A program made the position numbers and the translations under genes. A stretch of DNA of 40,684 bases from a virus. The stretch covers positions 1 through 40,684 of IMG/VR virus record IMGVR_UViG_3300022745_000010; one strand, written 5' to 3'. Shown one piece after another: positions 1-40,684 of this stretch. The notes beneath the pieces were generated by a model. That model saw only the letters and a program-made list of their open reading frames with translations, did no database searches and was not told the DNA's origin. How positions within the stretch are numbered: position 1 is the stretch's first letter; each line of letters begins with the position of its first letter.

Positions 1-127
1 GGATGTGGATGGAAGCCATGCAAGCGCGCGAACTTGTCCGTTTGCGGCAGGACTCCAAACGGCCTGTGCGTACACCGTTGCTGCCGCGGAGAACGGGAAT
101 ACGCTCGTGATGTGTTTGCGATTTCCT
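1..127. repeat. Terminal direct repeat, left copy (circular closure)
   Basis: Bases 1-127 are identical to bases 40558-40684. Because the tail gene on the minus strand stays in one open frame across the join, the repeat marks a circular or circularly permuted molecule of 40,557 bp. A length of exactly 127 bases equals a common assembler k-mer size, so it is more likely an assembly overlap than a biological terminal repeat. Confidence 0.97.
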
Positions 128-1167
128 ATTGCATCGTTCATGTAGAGAACGACATTCCCCGCCGGAGATATGGCAATCTTCTGCGCCCTTGCTGCGCTGA
201 TAGCGGGGAACGTAAGTGTCATGGAAGATACCAGTGCGCCATCGGAGCTAAACTGCCTAATGATGGTATCGTAAATGACATACCCGTACGTACCATCAGT
301 AGCGATTGCTCCCCCGTAAGAAAATCCGGGGTTGTATACTCCTCCGAGCGATGCGCCCTGATTTACCGCAGCAACACGGTGGTTTGTATTGTCGGTAAAG
401 TCCGCCCATGTACAGGTGCTCCCATCGCACGCGGAGATGGATGACCCGGTAGAGGCGGATGCCACTGAATACACGTTTACCAACGTGCCGCCACTGGCCT
501 CCGTGGGTAGGGCGAGCCCGTAAAACTCCAGGCACTGCACGTTGAACGTTGCGCCTGATGCAGACGCCGTATAGACGTGCAGGTACGTCCCAGTAACCGC
601 TGCCGCAACAGTGGCGTTTACGCCCGGGCTGTACGCATACGAGCGCACAAGGAGGCCGCTTCGTGCATCTGCCACGTCCACGCGCACAAGTCCAAGGGAG
701 GTCGTTTGCACGGTTGCCACGTACCCGGCAAAACGCTTTACGGCCACGATGCGCGGAGAGATGCTCTGGTATTCCGTCAGCCCCACATCCACGTTGTACG
801 GAGCACCCGAGTATGCCGTTTGCTTTGCGCAGAACTCCGGGAACCGACCACGAAACTCCGTCAGTCCGTTGGACGAGTCCATCGCGACGACGAAGCGACC
901 CGCCGCAGAGCCATCCGAGAGCTTGTTTGCCACGAGAGCGAGGCCGCTGCGCGTGCCAAAGCAGAAGCGAGGGTTGTAGATGATTTCCCCTTCTTGCGTG
1001 CTGTAGCCGTACTCCTGGAGCCCGTCGCGCTTCTCCCAGCGCCCTTGCCGGTTCTGCACAAGGTTCCGGACAATGAGCGGAGCGTCGCCCGTAAGCAGGG
1101 AGTCCGTGCTCTGCCCGAGCCCCTTGGTCGTCGGAATCTGCGTGACCGTTTTCTCCACGATGCTCAT
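1..1167 (-). CDS. Tail nozzle / tail tubular protein, N-terminal part (continues at 40557-38518)
   Basis: This is the first 389 codons of a 1068-residue protein that continues across the circular junction to its stop at 38518. The ATG at 1167 overlaps the stop of the 124-residue gene as ATGA. No stop occurs in this frame between 1167 and base 1. The N-terminus has the pattern TKGLGQSTDSLL, then a 'NLVQNRQGRWEKRDGL' segment. Tail nozzle proteins of podoviruses (T7 gp12, P22 gp10 type) begin in a similar way, with an N-rich stretch followed by 'kRdGL'. The rest is rich in short beta-type segments (Gly, Thr, Ser, Val), compatible with a beta-propeller or beta-barrel tube. It lies directly after the connector genes, as expected for a nozzle. 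Function is inferred from size, position and N-terminal pattern. Confidence 0.75.
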   Translation of the reverse strand, partial: MSIVEKTVTQIPTTKGLGQSTDSLLTGDAPLIVRNLVQNRQGRWEKRDGLQEYGYSTQEGEIIYNPRFCFGTRSGLALVANKLSDGSAAGRFVVAMDSSNGLTEFRGRFPEFCAKQTAYSGAPYNVDVGLTEYQSISPRIVAVKRFAGYVATVQTTSLGLVRVDVADARSGLLVRSYAYSPGVNATVAAAVTGTYLHVYTASASGATFNVQCLEFYGLALPTEASGGTLVNVYSVASASTGSSISACDGSTCTWADFTDNTNHRVAAVNQGASLGGVYNPGFSYGGAIATDGTYGYVIYDTIIRQFSSDGALVSSMTLTFPAISAARAQKIAISPAGNVVLYMNDAIGNRKHITSVFPFSAAATVYAQAVWSPAANGQVRALAWLPSTS

Positions 1168-1538
1168 TGAATCTTCTCCAAACGAAAGGTGACGATGCCG
1201 CCGGTGACCTGGCTGGCGTGGGTGCCGAGCGTCAAAATGCCGGTCTCTTGCGAGACCTCCCAGACGCGGTAGAACCCATCCGTCAGGGCCGCGGTGGTGG
1301 CAGGGCGCCACTGGGTGATGTACCAGCGAACGCTCGGCCCAAGGTTGTGATTGAGGACAATCGTTGCGCCGGCGGTCGTGTAGGCGACGTCGTATTCGGC
1401 CCAGGAAGGGGCCTGGGAGCGCTCAAGCTCCACAAGACGGCGAGACATCCCTTGCGGGTCTTCCGACGCGTCTCCGCGCGATACAGAGGCAGCGGCGGGG
1501 TATAGGCTGCCGTCGGTGTTGTACCGGGGCGCGCTCAT
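1164..1538 (-). CDS. Small tail-associated protein, unknown
   Basis: A 124-residue protein lying between the connector and nozzle genes, overlapping both by ATGA junctions. A polar N-terminal third is followed by a beta-rich region (TTAGATIVLNHNLGPS, then VTGGIVTFRLEKIQ at the end). The position suggests a small tail completion or fibre-anchoring protein. I do not recognise a family. It is one of few candidates for a tail appendage, because no long tail fibre or spike gene is evident in the genome. Confidence 0.8.
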   Translation of the reverse strand: MSAPRYNTDGSLYPAAASVSRGDASEDPQGMSRRLVELERSQAPSWAEYDVAYTTAGATIVLNHNLGPSVRWYITQWRPATTAALTDGFYRVWEVSQETGILTLGTHASQVTGGIVTFRLEKIQ

Positions 1539-2212
1539 CGTCCGAAAATCCGTTGTTCGTAGATGCGGATGTTGCCGGCCTGCAATCGGTACTTGCGTGT
1601 CAGGAGGGTCCCGAAATACCAGGCATCGCGGCGCCGCTTCACGCTTCGGTCCACCACGCGCTCGGGAACCCCCGCATCGCGGAAGGCCATCCGAGAGATA
1701 CGCTTCTCCAGGTCCTGTCGCTTGCGGAAGTGCTGGACCGAGTCCTCCTCTCGCTTGTTCTTGACGTCAATCGCGGCGGTCTGGAGAACAAGCTCCTCCC
1801 AGCCGTTGATGCCGTCAAAGGTGTCGGCGTCCAGGGCAAGCGGAGTCGCGCACGGGATGTACTCCATCTTCATCGTGATGGCCTCCGTTGGGGCAGAGAG
1901 CAGCATCCGCTCCTCTTCCTGGCACGGCTCAACCGGCCGGAAGTACCCTGGCTGCTCTTGCGCGTAGAGGCCGCGGAGCTTGTAGAAATCGGTCGGAAGC
2001 ACGTAGCTGTCCGTCCCGGCGATGACAGAGATGGTCGTCTCCTTCAGGAAGTAGTCGCTGGGGGAGCTGATGACGAGCTTGTCGTAAACGTAGGTGATGG
2101 CGCTGTTGATGTAGCGCGTCAGCTCTGCGTCGGAGAGGTGCGTGTCGTTTTCGGTATCCGTCAGCTCCCGGAGCCGCGTCCGGAGCTGGAGGAGGGTCTG
2201 CGTCAGGGCCAT
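1535..2212 (-). CDS. Head-tail connector / adaptor protein
   Basis: A 225-residue protein, mostly helical at the N-terminus (ALTQTLLQLRTRLRELTD, then LSDAELTRYINSAITYVYD). That is the usual opening of podovirus adaptor proteins (P22 gp4 / T7 gp11 functional class), which sit under the portal and start the tail. A basic C-terminus (RSVKRRRDAWYFG) follows. The ATG at 2212 was chosen. An upstream TTG at 2254 falls in the tail of a terminator and lacks a ribosome-binding site. No strong Shine-Dalgarno precedes 2212 either, so the start is uncertain. The neighbours (head genes upstream, nozzle downstream) agree with this role. Confidence 0.75.
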   Translation of the reverse strand: MALTQTLLQLRTRLRELTDTENDTHLSDAELTRYINSAITYVYDKLVISSPSDYFLKETTISVIAGTDSYVLPTDFYKLRGLYAQEQPGYFRPVEPCQEEERMLLSAPTEAITMKMEYIPCATPLALDADTFDGINGWEELVLQTAAIDVKNKREEDSVQHFRKRQDLEKRISRMAFRDAGVPERVVDRSVKRRRDAWYFGTLLTRKYRLQAGNIRIYEQRIFGR

Positions 2213-2250
2213 GGGCGAAAAATACGCGAGAGGAGCTTGCGGTTCCAGCC

Positions 2251-2280
2251 ACAAAAAACGAAAGCCCCCTTGCGGGGGAT
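2251..2280 (-). terminator. Intrinsic terminator between head and tail genes
   Basis: On the minus strand CCCCC-GCAA-GGGGG (plus 2265-2278) forms a GNRA-capped hairpin, followed by CTTTCGTTTTTT. It lies just after the stop of the 71-residue acidic head gene and before the connector gene, so it should separate or attenuate head from tail expression. Confidence 0.8.
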
Positions 2281-2284
2281 TCCG

Positions 2285-2500
2285 TCAGTCACAGCACTTG
2301 ATGAACGCCATCAGGGCCTTGGCCTTCTCTTCGGGGGACTTGGCCTTCTCAAAGGCCTTCATCGCGAGGACATGGTCCTCGGAGACTTCCATCTCCCCGT
2401 CTTCCTCTTCCTCGTCATCCTCCATCTCCGGGTCGCTCTCGGGGGCCTTGGGAGGCTTTCCGAGAACAATGGAGATGGAGGGTTTCCCCTTGCCCATCAC
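2285..2500 (-). CDS. Small acidic protein of the head module, unknown
   Basis: A 71-residue protein with a central run of acidic residues (DPEMEDDEEEEDGEMEVSED) and a helical, Lys/Ala-rich C-terminus ending in KCCD. It overlaps the upstream 141-residue gene by ATGA and is followed directly by a terminator. Its location after the capsid gene suggests a minor head or assembly role. No family is recognised. Confidence 0.8.
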   Translation of the reverse strand: MMGKGKPSISIVLGKPPKAPESDPEMEDDEEEEDGEMEVSEDHVLAMKAFEKAKSPEEKAKALMAFIKCCD

Positions 2501-2922
2501 GGCTGGGGACTCCCGATAAAGAGGACGTCAATGTTCATGAGAGCATTGAGCGGCGCGTCGGCGAGAGCTGGGGTCGCAAGGTCCCAGACCTCAATGGCGA
2601 TGGTCGGGAACGTGTTGGGCGCAGTCGCTTGCGTGAGGGAGCCCTCCACGTACTTGATGAGCATCGGGGCTACGGTTGCGGCCGTGTGAACCGTGCCCAT
2701 GAAGCTGACCACCGCAACGCCCGCGTCCGAAAGCGTGAGTGTGTAGCGACCCAGGGCCGTGCGGGATACGGAACGAATTCCGCGACCCGCACGACCGATG
2801 AGGTTGGTGCCGATGGCCGGCTTCGTGGGAGCGGCAGCGCCAGCACCCAGAAGAGAGCCATGCATGAGGTAAACGTTGGCCGTGGTGCAGCCAACGATAG
2901 GGTAGAGCTGGGCTTGCCGCAT
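2497..2922 (-). CDS. Probable head decoration or capsid-associated protein
   Basis: A 141-residue protein immediately after the major capsid gene. It is rich in Ala, Thr and Val with beta-type segments and has few charges, a profile common for decoration or head-fibre-type proteins. No specific family motif is seen, so the role is inferred only from position and composition. Its stop overlaps the ATG of the next gene. Confidence 0.7.
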   Translation of the reverse strand: MRQAQLYPIVGCTTANVYLMHGSLLGAGAAAPTKPAIGTNLIGRAGRGIRSVSRTALGRYTLTLSDAGVAVVSFMGTVHTAATVAPMLIKYVEGSLTQATAPNTFPTIAIEVWDLATPALADAPLNALMNIDVLFIGSPQP

Positions 2923-2931
2923 GGGATTACC

Positions 2932-4167
2932 TCAGAGCCCGACGCCAGTGAGACGGACGTTCGGAGCAGGGTTGTTGACGATGAGGTTCCCGTAGAACGC
3001 CCACCGAGCCTCAAAGACGTCTTCCGTCGGGAGGCGGAGGTAGCGAACCCCGTCCCACGTCTGAAGGTGCGGAGCCGAGTCCAGGCTCTTGAGAAGGAAG
3101 GTCTCGTCGTTTAGGAGCCACGCGGTATTGCGGGGGCAGAACGGGTCCTTGATGATGCGAATCTGGCCGTTGTCGCCTTCAATGTAGGCGTCTTGGAAGC
3201 CGGCTGTCGCAGCGCCGCCACCACCATCGTAGATGATTTTCGCACCGAGCGACCGCTTGAGGGCGGTGAACTCCAGTGTATTCATGACAATGACGTTGGG
3301 GTCGCCGATGCCGATGAACCCCGCCTGAGCAGTGGCGTCCATCACGGCGTCTTCAATCGTCCAGCCCGTGTAGTCCTGGGTCTGGCCGCTGAAGGCGACC
3401 GGGTCCGTGTTTCGGTTGAGGCCGAAGAGCGTGCCCGGAGTCGTGCCGCCGGTAATCCACTGACCGAGGCCCGTGAGTACCGAGTTGTTGACGCCCGCAG
3501 AGCTATTGTCGCCGAAGCGGCAAAGGTAGTCGGTATCCGTGACGCCCGTGATGCTCGCGCTGAGTGCCGCGGCGAAGGTGAGCGTTCGGTTCTTTCGGTC
3601 AATGCCCGTAACACGGGCAGAGCCGACACGGACGGTCGGGGAGAAGCCGGTCGTGGAGACGGCCGCCACGAGCATCCCGAGCGCGAAGTAGTTCATGTTC
3701 GCGCTCGCAGCGAGCGTGACGGTCGTGGTCGCAGAGCCCGAAAGAATCTGCGCGAGCGTCCCATCGCCGGTGCCGTACATGTACGTGGAGAGACCGATGA
3801 GTTCGGTCTTCACCGCCCCATCCATCTCGTTCTGCCAAAGGTCAACAAGGGCACCCTCGGTCTTCACGGCAGCCTTCAGCGCTTCGCCAGCGATACGCGC
3901 AACGCCGTAGTGGCTCTTGCGGGTGACCTGGAAACGCTTGTAGTTGCCTTGCTGCGCGGCCGTCTGCGCATTCGCGACCGTGGAGCTGGAGCCCTGCGGG
4001 TACGCGTTCTGAATCGCAACGATAGCGCTATCGCCAACGAAGTCCGTCTTCTTCTTCGTTTTCTTGAAGAGGTTGAACTTGTCGTTGATGCTCTTCGGGA
4101 CTTCGCCCGTCGGGTAGAGGAGCTTGAGCGCTTCCGTAGACCCGGTAACTGTAGCCTCACCTGCCAT
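2932..4167 (-). CDS. Major capsid protein
   Basis: A 411-residue protein, the usual size for an HK97-fold major capsid protein of this phage type. It opens with a Lys-rich segment (INDKFNLFKKTKKKTDF). A middle part holds 'GDPNVIVMNTLEFTALKRSL', and the C-terminal region contains 'NDETFLLKSLDSAPHLQTWDG' and ends in RLTGVGL. The order scaffold-capsid-small head proteins supports the call. An AAGGA Shine-Dalgarno lies 8 bases before the ATG. It assembles with the scaffold into the procapsid shell. Confidence 0.92.
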   Translation of the reverse strand: MAGEATVTGSTEALKLLYPTGEVPKSINDKFNLFKKTKKKTDFVGDSAIVAIQNAYPQGSSSTVANAQTAAQQGNYKRFQVTRKSHYGVARIAGEALKAAVKTEGALVDLWQNEMDGAVKTELIGLSTYMYGTGDGTLAQILSGSATTTVTLAASANMNYFALGMLVAAVSTTGFSPTVRVGSARVTGIDRKNRTLTFAAALSASITGVTDTDYLCRFGDNSSAGVNNSVLTGLGQWITGGTTPGTLFGLNRNTDPVAFSGQTQDYTGWTIEDAVMDATAQAGFIGIGDPNVIVMNTLEFTALKRSLGAKIIYDGGGGAATAGFQDAYIEGDNGQIRIIKDPFCPRNTAWLLNDETFLLKSLDSAPHLQTWDGVRYLRLPTEDVFEARWAFYGNLIVNNPAPNVRLTGVGL

Positions 4168-4172
4168 TGTCT

Positions 4173-5162
4173 TTAATCCTTGTTACCGGCGGCCTCTGCC
4201 GCACGGACTGCATTTTTCACTGCACGGACCGCGGCTTCGCGCCGCGCGTCTTCGTCGTCAACGATGGTTTCCGGGGCCCGCCGGGTTCCCGTCTCCTTGC
4301 TGGAGATAGGACTTGCTTGCTTGGGGGCCGTCTGCTGCGAAACCGTCCGTGCTTGAAGGCGGCTAGTGGCTTTGGAGACCGTCTTTGCGGCCTCAGCTTC
4401 CAGGTACTCTGCCAGCTCCTCAAAGGTCGCTTCAAGTCCCCCCGTCTGGCGGCGGTATTGGAGGGCGATGTTGTCGGCGATGCGCACGAGTTCTTGGGGG
4501 CGGTCCTCGTAGAGGGCCGTCAGGTGAGGATGCTTGTCCTCCGAAAGGGCGATGGCCGTGAACTGCTCCACGGCGGTTGTGCGGGCCTGGGCTTCCTGCT
4601 GGGCTTGGTAGGAGCGAACCTGCTCCTCCTCACGAGCGCGGCGAGCTGCGAGTTCTTGCTCCAGCCGCTCAATGCGCTGCTCTTCCTTGCTCTTCGCTTG
4701 CTTGGCCTTCTCTTCGGGGGAGGTGGCGTCGGCGAGCTGGAGAAGGAATTCCTCCGGGTCAATACCGGACTCTCGGATGGCGCGAACGGGGTCCGCCCGC
4801 AGCATCGCGTACCATTCCTTGTGGCGCTGAACCTCTTCCGCAGCGGCGCGAACCTTGGCGAGTTCGGCTTGCGCCGTTCCCGTCAGGAAATCGTGCTCTT
4901 CCTTGGCCTTTGCGCGGGCGGCCTGGATGGCTTCCCGCTGCTTGACGCGAATGGAGAGCTGGTCCAGCTCTTCCTTTGCGCCAGCGGGCTCTTCCTTGGG
5001 GGCTTCGGGCTTCTTTTCAGGCTCTTCGGCCCCCTCTTTCTCGGCATCCTCTGCGGCGACAAGCTGCGAGACAGCCTTGACGGCAAGGTCGCGCCGGTCG
5101 TCTTCGGAAAGCGAGGTAAGGTCGGGGGTTTCTACGACTGCGGATTCAGTTTCGGTGCTCAT
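4173..5162 (-). CDS. Scaffolding protein
   Basis: A 329-residue, highly charged protein dominated by Glu, Ala, Lys, Gln and Arg. It has long predicted coiled coils (residues around 60-200, for example EEQRIERLEQELAARRARE) and a basic C-terminus (ARREAAVRAVKNAVRAAEA). This composition, and its place directly between portal and major capsid genes, is typical of podovirus scaffolds, which direct procapsid assembly and are then released. The start has an AAGGA Shine-Dalgarno 5 bases upstream. Confidence 0.88.
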   Translation of the reverse strand: MSTETESAVVETPDLTSLSEDDRRDLAVKAVSQLVAAEDAEKEGAEEPEKKPEAPKEEPAGAKEELDQLSIRVKQREAIQAARAKAKEEHDFLTGTAQAELAKVRAAAEEVQRHKEWYAMLRADPVRAIRESGIDPEEFLLQLADATSPEEKAKQAKSKEEQRIERLEQELAARRAREEEQVRSYQAQQEAQARTTAVEQFTAIALSEDKHPHLTALYEDRPQELVRIADNIALQYRRQTGGLEATFEELAEYLEAEAAKTVSKATSRLQARTVSQQTAPKQASPISSKETGTRRAPETIVDDEDARREAAVRAVKNAVRAAEAAGNKD

Positions 5163-5174
5163 TTTGGTCCTTGG

Positions 5175-7142
5175 TCACTGAGGCATGGGAGGCATCGGAG
5201 CCTGTGGCGCTCCGGTAGGGGGCATCATGGGCGCAGGTCCTTGGGGTGGCATCATGGGGCCGGGCGGAGGGGGAGCCGGCCCAGGCATCGGAGGCGGGGC
5301 TCCGGGCATGGGCGGGGCGAGGGGGTCTACCGGCTGGGCGGGGGGATTCAGAAGCGCGTCGCAGTCTTGGATGTAACGCGCGAGAAGTCCCAGCCGCTCG
5401 TCGTCCGCATCACTGCGGATTCGGTACAAGTTGAAGAACCCGAGCGCAGTTTTCTTGGCCACGTCCAGGTCATCCAGACCGAGCGGTTCGTAGTAGATGC
5501 CCTCTTCAACAATCTTCGTAAGCGTCTTGCGGATGACCTCCACCGGGGAGGAGATGAGGTCGTTTTCCGACTCAATATCGGGGACTTCAAGGAGCGCGCG
5601 GAAGGTCCGCTCGTCAATGACGCCCGCTTCTTTGAGGCGGCTAAGCTCGGACACGCGGCCCGAGAAACTGTGAGGAAGCTGGCTCATCGGAAGGATACGC
5701 AGCTTCATGAAGCGCCGGTCCACCTTGCACTTTTTGAAGTCCACAATGCGGATAGAGCCCTTCGTATCTCCAGGCGCAGAGACCTGAACCCGAACGCCGC
5801 GAGAGTCCAGCTCTTCGCACTCGTCCAGGATGACGTCCGCAAGCTCCACCATGGCCGACTCGTAGCGGCGATGAACCATGGCCTGCCGGTCGGTCCCACT
5901 GTCCTGCCAGCGCTCCATGGCGGCGCCAGAGGCCTCGCGGAGCTGCGCGGGGAGCTGCTGGGTTGCCTCAAACTGGGAGACGCCCACGAGCGAGCGCATC
6001 CGCTGCGGGAGCCCATCGCGCTCCTGGTAGGCCGCCGGGTGAATCGGGGTCGCGTTCCATTCCGTAGGAGGGCTTCCCTCGTACTCAATGATGGACCCGA
6101 TTTCGTTGTCAATCTGAGCCTTCACGACCTCGCCAGCCTTGACGAGCAAGCGGGGGACACCAAGAAGGTCGTGGCTTCGCTCAATGCGCTTGGCGAGCTT
6201 GTCCAAGTTGCGCTGGCACGGCGCAAGGCGGTCCACGGCCGAGCGCCCCCAGAAGCCGGCAGCCGTGAAGCCGTTGCGCGCAAAGGCGAACGGAAAGCGG
6301 GTTCGCGTGTACGGGAGCTTCACAAGCGTCGCAGAGCGCAAGTACATGACATACATGCCGTCTTTGGCCTTCGGGCCTGACGGAAGATGCCAGGCCTCGT
6401 AGACGCAGAGGGAGTCGGAGAACGAGCTGTTGGTGGAGGTCTGCTCGTCCCAGCCGGTCTCGTCCAGAACGGCCTTGCGGCGCGCTTCCTTGGACCCCAC
6501 GTATCCTTCGCCAGCCTGGGAAACGCGCTCCAGGAGCGTCCAGCGGTCCACAAACGAGCGGCGGTAGAGCGACCGCGGCTTCCCGTTCCGGGACTCCATG
6601 AGGTCCGTGGCGAGATGGATGGGGTTCTGGCGCTCCACGACAACGCGAGCTTCCGCGTCGTTCTCGTCCGTCATCTCGTGGGAGACAAAGAGGACGCCCG
6701 TGCCGGCGATGAGCGTGTCCATGCCGAAGAGCGGGACGACTTCGCCGTGAATCTTGTTGTCCTCGTAGACGCCACCGAGGAAGCGGCCGAGTTCCTTAGC
6801 GCGCTGCTGCTGGCCCCAGTCCCCATCCACCGTGCAGGGTGAAGGGATGATTTTATTTTTGAATACGCCAGCGTGGAGCGTCTCCAGCGTGTTGGCTAGT
6901 TGGTTCTCGCTCATCTCGTCCACGAAGATGGGGGAGAGCTTCGGGAGCCCGTCCAGGCCTTCCAGCGTGTCGCCGTAGAGGGACCAGGCTTCGCGGATAG
7001 CGTCTACACGCTGCGAGGACGCGTCCCAGACGTCTTTTGCGAGGCTATTCAGAACCTTGTGCGGTTCCGACTCCAACCACCACGCCTTGGCCGTCCGTTT
7101 GTCCATGGGCCGGTTGTACGCTGGCACGGCGCTTGCGTTCAA
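5175..7142 (-). CDS. Portal protein (TTG start)
   Basis: A 655-residue protein of the size of podovirus portals, placed between terminase and scaffold. Helical segments such as LAPCQRNLDKLAKRIERSHD and a long helical stem region near residues 380-480 fit a portal. The C-terminal ~60 residues are a Pro/Gly/Met-rich tail (PPMPGAPPPMPGPAPPPPG and onward). The start is TTG at 7142, because AGGAGG lies 6 bases upstream. The first in-frame ATG (7106) has no Shine-Dalgarno. It forms the dodecameric channel for DNA entry and exit. The Pro/Met tail is unusual and recurs in style in the internal protein at 36522-37172. Confidence 0.9.
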   Translation of the reverse strand: MNASAVPAYNRPMDKRTAKAWWLESEPHKVLNSLAKDVWDASSQRVDAIREAWSLYGDTLEGLDGLPKLSPIFVDEMSENQLANTLETLHAGVFKNKIIPSPCTVDGDWGQQQRAKELGRFLGGVYEDNKIHGEVVPLFGMDTLIAGTGVLFVSHEMTDENDAEARVVVERQNPIHLATDLMESRNGKPRSLYRRSFVDRWTLLERVSQAGEGYVGSKEARRKAVLDETGWDEQTSTNSSFSDSLCVYEAWHLPSGPKAKDGMYVMYLRSATLVKLPYTRTRFPFAFARNGFTAAGFWGRSAVDRLAPCQRNLDKLAKRIERSHDLLGVPRLLVKAGEVVKAQIDNEIGSIIEYEGSPPTEWNATPIHPAAYQERDGLPQRMRSLVGVSQFEATQQLPAQLREASGAAMERWQDSGTDRQAMVHRRYESAMVELADVILDECEELDSRGVRVQVSAPGDTKGSIRIVDFKKCKVDRRFMKLRILPMSQLPHSFSGRVSELSRLKEAGVIDERTFRALLEVPDIESENDLISSPVEVIRKTLTKIVEEGIYYEPLGLDDLDVAKKTALGFFNLYRIRSDADDERLGLLARYIQDCDALLNPPAQPVDPLAPPMPGAPPPMPGPAPPPPGPMMPPQGPAPMMPPTGAPQAPMPPMPQ

Positions 7143-7413
7143 GGCGCGCCTCCTGGAGGTTGCCCATAAGCTTGGCGATTCCCTCCAGGCGAGCCAGGTC
7201 TTCCAGCGCAGCCTCGTGCATGCGTTTCGCTTCGGCCATCAGCTCGTGCGCTTCGGACGCCTTCCGCTCTGCCGTTGCCAGCATGGCGTGCGTCATCCGC
7301 AGCGAAACCTCAAGCTCCGCGGAGAGTTCCGCGTACTCAATGTCTCGGGCGATTTCGCTCCGCCCGTCGCTCTCCGGCGAGTCGTTTGGCGGTGGTTCGT
7401 TCCAAAGCGGCAA
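7045..7413 (-). CDS. Small coiled-coil protein overlapping terminase and portal ends
   Basis: A candidate gene of about 122 residues filling the 194-base gap between terminase and portal. It overlaps the terminase end by 77 bases and the portal start by 98 bases in other frames. The part in the gap is a heptad-like helix (HELMAEAKRMHEAALEDLARLEG), which supports real coding. The likely start is TTG at 7413 with AGGAG 10 bases upstream. An internal ATG at 'MTHAMLATAERK' is the alternative. Function is unknown; small proteins at this position in other phages are sometimes packaging accessories. Confidence 0.6.
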   Translation of the reverse strand: MPLWNEPPPNDSPESDGRSEIARDIEYAELSAELEVSLRMTHAMLATAERKASEAHELMAEAKRMHEAALEDLARLEGIAKLMGNLQEARLERKRRASVQPAHGQTDGQGVVVGVGTAQGSE

Positions 7414-8944
7414 GGTGCTTCTTCTCCTGGGAATTCTCCCACTCTCGCAAGCGCTTGGCCATGTAATCCCTGTAAGCCTGAGAGTCAATGTCTGGACGCT
7501 GCTCTTCGGGAGCATCCTTCAGCCGGGCATAGGCCAGCTCGTTCACAGCGGCTACCCAGGACGAGAGAAGGTCGCCGTGGCCTTTCCCAGCTCTTCGGGG
7601 CATGCGCACGGTCTTGCGACCGCCGCTCGTCTCCACGACCTTGACGAGGCTGGCCTGGTCGCGGAGAGCACGGATAGGAGGAACCACGACGCGTTGTTCC
7701 TGAAGGCACGCCTTGACGCGCGCATACGCCTCAAGCTTCGCGTCCCCGCCGTCACGAACCGTCCAAAGGTTGAGCTTAAAGTCGCGAAGAATCTCACGCA
7801 GCGCCTCCTGGTAGAACTGGTCGGCGTAGATGCCCCGGATGCCGTAAGGCTCCACCAGCTTCGCGAACTCTGCCACGACCTCGCGGGGGCGCAAAGGGGA
7901 ACCCTTCACGGGACGAAGTTCGTGCGTCAGGACGGTCTGGTAGCGCCGGCCGTCGTAGGCGACGATGGAGAGCGCAGAGGCGTCGGAGACGAAGCCAAAG
8001 TCTGCGGCGGCCACGTACCGCCACGTCGGGCTGAAGGGAAGGGGATAGGTCCCCTCACCAACGATGAAGTCCTTCGGGTCAAAGAACTCGGACGAGCCGA
8101 CCGTCTTCCGTTCGCAGTAGAACTCCCGGCGCGCGTTGTCCTCGTCGCGCTCCATTTCGGTCGCGATGATTTCGGCGATGACCGCGTCATTCGGGCGCAT
8201 GAGGTCCGTGGGGGCGACCATGGCGACGCAGGTCGTCGGGTTCCCCCAGTTCTTCTCAAACATCTCGCCCATGAGCGTTTCTACGGGCCAAGGCGTGCTG
8301 ATGAGCATCCCCTTCCCGAGCAAGCGCGGAACAAGGGCGCCAAAGACCGCGCGGTCGGTCACGGCGTAGGTTCCCTCGTCGTTGGCGGAGTAGAAGAACT
8401 CGGCCTCGTCCAGGAGGAAGCAAAGGATGGAGCGGCCGCGGAGCGAGGACCCGCCGCGGCTGGCTGCGAAGGCTTCAATGACTGCCGTTCGGCCGTCTGG
8501 GCGCTTGACGAAGATGGCGTCCTTGTCCGCGGAGACGAAGTGCGGCTTGAGATGTGGGGAGTCCATCATCTCGGTCGCCATCCGGATGGAAAGGCGCGCC
8601 GTGGGCTTGTCCGGCGCGATGATGGCTGCAACCGGAACGTCGCCGGGGCCGCAGCGGGACGCGTCACCCAAGAGGGCGCAGTATATGCAGTAGGCCGCGC
8701 AGAGGGTCGTCTTTCCGCTTCCTCGTCCCAGGGAGAGAACGACGAACTTCCGGGCACGCTCAGGGATGACTTCAATGTCCCCGAGCATCTTCCGGGCATA
8801 CTCGCGCTCCTCCCCCGTCAGGTCGCAAGGGTTCAGGTCCCCGAAGCCGATTTTGGCAACAACGGACTGGCCAACCGTCAGCTTGAGACCTAAACTCTTA
8901 CTGCAGAACGTATGAAACGAAACGACAACCTTCGGCGCGGTCAT
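7337..8944 (-). CDS. terL: Terminase large subunit (ATPase and nuclease)
   Basis: A 535-residue DNA-packaging motor. The N-terminal ATPase has Walker A GRGSGKTT at residues 73-80 and Walker B CFLLDEAE at 175-182 (Asp179, Glu180). The C-terminal RNase H-like nuclease has acidic residues Asp315 (AADFG), Asp375 (GIYADQF) and Asp458 (KGHGDLL). It uses ATP to translocate DNA into the procapsid through the portal and cuts the concatemer. Its ATG directly follows the stop of the preceding gene. The circularly permuted-looking assembly could reflect headful packaging, but the sequence alone does not prove this. Confidence 0.95.
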   Translation of the reverse strand: MTAPKVVVSFHTFCSKSLGLKLTVGQSVVAKIGFGDLNPCDLTGEEREYARKMLGDIEVIPERARKFVVLSLGRGSGKTTLCAAYCIYCALLGDASRCGPGDVPVAAIIAPDKPTARLSIRMATEMMDSPHLKPHFVSADKDAIFVKRPDGRTAVIEAFAASRGGSSLRGRSILCFLLDEAEFFYSANDEGTYAVTDRAVFGALVPRLLGKGMLISTPWPVETLMGEMFEKNWGNPTTCVAMVAPTDLMRPNDAVIAEIIATEMERDEDNARREFYCERKTVGSSEFFDPKDFIVGEGTYPLPFSPTWRYVAAADFGFVSDASALSIVAYDGRRYQTVLTHELRPVKGSPLRPREVVAEFAKLVEPYGIRGIYADQFYQEALREILRDFKLNLWTVRDGGDAKLEAYARVKACLQEQRVVVPPIRALRDQASLVKVVETSGGRKTVRMPRRAGKGHGDLLSSWVAAVNELAYARLKDAPEEQRPDIDSQAYRDYMAKRLREWENSQEKKHLAALERTTAKRLAGERRAERNRPRH

Positions 8945-9550
8945 TCAGAGTCCCCCCCGGAGACGGGCAAGGGCACGGAGGTAGGGGTTTTCCTCTTCCT
9001 TGGGCTGGTTGGCGAACGCCGCAGCCGTAGCGCTGGCATCCTGAGGACGGGAAGCCGTAGCGGTCGGGGATTCCCCGAGACCGCGGGCGGACTGGAGGAG
9101 CTTCTCCCCTTCCATCAGGTCCTTCCCCGTCGGGCTGTAGTCGCTTTTGCCCTTGCCACGGAAGGTCGCGTTGACCGACGGAGCGGCTGCGTTGGCGCGC
9201 TGCGCAGCGGCCTCTGCGGGGCCCGCAGACGAGCCTTTGAGCGATCCCATGAGGTCTGCGAGTTCCTGGTCAATCGTCTTTCTGCGTGGCGCTGGAGCGG
9301 CTGCACGAGGCTGCGGAGCTTGGGCCTGGGCAGGAGCCGGAGCAGCGGGTCCCTTCGGCGGAGCTTCGGTCTCCGGGTCAAAGCGGTCCGGCGGGGGGAC
9401 GTAGTTCGGGTCGGCGGCCTCTGCGGCGAGCTGATGCATCTCCGCGAGCGTGAAGGTTCCGGAGTCGGCCTTGTCCTTGTAGAGCTGCGCGGCCCGGGCT
9501 CGCTTGTCGCGCTCCGGGTCATACATCGGAGAGGTAAATCCCATCGTCAT
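8945..9550 (-). CDS. Ala/Pro-rich protein upstream of terminase, unknown
   Basis: A 201-residue protein, polar and low in complexity. The N-terminal 50 residues look helical (SGTFTLAEMHQLAAEAA), the middle is Ala/Pro-rich linker, and the C-terminus ends with PYLRALARLRGGL. Its stop abuts the ATG of terL. This position would suit a packaging accessory or small terminase, but no DNA-binding motif is clear. The protein at 10644-11186 is the alternative small-subunit candidate. Confidence 0.75.
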   Translation of the reverse strand: MTMGFTSPMYDPERDKRARAAQLYKDKADSGTFTLAEMHQLAAEAADPNYVPPPDRFDPETEAPPKGPAAPAPAQAQAPQPRAAAPAPRRKTIDQELADLMGSLKGSSAGPAEAAAQRANAAAPSVNATFRGKGKSDYSPTGKDLMEGEKLLQSARGLGESPTATASRPQDASATAAAFANQPKEEENPYLRALARLRGGL

Positions 9551-9762
9551 TTTGCTACCTCGGTAGGGTCAAAGAGTTCGGTTCCGGTCAGGACGAGTCG
9601 GATGGCTTCCTCTTCGGGGATGCCTGCGTCTGGAAGTTCCACGGAGATGGCGTCTTCTGCGCCGTGGCAGCGCGCGCGGACTTCCACGGACCGTTTGCCG
9701 GGGATGTAGTCCACGAGTTCCACAGCCTCTACGCGCTTGAGGCACGTTCGGCAGCGGGGCAT
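9547..9762 (-). CDS. Small putative zinc-binding protein
   Basis: A 71-residue protein starting MPRCRTC with a CxxC pair and a later RCH, a possible partial zinc site. Most of the rest is acidic. The ATG at 9762 has a strong AGGAGG-type Shine-Dalgarno. An in-frame TTG at 9843 overlaps the upstream stop as TTGA and would add 27 basic residues (KKRKFFQSLRHK). Both starts are plausible. Function is unknown; the stop overlaps the next ATG. Confidence 0.7.
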   Translation of the reverse strand: MPRCRTCLKRVEAVELVDYIPGKRSVEVRARCHGAEDAISVELPDAGIPEEEAIRLVLTGTELFDPTEVAK

Positions 9763-9839
9763 GTTGACGCCCTCCTCCTGATGGCTCCCTTCGGGAAGGT
9801 AGAGCTTGTGACGAAGACTTTGGAAGAACTTACGCTTTT

Positions 9840-10151
9840 TCAATGGTACACCACCTCTCCGCCCGTTCCGCCGTAGTCGCAAAGCTGCTCTGCCGGGGGC
9901 TCAGATACGAACGCATGAAAACCGTGCGACTCGTCAGGGTCCTTGGGGAGGTCCATCTTCACGACGACGTGAAGCGGGAGAAGGCACTTCCGACCGAAGT
10001 CCTTGGAATCGGGGTTGATGACTTCCAGCTGAACGCACTGGGCGGACGGCACGAGGGAGATGGAGAAGCCCATGGACTCGGTCACGGCCGAGAAGGCTCC
10101 GCCGGGGAGCGGGATAACTTTGGAGAATGCAACGGTCTTGATGGGAATCAT
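9840..10151 (-). CDS. Hypothetical protein in packaging operon
   Basis: A 103-residue protein with beta-type segments (MIPIKTVAFSKVIPLPGG, LLPLHVVVKMDLPKDPDES) and a Gly-rich C-terminus. The ATG overlaps the stop of the GNAT-like gene. No family is recognised. Consistent codon use and the coupled start and stop support it as a real gene. Confidence 0.75.
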   Translation of the reverse strand: MIPIKTVAFSKVIPLPGGAFSAVTESMGFSISLVPSAQCVQLEVINPDSKDFGRKCLLPLHVVVKMDLPKDPDESHGFHAFVSEPPAEQLCDYGGTGGEVVYH

Positions 10152-10546
10152 TCGTCACCGGAGAGCAGGTAAGGGTTGAACGAGCGGCCTTGCGGACGCT
10201 TGGAGGGGAGAGCGTGTTGGAAGCCAGCTTCCCCGCAGACGGTCAGGACAAGCTTGCGGCCCAGTCCATGACCGCGAAGGTCACGAGGAACGTAAACGTG
10301 AAATAGGCGTCCCTGCGAGCCTGCGACCCAACCCTGGACCACGCACGGGTCACTGCCGACGAGGACATGGAAGAGCTTGGAGTCATAGAGCCGACGAGCC
10401 GCCTTTGCGAGGGAGGGCCCGAGGCCCTTGTGGTTGACGCCCGCGTCCTTGACGACGGAGAGGGCTGAGCGAGTAAACGTGCTGATGAGGTAGGGAACGT
10501 GCTTGTCTTCAGCCGGGATGAGGCTGAGTCCTTGAAAGTCTGTCAT
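10148..10546 (-). CDS. GNAT-family acetyltransferase-like protein
   Basis: A 132-residue protein with a motif resembling GNAT motif A (acetyl-CoA pyrophosphate loop) in 'VPRDLRGHGLGRKLVLTV', preceded by a beta strand (GRLFHVY). N-acetyltransferases of this fold transfer acetyl groups to small molecules or proteins. It sits in the packaging operon between a membrane micropeptide and a hypothetical gene, both overlapping by ATGA. The substrate cannot be inferred. It could modify a virion or host protein. Confidence 0.7.
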   Translation of the reverse strand: MTDFQGLSLIPAEDKHVPYLISTFTRSALSVVKDAGVNHKGLGPSLAKAARRLYDSKLFHVLVGSDPCVVQGWVAGSQGRLFHVYVPRDLRGHGLGRKLVLTVCGEAGFQHALPSKRPQGRSFNPYLLSGDE

Positions 10547-10647
10547 TGTAGACCCCAGATAACGAAGATGACGTAGACGGTAACGTAGATGCCGACGAGC
10601 CAACCGAGGTCTGGCCCTTCCGGCGGGTAGAAGGTTGCGGTTGTCAT
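10543..10647 (-). CDS. 34-residue single-pass membrane micropeptide
   Basis: ATG at 10647, stop at 10543, with ATGA overlaps on both sides. The peptide has a short polar N-terminus (MTTATFYPPEGPDLG) and one hydrophobic helix (WLVGIYVTVYVIFVIWGL). The precise coupling to both neighbours makes chance unlikely. The role is unknown; a holin-like or membrane-tethering peptide is possible, though it is far from the lysis cassette. Confidence 0.7.
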   Translation of the reverse strand: MTTATFYPPEGPDLGWLVGIYVTVYVIFVIWGLQ

Positions 10648-11186
10648 TGCTTGTCCTCAAAGAATGCGGACGTGGTTGCGTTCTTGGAGCGTAGCTTGGC
10701 GGCGGTCTCCGCTTCCCGCGCGCAAAGCTCCCAGGCCGAGAGGGAGTACGTCCGAGCGTTGTTGGCGAACGATGCGCTCTTGACGAGGAAGTCTTGCTGG
10801 CCCTCTTCCAGCCCCAGCTCCAGGAAGTAGGACGCAAAAGCATGGAGGCGCGCTTCGGTCGCAACGATGATGCCGACCCCGGAGCTTACGTAGCCGTGAG
10901 CCTTGGTCAGCTCTGCCATGCGAACCCGACGGTACTGCTCACCACGCTTGAGGTGAACGCGTAAACGTGGGTCAGCTTTCTCTGCCTGCTCGGGCGTCAG
11001 GGAGCCGCGCGTCATGAGAGGCTTCCTCCCGACCGCTGCCGTGTTTCCAGGCTCAAAGGGACGCCCCTGCTTTGGCGACGTTGCGAGGAGTTGTTCCGTC
11101 TGGTCCGCGTTCGCGGGAGTGATGGTTCTTGGTCTCCCAACGCGGGGAGCAAGCTTCCCGTTATGATTCTGTATCAAAGAGTCCAT
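10644..11186 (-). CDS. Candidate terminase small subunit (first gene of packaging operon)
   Basis: A 180-residue protein that opens the late operon. It contains 'GKLAPRVGRPRTI' and 'KQGRPFEPGNTAAVGRKPL', Gly/Arg/Pro-rich stretches like those at the N-terminus of several phage small terminase or DNA-binding proteins. A mainly helical region follows (ARLHAFASYFLELGLEEG). The small subunit recognises phage DNA and hands it to TerL. I infer this from position and composition only. The start chosen is ATG 11186, 7 bases below a promoter-like element; a TTG at 11213 is in frame. Confidence 0.5.
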   Translation of the reverse strand: MDSLIQNHNGKLAPRVGRPRTITPANADQTEQLLATSPKQGRPFEPGNTAAVGRKPLMTRGSLTPEQAEKADPRLRVHLKRGEQYRRVRMAELTKAHGYVSSGVGIIVATEARLHAFASYFLELGLEEGQQDFLVKSASFANNARTYSLSAWELCAREAETAAKLRSKNATTSAFFEDKQ

Positions 11187-11193
11187 GCCTGAG

Positions 11194-11223
11194 ACCCTAG
11201 TCTTTTCCAGCAAAACCAGTCAA
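11194..11223 (-). promoter_or_regulatory. Promoter-like element upstream of packaging operon
   Basis: On the minus strand TTGACT (plus 11218-11223), an 18-base spacer, then TAGGGT (plus 11194-11199). Only 7 bases separate it from the ATG at 11186, so a transcript from it would start at or next to the start codon. It resembles the elements at 27736-27763 and 28940-28968. The -10 match is weak. Confidence 0.4.
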
Positions 11224-11248
11224 CTCTACCTGCAGGCTACAAGGATAC

Positions 11249-11278
11249 TTGACACGGTTTCTGGAGGCATGGCATAAG
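11249..11278 (+). promoter_or_regulatory. Sigma70-like promoter on the plus strand
   Basis: TTGACA (11249-11254), an 18-base spacer, and CATAAG (11273-11278) form a good sigma70-type promoter. Transcription would start near 11285. It points away from all minus-strand genes and has no protein gene in front of it, only hairpins and two terminators. Confidence 0.55.
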
Positions 11279-11284
11279 AACTTA

Positions 11285-11433
11285 TGTGTCTCCCCGACGA
11301 CCCGCCCCTAAGGCGGAGGCGGCGGGGGAGAGTAGAAGCTGAACAGTTGGGCACGTCGGGTAGCCAATAAGTTCTCAGATTGTAGATATAAGGAAAGCTC
11401 TGTCCTGTCCAGGATGGGGCTTTTGCTTTATTG
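11285..11433 (+). ncRNA. Predicted plus-strand small RNA
   Basis: A transcript from the promoter at 11249-11278 would begin near 11285 and end at the first terminator near 11425, or at a second one near 11477. The 5' part folds into a strong GC stem: CTCCCCG near 11290 pairs with CGGGGGAG near 11323, with CCGCC/GGCGG inside. A less structured middle follows, then the terminator hairpin. There is no ribosome-binding site with an open frame. It would be the only plus-strand transcript of the genome. This is inferred from promoter and terminator signals. Confidence 0.45.
11394..11433 (+). terminator. Plus-strand intrinsic terminator 1
   Basis: AAAGCTC (11394-11400) pairs with GGGCTTT (11417-11423) around an inner TCCT-GTCC-AGGA hairpin, followed by a T-rich tail (TTTTGCTTTATT). 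On the minus strand the hairpin is not followed by a clean T-run, so the plus orientation is preferred. Confidence 0.6.
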
Positions 11434-11445
11434 GACCCTGACGCT

Positions 11446-11477
11446 CCAACTGCCTGGAGCTGTTGGGGTTTTTGTTT
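11446..11477 (+). terminator. Plus-strand intrinsic terminator 2
   Basis: CCAAC (11446-11450) pairs with GTTGG (11462-11466) around TGCCTGGAGCT, followed by GGTTTTTGTTT. The stem is short, so it is weaker than the first, but its long T tract in the same orientation suggests tandem termination. Confidence 0.45.
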
Positions 11478-11562
11478 AGGTAATGCTTTTTCATTTGGGG
11501 AAGTTTTTCCGTATGTGGGTCCCTCCCTAAGCCAGCAACCGCCCTCAAGGGGGGATATACCC

Positions 11563-11674
11563 CTGCAAGAAGGATGCCACGCTAAAGTACTGCAAGGATT
11601 GGACCAAGTAGCACACCCCCTACCCTTGCTGCAAGGGATGTGCCAGGTTGAGCCACTGCAAGGATTGTGCCAGT
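11563..11674. repeat. Four iteron-like repeats, consensus CTGCAAGGATTGTGCCA
   Basis: Copies of CTGCAAG begin at 11563, 11590, 11629 and 11656. They continue as AAGGATGCCA, GATTGGACCA, GGATGTGCCA and GATTGTGCCA respectively. The spacings are 27, 39 and 27 bases, that is two pairs with equal internal spacing. Such same-orientation short repeats in a non-coding region are typical of initiator-binding sites at replication origins or of repressor arrays. Confidence 0.7.
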
Positions 11675-11699
11675 GATGGGGAACATCGTTGGGAGGGGG

Positions 11700-11741
11700 G
11701 CACCTACTGAAGGCTGCCGAGCACCTACTGAGAGCTACCGA
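11700..11741. repeat. Tandem 21-bp repeat
   Basis: GCACCTACTGAAGGCTGCCGA (11700-11720) is followed directly by GCACCTACTGAGAGCTACCGA (11721-11741), with three differences. A third, degenerate piece (GAGCTACTGA) follows near 11752. It lies next to the iteron array. Confidence 0.75.
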
Positions 11742-11787
11742 GAGCCCCCTAGAGCTACTGAGCGCCCTAGGAGACACCAGGAAGCCC

Positions 11788-11823
11788 CAAAAGCAAAGAC
11801 CCTCTACCGCTAGGGTAGAAGGG
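11788..11823 (-). terminator. Terminator of the early gene cluster
   Basis: On the minus strand CCCTTCTACC pairs with GGTAGAGGG (9 bp, loop CTAGC; plus 11800-11823), followed by TCTTTGCTTTT. It lies just after the stop of the last gene of the 13934-11846 cluster, so it ends that transcript before the control region. Confidence 0.8.
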
Positions 11824-11845
11824 CCAAAGGCTGTAGGAAGCGATT

Positions 11846-12169
11846 CTAGGCTGTAGGAGCGTCCACTAGACCTACACGCCACCAAGTGCCATTCGTCTCA
11901 TCCCACAGAAAGAAAGCGTATGGGATACCAGCTACGCTGTCATCCACAAGCGCACTGTGTAGGCTATCGTCCCCATTCCCAGAGAAGGCAGCCAGGGCGA
12001 GGCCTTCCGCCTTGTGGTCTAGCTCGGGAGCGATAGACCGCGAGCATACCTCTATGAAGAGCGTATCCAGAGGGTCGGCGGGATGCACCGCAATCCAAAG
12101 GGAACCATCGCTACCGGCAATAACCGTGCCAGCGTAGTCCCGTACCGTCGTGTTATGGGTCGTTTTCAT
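11846..12169 (-). CDS. Hypothetical protein, last gene of early cluster
   Basis: A 107-residue protein with beta-type segments (VRDYAGTVIAGSDGSLWIAV) and an aromatic C-terminal part (GIPYAFFLWDETNGTWWRVG). The ATG at 12169 overlaps the previous stop as ATGA, which favours it over a longer in-frame version. No family is recognised. It is followed by a terminator. Confidence 0.75.
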   Translation of the reverse strand: MKTTHNTTVRDYAGTVIAGSDGSLWIAVHPADPLDTLFIEVCSRSIAPELDHKAEGLALAAFSGNGDDSLHSALVDDSVAGIPYAFFLWDETNGTWWRVGLVDAPTA

Positions 12170-12531
12170 CGCTTGTCGGCTTTCTCTTGAAGGTCGCTTT
12201 CCGCGCACGCCAGGTCGTCTAGAAGGCCGGGGAACGCTGCAGCGGGATGCGGTAGCTCGCTCCCGTCGTCGTCGCTGCCAGGGTAGACGGCGCAGGCCAC
12301 TACCAGCGCGTGCAGGTCAAGCTCGCTCATGGCCGTCCCTAGGCTACAGTAAGACGCGTAGACCTCCTTCCACCGTCCACGGCGGCCTTTTCGCACGTCA
12401 AGGGCTACCGTGTAGGTTTCCCGTCCCGACCTGCCAGAGCAACGCCAGTCATAATCCCACCGTACACGCCATGCCTCTCCGGTCGTGCGGTAGGTGTTTA
12501 CGATGCACTGGCGGTTCTTAAAGATTCTCAT
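12166..12531 (-). CDS. Hypothetical protein
   Basis: A 121-residue protein, basic and aromatic in its first half (WRVRWDYDWRC, LDVRKGRRGRWKEVYASY) and acidic in its second (LDDLACAESDLQEKADKR). Coupled at both ends by ATGA. Its composition allows nucleic-acid binding, but no motif is recognised. Confidence 0.75.
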   Translation of the reverse strand: MRIFKNRQCIVNTYRTTGEAWRVRWDYDWRCSGRSGRETYTVALDVRKGRRGRWKEVYASYCSLGTAMSELDLHALVVACAVYPGSDDDGSELPHPAAAFPGLLDDLACAESDLQEKADKR

Positions 12532-12710
12532 CGGCTCACCCCCGTCGTCTCTACCACCGTAGCGGCCCCTGCAATCGCTGTAGCGCGCTCTGCGAACCTC
12601 GCCGCATACCTGATAGCCGCGGAGCGTGAAGCGAGTCCCACGCGTGCCTGGAGGAGCTGCAAAGCCTTGTCGGTTTCTTCGTCCAACGTGATGGAAATTT
12701 TCGGAATCAC
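12528..12710 (-). CDS. Ribbon-helix-helix DNA-binding protein
   Basis: A 60-residue protein beginning with a beta ribbon and two helices (PKISITLDEETDKALQLL, then LASRSAAIRYAARF), the signature of ribbon-helix-helix transcription factors, which bind operators as dimers. The start is GTG at 12710, overlapping the upstream stop as GTGA; the longer open frame upstream does not look coding. It is a likely phage regulator and the clearest transcription-factor candidate here. The operators are unknown; repeats at 11563-11741 and 14138-14167 are candidates. Confidence 0.8.
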   Translation of the reverse strand: MIPKISITLDEETDKALQLLQARVGLASRSAAIRYAARFAERATAIAGAATVVETTGVSR

Positions 12711-13006
12711 TTGTCCCACCCTTTCCCGTAAAGAACGCGAACCTCGCCAAGCAACCGCCCATCCTTGCGACGCCGGAAAACCAGCGTGTCCCGCTTCGTC
12801 CCGTCCGCTTCGCCCCAAGCGCCATCCCATTCAATGGCGACCGGTACGCGTCCCGCGAGTGCCCGCTTCCCGATGGCTTCCGCGTGAGCATCGGCCGTCC
12901 GCTCCGACTTGCACCGGCGCGCGTCCGCGTCGCACCTATGCAGGTCGTTTACACAGCCTTCGCTACTGAGTTCGTAACGTATCACCTCAAAAGATGCTGT
13001 AAACAT
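12707..13006 (-). CDS. Hypothetical protein
   Basis: A 99-residue protein with an N-terminal beta-type segment (FTASFEVIRYELSS), a charged middle with three Cys, and a basic beta-rich C-terminus (DTLVFRRRKDGRLLGEVRVL). Its stop overlaps the GTG of the ribbon-helix-helix gene, which suggests coupled translation. No family recognised. Confidence 0.75.
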   Translation of the reverse strand: MFTASFEVIRYELSSEGCVNDLHRCDADARRCKSERTADAHAEAIGKRALAGRVPVAIEWDGAWGEADGTKRDTLVFRRRKDGRLLGEVRVLYGKGWDK

Positions 13007-13015
13007 GGTGTCTCC

Positions 13016-13462
13016 TCAGCGCTTGCTTTTCGCGTCTTTGATGTACGCCTGTGTAGGATAGTCAAAACCTTCAGCCGTCACCCATTCGTCACACTCCGCC
13101 AGAATGGCGGCAATCGCGAGGGTATCCGAGGAGCCGTAGCGGCCAGAGCGCCGAGAAGCGCGGTACCAGGTACGCGCCGCGGTAAGCGCGGCTGCGTTGG
13201 TGTCAAGGTAGCTCGCGAGGTCAAGCGTACCAGCGTGGGCGGCGTCTTGAATCCTGCGAAGGTGTCCCAGAAAGCACCCGTAGGCAGCAACGTCTACGGG
13301 GCAAGGGTAGTACGCATTCGCAAAGCGCTTGCCCATGGCGCGATGCTTGCGCTCCTCTGCGATAAGCGTTGCTCCGTCGGCGCTGGCGAGAACGCTCATA
13401 TCTTGCTCAAGGCGCTTGAGCGCGCGGCGAATAGCCTGGTTCCGCGTAGGACGGGCACTCAC
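13016..13462 (-). CDS. Hypothetical helical protein
   Basis: A 148-residue, mainly helical and basic protein (RNQAIRRALKRLEQDMSVL at the N-terminus; YGCFLGHLRRIQDAAHAG in the middle). Overlaps the next upstream gene by ATGA. No known domain is recognised. Confidence 0.75.
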   Translation of the reverse strand: MSARPTRNQAIRRALKRLEQDMSVLASADGATLIAEERKHRAMGKRFANAYYPCPVDVAAYGCFLGHLRRIQDAAHAGTLDLASYLDTNAAALTAARTWYRASRRSGRYGSSDTLAIAAILAECDEWVTAEGFDYPTQAYIKDAKSKR

Positions 13463-13656
13463 AGTGCACCCCGCGCCGCTTCGCGAGCCGCAAGCTCACA
13501 GCCCACGGACGCGGCGAGCGCGTCGTAGCGGGCAACGCGCGGGAAACGCTGGCGAAGGGCGGCCGCCTCGTAGTGAGCCGCTTTGCGGTCATCGCCAAGG
13601 GCGGAAAAGATTGAAGCCATGATGAGGGCGGAAGATGCGGTCATGTTGGTTTTCAT
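13459..13656 (-). CDS. Small Ala-rich helical protein
   Basis: A 65-residue protein (MKTNMTASSALIMASIFSAL at the start) with two or more helices. ATG 13656 was chosen because GGAG lies 11 bases upstream and a good promoter (13694-13722) lies just before it. A GTG at 13758 overlaps the upstream stop as GTGA and would add 34 basic residues. If that start is used, the promoter would be inside the gene. Function unknown. Confidence 0.6.
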   Translation of the reverse strand: MKTNMTASSALIMASIFSALGDDRKAAHYEAAALRQRFPRVARYDALAASVGCELAAREAARGAL

Positions 13657-13693
13657 TGTGTTTCTAGCTCCGTTGTCGTTGCGGTGTGTAGTG

Positions 13694-13722
13694 AGTATGT
13701 ATCTGTTACCGGTTGCCGTCAA
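13694..13722 (-). promoter_or_regulatory. Sigma70-like promoter
   Basis: On the minus strand TTGACG (plus 13717-13722), 17-base spacer, CATACT (plus 13694-13699). The predicted start near 13687 leaves about a 30-base leader with a GGAG ribosome-binding site before ATG 13656. Confidence 0.55.
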
Positions 13723-13754
13723 GAATCTTTTCGTCGTTCGTGTCGTTTTCTTTT

Positions 13755-13934
13755 TCACCCTTCCGTGACAACGGCGTCGCCGATAGCAGCCGCGAGGGCG
13801 GCCGATTCTGCCTTGGTCACCGCGGCGACGACCACGAAGCCCGCGACGACGGAAGGCGCGAGGCCTGCGTTCTGCAGGCGGACCACAAGGCGGACGGTTT
13901 CGCGGTGAGTGCCCATTTTGATTCGCGTCGTCAT
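13755..13934 (-). CDS. Small hypothetical protein, Ala/Val-rich
   Basis: A 59-residue protein (MTTRIKMGTHRETVRLVVRL, then an Ala/Val-rich second half). AGGA lies 8 bases before the ATG at 13934. The first half is basic and helical, the second half is hydrophobic but with scattered charges, so a membrane segment is uncertain. It appears to be the first gene of the early cluster. Confidence 0.65.
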   Translation of the reverse strand: MTTRIKMGTHRETVRLVVRLQNAGLAPSVVAGFVVVAAVTKAESAALAAAIGDAVVTEG

Positions 13935-14137
13935 GCCAGTCCTATAGCTAGCGCCGTGCCAGCTCCACCGCATGCCTACCTAGTGGGTGATTCGTACGCA
14001 TAGCTAAGTGATTCCGACGACTTAACCTGTCTCCGATGTTCGCTCGGAAACAGGCAGGGTATGACTTCCGTGTCATGGCGTCCAAACGGCAACCGTCGCA
14101 AGTAGGCGATGTTGCTAGCTTTGGGCGCCTTTTCACG

Positions 14138-14167
14138 TTTTGCGTACCACGTAAAACTTTGCGTACC
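14138..14167. repeat. Direct repeat of TTTGCGTACC, possible operator
   Basis: TTTTGCGTACC at 14138-14148 and TTTGCGTACC at 14158-14167 lie 19 bases apart, placing them on the same face of the helix. The interval holds an inverted pair GTTTT...AAAAC. This arrangement suits a dimeric regulator. Confidence 0.45.
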
Positions 14168-14412
14168 TTCGCCGGATACCTCCTTAGTGCATGCGAGCGC
14201 GCGCACGTAGCAAGATGCATGCCAATCCTTGGCACCGAGGCCAAAAACGAGGTCTTCCCCGGCGAGGTCGGCCCGAGCTGGGAAACCCTCCCGTAACGAG
14301 GCCCTTTTATTGGGGGACTTTCACAGCCCGGCGCAGAATCCTCAGCCCTCGTAGCAGCCCGCTTCGGGGGCTTCTGCATGGGCGAGTTTGCCTCGCGGAA
14401 GCTAGGTTCCAG

Positions 14413-14448
14413 CAAACGGAAAGGCCCACCTCGGTGAGAGGCGGGCCC
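14413..14448 (-). terminator. Intrinsic terminator after the 14474 gene
   Basis: On the minus strand GGCCCGCCTC and GAGGTGGGCC pair (loop TCACC; plus 14423-14447) followed by TTTCCGTTTG. It lies about 25 bases after the stop of the last gene in the 17201-14474 cluster. Confidence 0.7.
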
Positions 14449-14473
14449 GTAGTGTAGTGGAAAAGTCTAAGTA

Positions 14474-14692
14474 TTAATCGGAAACGAGCGCGTACACCGC
14501 ATCGGGCAGTTGGAATGGGTCAGCGCTTTCGCTCCATCGGCCATTCACCCATGAGCCATTGTGGCCCGCGTTGTACCGGGCAGCGCATCCATACTTGTAA
14601 TAAAACTTTCCATGCTTGTTCAGGAACCCGACAATGCGCATCCCTGCCGGCACCTTGTAGTCGGGTACGGGGTATTTGCGAGCCTTGCTCAT
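14474..14692 (-). CDS. Hypothetical protein with PAGMRxVG motif (paralogue A)
   Basis: A 72-residue protein containing 'KVPAGMRIVGFLNKHGKFYY'. The same PAGMR(I/L)VG segment opens the protein at 15003-15209, so the two are probable paralogues. The ATG at 14692 overlaps the upstream stop as ATGA and follows a GGAAGGAG Shine-Dalgarno. The fold and function are unknown; the Tyr/Trp/Gly-rich second half suggests a small beta domain. Confidence 0.75.
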   Translation of the reverse strand: MSKARKYPVPDYKVPAGMRIVGFLNKHGKFYYKYGCAARYNAGHNGSWVNGRWSESADPFQLPDAVYALVSD

Positions 14693-15006
14693 GCCTTCAT
14701 CTCCTTCCAAATCGTCTTGCTGATGACGACCTTCTCCACACGGTAGTAGTCGTCGTCAATGTCGGGGTCATCTCCGTCTCCGCTGGCCTTCATGTCCGTC
14801 CGTGCCCAGAACTCATCGGGAGCGAGTTCGTCCTGGAAGATGGTCTCCACGTAGTTTCCCCAGCGCCACGTGCCCACAATATCGTCGGTGACGTACTTGA
14901 GCCTCTTCCAGGGCTTTCCGTCCTTGAGGATGAGGTAGTCCTCATCATCGCCGTTCTCGCCAAGCGAGATGCCGTCCTTGCCCGCTGTGAACTTGAGATT
15001 GCTCAT
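14689..15006 (-). CDS. Acidic hypothetical protein
   Basis: A 105-residue acidic protein (NGDDEDYLILKDGKPWKRL; a second acidic stretch GDGDDPDIDDDYY). Overlaps both neighbours by ATGA. It lies between the two PAGMR paralogues. Acidic small phage proteins are sometimes DNA mimics or inhibitors, but nothing specific supports that here. Confidence 0.75.
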   Translation of the reverse strand: MSNLKFTAGKDGISLGENGDDEDYLILKDGKPWKRLKYVTDDIVGTWRWGNYVETIFQDELAPDEFWARTDMKASGDGDDPDIDDDYYRVEKVVISKTIWKEMKA

Positions 15007-15209
15007 GCGTCTTTCTCCATGATGTAAACAGGAACAACCGTCCCACCAGTGAGGTAGTGGTTGCTACGCGTTCCGTTTGCGGCATTCACAGCGTCGTGAT
15101 GCCGGCGGTAAAGGCTTGTGCGTCTCGTCCTGTCGTTGCCACTGTGAACGGCCCATCCGACGAGGCGCATCCCGGCTGGCATCACTTGTTCTTTCTCTTC
15201 CGTCGCCAT
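15003..15209 (-). CDS. Hypothetical protein with PAGMRxVG motif (paralogue B)
   Basis: A 68-residue protein with 'VMPAGMRLVGWAVHSGNDR' near its N-terminus, matching the motif of the 72-residue protein at 14474-14692, and a beta-type C-terminus (GGTVVPVYIMEKDA). ATG 15209 lies inside the end of the upstream gene (27-base overlap). The motif is conserved at DNA level too (GGGATGCGC within both). Confidence 0.7.
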   Translation of the reverse strand: MATEEKEQVMPAGMRLVGWAVHSGNDRTRRTSLYRRHHDAVNAANGTRSNHYLTGGTVVPVYIMEKDA

Positions 15210-15382
15210 CTTTGCACCGTCTCCTCTGCAACCTCCAAACAGGCTGCGATAACATTTGCTGACTTGCCTGCGGCTTCTGGCGCGAATGCCAGCGCCCGCA
15301 TCTTCTTGTAGTGCTCTGCGTGGGAAGGAGAAGGGGCCGCCAGAGCAGCGACCGCCTTCTCTCGTAGTGCCGAGACGCTCAT
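15182..15382 (-). CDS. Small putative helix-turn-helix protein
   Basis: A 66-residue helical protein whose C-terminal half (KSANVIAACLEVAEETVQRW) resembles a helix-turn-helix and is followed by a basic tail RRKRKNK. This pattern fits a small DNA-binding protein. It overlaps the upstream gene by ATGA and the downstream gene by 28 bases. Confidence 0.7.
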   Translation of the reverse strand: MSVSALREKAVAALAAPSPSHAEHYKKMRALAFAPEAAGKSANVIAACLEVAEETVQRWRRKRKNK

Positions 15383-15642
15383 AAGAGCTGCCTGTCCTTA
15401 GGCTTGGTGGGGAACTTGTGTCCATCGGGGAACGAGGTTACTCCGGCGATGTTGCGACCCGTTACCGTGGTCTGCCGCCCGTCTTTCCAGTAGACGATTA
15501 GTCCTCCATTTTCGCAATCGCGAACGGACGAAACATCCGGCCATGAGGTGTCAATGACCGCTCCGTACACGGCGTAAATAACGCCGTTGCCCCCGTCGTA
15601 CCCTGTCACAACATCCGTGAAGAAACTGTATACCTTTCGCAT
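15379..15642 (-). CDS. Hypothetical beta-rich protein
   Basis: An 87-residue protein with repeated short beta-type segments (GNGVIYAVYGAVID, GGLIVYWKDGRQTTVTGR). No family recognised. It is placed one base after the stop of the helix-turn-helix gene at 15644. Confidence 0.75.
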   Translation of the reverse strand: MRKVYSFFTDVVTGYDGGNGVIYAVYGAVIDTSWPDVSSVRDCENGGLIVYWKDGRQTTVTGRNIAGVTSFPDGHKFPTKPKDRQLL

Positions 15643-15643
15643 A

Positions 15644-15871
15644 CTACCCTGCCTGCTTCGGCTTCTTGCCGGCTGCTACTGCGTCTCGGATGATGGACCT
15701 GAACTCGTCGTAGATGCCTCCAGAGCGGTCCAGGTAGTTAAAGAGCGAGGAGCGGTCCACGCCGCATTGCTCTGCGGCATCGGCCATGGTGACGCCCTTT
15801 CGGATGAGCGCAGCAATCTTCCGGGCGAGTGGAAGGGATGCCTTAGCGGGCTGGCCGGGTCCGTCAGCCAT
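15644..15871 (-). CDS. Helix-turn-helix DNA-binding protein
   Basis: A 75-residue protein with a classic helix-turn-helix pattern (KIAALIRKGVTMADAAEQCG followed by VDRSSLFNYLDRS) and a basic end (AAGKKPKQAG). Such short homeodomain-like domains occur in phage regulators and at the N-terminus of some small terminases, but this one ends after the domain. The ATG overlaps the previous stop as TGATG. A regulator is most likely. Confidence 0.75.
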   Translation of the reverse strand: MADGPGQPAKASLPLARKIAALIRKGVTMADAAEQCGVDRSSLFNYLDRSGGIYDEFRSIIRDAVAAGKKPKQAG

Positions 15872-16293
15872 CAGTTGTCCGACCCGTTGCTGAGCGTTTG
15901 CTCAATCTCCGCCATGATGGGTGCCGCGTTTTCGCGCACGATTTCAAGTTCGTTCATGATTTGGGCGCGGGCACGCTCTGCCGACGCAAGAGCAGCAGAG
16001 TTCATCTTTCGTGCCAGCGCCGGGGTGCCGATGCCTCGCTGCTGGATAGCGGCCTCCACACGGTCGCGCTCCGCGTTCAGCGTATTTGCAAGATATCCGA
16101 GAACCTGCGCCGCACGCTCTGCACGCACAGCGTATTCCACGAGCGAATCATCATCCTCAAAGTCAACCTCTCCGAGCGCTCGCGAAGAGTCCGCGAGGGA
16201 CACTTTGGCAATGGAAAGGACCGTTTCGTGCACGGCGGTGGCGATGGAGACAAGCGAGTCGCGATGGTGCTTCGGAAGTTTCTGGCTGCTCAT
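15871..16293 (-). CDS. Hypothetical helical protein
   Basis: A 140-residue almost entirely helical protein with acidic and Ala-rich segments (YAVRAERAAQVLGYLANTLN, AIQQRGIGTPALARKM). ATG 16293 overlaps the stop of the nuclease gene. No family recognised; possibly a partner of the nuclease, from coupling only. Confidence 0.75.
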   Translation of the reverse strand: MSSQKLPKHHRDSLVSIATAVHETVLSIAKVSLADSSRALGEVDFEDDDSLVEYAVRAERAAQVLGYLANTLNAERDRVEAAIQQRGIGTPALARKMNSAALASAERARAQIMNELEIVRENAAPIMAEIEQTLSNGSDN

Positions 16294-17201
16294 TTTCTTT
16301 TGGTCCAAATCCAGCGTCCGCTGGCGTTAGAGTAAACCTTGTCGCCGACGTAGACCGGCAACCCTCGCTCCTTCACACCGCCAAGAATCTCGTTGGCTTT
16401 CTTCGCGGCGGCTTGAGCAAGTACTACATCGGTCGCGTAAGAGTCTTGCGCAAGGTCCAGGAGTCTTTTTTCGTCACCCTCGCGGGCGATTCTCTGGAAG
16501 TAGCCGTCCACCGTAGGGCATGACAGGAGGGCCGGGCAGTACGCCTCGCAGCAATGCGGGCCGGGGATGGGCTTGGAGCGCCGGGAAAGGCCATCCAGAG
16601 CGCTTCGGATGCGGCCCTTGTGGACTACGTAGTCCTCAGCCGTGAACTCGCTGGCAACCGTCTTCCCGTCGCTCAGGTAGACCACGCTCGTGAAGATACG
16701 GCCAGGCGGACCAAGCTCGCCGGCGGCCTCAAAGAACGTGGCGGCAAGGGTGTAGACCTGCTCCCAGGCCGTCTTTCCCATGCCCGTCTTCCAGTCCAGG
16801 ATGAGGAGGTCTCCGTCCCGCTCTCCGAGGACGTCAATCGTACCGAAGATGTAGCCCTCCATCTTCGGGTAGTCGCGAGCCGTCATGAGGACTTCGGGGC
16901 CCCACGTCTTGCCGTGGACCGGGTCCCAGCCGACGGTGACCTCCGGCCGAAGCTTCCAGCCTTCCGCGCGGAGCTGCTCCACCTCGCGCTTGCCGCACCG
17001 GAAGAGCTGCTCCTCTTCTTGGGCCGACTCTTCGGGCGTCGCAGAAGATGGCCCCGACGGGAGCCCAAGCATGTAGCGCTCAATGCGCTCGTGGACGCGG
17101 TGGCCTTTCTCGGCCGCTTCGCCGGTTGTGTCCGGCATCTTTGGAAGATGCTCCCACGCCTGGCACGCCAGGACGAGGTTCGTTTTGCTTGCTGTAAACA
17201 T
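16290..17201 (-). CDS. Cas4/RecB-like PD-(D/E)XK exonuclease with probable Fe-S cluster
   Basis: A 303-residue nuclease. The catalytic motifs are Asp123 in GTIDVL, Asp136 and Lys138 in LLILDWKTG, and Gln148 in AWEQVYTL. Four or more cysteines fit an iron-sulphur clamp: Cys13 in LVLACQAW, and Cys217/218, Cys222 and Cys228 in HCCEAYCPALLSC. This layout (one N-terminal Cys, three C-terminal Cys) is that of Cas4/AddB-type nucleases, which resect DNA ends. With ERF and SSB it would form a recombination set. The start is ATG 17201 with TTTGGAG just upstream; the terminator immediately before excludes the longer open frame. Confidence 0.85.
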   Translation of the reverse strand: MFTASKTNLVLACQAWEHLPKMPDTTGEAAEKGHRVHERIERYMLGLPSGPSSATPEESAQEEEQLFRCGKREVEQLRAEGWKLRPEVTVGWDPVHGKTWGPEVLMTARDYPKMEGYIFGTIDVLGERDGDLLILDWKTGMGKTAWEQVYTLAATFFEAAGELGPPGRIFTSVVYLSDGKTVASEFTAEDYVVHKGRIRSALDGLSRRSKPIPGPHCCEAYCPALLSCPTVDGYFQRIAREGDEKRLLDLAQDSYATDVVLAQAAAKKANEILGGVKERGLPVYVGDKVYSNASGRWIWTKRK

Positions 17202-17207
17202 GATGCT

Positions 17208-17236
17208 CCAAAGAAAAGCCCCCATTGCTGGGGGCT
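17208..17236 (-). terminator. Intrinsic terminator before the nuclease gene
   Basis: On the minus strand AGCCCCC-AGCAAT-GGGGGCT (plus 17217-17236) is followed by TTTTCTTT. It lies between the stop at 17242 and the nuclease ATG at 17201, so it ends or attenuates the transcript of the SSB/ERF cluster. Its tail overlaps the ribosome-binding region of the nuclease gene. Confidence 0.75.
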
Positions 17237-17241
17237 GGTTG

Positions 17242-17439
17242 TTAGCGACGGTCTCCACGGGGGTCGCACTGGCCTTCGGTGCCGAACTGGTCGTCGCCCA
17301 GAAGCTCGTCAAGCCATTCGTCAAAAAGCCGGAACGCCTCAGGTTCCCAGTAGTCCATGCCGCCTTCCTTCTGGAGCTTCAGGAGCGCCCGGAGGCGGCG
17401 GCGGATGTTAGAGGCTTTGGTTTTACTTACCTTCCTCAT
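17242..17439 (-). CDS. Small charged hypothetical protein
   Basis: A 65-residue protein with a basic N-terminus (MRKVSKTKASNIRRRLRALL) and an acidic, Trp-containing C-terminal half (WEPEAFRLFDEWLDELLGDD). No family recognised. It is the last gene before a terminator. Confidence 0.75.
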   Translation of the reverse strand: MRKVSKTKASNIRRRLRALLKLQKEGGMDYWEPEAFRLFDEWLDELLGDDQFGTEGQCDPRGDRR

Positions 17440-17442
17440 GGT

Positions 17443-17631
17443 TCAATCCCTGAACTTCGGCAGAACGGCGCCGGGCGGCATGTGTCCACCATACTTTGCA
17501 AGGTCCTGGTAACAGCCCCCCGCAGCGCGCCATCTGGCGGCCCGCTCTTTGGCGTCCTTCTCTGCTTTCTGGTCAGCGAAGTTGCCTGCGCACCAGCACT
17601 CATAACGGCACCCGCGTGTACAATTGAACAT
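17443..17631 (-). CDS. Small cysteine-containing hypothetical protein
   Basis: A 62-residue protein starting MFNCTRGCRYECWCAG, with four Cys in 11 residues (possible zinc or disulphide knot), then a helical charged region (ADQKAEKDAKERAARW). Function unknown. Confidence 0.7.
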   Translation of the reverse strand: MFNCTRGCRYECWCAGNFADQKAEKDAKERAARWRAAGGCYQDLAKYGGHMPPGAVLPKFRD

Positions 17632-17638
17632 GATTTTC

Positions 17639-17854
17639 CTACTTTGCGAGATGTTCCCGCACGTACGCGGGGGTTACCGAGCCGTCTTCCAGGCCGCGGC
17701 GGATGTTGTCCAGGACGGCCGCAGAGCGAGCGCCCTTTCGGAAGGGAATGCTGGCGGACCAGTGAACGCTGTCGTTGTCCACGCCGCTCCCCACGAGCCG
17801 GTCAAAGTCCTCGCCGGGTTCCGCGAGGTGAATCTCCCAGGTTCCGTGGTTCAA
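17639..17854 (-). CDS. Hypothetical protein coupled to SSB
   Basis: A 71-residue acidic protein (WEIHLAEPGEDFDRLVGS; later VLDNIRRGLEDGSVTPAYV). The ATG overlaps the SSB stop, so the two are probably co-translated. No domain recognised. Confidence 0.75.
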   Translation of the reverse strand: MNHGTWEIHLAEPGEDFDRLVGSGVDNDSVHWSASIPFRKGARSAAVLDNIRRGLEDGSVTPAYVREHLAK

Positions 17855-18300
17855 AACAGAAACTCGTCGTCGGGAACTTCGTAGCTCTCGGTCGGGTCCG
17901 GGGCCTTGCGCTGCGGGGCCGTGGCACGGCGCTTCGCGGGGCTGTTGGGACTGCCGCCGCTCGGACGGGCATCGGAGACGAAGACGTCGCGGGAGATTCG
18001 GGGGGCGCCGGTAGCCTTGTCCGTGTAGATGCGGACCGACAGGGTTCCATCCACCTCGCCGAACCAGTTGTCCGCCGTGGGCATCGGCGTGTCACCGAAG
18101 CAACGGAGGTTGTAGTAAGTGTTGACGTAGAACTTGCCGTTCTTCTCGCGAATCTTCACGCCAGCGGCGCGCGCTTCCTCCAACTCCTTGCCGATGATGG
18201 ATTCCGACTCCGCGAAGGAGGCGACCCAGCCGGCCGTGCCGGTCTTGGCAACGTGTTCCTTCGGGTCGTTCAGGTAGCCTTTGAGTGTAACTTTTGCCAT
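17851..18300 (-). CDS. ssb: Single-stranded DNA-binding protein
   Basis: A 149-residue protein with an N-terminal OB-like region (MAKVTLKGYLNDPKEH, GKFYVNTYYNLRCFGD, WFGEVDGTLSVRIYTD), a disordered basic Pro/Ser linker (NSPAKRRATAPQRKAPDP) and a short acidic tail ending DDEFLF. The acidic, aromatic C-terminal tip is the hallmark of SSBs, where it recruits other replication proteins. It lies two genes from the ERF annealing protein. It would protect ssDNA during replication and recombination. Confidence 0.8.
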   Translation of the reverse strand: MAKVTLKGYLNDPKEHVAKTGTAGWVASFAESESIIGKELEEARAAGVKIREKNGKFYVNTYYNLRCFGDTPMPTADNWFGEVDGTLSVRIYTDKATGAPRISRDVFVSDARPSGGSPNSPAKRRATAPQRKAPDPTESYEVPDDEFLF

Positions 18301-18305
18301 GTTCT

Positions 18306-18599
18306 TTATCCTGCGTTGAAACTTGCGAGAATGATTCCGGCCTCTTGTCCTGGATAGGCTCGGCCGATGAGTGTAACACGAAGCGTGTCAGGCTTCACGG
18401 GCCACGTGCACCGACGAAGCTGGCTGCTGAATGATGGATAGCCAAGCCCGTTGTCTGGTTCTTGGTCTGGCTCATCACCGTGGCACGGGTGCATGGCGCG
18501 AGCCTGGCTGGGGGACGTGGCGGCACAGACGAACGAATCGTATTCGTCAAAGCGGTACTCGTCCGTGCGCTCCACCTTGTAGATGCCCAGCTTAGGCAT
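18306..18599 (-). CDS. Hypothetical protein between SSB and ERF
   Basis: A 97-residue protein (MPKLGIYKVERTDEYRFDEY at the start; later ATSPSQARAMHPC). The 'F.V.AA(T)S..QAR' style of segment is common in small phage proteins of unknown function. The ATG at 18599 shares a base with the ERF stop (TGATG). Confidence 0.75.
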   Translation of the reverse strand: MPKLGIYKVERTDEYRFDEYDSFVCAATSPSQARAMHPCHGDEPDQEPDNGLGYPSFSSQLRRCTWPVKPDTLRVTLIGRAYPGQEAGIILASFNAG

Positions 18600-19249
18600 C
18601 AATGCGCCTTAAACAGCGCTACCGCGCCGTCGTAGAGCCGCTGCCAGTCCGGAGATGCGACTCGCGTCGGGTCCTTTGCGATGGTCTTGACCAGGCCCTT
18701 GAGTTCGTCGCGGTCGGTTGCGGCTTCCTGGCCGGCCGCACAAGCTGCCAGGAGAACCAGACCTCGCGCGATACCAGTCGCAACTTCCGGAGAGGGCTGA
18801 GCAGGCTTTGCGGCGGCAGCGGGAGCGGCAGACCGGCGAGCTTCCCCAGCGCGAGCTGCTGCATTGCCGTCGTCGTCCTCGTCAGCCACAACTCCGCAAA
18901 TCGCAGACAGGCCGTAACGACGGGCGTAGGTGATGGCGGAGCCGATTTTCTGGGGGTCATAGGGGTCCTTGAGGCCGATGCGGAAGCCGTCGGAGAGAAT
19001 CTCTCCACCCTCGTGAACGAGCGACGTGGTGACTTCCACGAATCCGTTGCCGCCTTCCACAGTTACGGAGCCGCAGCGCTGTAGGATGGTGATGCCGTTG
19101 GAGTTGTAGGCCTCCTTGCAGGCGGCGAAGACGCTTCCAAGGTCGGCGTACGCCTTCTTGAAGTGCGGGTTCTCCGCGTCCTTGAGGGCGACCTTCGTGG
19201 CCTTCTGTGCAGCGACGAGCGCTACCGCGAACTCTTTTGAAATGCTCAT
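18599..19249 (-). CDS. erf: ERF-family single-strand annealing protein
   Basis: A 216-residue recombinase. The ERF core is visible as 'DAENPHFKKAYADLGSVFAA', 'GITILQ' and 'GSAITYARRYGLSAICGV' with ADEDDDGN after it, the typical ERF end of domain. An Ala/Pro-rich linker and a C-terminal helical region follow. ERF proteins anneal complementary single strands and help circularise or recombine phage DNA. With SSB, VRR-NUC and the Cas4-like nuclease it makes a recombination module. Coupled by ATGA to the upstream gene. Confidence 0.9.
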   Translation of the reverse strand: MSISKEFAVALVAAQKATKVALKDAENPHFKKAYADLGSVFAACKEAYNSNGITILQRCGSVTVEGGNGFVEVTTSLVHEGGEILSDGFRIGLKDPYDPQKIGSAITYARRYGLSAICGVVADEDDDGNAAARAGEARRSAAPAAAAKPAQPSPEVATGIARGLVLLAACAAGQEAATDRDELKGLVKTIAKDPTRVASPDWQRLYDGAVALFKAH

Positions 19250-19461
19250 TCGGACACCTCGTCGTCGCCTTCGTCGCCGTTGTAAAGGTTGATGGTTGCC
19301 GTGAAGGACTTGCTGCGCAAGACCATTCGCCGTCCGCCGCGGATGTACAGGCTGTAAAGAACGGCGGCTGCGAAGCCGGCGAAGACGCGCATGACGAGGG
19401 TGAAGGTCTTGGTGAGCGGGACTTCCGAGATGCGGAGTACCGGGGGAAGTAGGCTGGTCAT
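19246..19461 (-). CDS. Small membrane protein
   Basis: A 71-residue protein with one hydrophobic segment (LVMRVFAGFAAAVLYSLYI) followed by a basic stretch (RGGRRMVLRSK) and an acidic end (NGDEGDDEVSE). The charge pattern suggests one membrane pass with the C-terminus in the cytoplasm. Coupled to ERF by ATGA. Function unknown. Confidence 0.7.
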   Translation of the reverse strand: MTSLLPPVLRISEVPLTKTFTLVMRVFAGFAAAVLYSLYIRGGRRMVLRSKSFTATINLYNGDEGDDEVSE

Positions 19462-19643
19462 TTCAGTTTTCCGATGGCTTGTTGGATGGTTGCGCCGGTT
19501 CCCCGGAGCTTGTCGCCGTTGTACTTGGTAACGGTTACCGTAACCTTACTAACGGATTCGTCTGCGTCAACGTCAATACTGAGCGCGACGCCTGCAAAAG
19601 AGCGGATAAGGTGAGCGAGGGCTTCGGAGTCCTGCGAGGTCAC
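19458..19643 (-). CDS. Small hypothetical protein (GTG start)
   Basis: A 61-residue protein (VTSQDSEALAHLIRSFAGVA, then beta segments SKVTVTVTKYNGDK). GTG 19643 overlaps the upstream stop as GTGA and has AAGGAG 5 bases upstream, so it is preferred over a longer frame. No family recognised. Confidence 0.75.
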   Translation of the reverse strand: MTSQDSEALAHLIRSFAGVALSIDVDADESVSKVTVTVTKYNGDKLRGTGATIQQAIGKLK

Positions 19644-19972
19644 GCGCACTCCTTGGGGTTGTGCCAGCAAATGTCTTGCGGAATCTGGCGCTTGAGCCGG
19701 TATGGATGGGGTTCGCAAACACCCGCGAGAGGCCGGCCATTGCGGAGCGCTTCGGCGAACCAGCAGCGGTATGGATTGTTCACAACGTAAGATGCGCACA
19801 GCGGGTTAGCTGCCCAAGCGTCGCGCCAACCGCGGCCGTTGTAACCCCATATGCTTCTTGCGCGCTTGCCGTAGAGGTTGTGCCCGATGTTATTGCGCCC
19901 TTGATTCGGCGAGGGCCTTTGCCAGGCATCCAAGCAGGAAAAGGAGGCTGCCGAAAGCGTGGATGAAATCAT
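19640..19972 (-). CDS. Hypothetical Trp/Cys-containing protein
   Basis: A 110-residue protein; the part after residue 30 looks coding (GKRARSIWGYNGRGWRDAWA, CASYVVNNPYRCWFAEALRN, four Cys in total). The start ATG 19972 has GAGGTGA upstream but lies inside the 48-residue membrane peptide gene, with 83 bases shared in another frame. The N-terminus is therefore less certain than the rest. Confidence 0.65.
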   Translation of the reverse strand: MISSTLSAASFSCLDAWQRPSPNQGRNNIGHNLYGKRARSIWGYNGRGWRDAWAANPLCASYVVNNPYRCWFAEALRNGRPLAGVCEPHPYRLKRQIPQDICWHNPKECA

Positions 19973-20036
19973 TTTTGCTCACCTCAAAAAGGATTGCCAC
20001 GAAGTTGATGGTCGCGAGAATGAGGAAGATGTTCAT
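19890..20036 (-). CDS. 48-residue membrane peptide
   Basis: ATG 20036 shares its last base with the upstream stop (TGATG) and the frame ends with TAA at 19890. Two hydrophobic stretches (MNIFLILATINFVAILFEV and HAFGSLLFLLGCLAKAL) separated by a short polar turn suggest a hairpin membrane peptide. The exact coupling supports a real gene below common size limits. Its 3' half is overprinted by the start of the 110-residue gene. Confidence 0.65.
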   Translation of the reverse strand: MNIFLILATINFVAILFEVSKNDFIHAFGSLLFLLGCLAKALAESRAQ

Positions 20037-20515
20037 CAGCTGGTCTCCGGTGGGTGGTTGCCGTTATAGAACTCGGCCGCGGTCAAGGCCGCGTCCACGA
20101 AGTCACCGTCGCCTGGGAAGATTTCCCCATCCGCGAAGTCCTTGAACTCCAGCTCTTTCAGGAGCTTGATGCCCTCTTCGCGCGTCGCGTAGTAGGTGCA
20201 GCCGCCGCCGTCTTCGGCGGAGTCGTCGCGAATCCAGTCGGAGATGGCGACGTCCGTTTCTTCCGGACCGAGGACGTGGTAGACGAGGTGGCCCGTGCCC
20301 GTTTGGCGGTTGTAGGAGAAGCCTCGGAGGACGCGCGAGCCGTCTTCTTCTTTGCGGCACCGCGAGATGATGCGGCACTGGACGCGGCCGTTGACTCGTT
20401 CTTGAGTGCTTGCGTCATAAGACGCACGGAGATGCTCTTCCAGAAGTGCAGAGCTGAGCGCGTCAGGTCCGCTTGCTGCTGGTTTCCCAGCGTGGTTGAA
20501 TCGTCCTTGTTCCAT
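20036..20515 (-). CDS. Hypothetical acidic protein overprinting the nuclease C-terminus
   Basis: A 159-residue protein. Its C-terminal part is clearly coding in character (VAISDWIRDDSAEDGGGCTY, EEGIKLLKELEFKDFADG). The start chosen is ATG 20515 with CGGAG just upstream; ATG 20533 is the alternative. It shares 358 bases (20158-20515) out of frame with the VRR-NUC gene, an unusually long overlap. No family recognised. Confidence 0.75.
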   Translation of the reverse strand: MEQGRFNHAGKPAASGPDALSSALLEEHLRASYDASTQERVNGRVQCRIISRCRKEEDGSRVLRGFSYNRQTGTGHLVYHVLGPEETDVAISDWIRDDSAEDGGGCTYYATREEGIKLLKELEFKDFADGEIFPGDGDFVDAALTAAEFYNGNHPPETS

Positions 20516-20862
20516 TTGTGCTCCGGGTGACATTCTTGTAGCTCTCGGATGATGAGTTCGGCGACCTGCTGCTTGTCCCACGCGATGCAGTACTTGGCAA
20601 GGGTTTTCTTGGACCACTTGAGCTGCATTTCCGCCTGAGTCGGGCGGACCTTTCCGCCAGGGGCCTTCAGCTCCAGGCCGAAGAGGAGCCCATCGGGCCG
20701 GAGAATCATCACGTCTGGCATACCGGGCGGACCGGAGCCAATCTTTCGCCCTGCGACGAACGCAGAGCCGGAATTCATGCGCCAGAAAAGGAGGCCGGAC
20801 TCCTCAAGGGAGTCCAGCACCCAGGTCTGGAGTTGGGCCTCAGGCCCCTTCTTGCGGGTCAA
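20158..20862 (-). CDS. VRR-NUC type nuclease (TTG start)
   Basis: A 234-residue protein whose first ~115 residues form a VRR-NUC (PD-(D/E)XK) domain: GPPGMPD with Asp50, then GLELKAPGG with Glu64 and Lys66, and Gln76. VRR-NUC enzymes cut branched DNA such as flaps and junctions. Residues after ~116 are encoded in the region shared with the 159-residue gene; beyond ~150 they are low-complexity Ser/Thr/Ala/Lys/Arg, probably a consequence of the overprinting or a basic DNA-binding tail. The TTG start at 20862 has GGAG 7 bases upstream and overlaps the previous gene's end by 23 bases. Confidence 0.8.
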   Translation of the reverse strand: MTRKKGPEAQLQTWVLDSLEESGLLFWRMNSGSAFVAGRKIGSGPPGMPDVMILRPDGLLFGLELKAPGGKVRPTQAEMQLKWSKKTLAKYCIAWDKQQVAELIIRELQECHPEHKWNKDDSTTLGNQQQADLTRSALHFWKSISVRLMTQALKNESTAASSAASSRGAAKKKTARASSEASPTTAKRARATSSTTSSVRKKRTSPSPTGFATTPPKTAAAAPTTRRAKRASSS

Positions 20863-21175
20863 CCAATTTCTCCGTGTCGGGAAGGGGAATCTGTTGGCAG
20901 ACGAAAAGCTTGCAGTCGTCTTCTGCGCGAATGGCCCCAAGCATCTTCAGCTCGTTGTAGACTGAGTCGGCGTGGCTCGTGGCTTCGGGGAAGGTGCCGA
21001 AGAGCGATTCGTGACGGATGCGCTGAACGCGCGGGGGAGAGCTTCCGCCGGCATCGTACTGCGTGGTTTCAATGACCACGAAGTAGGACTTCTCGGGGAC
21101 TGCTTCCGGAATCTCGGTCGTCGTGTCAGTTGCCAATTGGGCCTCGGTCGGGACGGGGTTTCGTTTCGCTGCCAT
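20840..21175 (-). CDS. Hypothetical protein
   Basis: A 111-residue protein with a Thr/Glu-rich N-terminus, then beta and helix segments (EKSYFVVIETTQYDAGG; ATSHADSVYNELKMLGAIRA). It overlaps the 108-residue gene by 50 bases and the nuclease by 23 bases. No domain recognised. Confidence 0.75.
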   Translation of the reverse strand: MAAKRNPVPTEAQLATDTTTEIPEAVPEKSYFVVIETTQYDAGGSSPPRVQRIRHESLFGTFPEATSHADSVYNELKMLGAIRAEDDCKLFVCQQIPLPDTEKLVDPQEGA

Positions 21176-21452
21176 GTTTGTTGAGTCTCACGTACTTCGC
21201 CGCAAGGCGGTTGTTGGTCTCTTGCTCGGTCTCCAGTTTGAAGATGAATCTCTCGCTGGCAAGGGAGCTGATGCAAAAAACTTCAAAGACCTGGGTGCCC
21301 TTCACGATGATGCCGAAGGGCGGCCATCCCATGAACTTCCGGATGGCCTCGCTCACAAGGAGCGTTTTCACGCGCCCCCGGAGATTGTCCATGCCGCTCA
21401 TGAAGTCAAGGAACGGCTGCACTTTTTTCGGGGACTTTTTGTCGTCGGTCAT
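21126..21452 (-). CDS. Hypothetical protein
   Basis: A 108-residue protein with a basic, helical N-terminal half (VKTLLVSEAIRKFMGWPPFG) and a beta segment (GIIVKGTQVFEVFCISS), ending in a basic tail. It overlaps neighbours on both sides. Unknown function in the replication cluster. Confidence 0.75.
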   Translation of the reverse strand: MTDDKKSPKKVQPFLDFMSGMDNLRGRVKTLLVSEAIRKFMGWPPFGIIVKGTQVFEVFCISSLASERFIFKLETEQETNNRLAAKYVRLNKHGSETKPRPDRGPIGN

Positions 21453-21703
21453 CGCCGCACCGTGACCTTTGTTACCTTGAAAACCTCTTTGCCGTCAGGA
21501 GCGCATTCTTGTTGGGACTTTTCTTTCATGGCCATGGCGGCCAGGCTGTCGGATAGAAACCTTTCTCTGAACGAAATGTTAAAAACCCATGAAAAGCCAC
21601 CCCGACCTTCTTTTCCAAGGTAGCACCCATCCTTGCGACGGACGACCCAGTACGTTCCGATGACCTTCTTTTGCTTATGATTTTTGTCGGGTTCCAGGCT
21701 CAT
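21449..21703 (-). CDS. Hypothetical basic protein
   Basis: An 84-residue basic protein (HKQKKVIGTYWVVRRKDGCY, later EVFKVTKVTVRR). ATG 21703 lies 29 bases inside the helicase 3' end; upstream parts of this frame are a low-complexity shadow of the helicase and are excluded. Function unknown. Confidence 0.7.
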   Translation of the reverse strand: MSLEPDKNHKQKKVIGTYWVVRRKDGCYLGKEGRGGFSWVFNISFRERFLSDSLAAMAMKEKSQQECAPDGKEVFKVTKVTVRR

Positions 21704-22982
21704 AGAATGTAGTCGTCTTTCCCTCGTACTTGAGCGGCACGATTCCAAGCGGGCCGTTGCGCTGCTTGGCGATGATGAGTTCGGCGTCCTCGGAGTCTTC
21801 CTCGCGATGGATGAAGATGATGACGTTGGCGTCCTGCTCAATAAAGCCGCCTCCGTCCTCGCCGCGTATATCCGTGATTTTGGGCCGAGAGTTCTCGCGC
21901 TTGGCGCACTCCCGGTTCAACTGCGTAAGACCCACGACTGCGCAGTCAAGCTCCTTGGAGAGCTTTTTCAGCTCTCGGCTGACCTTGCGCATGCCGCCCT
22001 CCTTCTCGCCGGATTCAACGAGCTGGAGGTAGTCTACGACGATGATGCGGAGCTTCACGCCGTTGCGTCGCATCCGCAGCGCGTGCGCGCGGGCGCTGCT
22101 CAGGATTTGCTGGAGGGAGTACTTGCTGTCCTCCACGACGTAGCGGCCTTCCGGAATCTGGTCCGGAACCGCGACGATGCGCGTCATGGCAGCGTGGCTG
22201 AGCGGCACACCTTCGGTGCCGTTCTTGATGCTTCCGACGCCGGTCTCTAGGGAGCGCGCGGAGACGTCTGCAAGCTTCGCGATGAGCCGCTGGGCAGCTT
22301 CCTCGCGCGTCATCTCCAAGTGGTAGACGATACCGCCGGCCTTCGGATCGGAGAGCACGATGTGGTCCAACAGCCCCACGCAGAGTGCGGTCTTGCCGAC
22401 GCCAGGACGAGCGCCAACGACGTAGAAGCGCGCGCCGAGACCAGCGATTTTGCGGTCCAGGCTGGGGATGCCCGTGGACGCAAGGTTCGGCCGCTTCTTG
22501 CCGGACACGAGGTCCATGGTGGAGGTCACCGCATCGCGGACGCCCGCGAGCATATCCGTGTCGGTCTGGTCGTCGCCTTGGTAGGCGTCTTGGAGGGCTC
22601 TGCCGGCCTCCTCCAGCGCTTCGCTCAGGCTCATGCCCTTGCGGACCTTGCTGGCCACAAGCTCCATCCTGGAGGCGAGGAGACGGCCCCGTGAGGCGCC
22701 TGCCACAGCGTGAGCCATGGCCTCCACTTCGGACGGCTCGTGGCCCTCTCCAGCGCGCACAATCTCCAGGAGGTCTTCCGTCGGGAGCTTGGTCGCATCA
22801 GAGACGGTCGCACGATTGACGGGGAGCCCTGCCTTCTGGACAGAGACGAGTCCCGCAAATAGCCGAGAGGTATCGGCCGCAACGAAGTCGTCCTGCTTGC
22901 AGACGGAAAGCACAAGCTCAAGAGACTCGGGACTGCGCAGTGCAGCCCCGAGAATCGCCCGTTCGGACTGGGTAGCGCTCAA
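21675..22982 (-). CDS. dnaB: Replicative DNA helicase, DnaB family (TTG start)
   Basis: A 435-residue hexameric 5'-3' helicase. The N-terminal domain (residues 1-100) is followed by a RecA-like motor with Walker A GARPGVGKT (190-198), Walker B IIVVDYLQL (313-321), and the downstream motif 'VVGLTQLNRECAKR' plus 'DANVIIFIHRE'. It unwinds the phage replication fork. No primase domain or separate primase, DNA polymerase or helicase loader is recognised in the genome, so it must work with host proteins. TTG 22982 overlaps the upstream stop as TTGA, with GGGAG 9 bases before it. Confidence 0.93.
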   Translation of the reverse strand: MSATQSERAILGAALRSPESLELVLSVCKQDDFVAADTSRLFAGLVSVQKAGLPVNRATVSDATKLPTEDLLEIVRAGEGHEPSEVEAMAHAVAGASRGRLLASRMELVASKVRKGMSLSEALEEAGRALQDAYQGDDQTDTDMLAGVRDAVTSTMDLVSGKKRPNLASTGIPSLDRKIAGLGARFYVVGARPGVGKTALCVGLLDHIVLSDPKAGGIVYHLEMTREEAAQRLIAKLADVSARSLETGVGSIKNGTEGVPLSHAAMTRIVAVPDQIPEGRYVVEDSKYSLQQILSSARAHALRMRRNGVKLRIIVVDYLQLVESGEKEGGMRKVSRELKKLSKELDCAVVGLTQLNRECAKRENSRPKITDIRGEDGGGFIEQDANVIIFIHREEDSEDAELIIAKQRNGPLGIVPLKYEGKTTTFYEPGTRQKS

Positions 22983-23926
22983 CCGCGAGGGCTCCCGAGC
23001 GACAGCGCCGACTCCATGAGCGCGCGCATATCAAGATTTTCCTTGCGCAGCTTTTCGCAAGATTCCTTGCAGCTGTCGCGCTCTTGGACCAGTCGCGCGA
23101 TGTGGCTCAGGTTCGCCTCGCGCTCCTGACGAAGGTTGCACGCCGCCTCGTGCTCCTCAATGTACCTGTCGTTCGCCGCGTTTCGCTGAACCACAAGGTC
23201 GGCGTTTTTTTCGGCCGCATCCCGCGCCGCGATGCGCTTCGCCAAGCGCTCGTCTTCCAGGCCCTTCTCCATCGCGCTCATGTCTGCGGCGTACTTCTTC
23301 ACGAGGTAGGCCGCCTGCTTCAGCGGGTCCGGGCTGCACGCATCCATGCTGAGGTCGTCGTCGCTGGCCCCTTCCAGGGCCTGAATGAGCGCGCCGTACT
23401 TCTCCACGGTCTTGGCGGCCATGAGCGCATAGAAGAGCCCGTCCAGCGCTTCCTCCTTCATCTCCTTGCCCCAGTTGCGCTTCGCAAGGTAGACGGGGCC
23501 GTATTGCTTGAAGCCCAGCTCGCAGCGGGCCCTGAACTCGGCAATGAGGGACTGTTCCATCTCGGGCAGCTTCATGTTTTCGTGTTCCTTCTCGTGGCTG
23601 GCGAAGTCGGCGGGGCGGTTCGGGCCGGCAGCGAACTTTCGCTCGTTTGCAATCTCTTCGGGGGTAAGGGCACGGGAGCCGGCGGGCAGTACTGTCGCGG
23701 CCCACTCCCATGAGACTGCGTACGGCCCGCCGCCTACGATGAGATTGCGCGAGGCGAGGGCCATGCTCCCCTTGACTACCATCGCGAGAGCGCGCTTGGC
23801 GTCCTCTACGGTTTCAAAGTTTGCCCGCGATACACGCGTACCTGCAAAGTATCCATCTTTGTCGTACGAAAGATAGTGCTCCGACGCTCCGTACTTCACG
23901 ACAACGTAAAATTCATTCTTTTCCAT
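22979..23926 (-). CDS. Hypothetical protein with coiled-coil C-terminus, possible MazG-like middle
   Basis: A 315-residue protein. Residues 1-90 are beta-rich with charged segments, and residues ~125-185 contain 'FKQYGPVYLAKRNWGKEM' then 'KEEALDGLFYALMAA', which faintly resembles all-alpha NTP-pyrophosphatases (EExxD). Residues ~210-300 form a long coiled coil (NLRQEREANLSHIARLVQE). No complete MazG motif set is visible, so the enzyme assignment is tentative. It is coupled directly to the helicase and may assist replication. Confidence 0.7.
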   Translation of the reverse strand: MEKNEFYVVVKYGASEHYLSYDKDGYFAGTRVSRANFETVEDAKRALAMVVKGSMALASRNLIVGGGPYAVSWEWAATVLPAGSRALTPEEIANERKFAAGPNRPADFASHEKEHENMKLPEMEQSLIAEFRARCELGFKQYGPVYLAKRNWGKEMKEEALDGLFYALMAAKTVEKYGALIQALEGASDDDLSMDACSPDPLKQAAYLVKKYAADMSAMEKGLEDERLAKRIAARDAAEKNADLVVQRNAANDRYIEEHEAACNLRQEREANLSHIARLVQERDSCKESCEKLRKENLDMRALMESALSLGSPRG

Positions 23927-24290
23927 TTACCTTGTTCTCCGCTGCTTGCTTGCGCTCTTCGCGAACGCACTGGATGAGCTGGTGGTACTGTCGCCCCGTC
24001 AGGAGCAGGTCGCTCATGGAGAGGACCTTGCCACCCACCTTTACGAGACGACGTATCAGGTAACCGCCCGGCTTGACGAGCGCAAGCTTTATCTCGTCCT
24101 CGCCTGCGATTCCCATATCGTTACGGAACCACGTCACGTCTACGTGGTCCGGGTCCATGGCCTGCTTCTCGCCCGTTGGAGCTGCGAGAGCGACGACCTC
24201 TGCGGCCTCTTCTTCGGCCTCCTGGAGCGCCGTCTTGCCCGTAAAGAGCCCGACAGTGCGGGAGGCCGGGTCAGCCTTCTTTGCTGCCAT
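23913..24290 (-). CDS. Hypothetical protein
   Basis: A 125-residue protein with a Lys/Ala N-terminus, an acidic helix (ALQEAEEEAAEVVALAA) and a C-terminal helix rich in charge (YHQLIQCVREERKQAAENK). ATG 24290 has GGAAG 6 bases upstream and lies inside the end of the 58-residue gene. No family recognised. Confidence 0.75.
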   Translation of the reverse strand: MAAKKADPASRTVGLFTGKTALQEAEEEAAEVVALAAPTGEKQAMDPDHVDVTWFRNDMGIAGEDEIKLALVKPGGYLIRRLVKVGGKVLSMSDLLLTGRQYHQLIQCVREERKQAAENKVNGKE

Positions 24291-24447
24291 CGGGCGCTTC
24301 CAGGGCGAAGTTCCGCAGAAGCCGAGCATAGAACCCGTCCGACAGACTCAGGACGTCTGAGCGACTGCGCAGAAATCCCATGAACTTGTCGTAGGCCGCG
24401 GCCTTCTGCTTCTCGTTCGGCTCTCGGGGCTGAATCTCAGTATCCAT
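24271..24447 (-). CDS. 58-residue hypothetical protein
   Basis: ATG 24447 shares one base with the stop of the membrane micropeptide (TGATG), and the stop TGA is at 24271. The sequence is charged and helical (REPNEKQKAAAYDKFMGFLR, then DGFYARLLRNFALE). Its strict coupling and amino-acid composition support a real gene that is short enough to be missed. Confidence 0.7.
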   Translation of the reverse strand: MDTEIQPREPNEKQKAAAYDKFMGFLRSRSDVLSLSDGFYARLLRNFALEAPDGSKEG

Positions 24448-24551
24448 CACTTGCTCCCCATGTAAGAACTGACGCCGACGATGGTTGCGGTGACCAGGAA
24501 AAGCCCGAAGGCTACAAGGTCAAGAATGTCCCCTAACGTATAAATAAACAT
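24447..24551 (-). CDS. 34-residue single-pass membrane micropeptide
   Basis: ATG 24551 overlaps the nuclease-like gene's stop as TAATG; TGA at 24447 overlaps the next ATG as TGATG. The peptide is one hydrophobic helix (LVAFGLFLVTATIVGVSSYM) with short polar ends. Its size and design match the micropeptide at 10543-10647, although the sequences differ. Confidence 0.7.
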   Translation of the reverse strand: MFIYTLGDILDLVAFGLFLVTATIVGVSSYMGSK

Positions 24552-25183
24552 TACATTCCTTTCAGGTGAGCCACGAAGTCTGCGAAGCTACGCAGCGCTC
24601 CGGGCATATGCGTCATAACCTTGTAGGTCTCGCCTCGCAAGGTGTCCGTGTGCTCTTTCCGCTCCACCTCAGAGTTCTTCGGGAGCCAGAGCAGACAAGC
24701 GGTCGGCTTGGACAGGAAGATGTAGTGCGCGTCCCGCTTGAAGCTCCCCGCGGAGCAGACAAGCATGGAGCGACGGGAAGCCGGGTCGTCCGTGAAGCGC
24801 TCGGACTGAGACTTCACTTCCACGAAAACGCTGTCGCCCATGGGGCCGTCGCCAATGGCCACCACAAGGTCAACCGTGTTCTTCCACTTCGGGTCCAGCG
24901 CCTCAGCCTCCGTCTGTGCGACGTGGAGGCCGGGGAACAGGACGTCAAAGCCTTCCGCGCTGATGCGTCCCGCGACGTACGCCTCGCCGTAGTGAGCCAG
25001 GGCGAGGCGGTCTTGGAAGTCCTTGAGGTTCATTTTTCCATGAGACGTTTTGCCATTGGAAAACGGCGCGGGGCAAGTGCTCCCCTTAGGCCACCGGGCG
25101 CGCATCGCATCAAGCCGCTCCTCTGGGATGCTGCCATCATCGCCAAAGTAATTGCGACCATCGTCGCCAATCCAGTTAGGCAT
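24551..25183 (-). CDS. Putative PD-(D/E)XK-fold nuclease
   Basis: A 210-residue protein with 'KNTVDLVVAIGDGPMGD' followed by 'SVFVEVKSQSERF', which gives the D...(E)xK spacing of restriction-like nucleases (Asp in NTVDLVV; Glu and Lys in VEVKSQ). An upstream helix carries a Glu (AHYGEAYVAGR). The N-terminal ~50 residues are polar and contain a short DDG repeat. It could be a resolvase-like or recombination nuclease. GTG 25186 one codon upstream is an equally good start by overlap. Confidence 0.6.
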   Translation of the reverse strand: MPNWIGDDGRNYFGDDGSIPEERLDAMRARWPKGSTCPAPFSNGKTSHGKMNLKDFQDRLALAHYGEAYVAGRISAEGFDVLFPGLHVAQTEAEALDPKWKNTVDLVVAIGDGPMGDSVFVEVKSQSERFTDDPASRRSMLVCSAGSFKRDAHYIFLSKPTACLLWLPKNSEVERKEHTDTLRGETYKVMTHMPGALRSFADFVAHLKGM

Positions 25184-25620
25184 CACGGCACCTCGTCGGG
25201 GATGCGGCCGCCCATGCTCGTGTGCAGGATGGCGCTAAAGGCGCGAAGTCCCCGTTGCCGAGACTCGTTCGCCTCGCGAAGAAGGCGCTTTTTGACCCAC
25301 GTCTGTTTTGGCGGCGCGAATGAGGCAAGGTGCTCTTGCTGGGATGCCGCAAGAAGTCGGCTCAGTAGGGCCCCAAACGCGCGCGCGACCTCCGCCTGCA
25401 CGGCGCGGTCAAGCTCCAGGGTGTCGGCAATGGGGGCGAAGATTACGTCGCTCCCCTCCTCGCTCAATTGCGGCTCAAATCCGCCTCTGAGGCGCCAGCA
25501 GCCGCTTTCCACGTCGTAAAAGGCGATGCTGACTCTCGGTGCACCCAGGCCGATGACGACAACCGGCACGTGAGTCTTCGGCGCCTCGCTCAGGGGGCGC
25601 CATGCGCTGGGGGCGGTCAT
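25183..25620 (-). CDS. DUF551-like protein
   Basis: A 145-residue protein beginning 'MTAPSAWRPLSEAPKTHVPV', which matches the W.P..eAP opening of the DUF551 family of small phage proteins, followed by 'APRVSIAFYDVESGCWRL'. The C-terminal half is helical and charged. Its first 9 coding bases also open the 11-codon frame at 25885, part of a duplicated segment. Function of the family is unknown. Confidence 0.75.
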   Translation of the reverse strand: MTAPSAWRPLSEAPKTHVPVVVIGLGAPRVSIAFYDVESGCWRLRGGFEPQLSEEGSDVIFAPIADTLELDRAVQAEVARAFGALLSRLLAASQQEHLASFAPPKQTWVKKRLLREANESRQRGLRAFSAILHTSMGGRIPDEVP

Positions 25621-25638
25621 TTCGTCGCCTCGCGCATC
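25612..25638. repeat. 27-bp direct repeat, copy 1 (gene end / gene start)
   Basis: GGCGGTCATTTCGTCGCCTCGCGCATC matches 25877-25903 with one difference. It spans the end of one gene (codons for MREATK and stop) and the first codons of the next (ATG ACC GCC), which marks a past duplication of the gene junction. Confidence 0.85.
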
Positions 25639-25853
25639 TCACCAGTCCCGTCACCCTTGCCGCCGCGGCACTCGCAAAGCTCGCCGTCGGCCAGCGGGCG
25701 TCCGCAAACGAACTGCGTATCTACGCCGCACGCATGGGTTGCGGGCTTGCCATTCGGGCGAGTGATTTGGTGCTCTTTGCAGTACGGGGACTCGCTGTCA
25801 GCGTCATTGCGACAACTGCACCAGTACATGTCAAACGCGCATTTCCGGCTCAT
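25617..25853 (-). CDS. Cys-rich hypothetical protein, probable zinc binding
   Basis: A 78-residue protein with eight Cys (KCAFDMYWCSCRN, YCKEHQ, ACGVDTQFVCGRP, LCECRGG) arranged like one or two zinc sites. The C-terminus GEMREATK nearly equals the DLMREVTK end of the 123-residue protein at 25882, due to the duplicated junction. Function unknown. Confidence 0.75.
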   Translation of the reverse strand: MSRKCAFDMYWCSCRNDADSESPYCKEHQITRPNGKPATHACGVDTQFVCGRPLADGELCECRGGKGDGTGEMREATK

Positions 25854-25885
25854 TTCGCACCGCCTTCCGGAAGCGCGGCGGTCAT
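25850..25885 (-). pseudogene. Eleven-codon remnant joining a DUF551-type start to a DUF551-type end
   Basis: An in-frame ATG (25885) to TGA (25850) encodes MTAALPEGGAK. The first codons equal the start of the DUF551-like gene at 25620, and the last codons LPEGGAK equal the end of the DUF551 gene at 26250. It overlaps both neighbours by ATGA. The simplest reading is the scar of a deleted DUF551-type gene that kept coupled translation across the site. Confidence 0.65.
25851..25878. repeat. 28-bp direct repeat, copy 1
   Basis: The 28 bases CATTTCGCACCGCCTTCCGG plus AAGCGCGG are identical to 26251-26278, exactly 400 bases away. They encode the LPEGGAK end of a reading frame and the start codon of the next gene. 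Confidence 0.95.
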
Positions 25886-25903
25886 TTCGTCACCTCGCGC
25901 ATC
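25877..25903. repeat. 27-bp direct repeat, copy 2
   Basis: Matches 25612-25638 with one difference. The copy covers the MREVTK end of the 123-residue gene and the ATG ACC GCC start of the 11-codon remnant. Confidence 0.85.
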
Positions 25904-26253
25904 AAGTCCGATCTTTTCCAGTACAGGCCAGGGTAGACGCGCACGATCGCGAACGGCGATGCTTGGCCGTCACGGAGGATCGCAAACGCACGATCGTCGC
26001 CCATGACTTGTACGTGCCGGAAGCTGTCCGACTTAAACCCCTTGCCGAAGAGGGCGTTGATTGCCGTCGCGACGTCGTCGCAAGCAACAGCGACGTTTGC
26101 GCCGTCCAGACGAAGGCGCCATTCCGCGTGATGCACGGGTGACGGCTCTCGCGGTGTTGCTTCCCGAATGCGGCGGTAAATGCCGGACACGGAAGACGCA
26201 AAGGCGACGATATACTCGCGTTCCACGATGGTCTTGATGATGCCGAATTTCAT
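25882..26253 (-). CDS. Hypothetical protein
   Basis: A 123-residue protein (MKFGIIKTIVEREYIVAFA; RLRLDGANVAVACDDVATAI; PFAIVRVYPGLYWKRSDLM), alternating beta and helix. It lies between the two repeat copies, so it may have arrived with the duplication. No family recognised. Confidence 0.75.
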   Translation of the reverse strand: MKFGIIKTIVEREYIVAFASSVSGIYRRIREATPREPSPVHHAEWRLRLDGANVAVACDDVATAINALFGKGFKSDSFRHVQVMGDDRAFAILRDGQASPFAIVRVYPGLYWKRSDLMREVTK

Positions 26254-26702
26254 TTCGCACCGCCTTCCGGAAGCGCGGGGATGGGCAGCCAGACGGAGAC
26301 TTGGTCCTCGTCGTACCTGCTAGCGTCCCCGATCCATTGGTTGCACGAGTGGCCTTCCCATACCGCCAACTCGCATTGAGAGCGCGCCCCGCTATGACAC
26401 AAGACGAGGATCTCGGTCCCGTCCCGCGGAGCCGTGTCCATCGGCCGCCATTGAGCCGCGGCCTCAAGCTCCGCGATGCGGCTTTTTGCCTCTTTGAGTT
26501 CCTCGTTGCGTCGGTTCACCATTCGGGTGGCGAGTTCGTGCTCTTTCTCGCGGAGTTTCCAGATGGCCTCAAGCTCCGCAATGCGCTCGTCCGACGCGTC
26601 TAGGGCGTCAAGGAGGGTCGTGAGTTCGCCTGACACATCAGGGTAACAGTTGGCCCGAATATCGGCCCGCAGTTCCGCACGCTCTTCTTTGCTGATGGTC
26701 AT
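26250..26702 (-). CDS. Coiled-coil protein with C-terminal DUF551 domain (Ea22-like)
   Basis: A 150-residue protein. The N-terminal ~85 residues form a coiled coil (DASDERIAELEAIWKLREKE; NRRNEELKEAKSRIAELEAA). The C-terminus is DUF551-like: 'QWRPMDTAPRDGTEILVL' to 'VSVWLPIPALPEGGAK'. The arrangement recalls Ea22-type phage accessory proteins, whose role is unknown. ATG 26702 overlaps the upstream stop. Confidence 0.8.
   Translation of the reverse strand: MTISKEERAELRADIRANCYPDVSGELTTLLDALDASDERIAELEAIWKLREKEHELATRMVNRRNEELKEAKSRIAELEAAAQWRPMDTAPRDGTEILVLCHSGARSQCELAVWEGHSCNQWIGDASRYDEDQVSVWLPIPALPEGGAK
26251..26278. repeat. 28-bp direct repeat, copy 2
   Basis: Identical to 25851-25878. It covers the LPEGGAK end of the DUF551 gene and the ATG of the 123-residue gene. 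Confidence 0.95.
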
Positions 26703-26992
26703 TTCAGGTACCCGTCTGCGAAGCCAACGAGTTCCGTCGGGCGGAGTTCCATGACTTCGGCGGAAAGGTTTCCGCTGCTGTACATCTTCTCGTAGAGGGC
26801 CGCGCACTTCTTCGCGTCGCTGAGCCGGTTGTAGATTTTGCCGTGGAAGGAGCGAAGCTCCGGGCGAAGGACCGGGCAGACGCGGACAACGAACTGGCGG
26901 ACTGGCTCAAGGGAGAGCTGGCCATCCGTCCCCTTCTTCCGGGACTTCTTGGGGGGCTGCGACGTGGGCGCGAGTTCTACGGAGGTTTTCAT
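26699..26992 (-). CDS. Hypothetical protein
   Basis: A 97-residue protein with a Lys/Ser/Pro N-terminus (TSQPPKKSRKKGTDG), then 'ELRSFHGKIYNRLSDAKKCA', a short ordered domain. ATG 26992 lies inside the 53-residue gene, sharing 86 bases in a different frame. No family recognised. Confidence 0.75.
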   Translation of the reverse strand: MKTSVELAPTSQPPKKSRKKGTDGQLSLEPVRQFVVRVCPVLRPELRSFHGKIYNRLSDAKKCAALYEKMYSSGNLSAEVMELRPTELVGFADGYLK

Positions 26993-27068
26993 GCGTCTTC
27001 TCTTTCTGGTTGAGTTCCTGGTATTCGTACCAACGGTCCCACGCGTCAGCGGGGTCTTCGCAATACAT
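26907..27068 (-). CDS. 53-residue hypothetical protein
   Basis: ATG 27068 lies 2 bases after the TAA of the upstream gene; TGA at 26907. The first ~28 residues are plainly protein-like (YCEDPADAWDRWYEYQELNQ, then KEKTHENL); the rest is overprinted by the 97-residue gene. Without it, 26993-27070 would be empty in an otherwise gap-free cluster. Function unknown. Confidence 0.6.
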   Translation of the reverse strand: MYCEDPADAWDRWYEYQELNQKEKTHENLRRTRAHVAAPQEVPEEGDGWPALP

Positions 27069-27070
27069 AG

Positions 27071-27313
27071 TTACGTCTGCTTACTTAGCAAGGTGTAAAC
27101 GTAGATGACGGAAGGAAAGATGGGTTCGTTCGCTTCGTCATCCCACCGGATTCGGAACTCGCTGAGCCCCAACTCCGACAAGAACTTTACGGTCGCCGAT
27201 TCCCCTTTGCAACCCCTTTTCGTAAGAATCGGTCTAAAAAAAGAGACCAGTGCAAAGTGCTCACTGGTCCCCTGAACGAAGACGGCGATAGAACGGTCGC
27301 CGTCGGTTATCAC
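27071..27313 (-). CDS. Hypothetical protein (GTG start)
   Basis: An 80-residue protein with beta-type segments (DRSIAVFVQGTSEHFALVSF; EPIFPSVIYVYTLLS). GTG 27313 overlaps the upstream stop as GTGA; the longer frame upstream is a shadow. No family recognised. Confidence 0.75.
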   Translation of the reverse strand: MITDGDRSIAVFVQGTSEHFALVSFFRPILTKRGCKGESATVKFLSELGLSEFRIRWDDEANEPIFPSVIYVYTLLSKQT

Positions 27314-27726
27314 TGAAGGAAGTCCTCCAGCTTGCCAAGGAGACGTTCCGTTACATCCTGAATGTCTCCCCCGACCCCGCCGCCTCGCTTGACGCTGGCG
27401 TACTCCGTACGGAACTCCTCCAGGGTCGTCTTGAGCCACTTCAGTTTGGCGGTGGCCTGGTGCGCTTCCTCGCGGTAGTCGGGCTGCGCTTCGCGCTTGG
27501 CGTCGCGATGGAAGGCGACGGCGCTCCAGCTCTGACTCATGCCGAAGATGCCGGAGATGAACGTGAACCCGCAGCCGCGGTCCCGGAGGGCGCGAATAGC
27601 CGCAAGGTGCCCCTCGGTAGCCAGGGCATCGTACAGGTCGCGCCCCCGGGCTTCGGGGACCTCGCAGAGCGGCAAAGCGGTTTTGAGAACTTCGGTGATT
27701 TGGTCGTTGGTGAGGTTGGTTTTCAT
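27310..27726 (-). CDS. Hypothetical protein with helix-turn-helix-like segment
   Basis: A 138-residue protein. 'GHLAAIRALRDRGCGFTFIS' followed by 'GIFGMSQSWSAVAFHRDAKR' resembles a helix-turn-helix, then a long helical C-terminus (AHQATAKLKWLKTTLEEFRT). As the first gene after the tRNA-cluster terminator it may be a regulator of the long accessory and replication operon. AAGGG lies 7 bases before the ATG. Confidence 0.7.
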   Translation of the reverse strand: MKTNLTNDQITEVLKTALPLCEVPEARGRDLYDALATEGHLAAIRALRDRGCGFTFISGIFGMSQSWSAVAFHRDAKREAQPDYREEAHQATAKLKWLKTTLEEFRTEYASVKRGGGVGGDIQDVTERLLGKLEDFLQ

Positions 27727-27735
27727 GACAAGACC

Positions 27736-27763
27736 CTTTTAGTCACTGACTGAGGTTCGTCAA
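27736..27763 (-). promoter_or_regulatory. Promoter-like element, possibly leaderless
   Basis: On the minus strand TTGACG (plus 27758-27763), 16-base spacer, TAAAAG (plus 27736-27741), ending 9 bases before ATG 27726. It directly follows the terminator at 27766-27797, so a new transcript is needed here. A start 6-8 bases after the -10 would leave almost no leader. Confidence 0.45.
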
Positions 27764-27765
27764 GC

Positions 27766-27797
27766 ACAAAAACGTAAACCCCCTTTCGGGGGTTTAC
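27766..27797 (-). terminator. Terminator of the tRNA cluster
   Basis: GTAAACCCCC-(GAAA on minus)-GGGGGTTTAC (plus 27774-27797) is a perfect 10-bp stem with a GNRA loop, followed on the minus strand by GTTTTTGTG. It ends the tRNA transcript. Confidence 0.88.
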
Positions 27798-27835
27798 GGG
27801 AAGCGTTTATCGGTGCTTGCCTTCCTTATTAGTGA

Positions 27836-27921
27836 CAGAAACGGTGGGACTTGAACCCAACTCGCTGCCAGGGTTTACCTCTTGGGTTTTCCCGGTGTTC
27901 TCCCAGTTGAACTACGTTTCT
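27836..27921 (-). tRNA. tRNA-like gene with an 18-base anticodon loop
   Basis: An 86-base cloverleaf-like element. Acceptor AGAAACG pairs with CGTTTCT (and the pairing extends 3 bp beyond), D arm GTTC/GAAC, T arm with TTCAAGT loop. The anticodon stem CCGGG/CCTGG encloses 18 bases (AAAACCCAAGAGGTAAAC) instead of 7, so no anticodon can be assigned. The GTGACAG sequence at its 3' flank recurs at 28006-28012. Confidence 0.5.
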
Positions 27922-27926
27922 GTCGG

Positions 27927-27997
27927 TAGCGGCGTTGGGTTTCGCACCCAAGACTCCGGGGTATGGGCCCGGCATGATACTGTTTCACTACGCTGCT
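27927..27997 (-). tRNA. tRNA-Met-like gene (anticodon CAT), non-canonical
   Basis: A 71-base cloverleaf. Acceptor AGCAGCG/CGCCGCT (one A-C mismatch), D arm GTGA/TCAT, anticodon stem CCGGG/CCCGG with loop CCCATAC, T stem TTGGG/CCCAA. The anticodon is CAT, but position 33 is C instead of the universal T, and the T loop TGCGAAA lacks the TTC start. It may be a degenerate or specialised tRNA. Confidence 0.65.
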
Positions 27998-28012
27998 ATA
28001 AAAACGTGACAG

Positions 28013-28079
28013 AAGGGTTGGCAGGAGTTGAACCTACATCTTCCTCGCGGGACGGGCTAACCAGTTGCCCCACAACCCA
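28013..28079 (-). tRNA. tRNA-like gene with reduced anticodon arm
   Basis: Acceptor GGGTTG/CAACCC, D stem GGGC/GCCC and T arm GTAGG-TTCAACT-CCTGC are well formed. Only 16 bases lie between D and T arms, where about 22 are normal, leaving at best a 3-bp TCC-CGCGA-GGA hairpin. It is flanked by an inverted repeat GTGACAG (28006-28012) / CTGTCAC (28081-28087), which extends the acceptor helix. No anticodon can be assigned. Confidence 0.5.
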
Positions 28080-28141
28080 ACTGTCACGCGTTTGTGTTTT
28101 GTTTAACCTGGCCTTCGGACGGTGGGTCACCTACCACCTTG

Positions 28142-28214
28142 CGCTTCCCCCTGGACTTGAACCAGGATTGCCGGTTTCGTAGACCGGTACTCTATCCAAT
28201 TGAGCTAGGAAAGC
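28142..28214 (-). tRNA. tRNA-Arg (anticodon ACG)
   Basis: A canonical 73-base tRNA without encoded CCA. Acceptor GCTTTCC/GGGAAGC, D arm GCTC/GAGT, anticodon stem CCGGT/ACCGG with loop CTACGAA (anticodon ACG, T33 and A37 present), variable CAAT, T arm CCTGG-TTCAAGT-CCAGG. It would read CGT codons (after A34 deamination also CGC and CGA). Confidence 0.92.
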
Positions 28215-28292
28215 AGGCACGGCATTTATAGCCCGGTCCGTGTCCCGGAAGGTTTTGTTTCGTTGATTAGCGGGCCGGACCTTACCGGCTAG
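28215..28292. other. Spacer within the tRNA cluster
   Basis: About 78 bases between two tRNA-type elements. It contains a hairpin GCCGG-TAAGGT-CCGGC (minus strand, plus 28275-28290) right after the Trp-type element and a TATAAA near 28227-28232. No gene is seen; the hairpin could guide 3' processing. Confidence 0.4.
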
Positions 28293-28378
28293 CGTACCCC
28301 CTCGGTAACGCTCCGAGTCAGCCCATATGGGCAACCAGTTTTGGAGGCTGGCCGGCGTCTTTAGCCGTTTAGAGGTAC
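28293..28378 (-). tRNA. tRNA-like gene with Trp-type anticodon (CCA) and long variable arm
   Basis: An 86-base element. Acceptor GTACCTC/GGGGTAC, a D-like hairpin CGGC-TAAAGAC-GCCG shifted by two bases, anticodon arm CCAGC-CTCCAAA-ACTGG (17 bases, T33 and A37 present, anticodon CCA), an extra arm with the perfect palindrome GCCCATATGGGC, and a T-arm-like hairpin CTCGG-AGCGTTA-CCGAG. A long variable arm is normal for Leu, Ser or Tyr tRNAs but not Trp, and the T loop lacks TTC. Confidence 0.5.
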
Positions 28379-28419
28379 GTGCTGCGGCGCGTTTTCCCGC
28401 TGACCGCCGCATGGATGGC

Positions 28420-28447
28420 ATCCTAGCAACGCTTATCGGTGCGTCAA
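28420..28447 (-). promoter_or_regulatory. Candidate promoter for the tRNA cluster
   Basis: On the minus strand TTGACG (plus 28442-28447), 16-base spacer, TAGGAT (plus 28420-28425). The predicted start near 28413 lies about 35 bases before the first tRNA-type element. The -35 hexamer overlaps the last codons of the upstream gene. Confidence 0.4.
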
Positions 28448-28933
28448 GGGCTTTCGCGTCAGGTCCAGGATGAAGCGGGAAAAGACCTCCGTGTGACGCT
28501 CGGAGCGCCAGTACCGCGAAGCCAGGAAGCGCCTCGTGAGCCGTCTGCGCCAGTCGTTCCGATGCTTCCGGGCGAACGGGAGAGGCCGCCCCGTCCACCG
28601 GTAAGCCACGTGCTCTTGGATGGTTGCCGCGAGTTCCTGGGAGGGGTGAGCCCAGAGCCATTCCCGTGGACTGCATCGTGAGCAGTAGGCTTGGCCGTCA
28701 AAGCCCCCATCTCCCCAGCATTCGCCGCAAGTGCCGTCTTCGTCCATGAGTGCCTCGCGGACCTCGCAGAGCACCTGGTACTCGTCCAGCGCCTCCTCGT
28801 CCTTGTCGTAGTACGGCATCGGAGGGTTGTTCTTGCGTTCGTAGGCTTTGCTGCCGATGCAATGCCAGCAGGTACAGCACCAACCGTTGGCTCGTTTCGT
28901 CCGTGCTTTGCGATGATGGAACGTTCGGCTCAT
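28433..28933 (-). CDS. Cys/His-rich hypothetical protein, probable zinc binding
   Basis: A 166-residue protein with Cys pairs WCCTCWHC near the N-terminus and GTCGECWGDGGF / AYCSRCSP in the middle, which fit zinc ribbons (CxxC...CxxC). The C-terminus is strongly basic (RKHRNDWRRRLTRRFLASRY). Zinc plus basic tail suggests nucleic-acid binding. It lies just upstream of the tRNA cluster. No family recognised. Confidence 0.8.
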   Translation of the reverse strand: MSRTFHHRKARTKRANGWCCTCWHCIGSKAYERKNNPPMPYYDKDEEALDEYQVLCEVREALMDEDGTCGECWGDGGFDGQAYCSRCSPREWLWAHPSQELAATIQEHVAYRWTGRPLPFARKHRNDWRRRLTRRFLASRYWRSERHTEVFSRFILDLTRKPLTHR

Positions 28934-28939
28934 GGGACC

Positions 28940-28968
28940 CTTGTAGTTTCGTTACGGGTTCACGTCAA
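28940..28968 (-). promoter_or_regulatory. Promoter-like element, possibly leaderless
   Basis: On the minus strand TTGACG (plus 28963-28968), 17-base spacer, TACAAG (plus 28940-28945). Only 6 bases (GGTCCC) separate it from ATG 28933, so transcription would begin at the start codon. It shares ACTAnAAGGGTC with the element at 27736-27763. Confidence 0.45.
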
Positions 28969-29765
28969 GGCTCTTTCAGGAGCTTTCCCACAAAATCCAG
29001 GCAGCCCATTTCCTCGCATTCGGCCGTGTACAGGCTCCAAGACGGCGCATGCTGGTACCGTCGCACGAAGGTCTCCAAGTCGCTCAGAGACAGGCTTCCC
29101 GGCGGCTTCTTGGCAACTCCGGTGAGCGTCGGGCAGTCCTTGCCGTAGGTCACGCCGATGGGGCAGTAGGTCACGGGGCCCGGAAGGTACTTCGCCAGCA
29201 GCCCAGTTCGGAAGTTGTTGGCTTCGTCCCACGCGTCAAGCTCTTTCTCAAAACGCTCGTCGTACTTCCCATAACGGCATTCGGTCCAGTACATTTGCGG
29301 GTGGACTTCGTCGCAGAAGGCCGCGAATTCCTTGTATGGCCAGTCGCCGTGGAGCGTGCCGAACCCAAACGGCGCATGCGCGATGAAGGCGTCCGGAAGG
29401 ACCGCGCGGAGCTTTTCGCCAAAGCGAACGGCATCGGCCTGGTGACCCGACCATTCGGCTTCCGCGTCCATGAAGTGCCCACTGGCTCCATCTTCCAGGC
29501 ATTCCTGGATGTGCTTGACCTCCTGATTTGCCCGTCCGGGCCGGGAGTAGTGCCAGGTGTAGAGCGTGATGCCCTTTTCCTGGCACGCCTTGGCGGTTTC
29601 TACGGCCTTTTGCCGGCTCCACCCACCGTCACGGCCACCACCGTCACCGGAGCGCACTGCGAGCCATTTAAAGCCATTTGCTACCATCCGGTCCAGAAGC
29701 TTCGGATAGGAGACCAACTTGTGAAATGCGACCCACAGTCCGGGGCCTTCTGTACGTCCAGGCAT
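28965..29765 (-). CDS. Probable endolysin, GH25-like TIM-barrel glycosidase
   Basis: A 266-residue protein with alternating beta/helix pattern of a TIM barrel: GFKWLAVRSGDGG, GITLYTWHYS, 'HFMDAEAEW' (D-x-E motif like the catalytic pair of GH25 muramidases), AFIAHAPFGFG, 'EVHPQMYWTE'. GH25 enzymes cleave the glycan backbone of peptidoglycan. It follows the holin-like and lipoprotein genes, which supports a lysis role. No signal peptide or cell-wall-binding domain is evident. The exact family assignment is inference. Confidence 0.65.
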   Translation of the reverse strand: MPGRTEGPGLWVAFHKLVSYPKLLDRMVANGFKWLAVRSGDGGGRDGGWSRQKAVETAKACQEKGITLYTWHYSRPGRANQEVKHIQECLEDGASGHFMDAEAEWSGHQADAVRFGEKLRAVLPDAFIAHAPFGFGTLHGDWPYKEFAAFCDEVHPQMYWTECRYGKYDERFEKELDAWDEANNFRTGLLAKYLPGPVTYCPIGVTYGKDCPTLTGVAKKPPGSLSLSDLETFVRRYQHAPSWSLYTAECEEMGCLDFVGKLLKEP

Positions 29766-29918
29766 TTGGCACTAACCTTGCTACGCGCACGCGCGCACTT
29801 ATGCATACTGTACTTATGCTCTCTTCTCTTTCTTTTCTAAGAGAAGAAGAGAATATAAGAAACTACTTCATAAGAAAGAAAGAGAGAGAGAAGACATAAG
29901 ATACTACCGCGCGAATCC
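29766..29918. other. AT-rich, strand-asymmetric intergenic region
   Basis: A 153-base non-coding stretch much richer in A and T than the genome. The plus strand shows a pyrimidine run (CTCTTCTCTTTCTTTTCT) followed by purine runs (AAGAGAAGAAGAGAA, then AAGAAAGAAAGAGAGAGAGA), able to form a hairpin or a triplex. Repeated CATAAG/TATAAG motifs and a GCATAAGT direct repeat 15 bases apart (minus strand, near 29803-29825) follow. It separates the holin-like genes from the glycosidase gene. Confidence 0.6.
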
Positions 29919-30128
29919 TTACGGAGAAGCAGGCCAGTCTTTTCCGAACTTGAGGCGAGCGGCAACCTCTGCCCGACGGTGAGCCTCTTCCACGAACCCT
30001 GCGTCCAGAATCTCCTTCACTCCATCGTGCCCGAAGACGGAAAGTGCGAAGGCGAGCGCAGCGGAGCCTGCGAGGACGACCTGACTTGCATCCTTGATTC
30101 CTGCTTTGATGTCTTGAAAATCAGTCAT
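29919..30128 (-). CDS. Small protein with one hydrophobic segment, lysis region
   Basis: A 69-residue protein (MTDFQDIKAGIKDASQVVLA) with a hydrophobic helix (VVLAGSAALAFALSVFG) followed by a charged C-terminus (EEAHRRAEVAARLKFGKDW). It could be a class III-like holin, antiholin or spanin partner. ATG 30128 overlaps the upstream gene by 8 bases. Confidence 0.6.
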   Translation of the reverse strand: MTDFQDIKAGIKDASQVVLAGSAALAFALSVFGHDGVKEILDAGFVEEAHRRAEVAARLKFGKDWPASP

Positions 30129-30378
30129 GATTGACTCCTGCATCGGTGGAAACATTGAACTGCTTATCCACGGAGACCCAGCATTCCTGGACATCCTTCG
30201 GGGTGTCGTGAGCGCCAACGCAAGCAATCAGGGCATCCTGATACGACTGCTTGACGACCTCCTTCGCTGCCGACGGGGAGCAAGCGGTCAGGAAAAAGCT
30301 GAGGATGAACGTGAGGCCGAAGAAGGCAAAGGCTTCCATGGCAAACTGAGAGACGGACTTCTTGATGACGGGACTCAT
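30121..30378 (-). CDS. Lipoprotein, possible outer-membrane spanin component
   Basis: An 85-residue protein with a hydrophobic signal (FAFFGLTFILSFFL) ending in the lipobox L30-T31-A32-Cys33, followed by SPSAAKEVVKQSYQDALIAC. This predicts cleavage by signal peptidase II and an acylated Cys. Small lipoproteins in lysis cassettes of Gram-negative phages are usually outer-membrane spanins (Rz1 type). No clear inner-membrane spanin is found beside it. It implies a Gram-negative host. Confidence 0.7.
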   Translation of the reverse strand: MSPVIKKSVSQFAMEAFAFFGLTFILSFFLTACSPSAAKEVVKQSYQDALIACVGAHDTPKDVQECWVSVDKQFNVSTDAGVNHD

Positions 30379-30551
30379 TGCTTGTTCTCTTTCGCTCCGA
30401 TGGGGGAAGGAATCAGCCATGCAAGCATGGCCTGGAAGACTTCCGAGGGGAGTTTGTTGAGGGAAACGAGGACGGTAACGCAGACGAGGACGAGGGCGAA
30501 TAGGCCCATCTTCCACTTGTCTACAGTGATGTTTTCCAAGGCTTCGGTCAT
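30375..30551 (-). CDS. Holin-like small membrane protein
   Basis: A 58-residue protein with a strong membrane helix (MGLFALVLVCVTVLVSLNKL) and a second hydrophobic stretch (VFQAMLAWLIPSPIG), with a charged end KENKQ. Size, topology and location fit a holin. ATG 30551 has no good Shine-Dalgarno; an in-frame TTG at 30581 is possible. Confidence 0.6.
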   Translation of the reverse strand: MTEALENITVDKWKMGLFALVLVCVTVLVSLNKLPSEVFQAMLAWLIPSPIGAKENKQ

Positions 30552-30561
30552 GGTTCTGTTT

Positions 30562-30906
30562 TCAGTAGGAGGGACCGTCAAACTCGGGGGAGCAGACGTA
30601 TGCAGAGGCGGCGGCGGATACCGCGATGGCGGTATCGCTGAAGGGGGAAATCCAAAACTTGCGGCTCATCCCAGGGGCAATGGCTGCACCGTTTACGGCG
30701 GTGGCAGTGCCCGTTCCGAAGCCTACGGTGATGGTTGCGGCAGAGGCGTTCTCCACCGAAATCATGCACTTGTTCTTCGGAACGTCGGTGCCCCAGACGG
30801 AGGCAAGCGTTTGCGTTCCAAGGGCGAGGGCCACGACCTTCTGCTTCCCCGCTCCGCGAGGGGGAAGGTTCAGGTAGGAGGCCCGCATCGCGGACGTGGT
30901 GCTCAT
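30562..30906 (-). CDS. Small structural protein
   Basis: A 114-residue beta-rich protein (KQKVVALALGTQTLASVWGT; ISVENASAATITVGFGTGTA), low in charge, similar in style to virion-associated proteins. ATG 30906 overlaps the stop of the 1024-residue gene as TAATG. Role unknown; it closes the structural cluster. Confidence 0.7.
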   Translation of the reverse strand: MSTTSAMRASYLNLPPRGAGKQKVVALALGTQTLASVWGTDVPKNKCMISVENASAATITVGFGTGTATAVNGAAIAPGMSRKFWISPFSDTAIAVSAAASAYVCSPEFDGPSY

Positions 30907-33900
30907 TATCGTTGAATCCTATCGGTTGCGGTCTGGTAGGCCGAAGCGTCAGTGCTAGAGCCCTGAGGGAGTTTCTTGGCGGTCTGCGCTGCCTGCTTCG
31001 CGGCAGCCATCTCACCATAGCTTTTCTGTACCCCAGCCACGAAGGCTGGTTCCACGATGCGGTCCACTGGCGTCCCGAGTGCGAAGGAAAGCTGCGTAAG
31101 TTTTCCCACAGACACGGTCTCCCCCTTCGCTCGCTTTTTGCTGAGCTGAGTTTGAACCTCCCAGGTAATCAAGTCCTTGAGTTCCGGGTGGACGTACGTC
31201 ACGGCCCGTACGGCCTCTCGGTTGACGTCCCCGGCCTTCATGGCGTCAAAGACCTCCATGGGGCTCGCGATGGCGCGAGAGGCTGTTACAAAGTTGTGAG
31301 CCTGGAAGGCGGTCAGGTTCGCCTTGGCAGGAACCTTCAGGTCTCCAGGGGAGTTGAGGAACGCGGGAGCGATGGACGACAGGTACGTCTGCGCGCGTTG
31401 CCGTGAGGCCATCAGCTCGGCATGAAGCTCTTCGTCTCCGCCGGACACCTTCCGAGCCCATGCGTCCGCGTCAGCATCACGAGCGGCGCTCATGGACTCC
31501 GCGATGCGTTGAACCTCCTGGTCCGTCTTCTCGCTCCCGCCGCGAGCTGTCAGGTAGGAACCCGCTCGCACGGTTGGGCGGCCGGACGATTCCATGAACC
31601 CAGCGACACCCTCGGAGATGGACATCGTAAGCTTCTGAGCCATCGTCGCGAGCTTCATCCGGCGGGAGATGCCGTCCGTGGTGTTCGCGAACGCTTCGCT
31701 GATGTACTTCGCACCCTTGCGTACACCGATGGCCATGGCTCCGCCCAGCGGATGACCAGCCATCATGGAGTATGCCATCGTCGTGGCGTCGCCCTGGTCA
31801 AAGAGCGGCGGAGAAGCAGGGGTCTCCGAAACGAAGTCGGAGAGCTTCGGGGCCTCTCCAGGAGACGCGATGCCGACCTTGGCCGATTGCTTCGCCGCAA
31901 CGGCGTCTTCCAGGGCCTTGGACTCCGTGGACGTCGCGTTGCTCAGTGCCTCGCGCAAAGACGGTCTAGCGGGCCGAGGAACGACCGCAGCGGGCACCTT
32001 CTCCCGAGCGGCACGGGCAGCTTCTCGCTCCAGGCCAAGGATGCCTTTGGAGGCCTTCTTCAGCGAACGGGAAATCTCCCGGTCCATAGCAGCGCCGAAA
32101 GAGGCCGTGCGCTTTGCGGCAACGTAGGTCTCCGCCGCGTTGCTCAGGGCCGGCGAAGACGAGGCGGCCGTCTTCATCTTTTCGGAGATGAGCTTGTCCA
32201 GCTCAGTCTTCAGGTTCGCGGTGAACGCTGCGGTTTTGGCTTCGGCGGAATCGGTAACCCCCTTGGAAGCGCGGGCTGCGAGGTTGTCGTAGAAGTCCGC
32301 GTTGCTCTTCCCAAGGTCCTTGCTGACGTTTTCCCAAGCAACCCATCGGTTCTCAGTATTTTTGACCGAGTTCGCAATGGCGCGCTCCAGCCGCTCCTGG
32401 ACGCCGCCGGGGGCGACGATAGCTGCGGCTGCTTCGGCAGCTGTGCCATCCGTACCGGCCCCGAAGTGACGACTCATCACTTCGTTGTAAACGTCGCGAA
32501 CTTCTTGAGCTTGAGGCGCGAGTTCGCTCGCGTGCTCGCCGAATAGGCGCTGCGTGTCGTCTGCCAGCTTCTGGGCAGCCGAGAGGCTCGCCTTGTTCGT
32601 CTGCGCGGCCTTCTGGAGCGTGGAAAGCTCTGCCTGGTCCAGGCGTCCCTCCACACCCAACGTTTCGCGAAGGTATTTCTCAGCGTTCGGAATCGCCTCC
32701 TGGAAGCCTCCTGCGTAAGCTCCGCGCCCCTTGGCTCGTCGGCTGGCGTCCGAGACCTCCTGGAGGTAAGAGTCGCTGAGCCCAAGCTCCGTGCGGCCCC
32801 TGAGAAGCGCCTGCTCTTCGGGCGGGAGCGAGGCGGACCGAGCCGCAAGCTCATCCTTTGTGGCAGCTTCCACGGCAGCCTGACGCTCCGCAGCGGCGGC
32901 AGCCTTGGCTTCTACGTAGGCGCTTTCACGAGCCGCAAGCTCCGCCTGAAGGCCCTCAATCACGTCCCCACGAGCCGACTTCTGCGCGGTTGCAAGGGCC
33001 CGCTTGGCCTCTTCCACGTCCCGAGCGGCCGCAGCGTAGGCCGCTTTGGCTTCGCCTTGAGCCGCGGTTGCAGCCTCATGCTCAGCAAGCGCTGAGGTAT
33101 AGGCAGCTTCGCCGGCGGAGCGCTCCGCAAGCAGGTCAGCATCCTTCGCAAGACGACCTTCCAAGACCTCAGAGATGGCGTTCCCGCCACGGCGAGAAAG
33201 GGCCCCGAACCCAGCTCCGAGCCCAGAGATAGCGGTTCCGAAGAGGGCGCCATTCAGCGCGTGCGATGTGATTCCGGCGGCCGTGAGCGCGCGGTTGTGA
33301 ATGAGGTCGTCCTCCAGCCCAGCGCCGGTGCTGTAGAGGGCACCCTCAGCTCCGCCGCGAGCCAGCGTGGACAGGAACTTCCCGAACTTGGCCCCGCCAC
33401 CGGTGGCATCCAGCGCGGTCGCAGCAAGCCCCGATTCCACGCCAGCGGCCGGACCAAGAAGGTCAAGGCCCGCCCCGAGTGCACGTCCGGACTCCAGCAT
33501 CCCGGCGATGTTGCCGGCCTGGTAGCTGTACGGGTTCGCTTCGTGCGTGCCCCGGAAGAAGCCACGGGCACCTTCTGCGTACTCAGGCCCGAGAAGCTCC
33601 GCGCCGCCGATGATGGCCGAAGGGGCAAGTCCGAAGGTCAAGCCCGAAAGCCCGCCCATCGCCGTACTCATGGCCTTGGAAACGGCGCCAGTGCCGAAGG
33701 CTTGCTCGTAGATGGCCTTTGTCTTCTCATCCTCCATCAATTCGGAGGCGCGAGCTTGGGAGATTTCTGTCCCAGCCGTCCCGAAGGTGTCCGCAAGGGT
33801 GCTGCGGGACACGGCCCGCGCGTGGCCAGCGGCGTCCTCTACGAGCTGGTACCCTTGGTCGTCGGTCACCACGCCATGGCGTCCTTGGCCGTACCCTTCG

Positions 33901-33980
33901 GGGACCGCTGTGGAAACGTCAACGGGGCCAGTGGGTTCTCCACCAGCCCCGTAACCTTCAGGAATCTTCGGGCTACCCAT
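30906..33980 (-). CDS. Large internal virion / DNA-ejection protein
   Basis: A 1024-residue protein with an N-terminal polar part (IPEGYG repeated twice within 33 residues), Gly/Ala-rich hydrophobic segments between residues ~100 and 275 that could insert into membranes (MGGLSGLTFGLAPSAIIGG; ALNGALFGTAISGLGAGFGA), and a long Ala/Glu/Lys coiled-coil region. It lies last among the large proteins after the nozzle. In podoviruses, large internal proteins at this position are ejected with the DNA and form a channel. No lytic transglycosylase motif is seen. Confidence 0.7.
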   Translation of the reverse strand: MGSPKIPEGYGAGGEPTGPVDVSTAVPEGYGQGRHGVVTDDQGYQLVEDAAGHARAVSRSTLADTFGTAGTEISQARASELMEDEKTKAIYEQAFGTGAVSKAMSTAMGGLSGLTFGLAPSAIIGGAELLGPEYAEGARGFFRGTHEANPYSYQAGNIAGMLESGRALGAGLDLLGPAAGVESGLAATALDATGGGAKFGKFLSTLARGGAEGALYSTGAGLEDDLIHNRALTAAGITSHALNGALFGTAISGLGAGFGALSRRGGNAISEVLEGRLAKDADLLAERSAGEAAYTSALAEHEAATAAQGEAKAAYAAAARDVEEAKRALATAQKSARGDVIEGLQAELAARESAYVEAKAAAAAERQAAVEAATKDELAARSASLPPEEQALLRGRTELGLSDSYLQEVSDASRRAKGRGAYAGGFQEAIPNAEKYLRETLGVEGRLDQAELSTLQKAAQTNKASLSAAQKLADDTQRLFGEHASELAPQAQEVRDVYNEVMSRHFGAGTDGTAAEAAAAIVAPGGVQERLERAIANSVKNTENRWVAWENVSKDLGKSNADFYDNLAARASKGVTDSAEAKTAAFTANLKTELDKLISEKMKTAASSSPALSNAAETYVAAKRTASFGAAMDREISRSLKKASKGILGLEREAARAAREKVPAAVVPRPARPSLREALSNATSTESKALEDAVAAKQSAKVGIASPGEAPKLSDFVSETPASPPLFDQGDATTMAYSMMAGHPLGGAMAIGVRKGAKYISEAFANTTDGISRRMKLATMAQKLTMSISEGVAGFMESSGRPTVRAGSYLTARGGSEKTDQEVQRIAESMSAARDADADAWARKVSGGDEELHAELMASRQRAQTYLSSIAPAFLNSPGDLKVPAKANLTAFQAHNFVTASRAIASPMEVFDAMKAGDVNREAVRAVTYVHPELKDLITWEVQTQLSKKRAKGETVSVGKLTQLSFALGTPVDRIVEPAFVAGVQKSYGEMAAAKQAAQTAKKLPQGSSTDASAYQTATDRIQR

Positions 33981-34016
33981 GCGCGTAGGATACCCGACAC
34001 GCTTCCTGCCTTCTAC

Positions 34017-36518
34017 TTACTGCCCCGGGGTCCGATAGGCCCCCTGTCCCTGGGTCCGCTTCCCAAGCGCCGCGGAGTTGCGGTGCAGGTAAGCAATCTT
34101 TGCTGCCGGGGAAAGGCCGCCAAACTGCCTGGAGAGCGTCTCGTTTGCGCTGCTAAGTAGCGAGTCCACGGCAATGACTTGTTCGGGGAACGCCGCTTCT
34201 CCGCTGAGAACACGCCCGTGTCGCTTAATTTCCTCTTCACTCATCGCCGACCCAGACTTTACGTTTGAGAAGATGAGCTTAAGGTTGTCCATTGCGGACC
34301 TGTAGCGAAGGATATCCTCGGGCTCTGCCATGATTCCTGCGAGCCGAAGCTTGCTCTTGATGTCGGCCGACGTCCCATCTCGCAGGTACCCAAGCGCAGT
34401 ATCCACTTTATCACGGCCGCCGAGCTTTTTCTCAAGAAGTTGCTGTTGCGTACGTGCGTTCTTGAGGGCGTCAACCCATTCAAAACCAACGCCCCGCCAA
34501 GCCCCCTTCATGTAATCGTTGAAGTCCTTGACTTGAGCCTCCACGCGGTTCGTTTCCTGCTCAATGGCAGCACTGAACGCCGTATGCGTCTTCGGGCTCT
34601 TGTCCTTCGGAATGGGGAATCCGGCCTTATCAAGCTTGTATACTTGATAGGTTTGCCCGTCCGCTCGGCGTTCGCCTTGCGTTTCCAGGTCAATGCCCGC
34701 GCTTTTTGCCGCCTGGATGTACAGCGCGCGCTGCGATTCTTTCCCAACGGCAGCGGCAGATTGGCGCGCCCCCGCCGTTTCATCCGCATACCGTTGGTCC
34801 GCTTTCCCGCGGTCGCTCTTTGCGTACGCGAGGTCTTTCTCAAGCCCGGATAGGGCCTGGGACGAAAGGTTGCCCGTCTTGCCCCCCAGCGCCCGGTCGG
34901 AGGGACGAAGTTGTACATCCGAGCGGTACTTGTCGGACAGTTTCTGCGCAAGGTCCGACGGCAGCGGACCGCCATAGATGCGCTCTGCGTTCACAAGGAC
35001 GACGCGCATTGCGGGGTCCGTAATGTCCGCAGCTTTAATGTTTCCGCCTTGAGTTGCCGCTGGCGCCGCCGAAGGAAGGCCGAGCGCGGTGCGCGCGGAA
35101 GCGAGGGCGCCTTGAAGCTTGCCGCCTTGCGCTGGAGCTGCGGGCTCATCTCCCGCAAGTGCGCTTCCGAGTGCCTTCGTGAGTGGAGATGCGAACCCTT
35201 GAGCCTTTGCTCCGACACCTCGGATTCTGTCAATGATGGACTGAGCTTGCGGCGGAACGGGAGCATTGCGCAGCCTGGCGATTGCTGCCATCGCAAGAGC
35301 CTTGTCACGCTCCTCCTTGGTAGGAGGTACGTCAGGCATCCCGGTGGCAGCATTGTCGCCTGGAGCCTCGCCGGGGGCGGGCGGAACAATGTTCTGCTCC
35401 GCGGGCTGATGGCGTGGGTTTGTGTAAACGCTTTCCAGCTCCCCGCGCTGCTCAGCAACAAGCGGAAGCGGGGCGACGTGGGCACCCTGGTAAAGGACCG
35501 CATTTGCCTGGCTGGCCTTTTGGGCGGCGAGCTTGTTGTATTCCGCAACAGCGGCGAGGCCGAGCGCACGCTCCTCTGCCGTGCGACCACGAAGAGCTAC
35601 GGTCTGCGCCTTGGCAGCCATTGCCTTGTACGATTGCGACTGGAAAGCCGCCTCTGCGGCTCGCTCGTCGCCGTAGATGGACCGGAGCTGGCCGATGGTC
35701 GTCAGCTCTGCGGCCTGACGATTCTGCATCCGCTCGTAGTCCACTTGCTGAGCGGCCCAGTCTTTCTGGACGGCAGACTCAACCATCCCGATGGCCTTCT
35801 CCGGGGAGACGCCAGCAAGCGGCAGGAGGCTGATGGCGAACGCGGACAGGACGTTGCCCGGGTTCTTCCAGTAGCGCCCCGCGTCAAAGCGCTGAGCCGC
35901 CATTTGGTCTGCCATGCGCGAATAGTTCGCGACGTGCTCCATGAGCGCCTTGGAGCGCTGCTCTTCGCGAAGACGGCTGTTTTCCGCCATTTGCGCGAGC
36001 TGGTTGGCCTCTTCCGCCTTCTGGTCGGCCTGCATGGAAAGGCCTTGAGCGGTCGCCTCGTGCACACCCCCGAGCGCTTCTGCTTCCTTCTCAGGGAGTT
36101 CTCCGTATGCGTTGGCGAAGGCCTCGGCTCCACCAACAGGGGCGTAGTTGATGCGCGCCGGCATGACCGCCATCGGCATCGCTGTTTTGCCAGCGGCTCC
36201 GGCGCCAGCCGGTTGGCTACCCCCGAGCGGCGCCTGAAGCTGGCTGGACTCAAACAGTGCCTGCTTGAGCATCTCGCCGGCTTCACCCTGTGTGCCGTAG
36301 TTCGGAGGGGGCTCCTGAAAGGCGGCCCCTTCGCCCCCTGGGGCAGCGGGCGGGGCCACGGGCTGTGCAAAGGGCACATCCCCAGGGCCGTACTTCGGCT
36401 CGGGAAGGGGGCCCTCGGGACCGGAAGCCGTAGCTGCGGGCGGGGGAGCCGGGGGCGGAGACTGAATGTCCTGCGCTGCTTTTTTTAGCGGGTCTGCAAA
36501 ATCTTCCCAAATACCCAT
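34017..36518 (-). CDS. Large internal virion / DNA-ejection protein
   Basis: An 833-residue Ala/Gln-rich protein. The first ~100 residues are Pro/Gly/Ala-rich and disordered, then comes a long helical region (QADQKAEEANQLAQMAENSR; TIGQLRSIYGDERAAEAAFQ), with charged C-terminal helices (RTQQQLLEKKLGGRDK). One moderately hydrophobic helix (VLSAFAISLLPLAGV) may act during ejection. Its role as an ejection protein is inferred from size, composition and neighbours. Confidence 0.7.
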   Translation of the reverse strand: MGIWEDFADPLKKAAQDIQSPPPAPPPAATASGPEGPLPEPKYGPGDVPFAQPVAPPAAPGGEGAAFQEPPPNYGTQGEAGEMLKQALFESSQLQAPLGGSQPAGAGAAGKTAMPMAVMPARINYAPVGGAEAFANAYGELPEKEAEALGGVHEATAQGLSMQADQKAEEANQLAQMAENSRLREEQRSKALMEHVANYSRMADQMAAQRFDAGRYWKNPGNVLSAFAISLLPLAGVSPEKAIGMVESAVQKDWAAQQVDYERMQNRQAAELTTIGQLRSIYGDERAAEAAFQSQSYKAMAAKAQTVALRGRTAEERALGLAAVAEYNKLAAQKASQANAVLYQGAHVAPLPLVAEQRGELESVYTNPRHQPAEQNIVPPAPGEAPGDNAATGMPDVPPTKEERDKALAMAAIARLRNAPVPPQAQSIIDRIRGVGAKAQGFASPLTKALGSALAGDEPAAPAQGGKLQGALASARTALGLPSAAPAATQGGNIKAADITDPAMRVVLVNAERIYGGPLPSDLAQKLSDKYRSDVQLRPSDRALGGKTGNLSSQALSGLEKDLAYAKSDRGKADQRYADETAGARQSAAAVGKESQRALYIQAAKSAGIDLETQGERRADGQTYQVYKLDKAGFPIPKDKSPKTHTAFSAAIEQETNRVEAQVKDFNDYMKGAWRGVGFEWVDALKNARTQQQLLEKKLGGRDKVDTALGYLRDGTSADIKSKLRLAGIMAEPEDILRYRSAMDNLKLIFSNVKSGSAMSEEEIKRHGRVLSGEAAFPEQVIAVDSLLSSANETLSRQFGGLSPAAKIAYLHRNSAALGKRTQGQGAYRTPGQ

Positions 36519-36521
36519 AAA

Positions 36522-37172
36522 TCAGCCTCCTGCCTTCGGAATCGGAACGCCGCCGATGCCAATCGGCTGCTGGCCCATGGAGCCCGCGCCTGGAATGAAC
36601 GGATGCGACTGCGCGCCCGGAGCCATATTCGGCCGGGGACCCATCGGGCCGCGGCTTTGCATCGGATTCACGGGGCCCACGTTGACGTTCATCGGACGCA
36701 TCGGAGCGCTAGAACCAGGGGCCATGCTGCCCTGAGCCATCGCTCCCATGGCCGCGGCGTGAGAGCCAGGGCCGGGACCCATCGGACCAGCGGGGGCGGC
36801 AGAGGGGCCCTTTCCAAAAAGGTTCGGCGCATTCTTCACGCCCATCGGCTGCGAAGAGTTGCCCGGCTTTCCATTCCGGTCGGGAGCCTCAAAGATGTTC
36901 CCCGAACTGGCTTGCGGCGAAAACGGCTTGGCGGGAGGCTGGCCGCTCGCGCCGTACTGCGGGCCGACGGTACCGGGGACCTCATTGCCAAACTGGCCCG
37001 GCTTTCCGCCCATGCTACCCATGCCGGGAGGAGCACCCTGCGACGGGTCAAACGTCGGGCGCGGAGGCGGCGGGGGAGGCTGCATGGCCCCCGGTCGCAT
37101 GACCTGACCAGCGACCGCGGGGGCATTCTGGCGATTCTGTTGAACAAACTGTGCGAATCCTTGTGCGTCCAT
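36522..37172 (-). CDS. Pro/Gly/Met-rich low-complexity virion protein
   Basis: A 216-residue protein of very low complexity (MQPPPPPPRPTFDPSQGAPP; many MGP, GPM and PMG triplets), probably disordered. It lies between the two Gln/Ala-rich internal proteins. The Pro/Met/Gly style matches the C-terminal tail of the portal. A flexible virion component or interaction scaffold is possible; nothing catalytic is visible. Confidence 0.7.
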   Translation of the reverse strand: MDAQGFAQFVQQNRQNAPAVAGQVMRPGAMQPPPPPPRPTFDPSQGAPPGMGSMGGKPGQFGNEVPGTVGPQYGASGQPPAKPFSPQASSGNIFEAPDRNGKPGNSSQPMGVKNAPNLFGKGPSAAPAGPMGPGPGSHAAAMGAMAQGSMAPGSSAPMRPMNVNVGPVNPMQSRGPMGPRPNMAPGAQSHPFIPGAGSMGQQPIGIGGVPIPKAGG

Positions 37173-37174
37173 TT

Positions 37175-38518
37175 TCAGTATCCTGTCGGTCCGTAGTAGG
37201 GGTCTTTGGTGTTTGTATTCGGGTTCGTACCGCCGATTCCACCGCCACCCGTCCCGTTGCCAGCGGCGGGAGCCTGCGGCTGCCCGGGGTTGCCCTGGTT
37301 GGCGAGAGCCGTCAGCCCGCCCGATGCCACGGACAGCCCCGCGCCGATGACCTTGTTGACCTGGCCGGCTTTGGCAGCGGCGTTCGCCGACGCGATGCCC
37401 GAGTTGATGCTGTTGGCGGCTTGCTGATTCTGCGAGTTCTGCGCCTGTTGGTTGCCCTGAGCCTGGAGCTGTTGGCCTTGAACGTTCTGCGCTTGCGCGT
37501 TGTAGCCCTGAGCCTGGTTCCCGTAGCCAAGCCCAAGCTGCGCAAGCCCAAGCCCAAGCTGCGCCTCGTTCTGCCCTTGGCCCGCGTTGAACTGGCTCAC
37601 CTGGTTGCTCTGCGTCAGCCTGGATTGGTCCTGCCCGCGCATTTGCTCCGTGCCCTGCTGGTATGCCGCACGAGCGGTCGCCATCTCTTGGGCGCGAAGC
37701 ATCGCCATTTGGTTGTTGTAGTCGCCAAGGGCTTGCGCAGAGTTGCCCATGGCGTTCTGCTGGGCCATGGCCATTGCTGCCGCTCCACGGGCGCTAGAAG
37801 CGGCCGAAGACTGGTCGGCGATGGTTCGCCCGATGCCGTAGGTAAGCTGATTCTGGGCGACGCTGGGAGCGTTTCCGTAGGCCGCCTGCTGCGCGAGGCC
37901 GAGCGAGTCGCCCTGGTAGTAGCGCGACTGCTCTTCCTTGCCGGAGAGGAGCGGGTCCTCCGAGGCATACATGTTCTGCCGGCCGGACGAGATGGCGTCC
38001 GCGCCCTGCATGGCGTACTGGTCCTCGTACTGCTGCGAGCGCTGCCCTTGCGCGAGCGCCTGGTCGCTCCAGTCCTGAGCGCCGCCCTGGTACCCGCCGT
38101 AGTTGTAGGCGTTCGGGTCTACGGCGTTCGGGTCGGCCTTGAACCGATTCTGGCCCGAGTTCAAATAGTCGTTGACGAGACCCTTGACAGCTCCGCCTAC
38201 CTCAAGAAACGGGTTCCCCGCACCTTCGGTGGGGCCGCCGGAAGCCCCGCCGTTTGCATCCTGCCACTGCTTGACCTTTGCCGCCTCCTCAAGCGGGTCC
38301 ATGTTGCCGCCAGCATCGTTGTACTGATAGGCGCTCATGGCCGCAGTGGCCTGCGTGTACTGGGGGTTGTTGGAGTCCCACGAGCCCGTTCCGGGACCGT
38401 TACTCAACTGAGCCTGGAGCGCCTGCTTTTCCTCGGTAGACATGGAGGCGTACTCATCCTTACTCGGCAGATTGCCGGGGATGAGATTGCCGTTTTCGTC
38501 ATAGATGGGACCCGCCAT
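37175..38518 (-). CDS. Gln/Asn/Ala-rich internal virion protein
   Basis: A 447-residue protein dominated by Gln, Ala, Asn and Gly, especially residues ~200-400 (GYNAQAQNVQGQQLQAQGNQ; AQLGLGLAQLGLGYG with a repeated LGLG-AQ unit). It likely forms long polar helices. The ATG overlaps the nozzle stop as TAATG. Helical Gln/Ala-rich proteins after the nozzle gene often belong to the ejection set of podoviruses. Confidence 0.7.
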   Translation of the reverse strand: MAGPIYDENGNLIPGNLPSKDEYASMSTEEKQALQAQLSNGPGTGSWDSNNPQYTQATAAMSAYQYNDAGGNMDPLEEAAKVKQWQDANGGASGGPTEGAGNPFLEVGGAVKGLVNDYLNSGQNRFKADPNAVDPNAYNYGGYQGGAQDWSDQALAQGQRSQQYEDQYAMQGADAISSGRQNMYASEDPLLSGKEEQSRYYQGDSLGLAQQAAYGNAPSVAQNQLTYGIGRTIADQSSAASSARGAAAMAMAQQNAMGNSAQALGDYNNQMAMLRAQEMATARAAYQQGTEQMRGQDQSRLTQSNQVSQFNAGQGQNEAQLGLGLAQLGLGYGNQAQGYNAQAQNVQGQQLQAQGNQQAQNSQNQQAANSINSGIASANAAAKAGQVNKVIGAGLSVASGGLTALANQGNPGQPQAPAAGNGTGGGGIGGTNPNTNTKDPYYGPTGY

Positions 38519-40684
38519 TACGATTTTCCTTCCTTCGCAATCTTCGCGACGCCCGCCTTCGGGCCGCCTTCCAAGGCGATACCATAGAACGACCAGCCCT
38601 TCCCGGTGCCCTGGGCGCCTACGGTGGGGACAGTGTCCTCAATCGTCAGGCGCATGGACTCGGAGGCTTGGTTGTTCGGTTGGATGACAAGCCGGCGCGC
38701 TTCCGCGTTGCTGCCGGGGACCGCTGTGACTTCCGCATCGGTGAACGTGCGTGTCTGCGGAGCGGCCGTGTAGAAGTCGTAGTCCAACGTAAGCTTCACC
38801 GTGCAGGGCGTGGAAGCCTTCCCGATGACCTGCCAGTCGTAGATGCGCTGCCGCCCGTCCGGACCGCCGTTGAAGCGCCAGGCCCCCTGCCACTTCGTGG
38901 GGACGTAGTTGCCGAAGTCCGTACCGAGCTGGCTGACGAACTGACAAATGTAGTACTGGTAATCCGCGCCGAACACGGAGTATTTGTTCGTATTTCCGTA
39001 GATATCCAGCTGCGCCACGCACGCGTACTCGGGGGCGTAAATGGCCCCGTTCCCCGCTCCTCGCCCGTAGCTGAAGTAGCGAAGTTCCGACCAGCACTTG
39101 TAACTCTGGTCGTAACAGACCACAGCAGCGGTGGCGCCAGAGTCGCCAGTGCTCGTCCGGTAGTCTGTCAGGCAGAACATGACGCGGTCGTTCTCCTGGT
39201 CGTAGAGGGACCACTTCACAACCGGGTAGGTGTCGGTGAAGTCCAAGACGGCATCGCCGATGGGCTCCACCTGGTACTTGCGGGTCAGGAGTTCAATGCC
39301 ACGGTGAGAGCGGAAGTACACGCCATTATCGGTAGTTACGACCGATTGCGAGTCCGTGCACCCGAGCGAAGAGACCTGCTGCGGCGGGGAGAACTCGGTC
39401 CCGTTCCCACCGTTCTCCGGAGGACCGTCGCCGTCCACAAGGAACACGCCGCGCTCCCGGAAGACCACGAGCCGGTTGTCCAGCGATGCGAGCGCGACCA
39501 CGCGTCCTTGGCCGCCGGGGACCTGCACCTGGAAGCCCGGAGAGAACCAGGCGCCTTCCCCGTCCACCGCGAAGGACGACGAGAAGATGCGGTTGCCGTC
39601 GGCGGAAACCAGGAAGAGCCGGTCCTTGTGCACGCAGCCGTGAATGCTTGCGGGGGCAGGCTCGCGCTGGAGCGATGTTCCTGCGACGCCCGGGTTCCGA
39701 TAGCATTTCTGGCGCGTTGCGAGGTCCGCGTCCAGGGTTACGTCGGTAAAGACGGCCGTGTAAAGGCCTGCGGCCCCGAAGGCATTCGTCGGGCTGCCCG
39801 TAACAAATGTCCACGTAGGGGAAGACGAAACGAGGTAGTAAACCTTTCCGTTCGTGGTGGTTCTGTAAAGCTCTATGGCAAGCTTATCAAACGTGGACAC
39901 CTCGTTCGTATATACATTCATACTGTCCGAGCGGGACAGTATGAGCGGCGGCTGAACGGTTACTGTGTATTGTGCGGCGGTACTGCGGTTTACAGTTACA
40001 ATATCGCTCGTCTCGGACCGCATAACTCGGCCTGATGCATCCGAGAACCGGCACACCGCGATGTACGAATAGGTCCCCGCAGGCACCGCGCCGGCACTAG
40101 AAGAGATGGCTGAGATGCTTGGTGCCGATGGAAACTGTATATCTCCCGCGCGGCTGCCATCGTACACGGACGGGGCAGCACCGGTTACAACTGAGCCCCA
40201 GCTGCCGGGGATATGGGTTGCCGTAGAAAGGTCCGTTAGCAAATCTGTAACAATTGCAACGGACGAATTTTGGCTAGGGGCTTGGACGTGCGATGCGTAT
40301 AGATTTCCGTTATTTACATCCAGCCCCAAGGCGCCGCAAACGAGAGAGTTCTCAAGTATCGCAACCGTTCTCAACTGACCCGTGCGACCGTTAGCAGCAA
40401 CGGTGCCCGTGGTAATGATGGGAATTGCGGTGGTTACGTCCACGACCCATGCCCTGCCAACACCTCCGCCCGAGTACCACTCCGCATTTGTAAGGGGCAC
40501 CGGGAGCGGGGTCGTGTACCCACCAAACATGCCCCTATCAATGATAGCATAAAATCGGGATGTGGATGGAAGCCATGCAAGCGCGCGAACTTGTCCGTTT
40601 GCGGCAGGACTCCAAACGGCCTGTGCGTACACCGTTGCTGCCGCGGAGAACGGGAATACGCTCGTGATGTGTTTGCGATTTCCT
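38518..40684 (-). CDS. Tail nozzle / tail tubular protein, C-terminal part (starts at 1167)
   Basis: The C-terminal 679 residues of the 1068-residue protein that begins at 1167; bases 40558-40684 duplicate 1-127. The region is beta-rich with repeated motifs of blade-like character (LASLDNRLVVFRERGVFLVD; VSSLGCTDSQSVVTTDNGVY; PVVKWSLYDQENDRVMFCLT), as in the propeller of podovirus nozzle or packaged-DNA-stabilising proteins. The stop overlaps the next ATG (TAATG). It should form the distal tail tube, possibly with the receptor-contact region. Confidence 0.75.
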   Translation of the reverse strand, partial: GNRKHITSVFPFSAAATVYAQAVWSPAANGQVRALAWLPSTSRFYAIIDRGMFGGYTTPLPVPLTNAEWYSGGGVGRAWVVDVTTAIPIITTGTVAANGRTGQLRTVAILENSLVCGALGLDVNNGNLYASHVQAPSQNSSVAIVTDLLTDLSTATHIPGSWGSVVTGAAPSVYDGSRAGDIQFPSAPSISAISSSAGAVPAGTYSYIAVCRFSDASGRVMRSETSDIVTVNRSTAAQYTVTVQPPLILSRSDSMNVYTNEVSTFDKLAIELYRTTTNGKVYYLVSSSPTWTFVTGSPTNAFGAAGLYTAVFTDVTLDADLATRQKCYRNPGVAGTSLQREPAPASIHGCVHKDRLFLVSADGNRIFSSSFAVDGEGAWFSPGFQVQVPGGQGRVVALASLDNRLVVFRERGVFLVDGDGPPENGGNGTEFSPPQQVSSLGCTDSQSVVTTDNGVYFRSHRGIELLTRKYQVEPIGDAVLDFTDTYPVVKWSLYDQENDRVMFCLTDYRTSTGDSGATAAVVCYDQSYKCWSELRYFSYGRGAGNGAIYAPEYACVAQLDIYGNTNKYSVFGADYQYYICQFVSQLGTDFGNYVPTKWQGAWRFNGGPDGRQRIYDWQVIGKASTPCTVKLTLDYDFYTAAPQTRTFTDAEVTAVPGSNAEARRLVIQPNNQASESMRLTIEDTVPTVGAQGTGKGWSFYGIALEGGPKAGVAKIAKEGKS
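40558..40684. repeat. Terminal direct repeat, right copy
   Basis: Identical to bases 1-127 over its whole length; see the left copy. Confidence 0.97.

Follow-up and report, generated by a model that had tools for sequence, protein, structure and literature searches.

The arc/mnt control region of phage P22 combines ribbon-helix-helix regulators with facing promoters. It also contains the sar RNA, a small antisense RNA (PMC13397905). In phage lambda, pO gives rise to OOP, a short RNA that ends at a terminator, is made close to the origin and runs opposite to the main direction of transcription; antisense overlap and promoter interference are possible (PMC3985674). Here we describe a comparable interval, located between the packaging genes and an origin-like repeat block in a viral record of 40,684 bases (61% GC), the whole of which we refer to as the window.

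Results

All genes identified in the window lie on the minus strand, as do both tRNAs found by ARAGORN, which bears out an earlier remark on the convincing protein genes in a first-pass annotation of this DNA. The gene set comprises a terminase, an SU10-like portal and adaptor, a capsid protein, an exonuclease, an Erf-type annealing protein, a DnaB-like helicase and tRNAs. A third tRNA, predicted from Rfam (34.4 bits) at 27836-27921 on the minus strand, adjoins the two from ARAGORN (27925-27997 and 28141-28214). A long minus-strand ORF that spans the region of interest (11226-11885) was discarded as a gene, its coding signal being absent (-0.69). The features discussed below are collected in Table 1.

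Table 1. Features of the interval and its surroundings in the window, and deaminase-bearing slots in related loci
Feature	Position	Strand	Details
First gene of packaging operon	10644-11186	-	start ATG 11186; homologues in relatives and Rctr16k (gp17)
Predicted sigma70-type promoter	11249-11278	+	TTGACA-18-CATAAG; TGG before -10
Operator-like dyad	11273-11286		CATAAGAACTTATG; overlaps plus -10
Inverted repeat, left arm	11277-11299	+	AGAACTTATGTGTCTCCCCGACG; 22-23 nt, imperfect
28-codon ORF, probably chance	11284-11370	+	MCLPDDPPLRRRRRGRVEAEQLGTSGSQ; ATG 11284, TAA 11370
Predicted short transcript	11285-11476	+	from promoter and terminators; ~140 nt (stop at T1) or ~190 nt (stop at T2)
Inverted repeat, right arm	11354-11375	-	minus-strand AGAACTTATTGGCTACCCGACG; begins where predicted minus promoter would start RNA
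Weak candidate packaging-operon promoter	11379-11406	-	AGGACA-16-TACAAT; 9/12 matches, alone not above chance; faces plus promoter
Intrinsic terminator T1	11393-11429	+	14-pair stem 11393-11424; tail TTTTGCTTT
Intrinsic terminator T2	11435-11476	+	stem 11435-11470; dG about -21.9; tail TTTTGTTT
Origin-like repeat block	11540-11770		CTGCAAGG x3, TGCCA, GCACCTACTGA x2, AGAGCTACYGAG x2
Terminator-like hairpin	11800-11822	-	tail TCTTTGCTTTT; closes repeat block on far side
Ribbon-helix-helix (CopG/Arc-type) regulator gene	12528-12830	-	~1 kb from control region
Deaminase-bearing slots	L018 4789-5638, L023 2262-2944, L028 4693-5453, L038 1354-1749		in related loci; content varies from phage to phage

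The predicted plus-strand promoter is present exactly where the first-pass annotation had placed it. It is unique in the window on both strands as an exact TTGACA with a spacer of 16-18 and at least four of six matches in the -10 box, a combination expected by chance 0.22 times per strand. The -10 match is moderate, since its final base is G and the conserved T is missing, and a consensus promoter scan misses the promoter for this reason; the preceding TGG is of the extended -10 type (TGn). From the promoter position, transcription would be expected to start at about 11284-11286. Conservation of the promoter sequence in related phages is not clear, the 13-nt match ACTTGACACGGTT in one of them (L010) being marginal (7/200 against shuffles, uncorrected for nine loci).

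The two tandem plus-strand terminators described earlier, T1 and T2, were likewise both found, and they are the strongest of that strand in the window, with no plus-strand gene there to terminate. Single terminators of such strength are not rare in shuffled sequence, with a mean of 1.6 per strand, and two isolated ones occur in 47 of 100 shuffles. A plus-strand pair less than 80 nt apart was obtained in none of 100 dinucleotide shuffles.

Together with the minus-strand hairpin on the far side, T1 and T2 place terminators on both flanks of the origin-like repeat block, and one related locus (L009) also has a far-side terminator, at 4185-4210. This arrangement could be that of an insulator and nothing else, the terminators barring stray plus-strand transcription from the repeats and the promoter match being accidental. 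We find this improbable, as there is no other plausible plus-strand transcription to stop, the upstream genes all being on the minus strand, and as the promoter match sits at the expected place. In relatives, the position of the repeat block is occupied by TGCCA/TGGCA-rich blocks, often with a GGGGCCC-TYC-GGGCC hairpin.

The strong GC hairpin that had been claimed for the 5' end of the RNA did not survive comparison with shuffles of its own sequence, being no more stable than these (11285-11345, z -1.26); for 11285-11430, which includes T1, the value is z -1.68. The further statement that no ORF lies between promoter and terminators is strictly incorrect, for a 28-codon ORF exists, but it holds in the sense that there is no credible protein gene. 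Could this ORF nevertheless be a tiny gene, read by ribosomes from a leaderless mRNA with its 5' end at the AUG? The predicted transcription start falls on or beside the ATG, leaving the ORF practically leaderless, and small proteins are found at the equivalent place in other phages. Against this, the ORF has no relative and no ribosome-binding site, its length is that expected by chance, and its arginine-run composition is typical of GC-rich non-coding DNA, all of which makes a protein gene highly improbable.

More unusual than the 5' hairpin, and overlooked by the first-pass annotation, is an imperfect inverted repeat that spans both facing promoters and ranks among the top three for its span when the entire window is scanned. 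CATAAG or its complement CTTATG occurs 10 times in the window, with two copies in the operator-like dyad and four in an intergenic region at 29798-29900, and CATAAG is the sole 6-mer to cluster at two sites by the criterion applied. The inverted repeat and this clustering suggest a shared operator, with the ribbon-helix-helix protein as a candidate for the regulator that binds CATAAG, although this is only a guess. No long inverted repeat in the window is stronger than the one that the region 29798-29900 carries beside its four motifs, and this region is a candidate for a second control region with the same operator.

An RNA initiated from the TACAAT (11384-11379) of the weak minus-strand promoter would start at about 11372-11375, at the first bases of the right arm, so that the two facing promoters would share their initial sequence. 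The plus-strand RNA from 11285, by comparison, cannot form the full stem, because part of the left arm (11277-11285) lies upstream of its start. The paired sequences may be features chiefly of the minus strand or of the DNA itself, as a 5' stem in the leader of the packaging mRNA or as a shared operator, with the plus promoter weak or silent. The position of the left arm, a minus RNA that would begin with the stem, the two CATAAG clusters and the ribbon-helix-helix gene are all in keeping with this. It would, however, leave unexplained two strong plus-strand terminators that are useless without plus transcription, and as a minus-strand structure the stem stands out only moderately (z -2.1); we regard the explanation as rather unlikely.

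Relatives were sought with a capsid protein alignment and with a terminase alignment that included Rctr16k and Polyangiaceae contigs, and about 20 related loci were found, most of them with 40-47% identity in the terminase and 54-58% in the capsid protein. No relative is close to the window (TerL about 40-47%). Its terminase or portal alone gave no confirmed relative in IMG/VR, DNA patterns for terminase motifs yielded nothing useful, and no direct DNA relative of the window was found in phage records. Two terminase relatives (L005 and L006, 33-36%) lie in assemblies of Polyangiaceae (Myxococcota), which hints at the hosts that the group may infect.

The first packaging gene was placed in the relatives by tblastn and a profile, and twelve related loci were compared over the slot that separates this gene from the repeat block, on the strand corresponding to the plus strand of the window. 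The slot usually holds a divergent unit on that strand with a variable protein cargo. Four slots contain a cytidine/dCMP deaminase, three of them above the Pfam cut-off (dCMP_cyt_deam_1; L018, L028, L038) and one by homology (L023); in L018, L023 and L028 a second gene is SLOG/DprA-like by inspection, and L063 has a SLOG/DprA-like protein with Pfam matches just under the cut-off. Other small genes occupy the slots of L009, L010, L061 and L062. The window has the position and strand of such a divergent accessory (moron-type) unit, but in place of accessory-protein cargo only the 28-codon ORF, and none of the relatives' slot proteins matches its slot. Elsewhere in the window, a minus-strand ORF at 25882-26253 shares a PxPxHHAE stretch (PREPSPVHHAEWRL) with the deaminases; with no PCxxC motif and no Pfam match it was rejected as a relocated deaminase, and it is perhaps a degraded or diverged one.

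In five relatives (L009, L010, L018, L061, L063) a terminator stands directly before the TGCCA/TGGCA-rich block, and the terminator tails of L009 and L010 read TTTTGCTTTGG, the same as that of T1. Over the same loci, the window included, equivalent-strand terminators number 0.31 per kb in the 2-kb slot vs 0.04 per kb elsewhere, a density some eight times higher. Five of 13 slots (L023, L028, L031, L038, L062) have no terminator at dG <= -10, and that of L027 has a single weaker one, unlisted by the scan. A first terminator-like hairpin in L009 (4819-4800) was discarded, as it sits in a coding frame apparently common to L061. The virus Rctr16k, whose first gene and terminase are homologous to those of the window, was set aside as a comparable unit, its intergenic stretch being GC-rich and devoid of comparable terminators.

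The distance from the first-gene ATG to T1 in the window, 207 nt, is about that of the divergent intergenic region alone in cargo-bearing relatives (roughly 180-310 nt). One other lineage, comprising L024, L025, L027 and L030, which represent practically one phage (>99.9% identity), has a unit of ~210 nt in which no protein gene is evident and whose end is terminator-like (CCACACT..AGTGTGG-TTTTTTT). Aligned locally to each relative, the window slot mostly scores no better than shuffles do. AGAACT inverted repeats in the window and in L027 were considered as covariation and rejected: their arms are 81 and 50 nt apart, respectively, and they are absent from other slots, making the likeness suggestive only.

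A conserved structured RNA family would be recognised by homologues with covarying pairs, and nhmmer found no homologue of the predicted transcript in any related locus; matches in Rfam were at chance level, with nothing above gathering. Of the small RNA proposed by the first-pass annotation, one part is upheld more firmly than the other. The prediction of a short terminated transcript from the plus strand is well supported, through the promoter, the tandem terminators and the terminator-bearing divergent unit of relatives. A dedicated regulatory role, in which the RNA would have a host or phage mRNA or protein as its target in trans, is unlikely in our estimation: the combination of promoter, tandem terminators and no protein gene would suit it, as would the short unit of the L024/L025/L027/L030 lineage, but it sits poorly with the want of homologues in related loci and in Rfam, with a 5' part that folds at shuffle level and with a slot that relatives use for proteins. 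The annotation's suggestions of replication priming and of action on an RNA chaperone found no support.

Discussion

Comparison of the slot across relatives therefore leads us, with moderate confidence, to read the interval as a complete but cargo-less copy of a divergent unit that is standard in this phage group, from which a short RNA would be made, its effect, if any, being most likely in cis. In the relatives, a promoter lying immediately upstream of the first packaging gene would read away from the packaging operon, and transcription would cross a few variable accessory genes, stopping in several phages at the terminator directly before the repeat block. In the window the accessory genes are absent, and the promoter at 11249 would drive only a short RNA that ends at the tandem terminators, after ~140 and ~190 nt, before reaching the repeats. 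Given the distance between the window and every relative, the comparison is compatible both with loss of cargo and with its original absence.

We infer that the plus unit is transcribed, that the minus promoter is used and that the effect is in cis. Action of the RNA on the adjacent packaging operon is plausible on grounds of geometry, and might take either of two forms. Transcription of the plus unit could compete with expression of the packaging operon, as transcription interference, or the first 90 nt of the RNA could pair with the leader of the packaging transcript made from the opposite side. The 22-nt sequence common to the two facing promoters is perhaps an operator.

A bolder extension is that the group keeps a 'cargo bay' between packaging operon and replication origin, usually occupied by small accessory proteins, and that some lineages have exchanged these for a functional small RNA. 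Controlled by the operator of the packaging operon, this RNA would link transcription near the origin to the packaging switch. We hold this to be doubtful and offer it as speculation. Should cargo-less copies prove to make a functional RNA, they would provide a simple system for the coupling of origin-proximal transcription to late gene control. The comparison turns an isolated small-RNA guess into a defined, comparable locus, and it points, in a little-known phage group whose relatives come only from metagenome contigs, with distant terminase matches in Polyangiaceae assemblies, to a divergent accessory slot beside origin-like repeats, often with a terminator between the two.

How does this locus compare with known systems? 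The likeness to the P22 arc/mnt region lies in the ribbon-helix-helix gene about 1 kb from the control region; in contrast to the sar system, where the RNA is directed against the mRNA of an antirepressor controlled by ribbon-helix-helix proteins, no antirepressor gene was identified in passing in the window, and there is no homology. The resemblance to lambda pO/OOP is one of sequence features, a predicted promoter and the terminators T1 and T2 standing beside an origin-like repeat block, opposite to the main operon. Neither the phage collection nor Rfam gave a match to the lambda OOP/cII/O region. Whereas OOP is antisense to the cII transcript, the RNA of the window would overlap the predicted leader of the packaging operon, and would do so only if the weak promoter at 11379-11406, or one upstream of it, is used. 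The third parallel is with phage moron or accessory-gene units, which carry their own promoter and terminator. The window copy differs from these in having no credible protein gene, but the relatives resemble them in their variable small genes, carried in a divergent unit that is in several cases bounded by a terminator.
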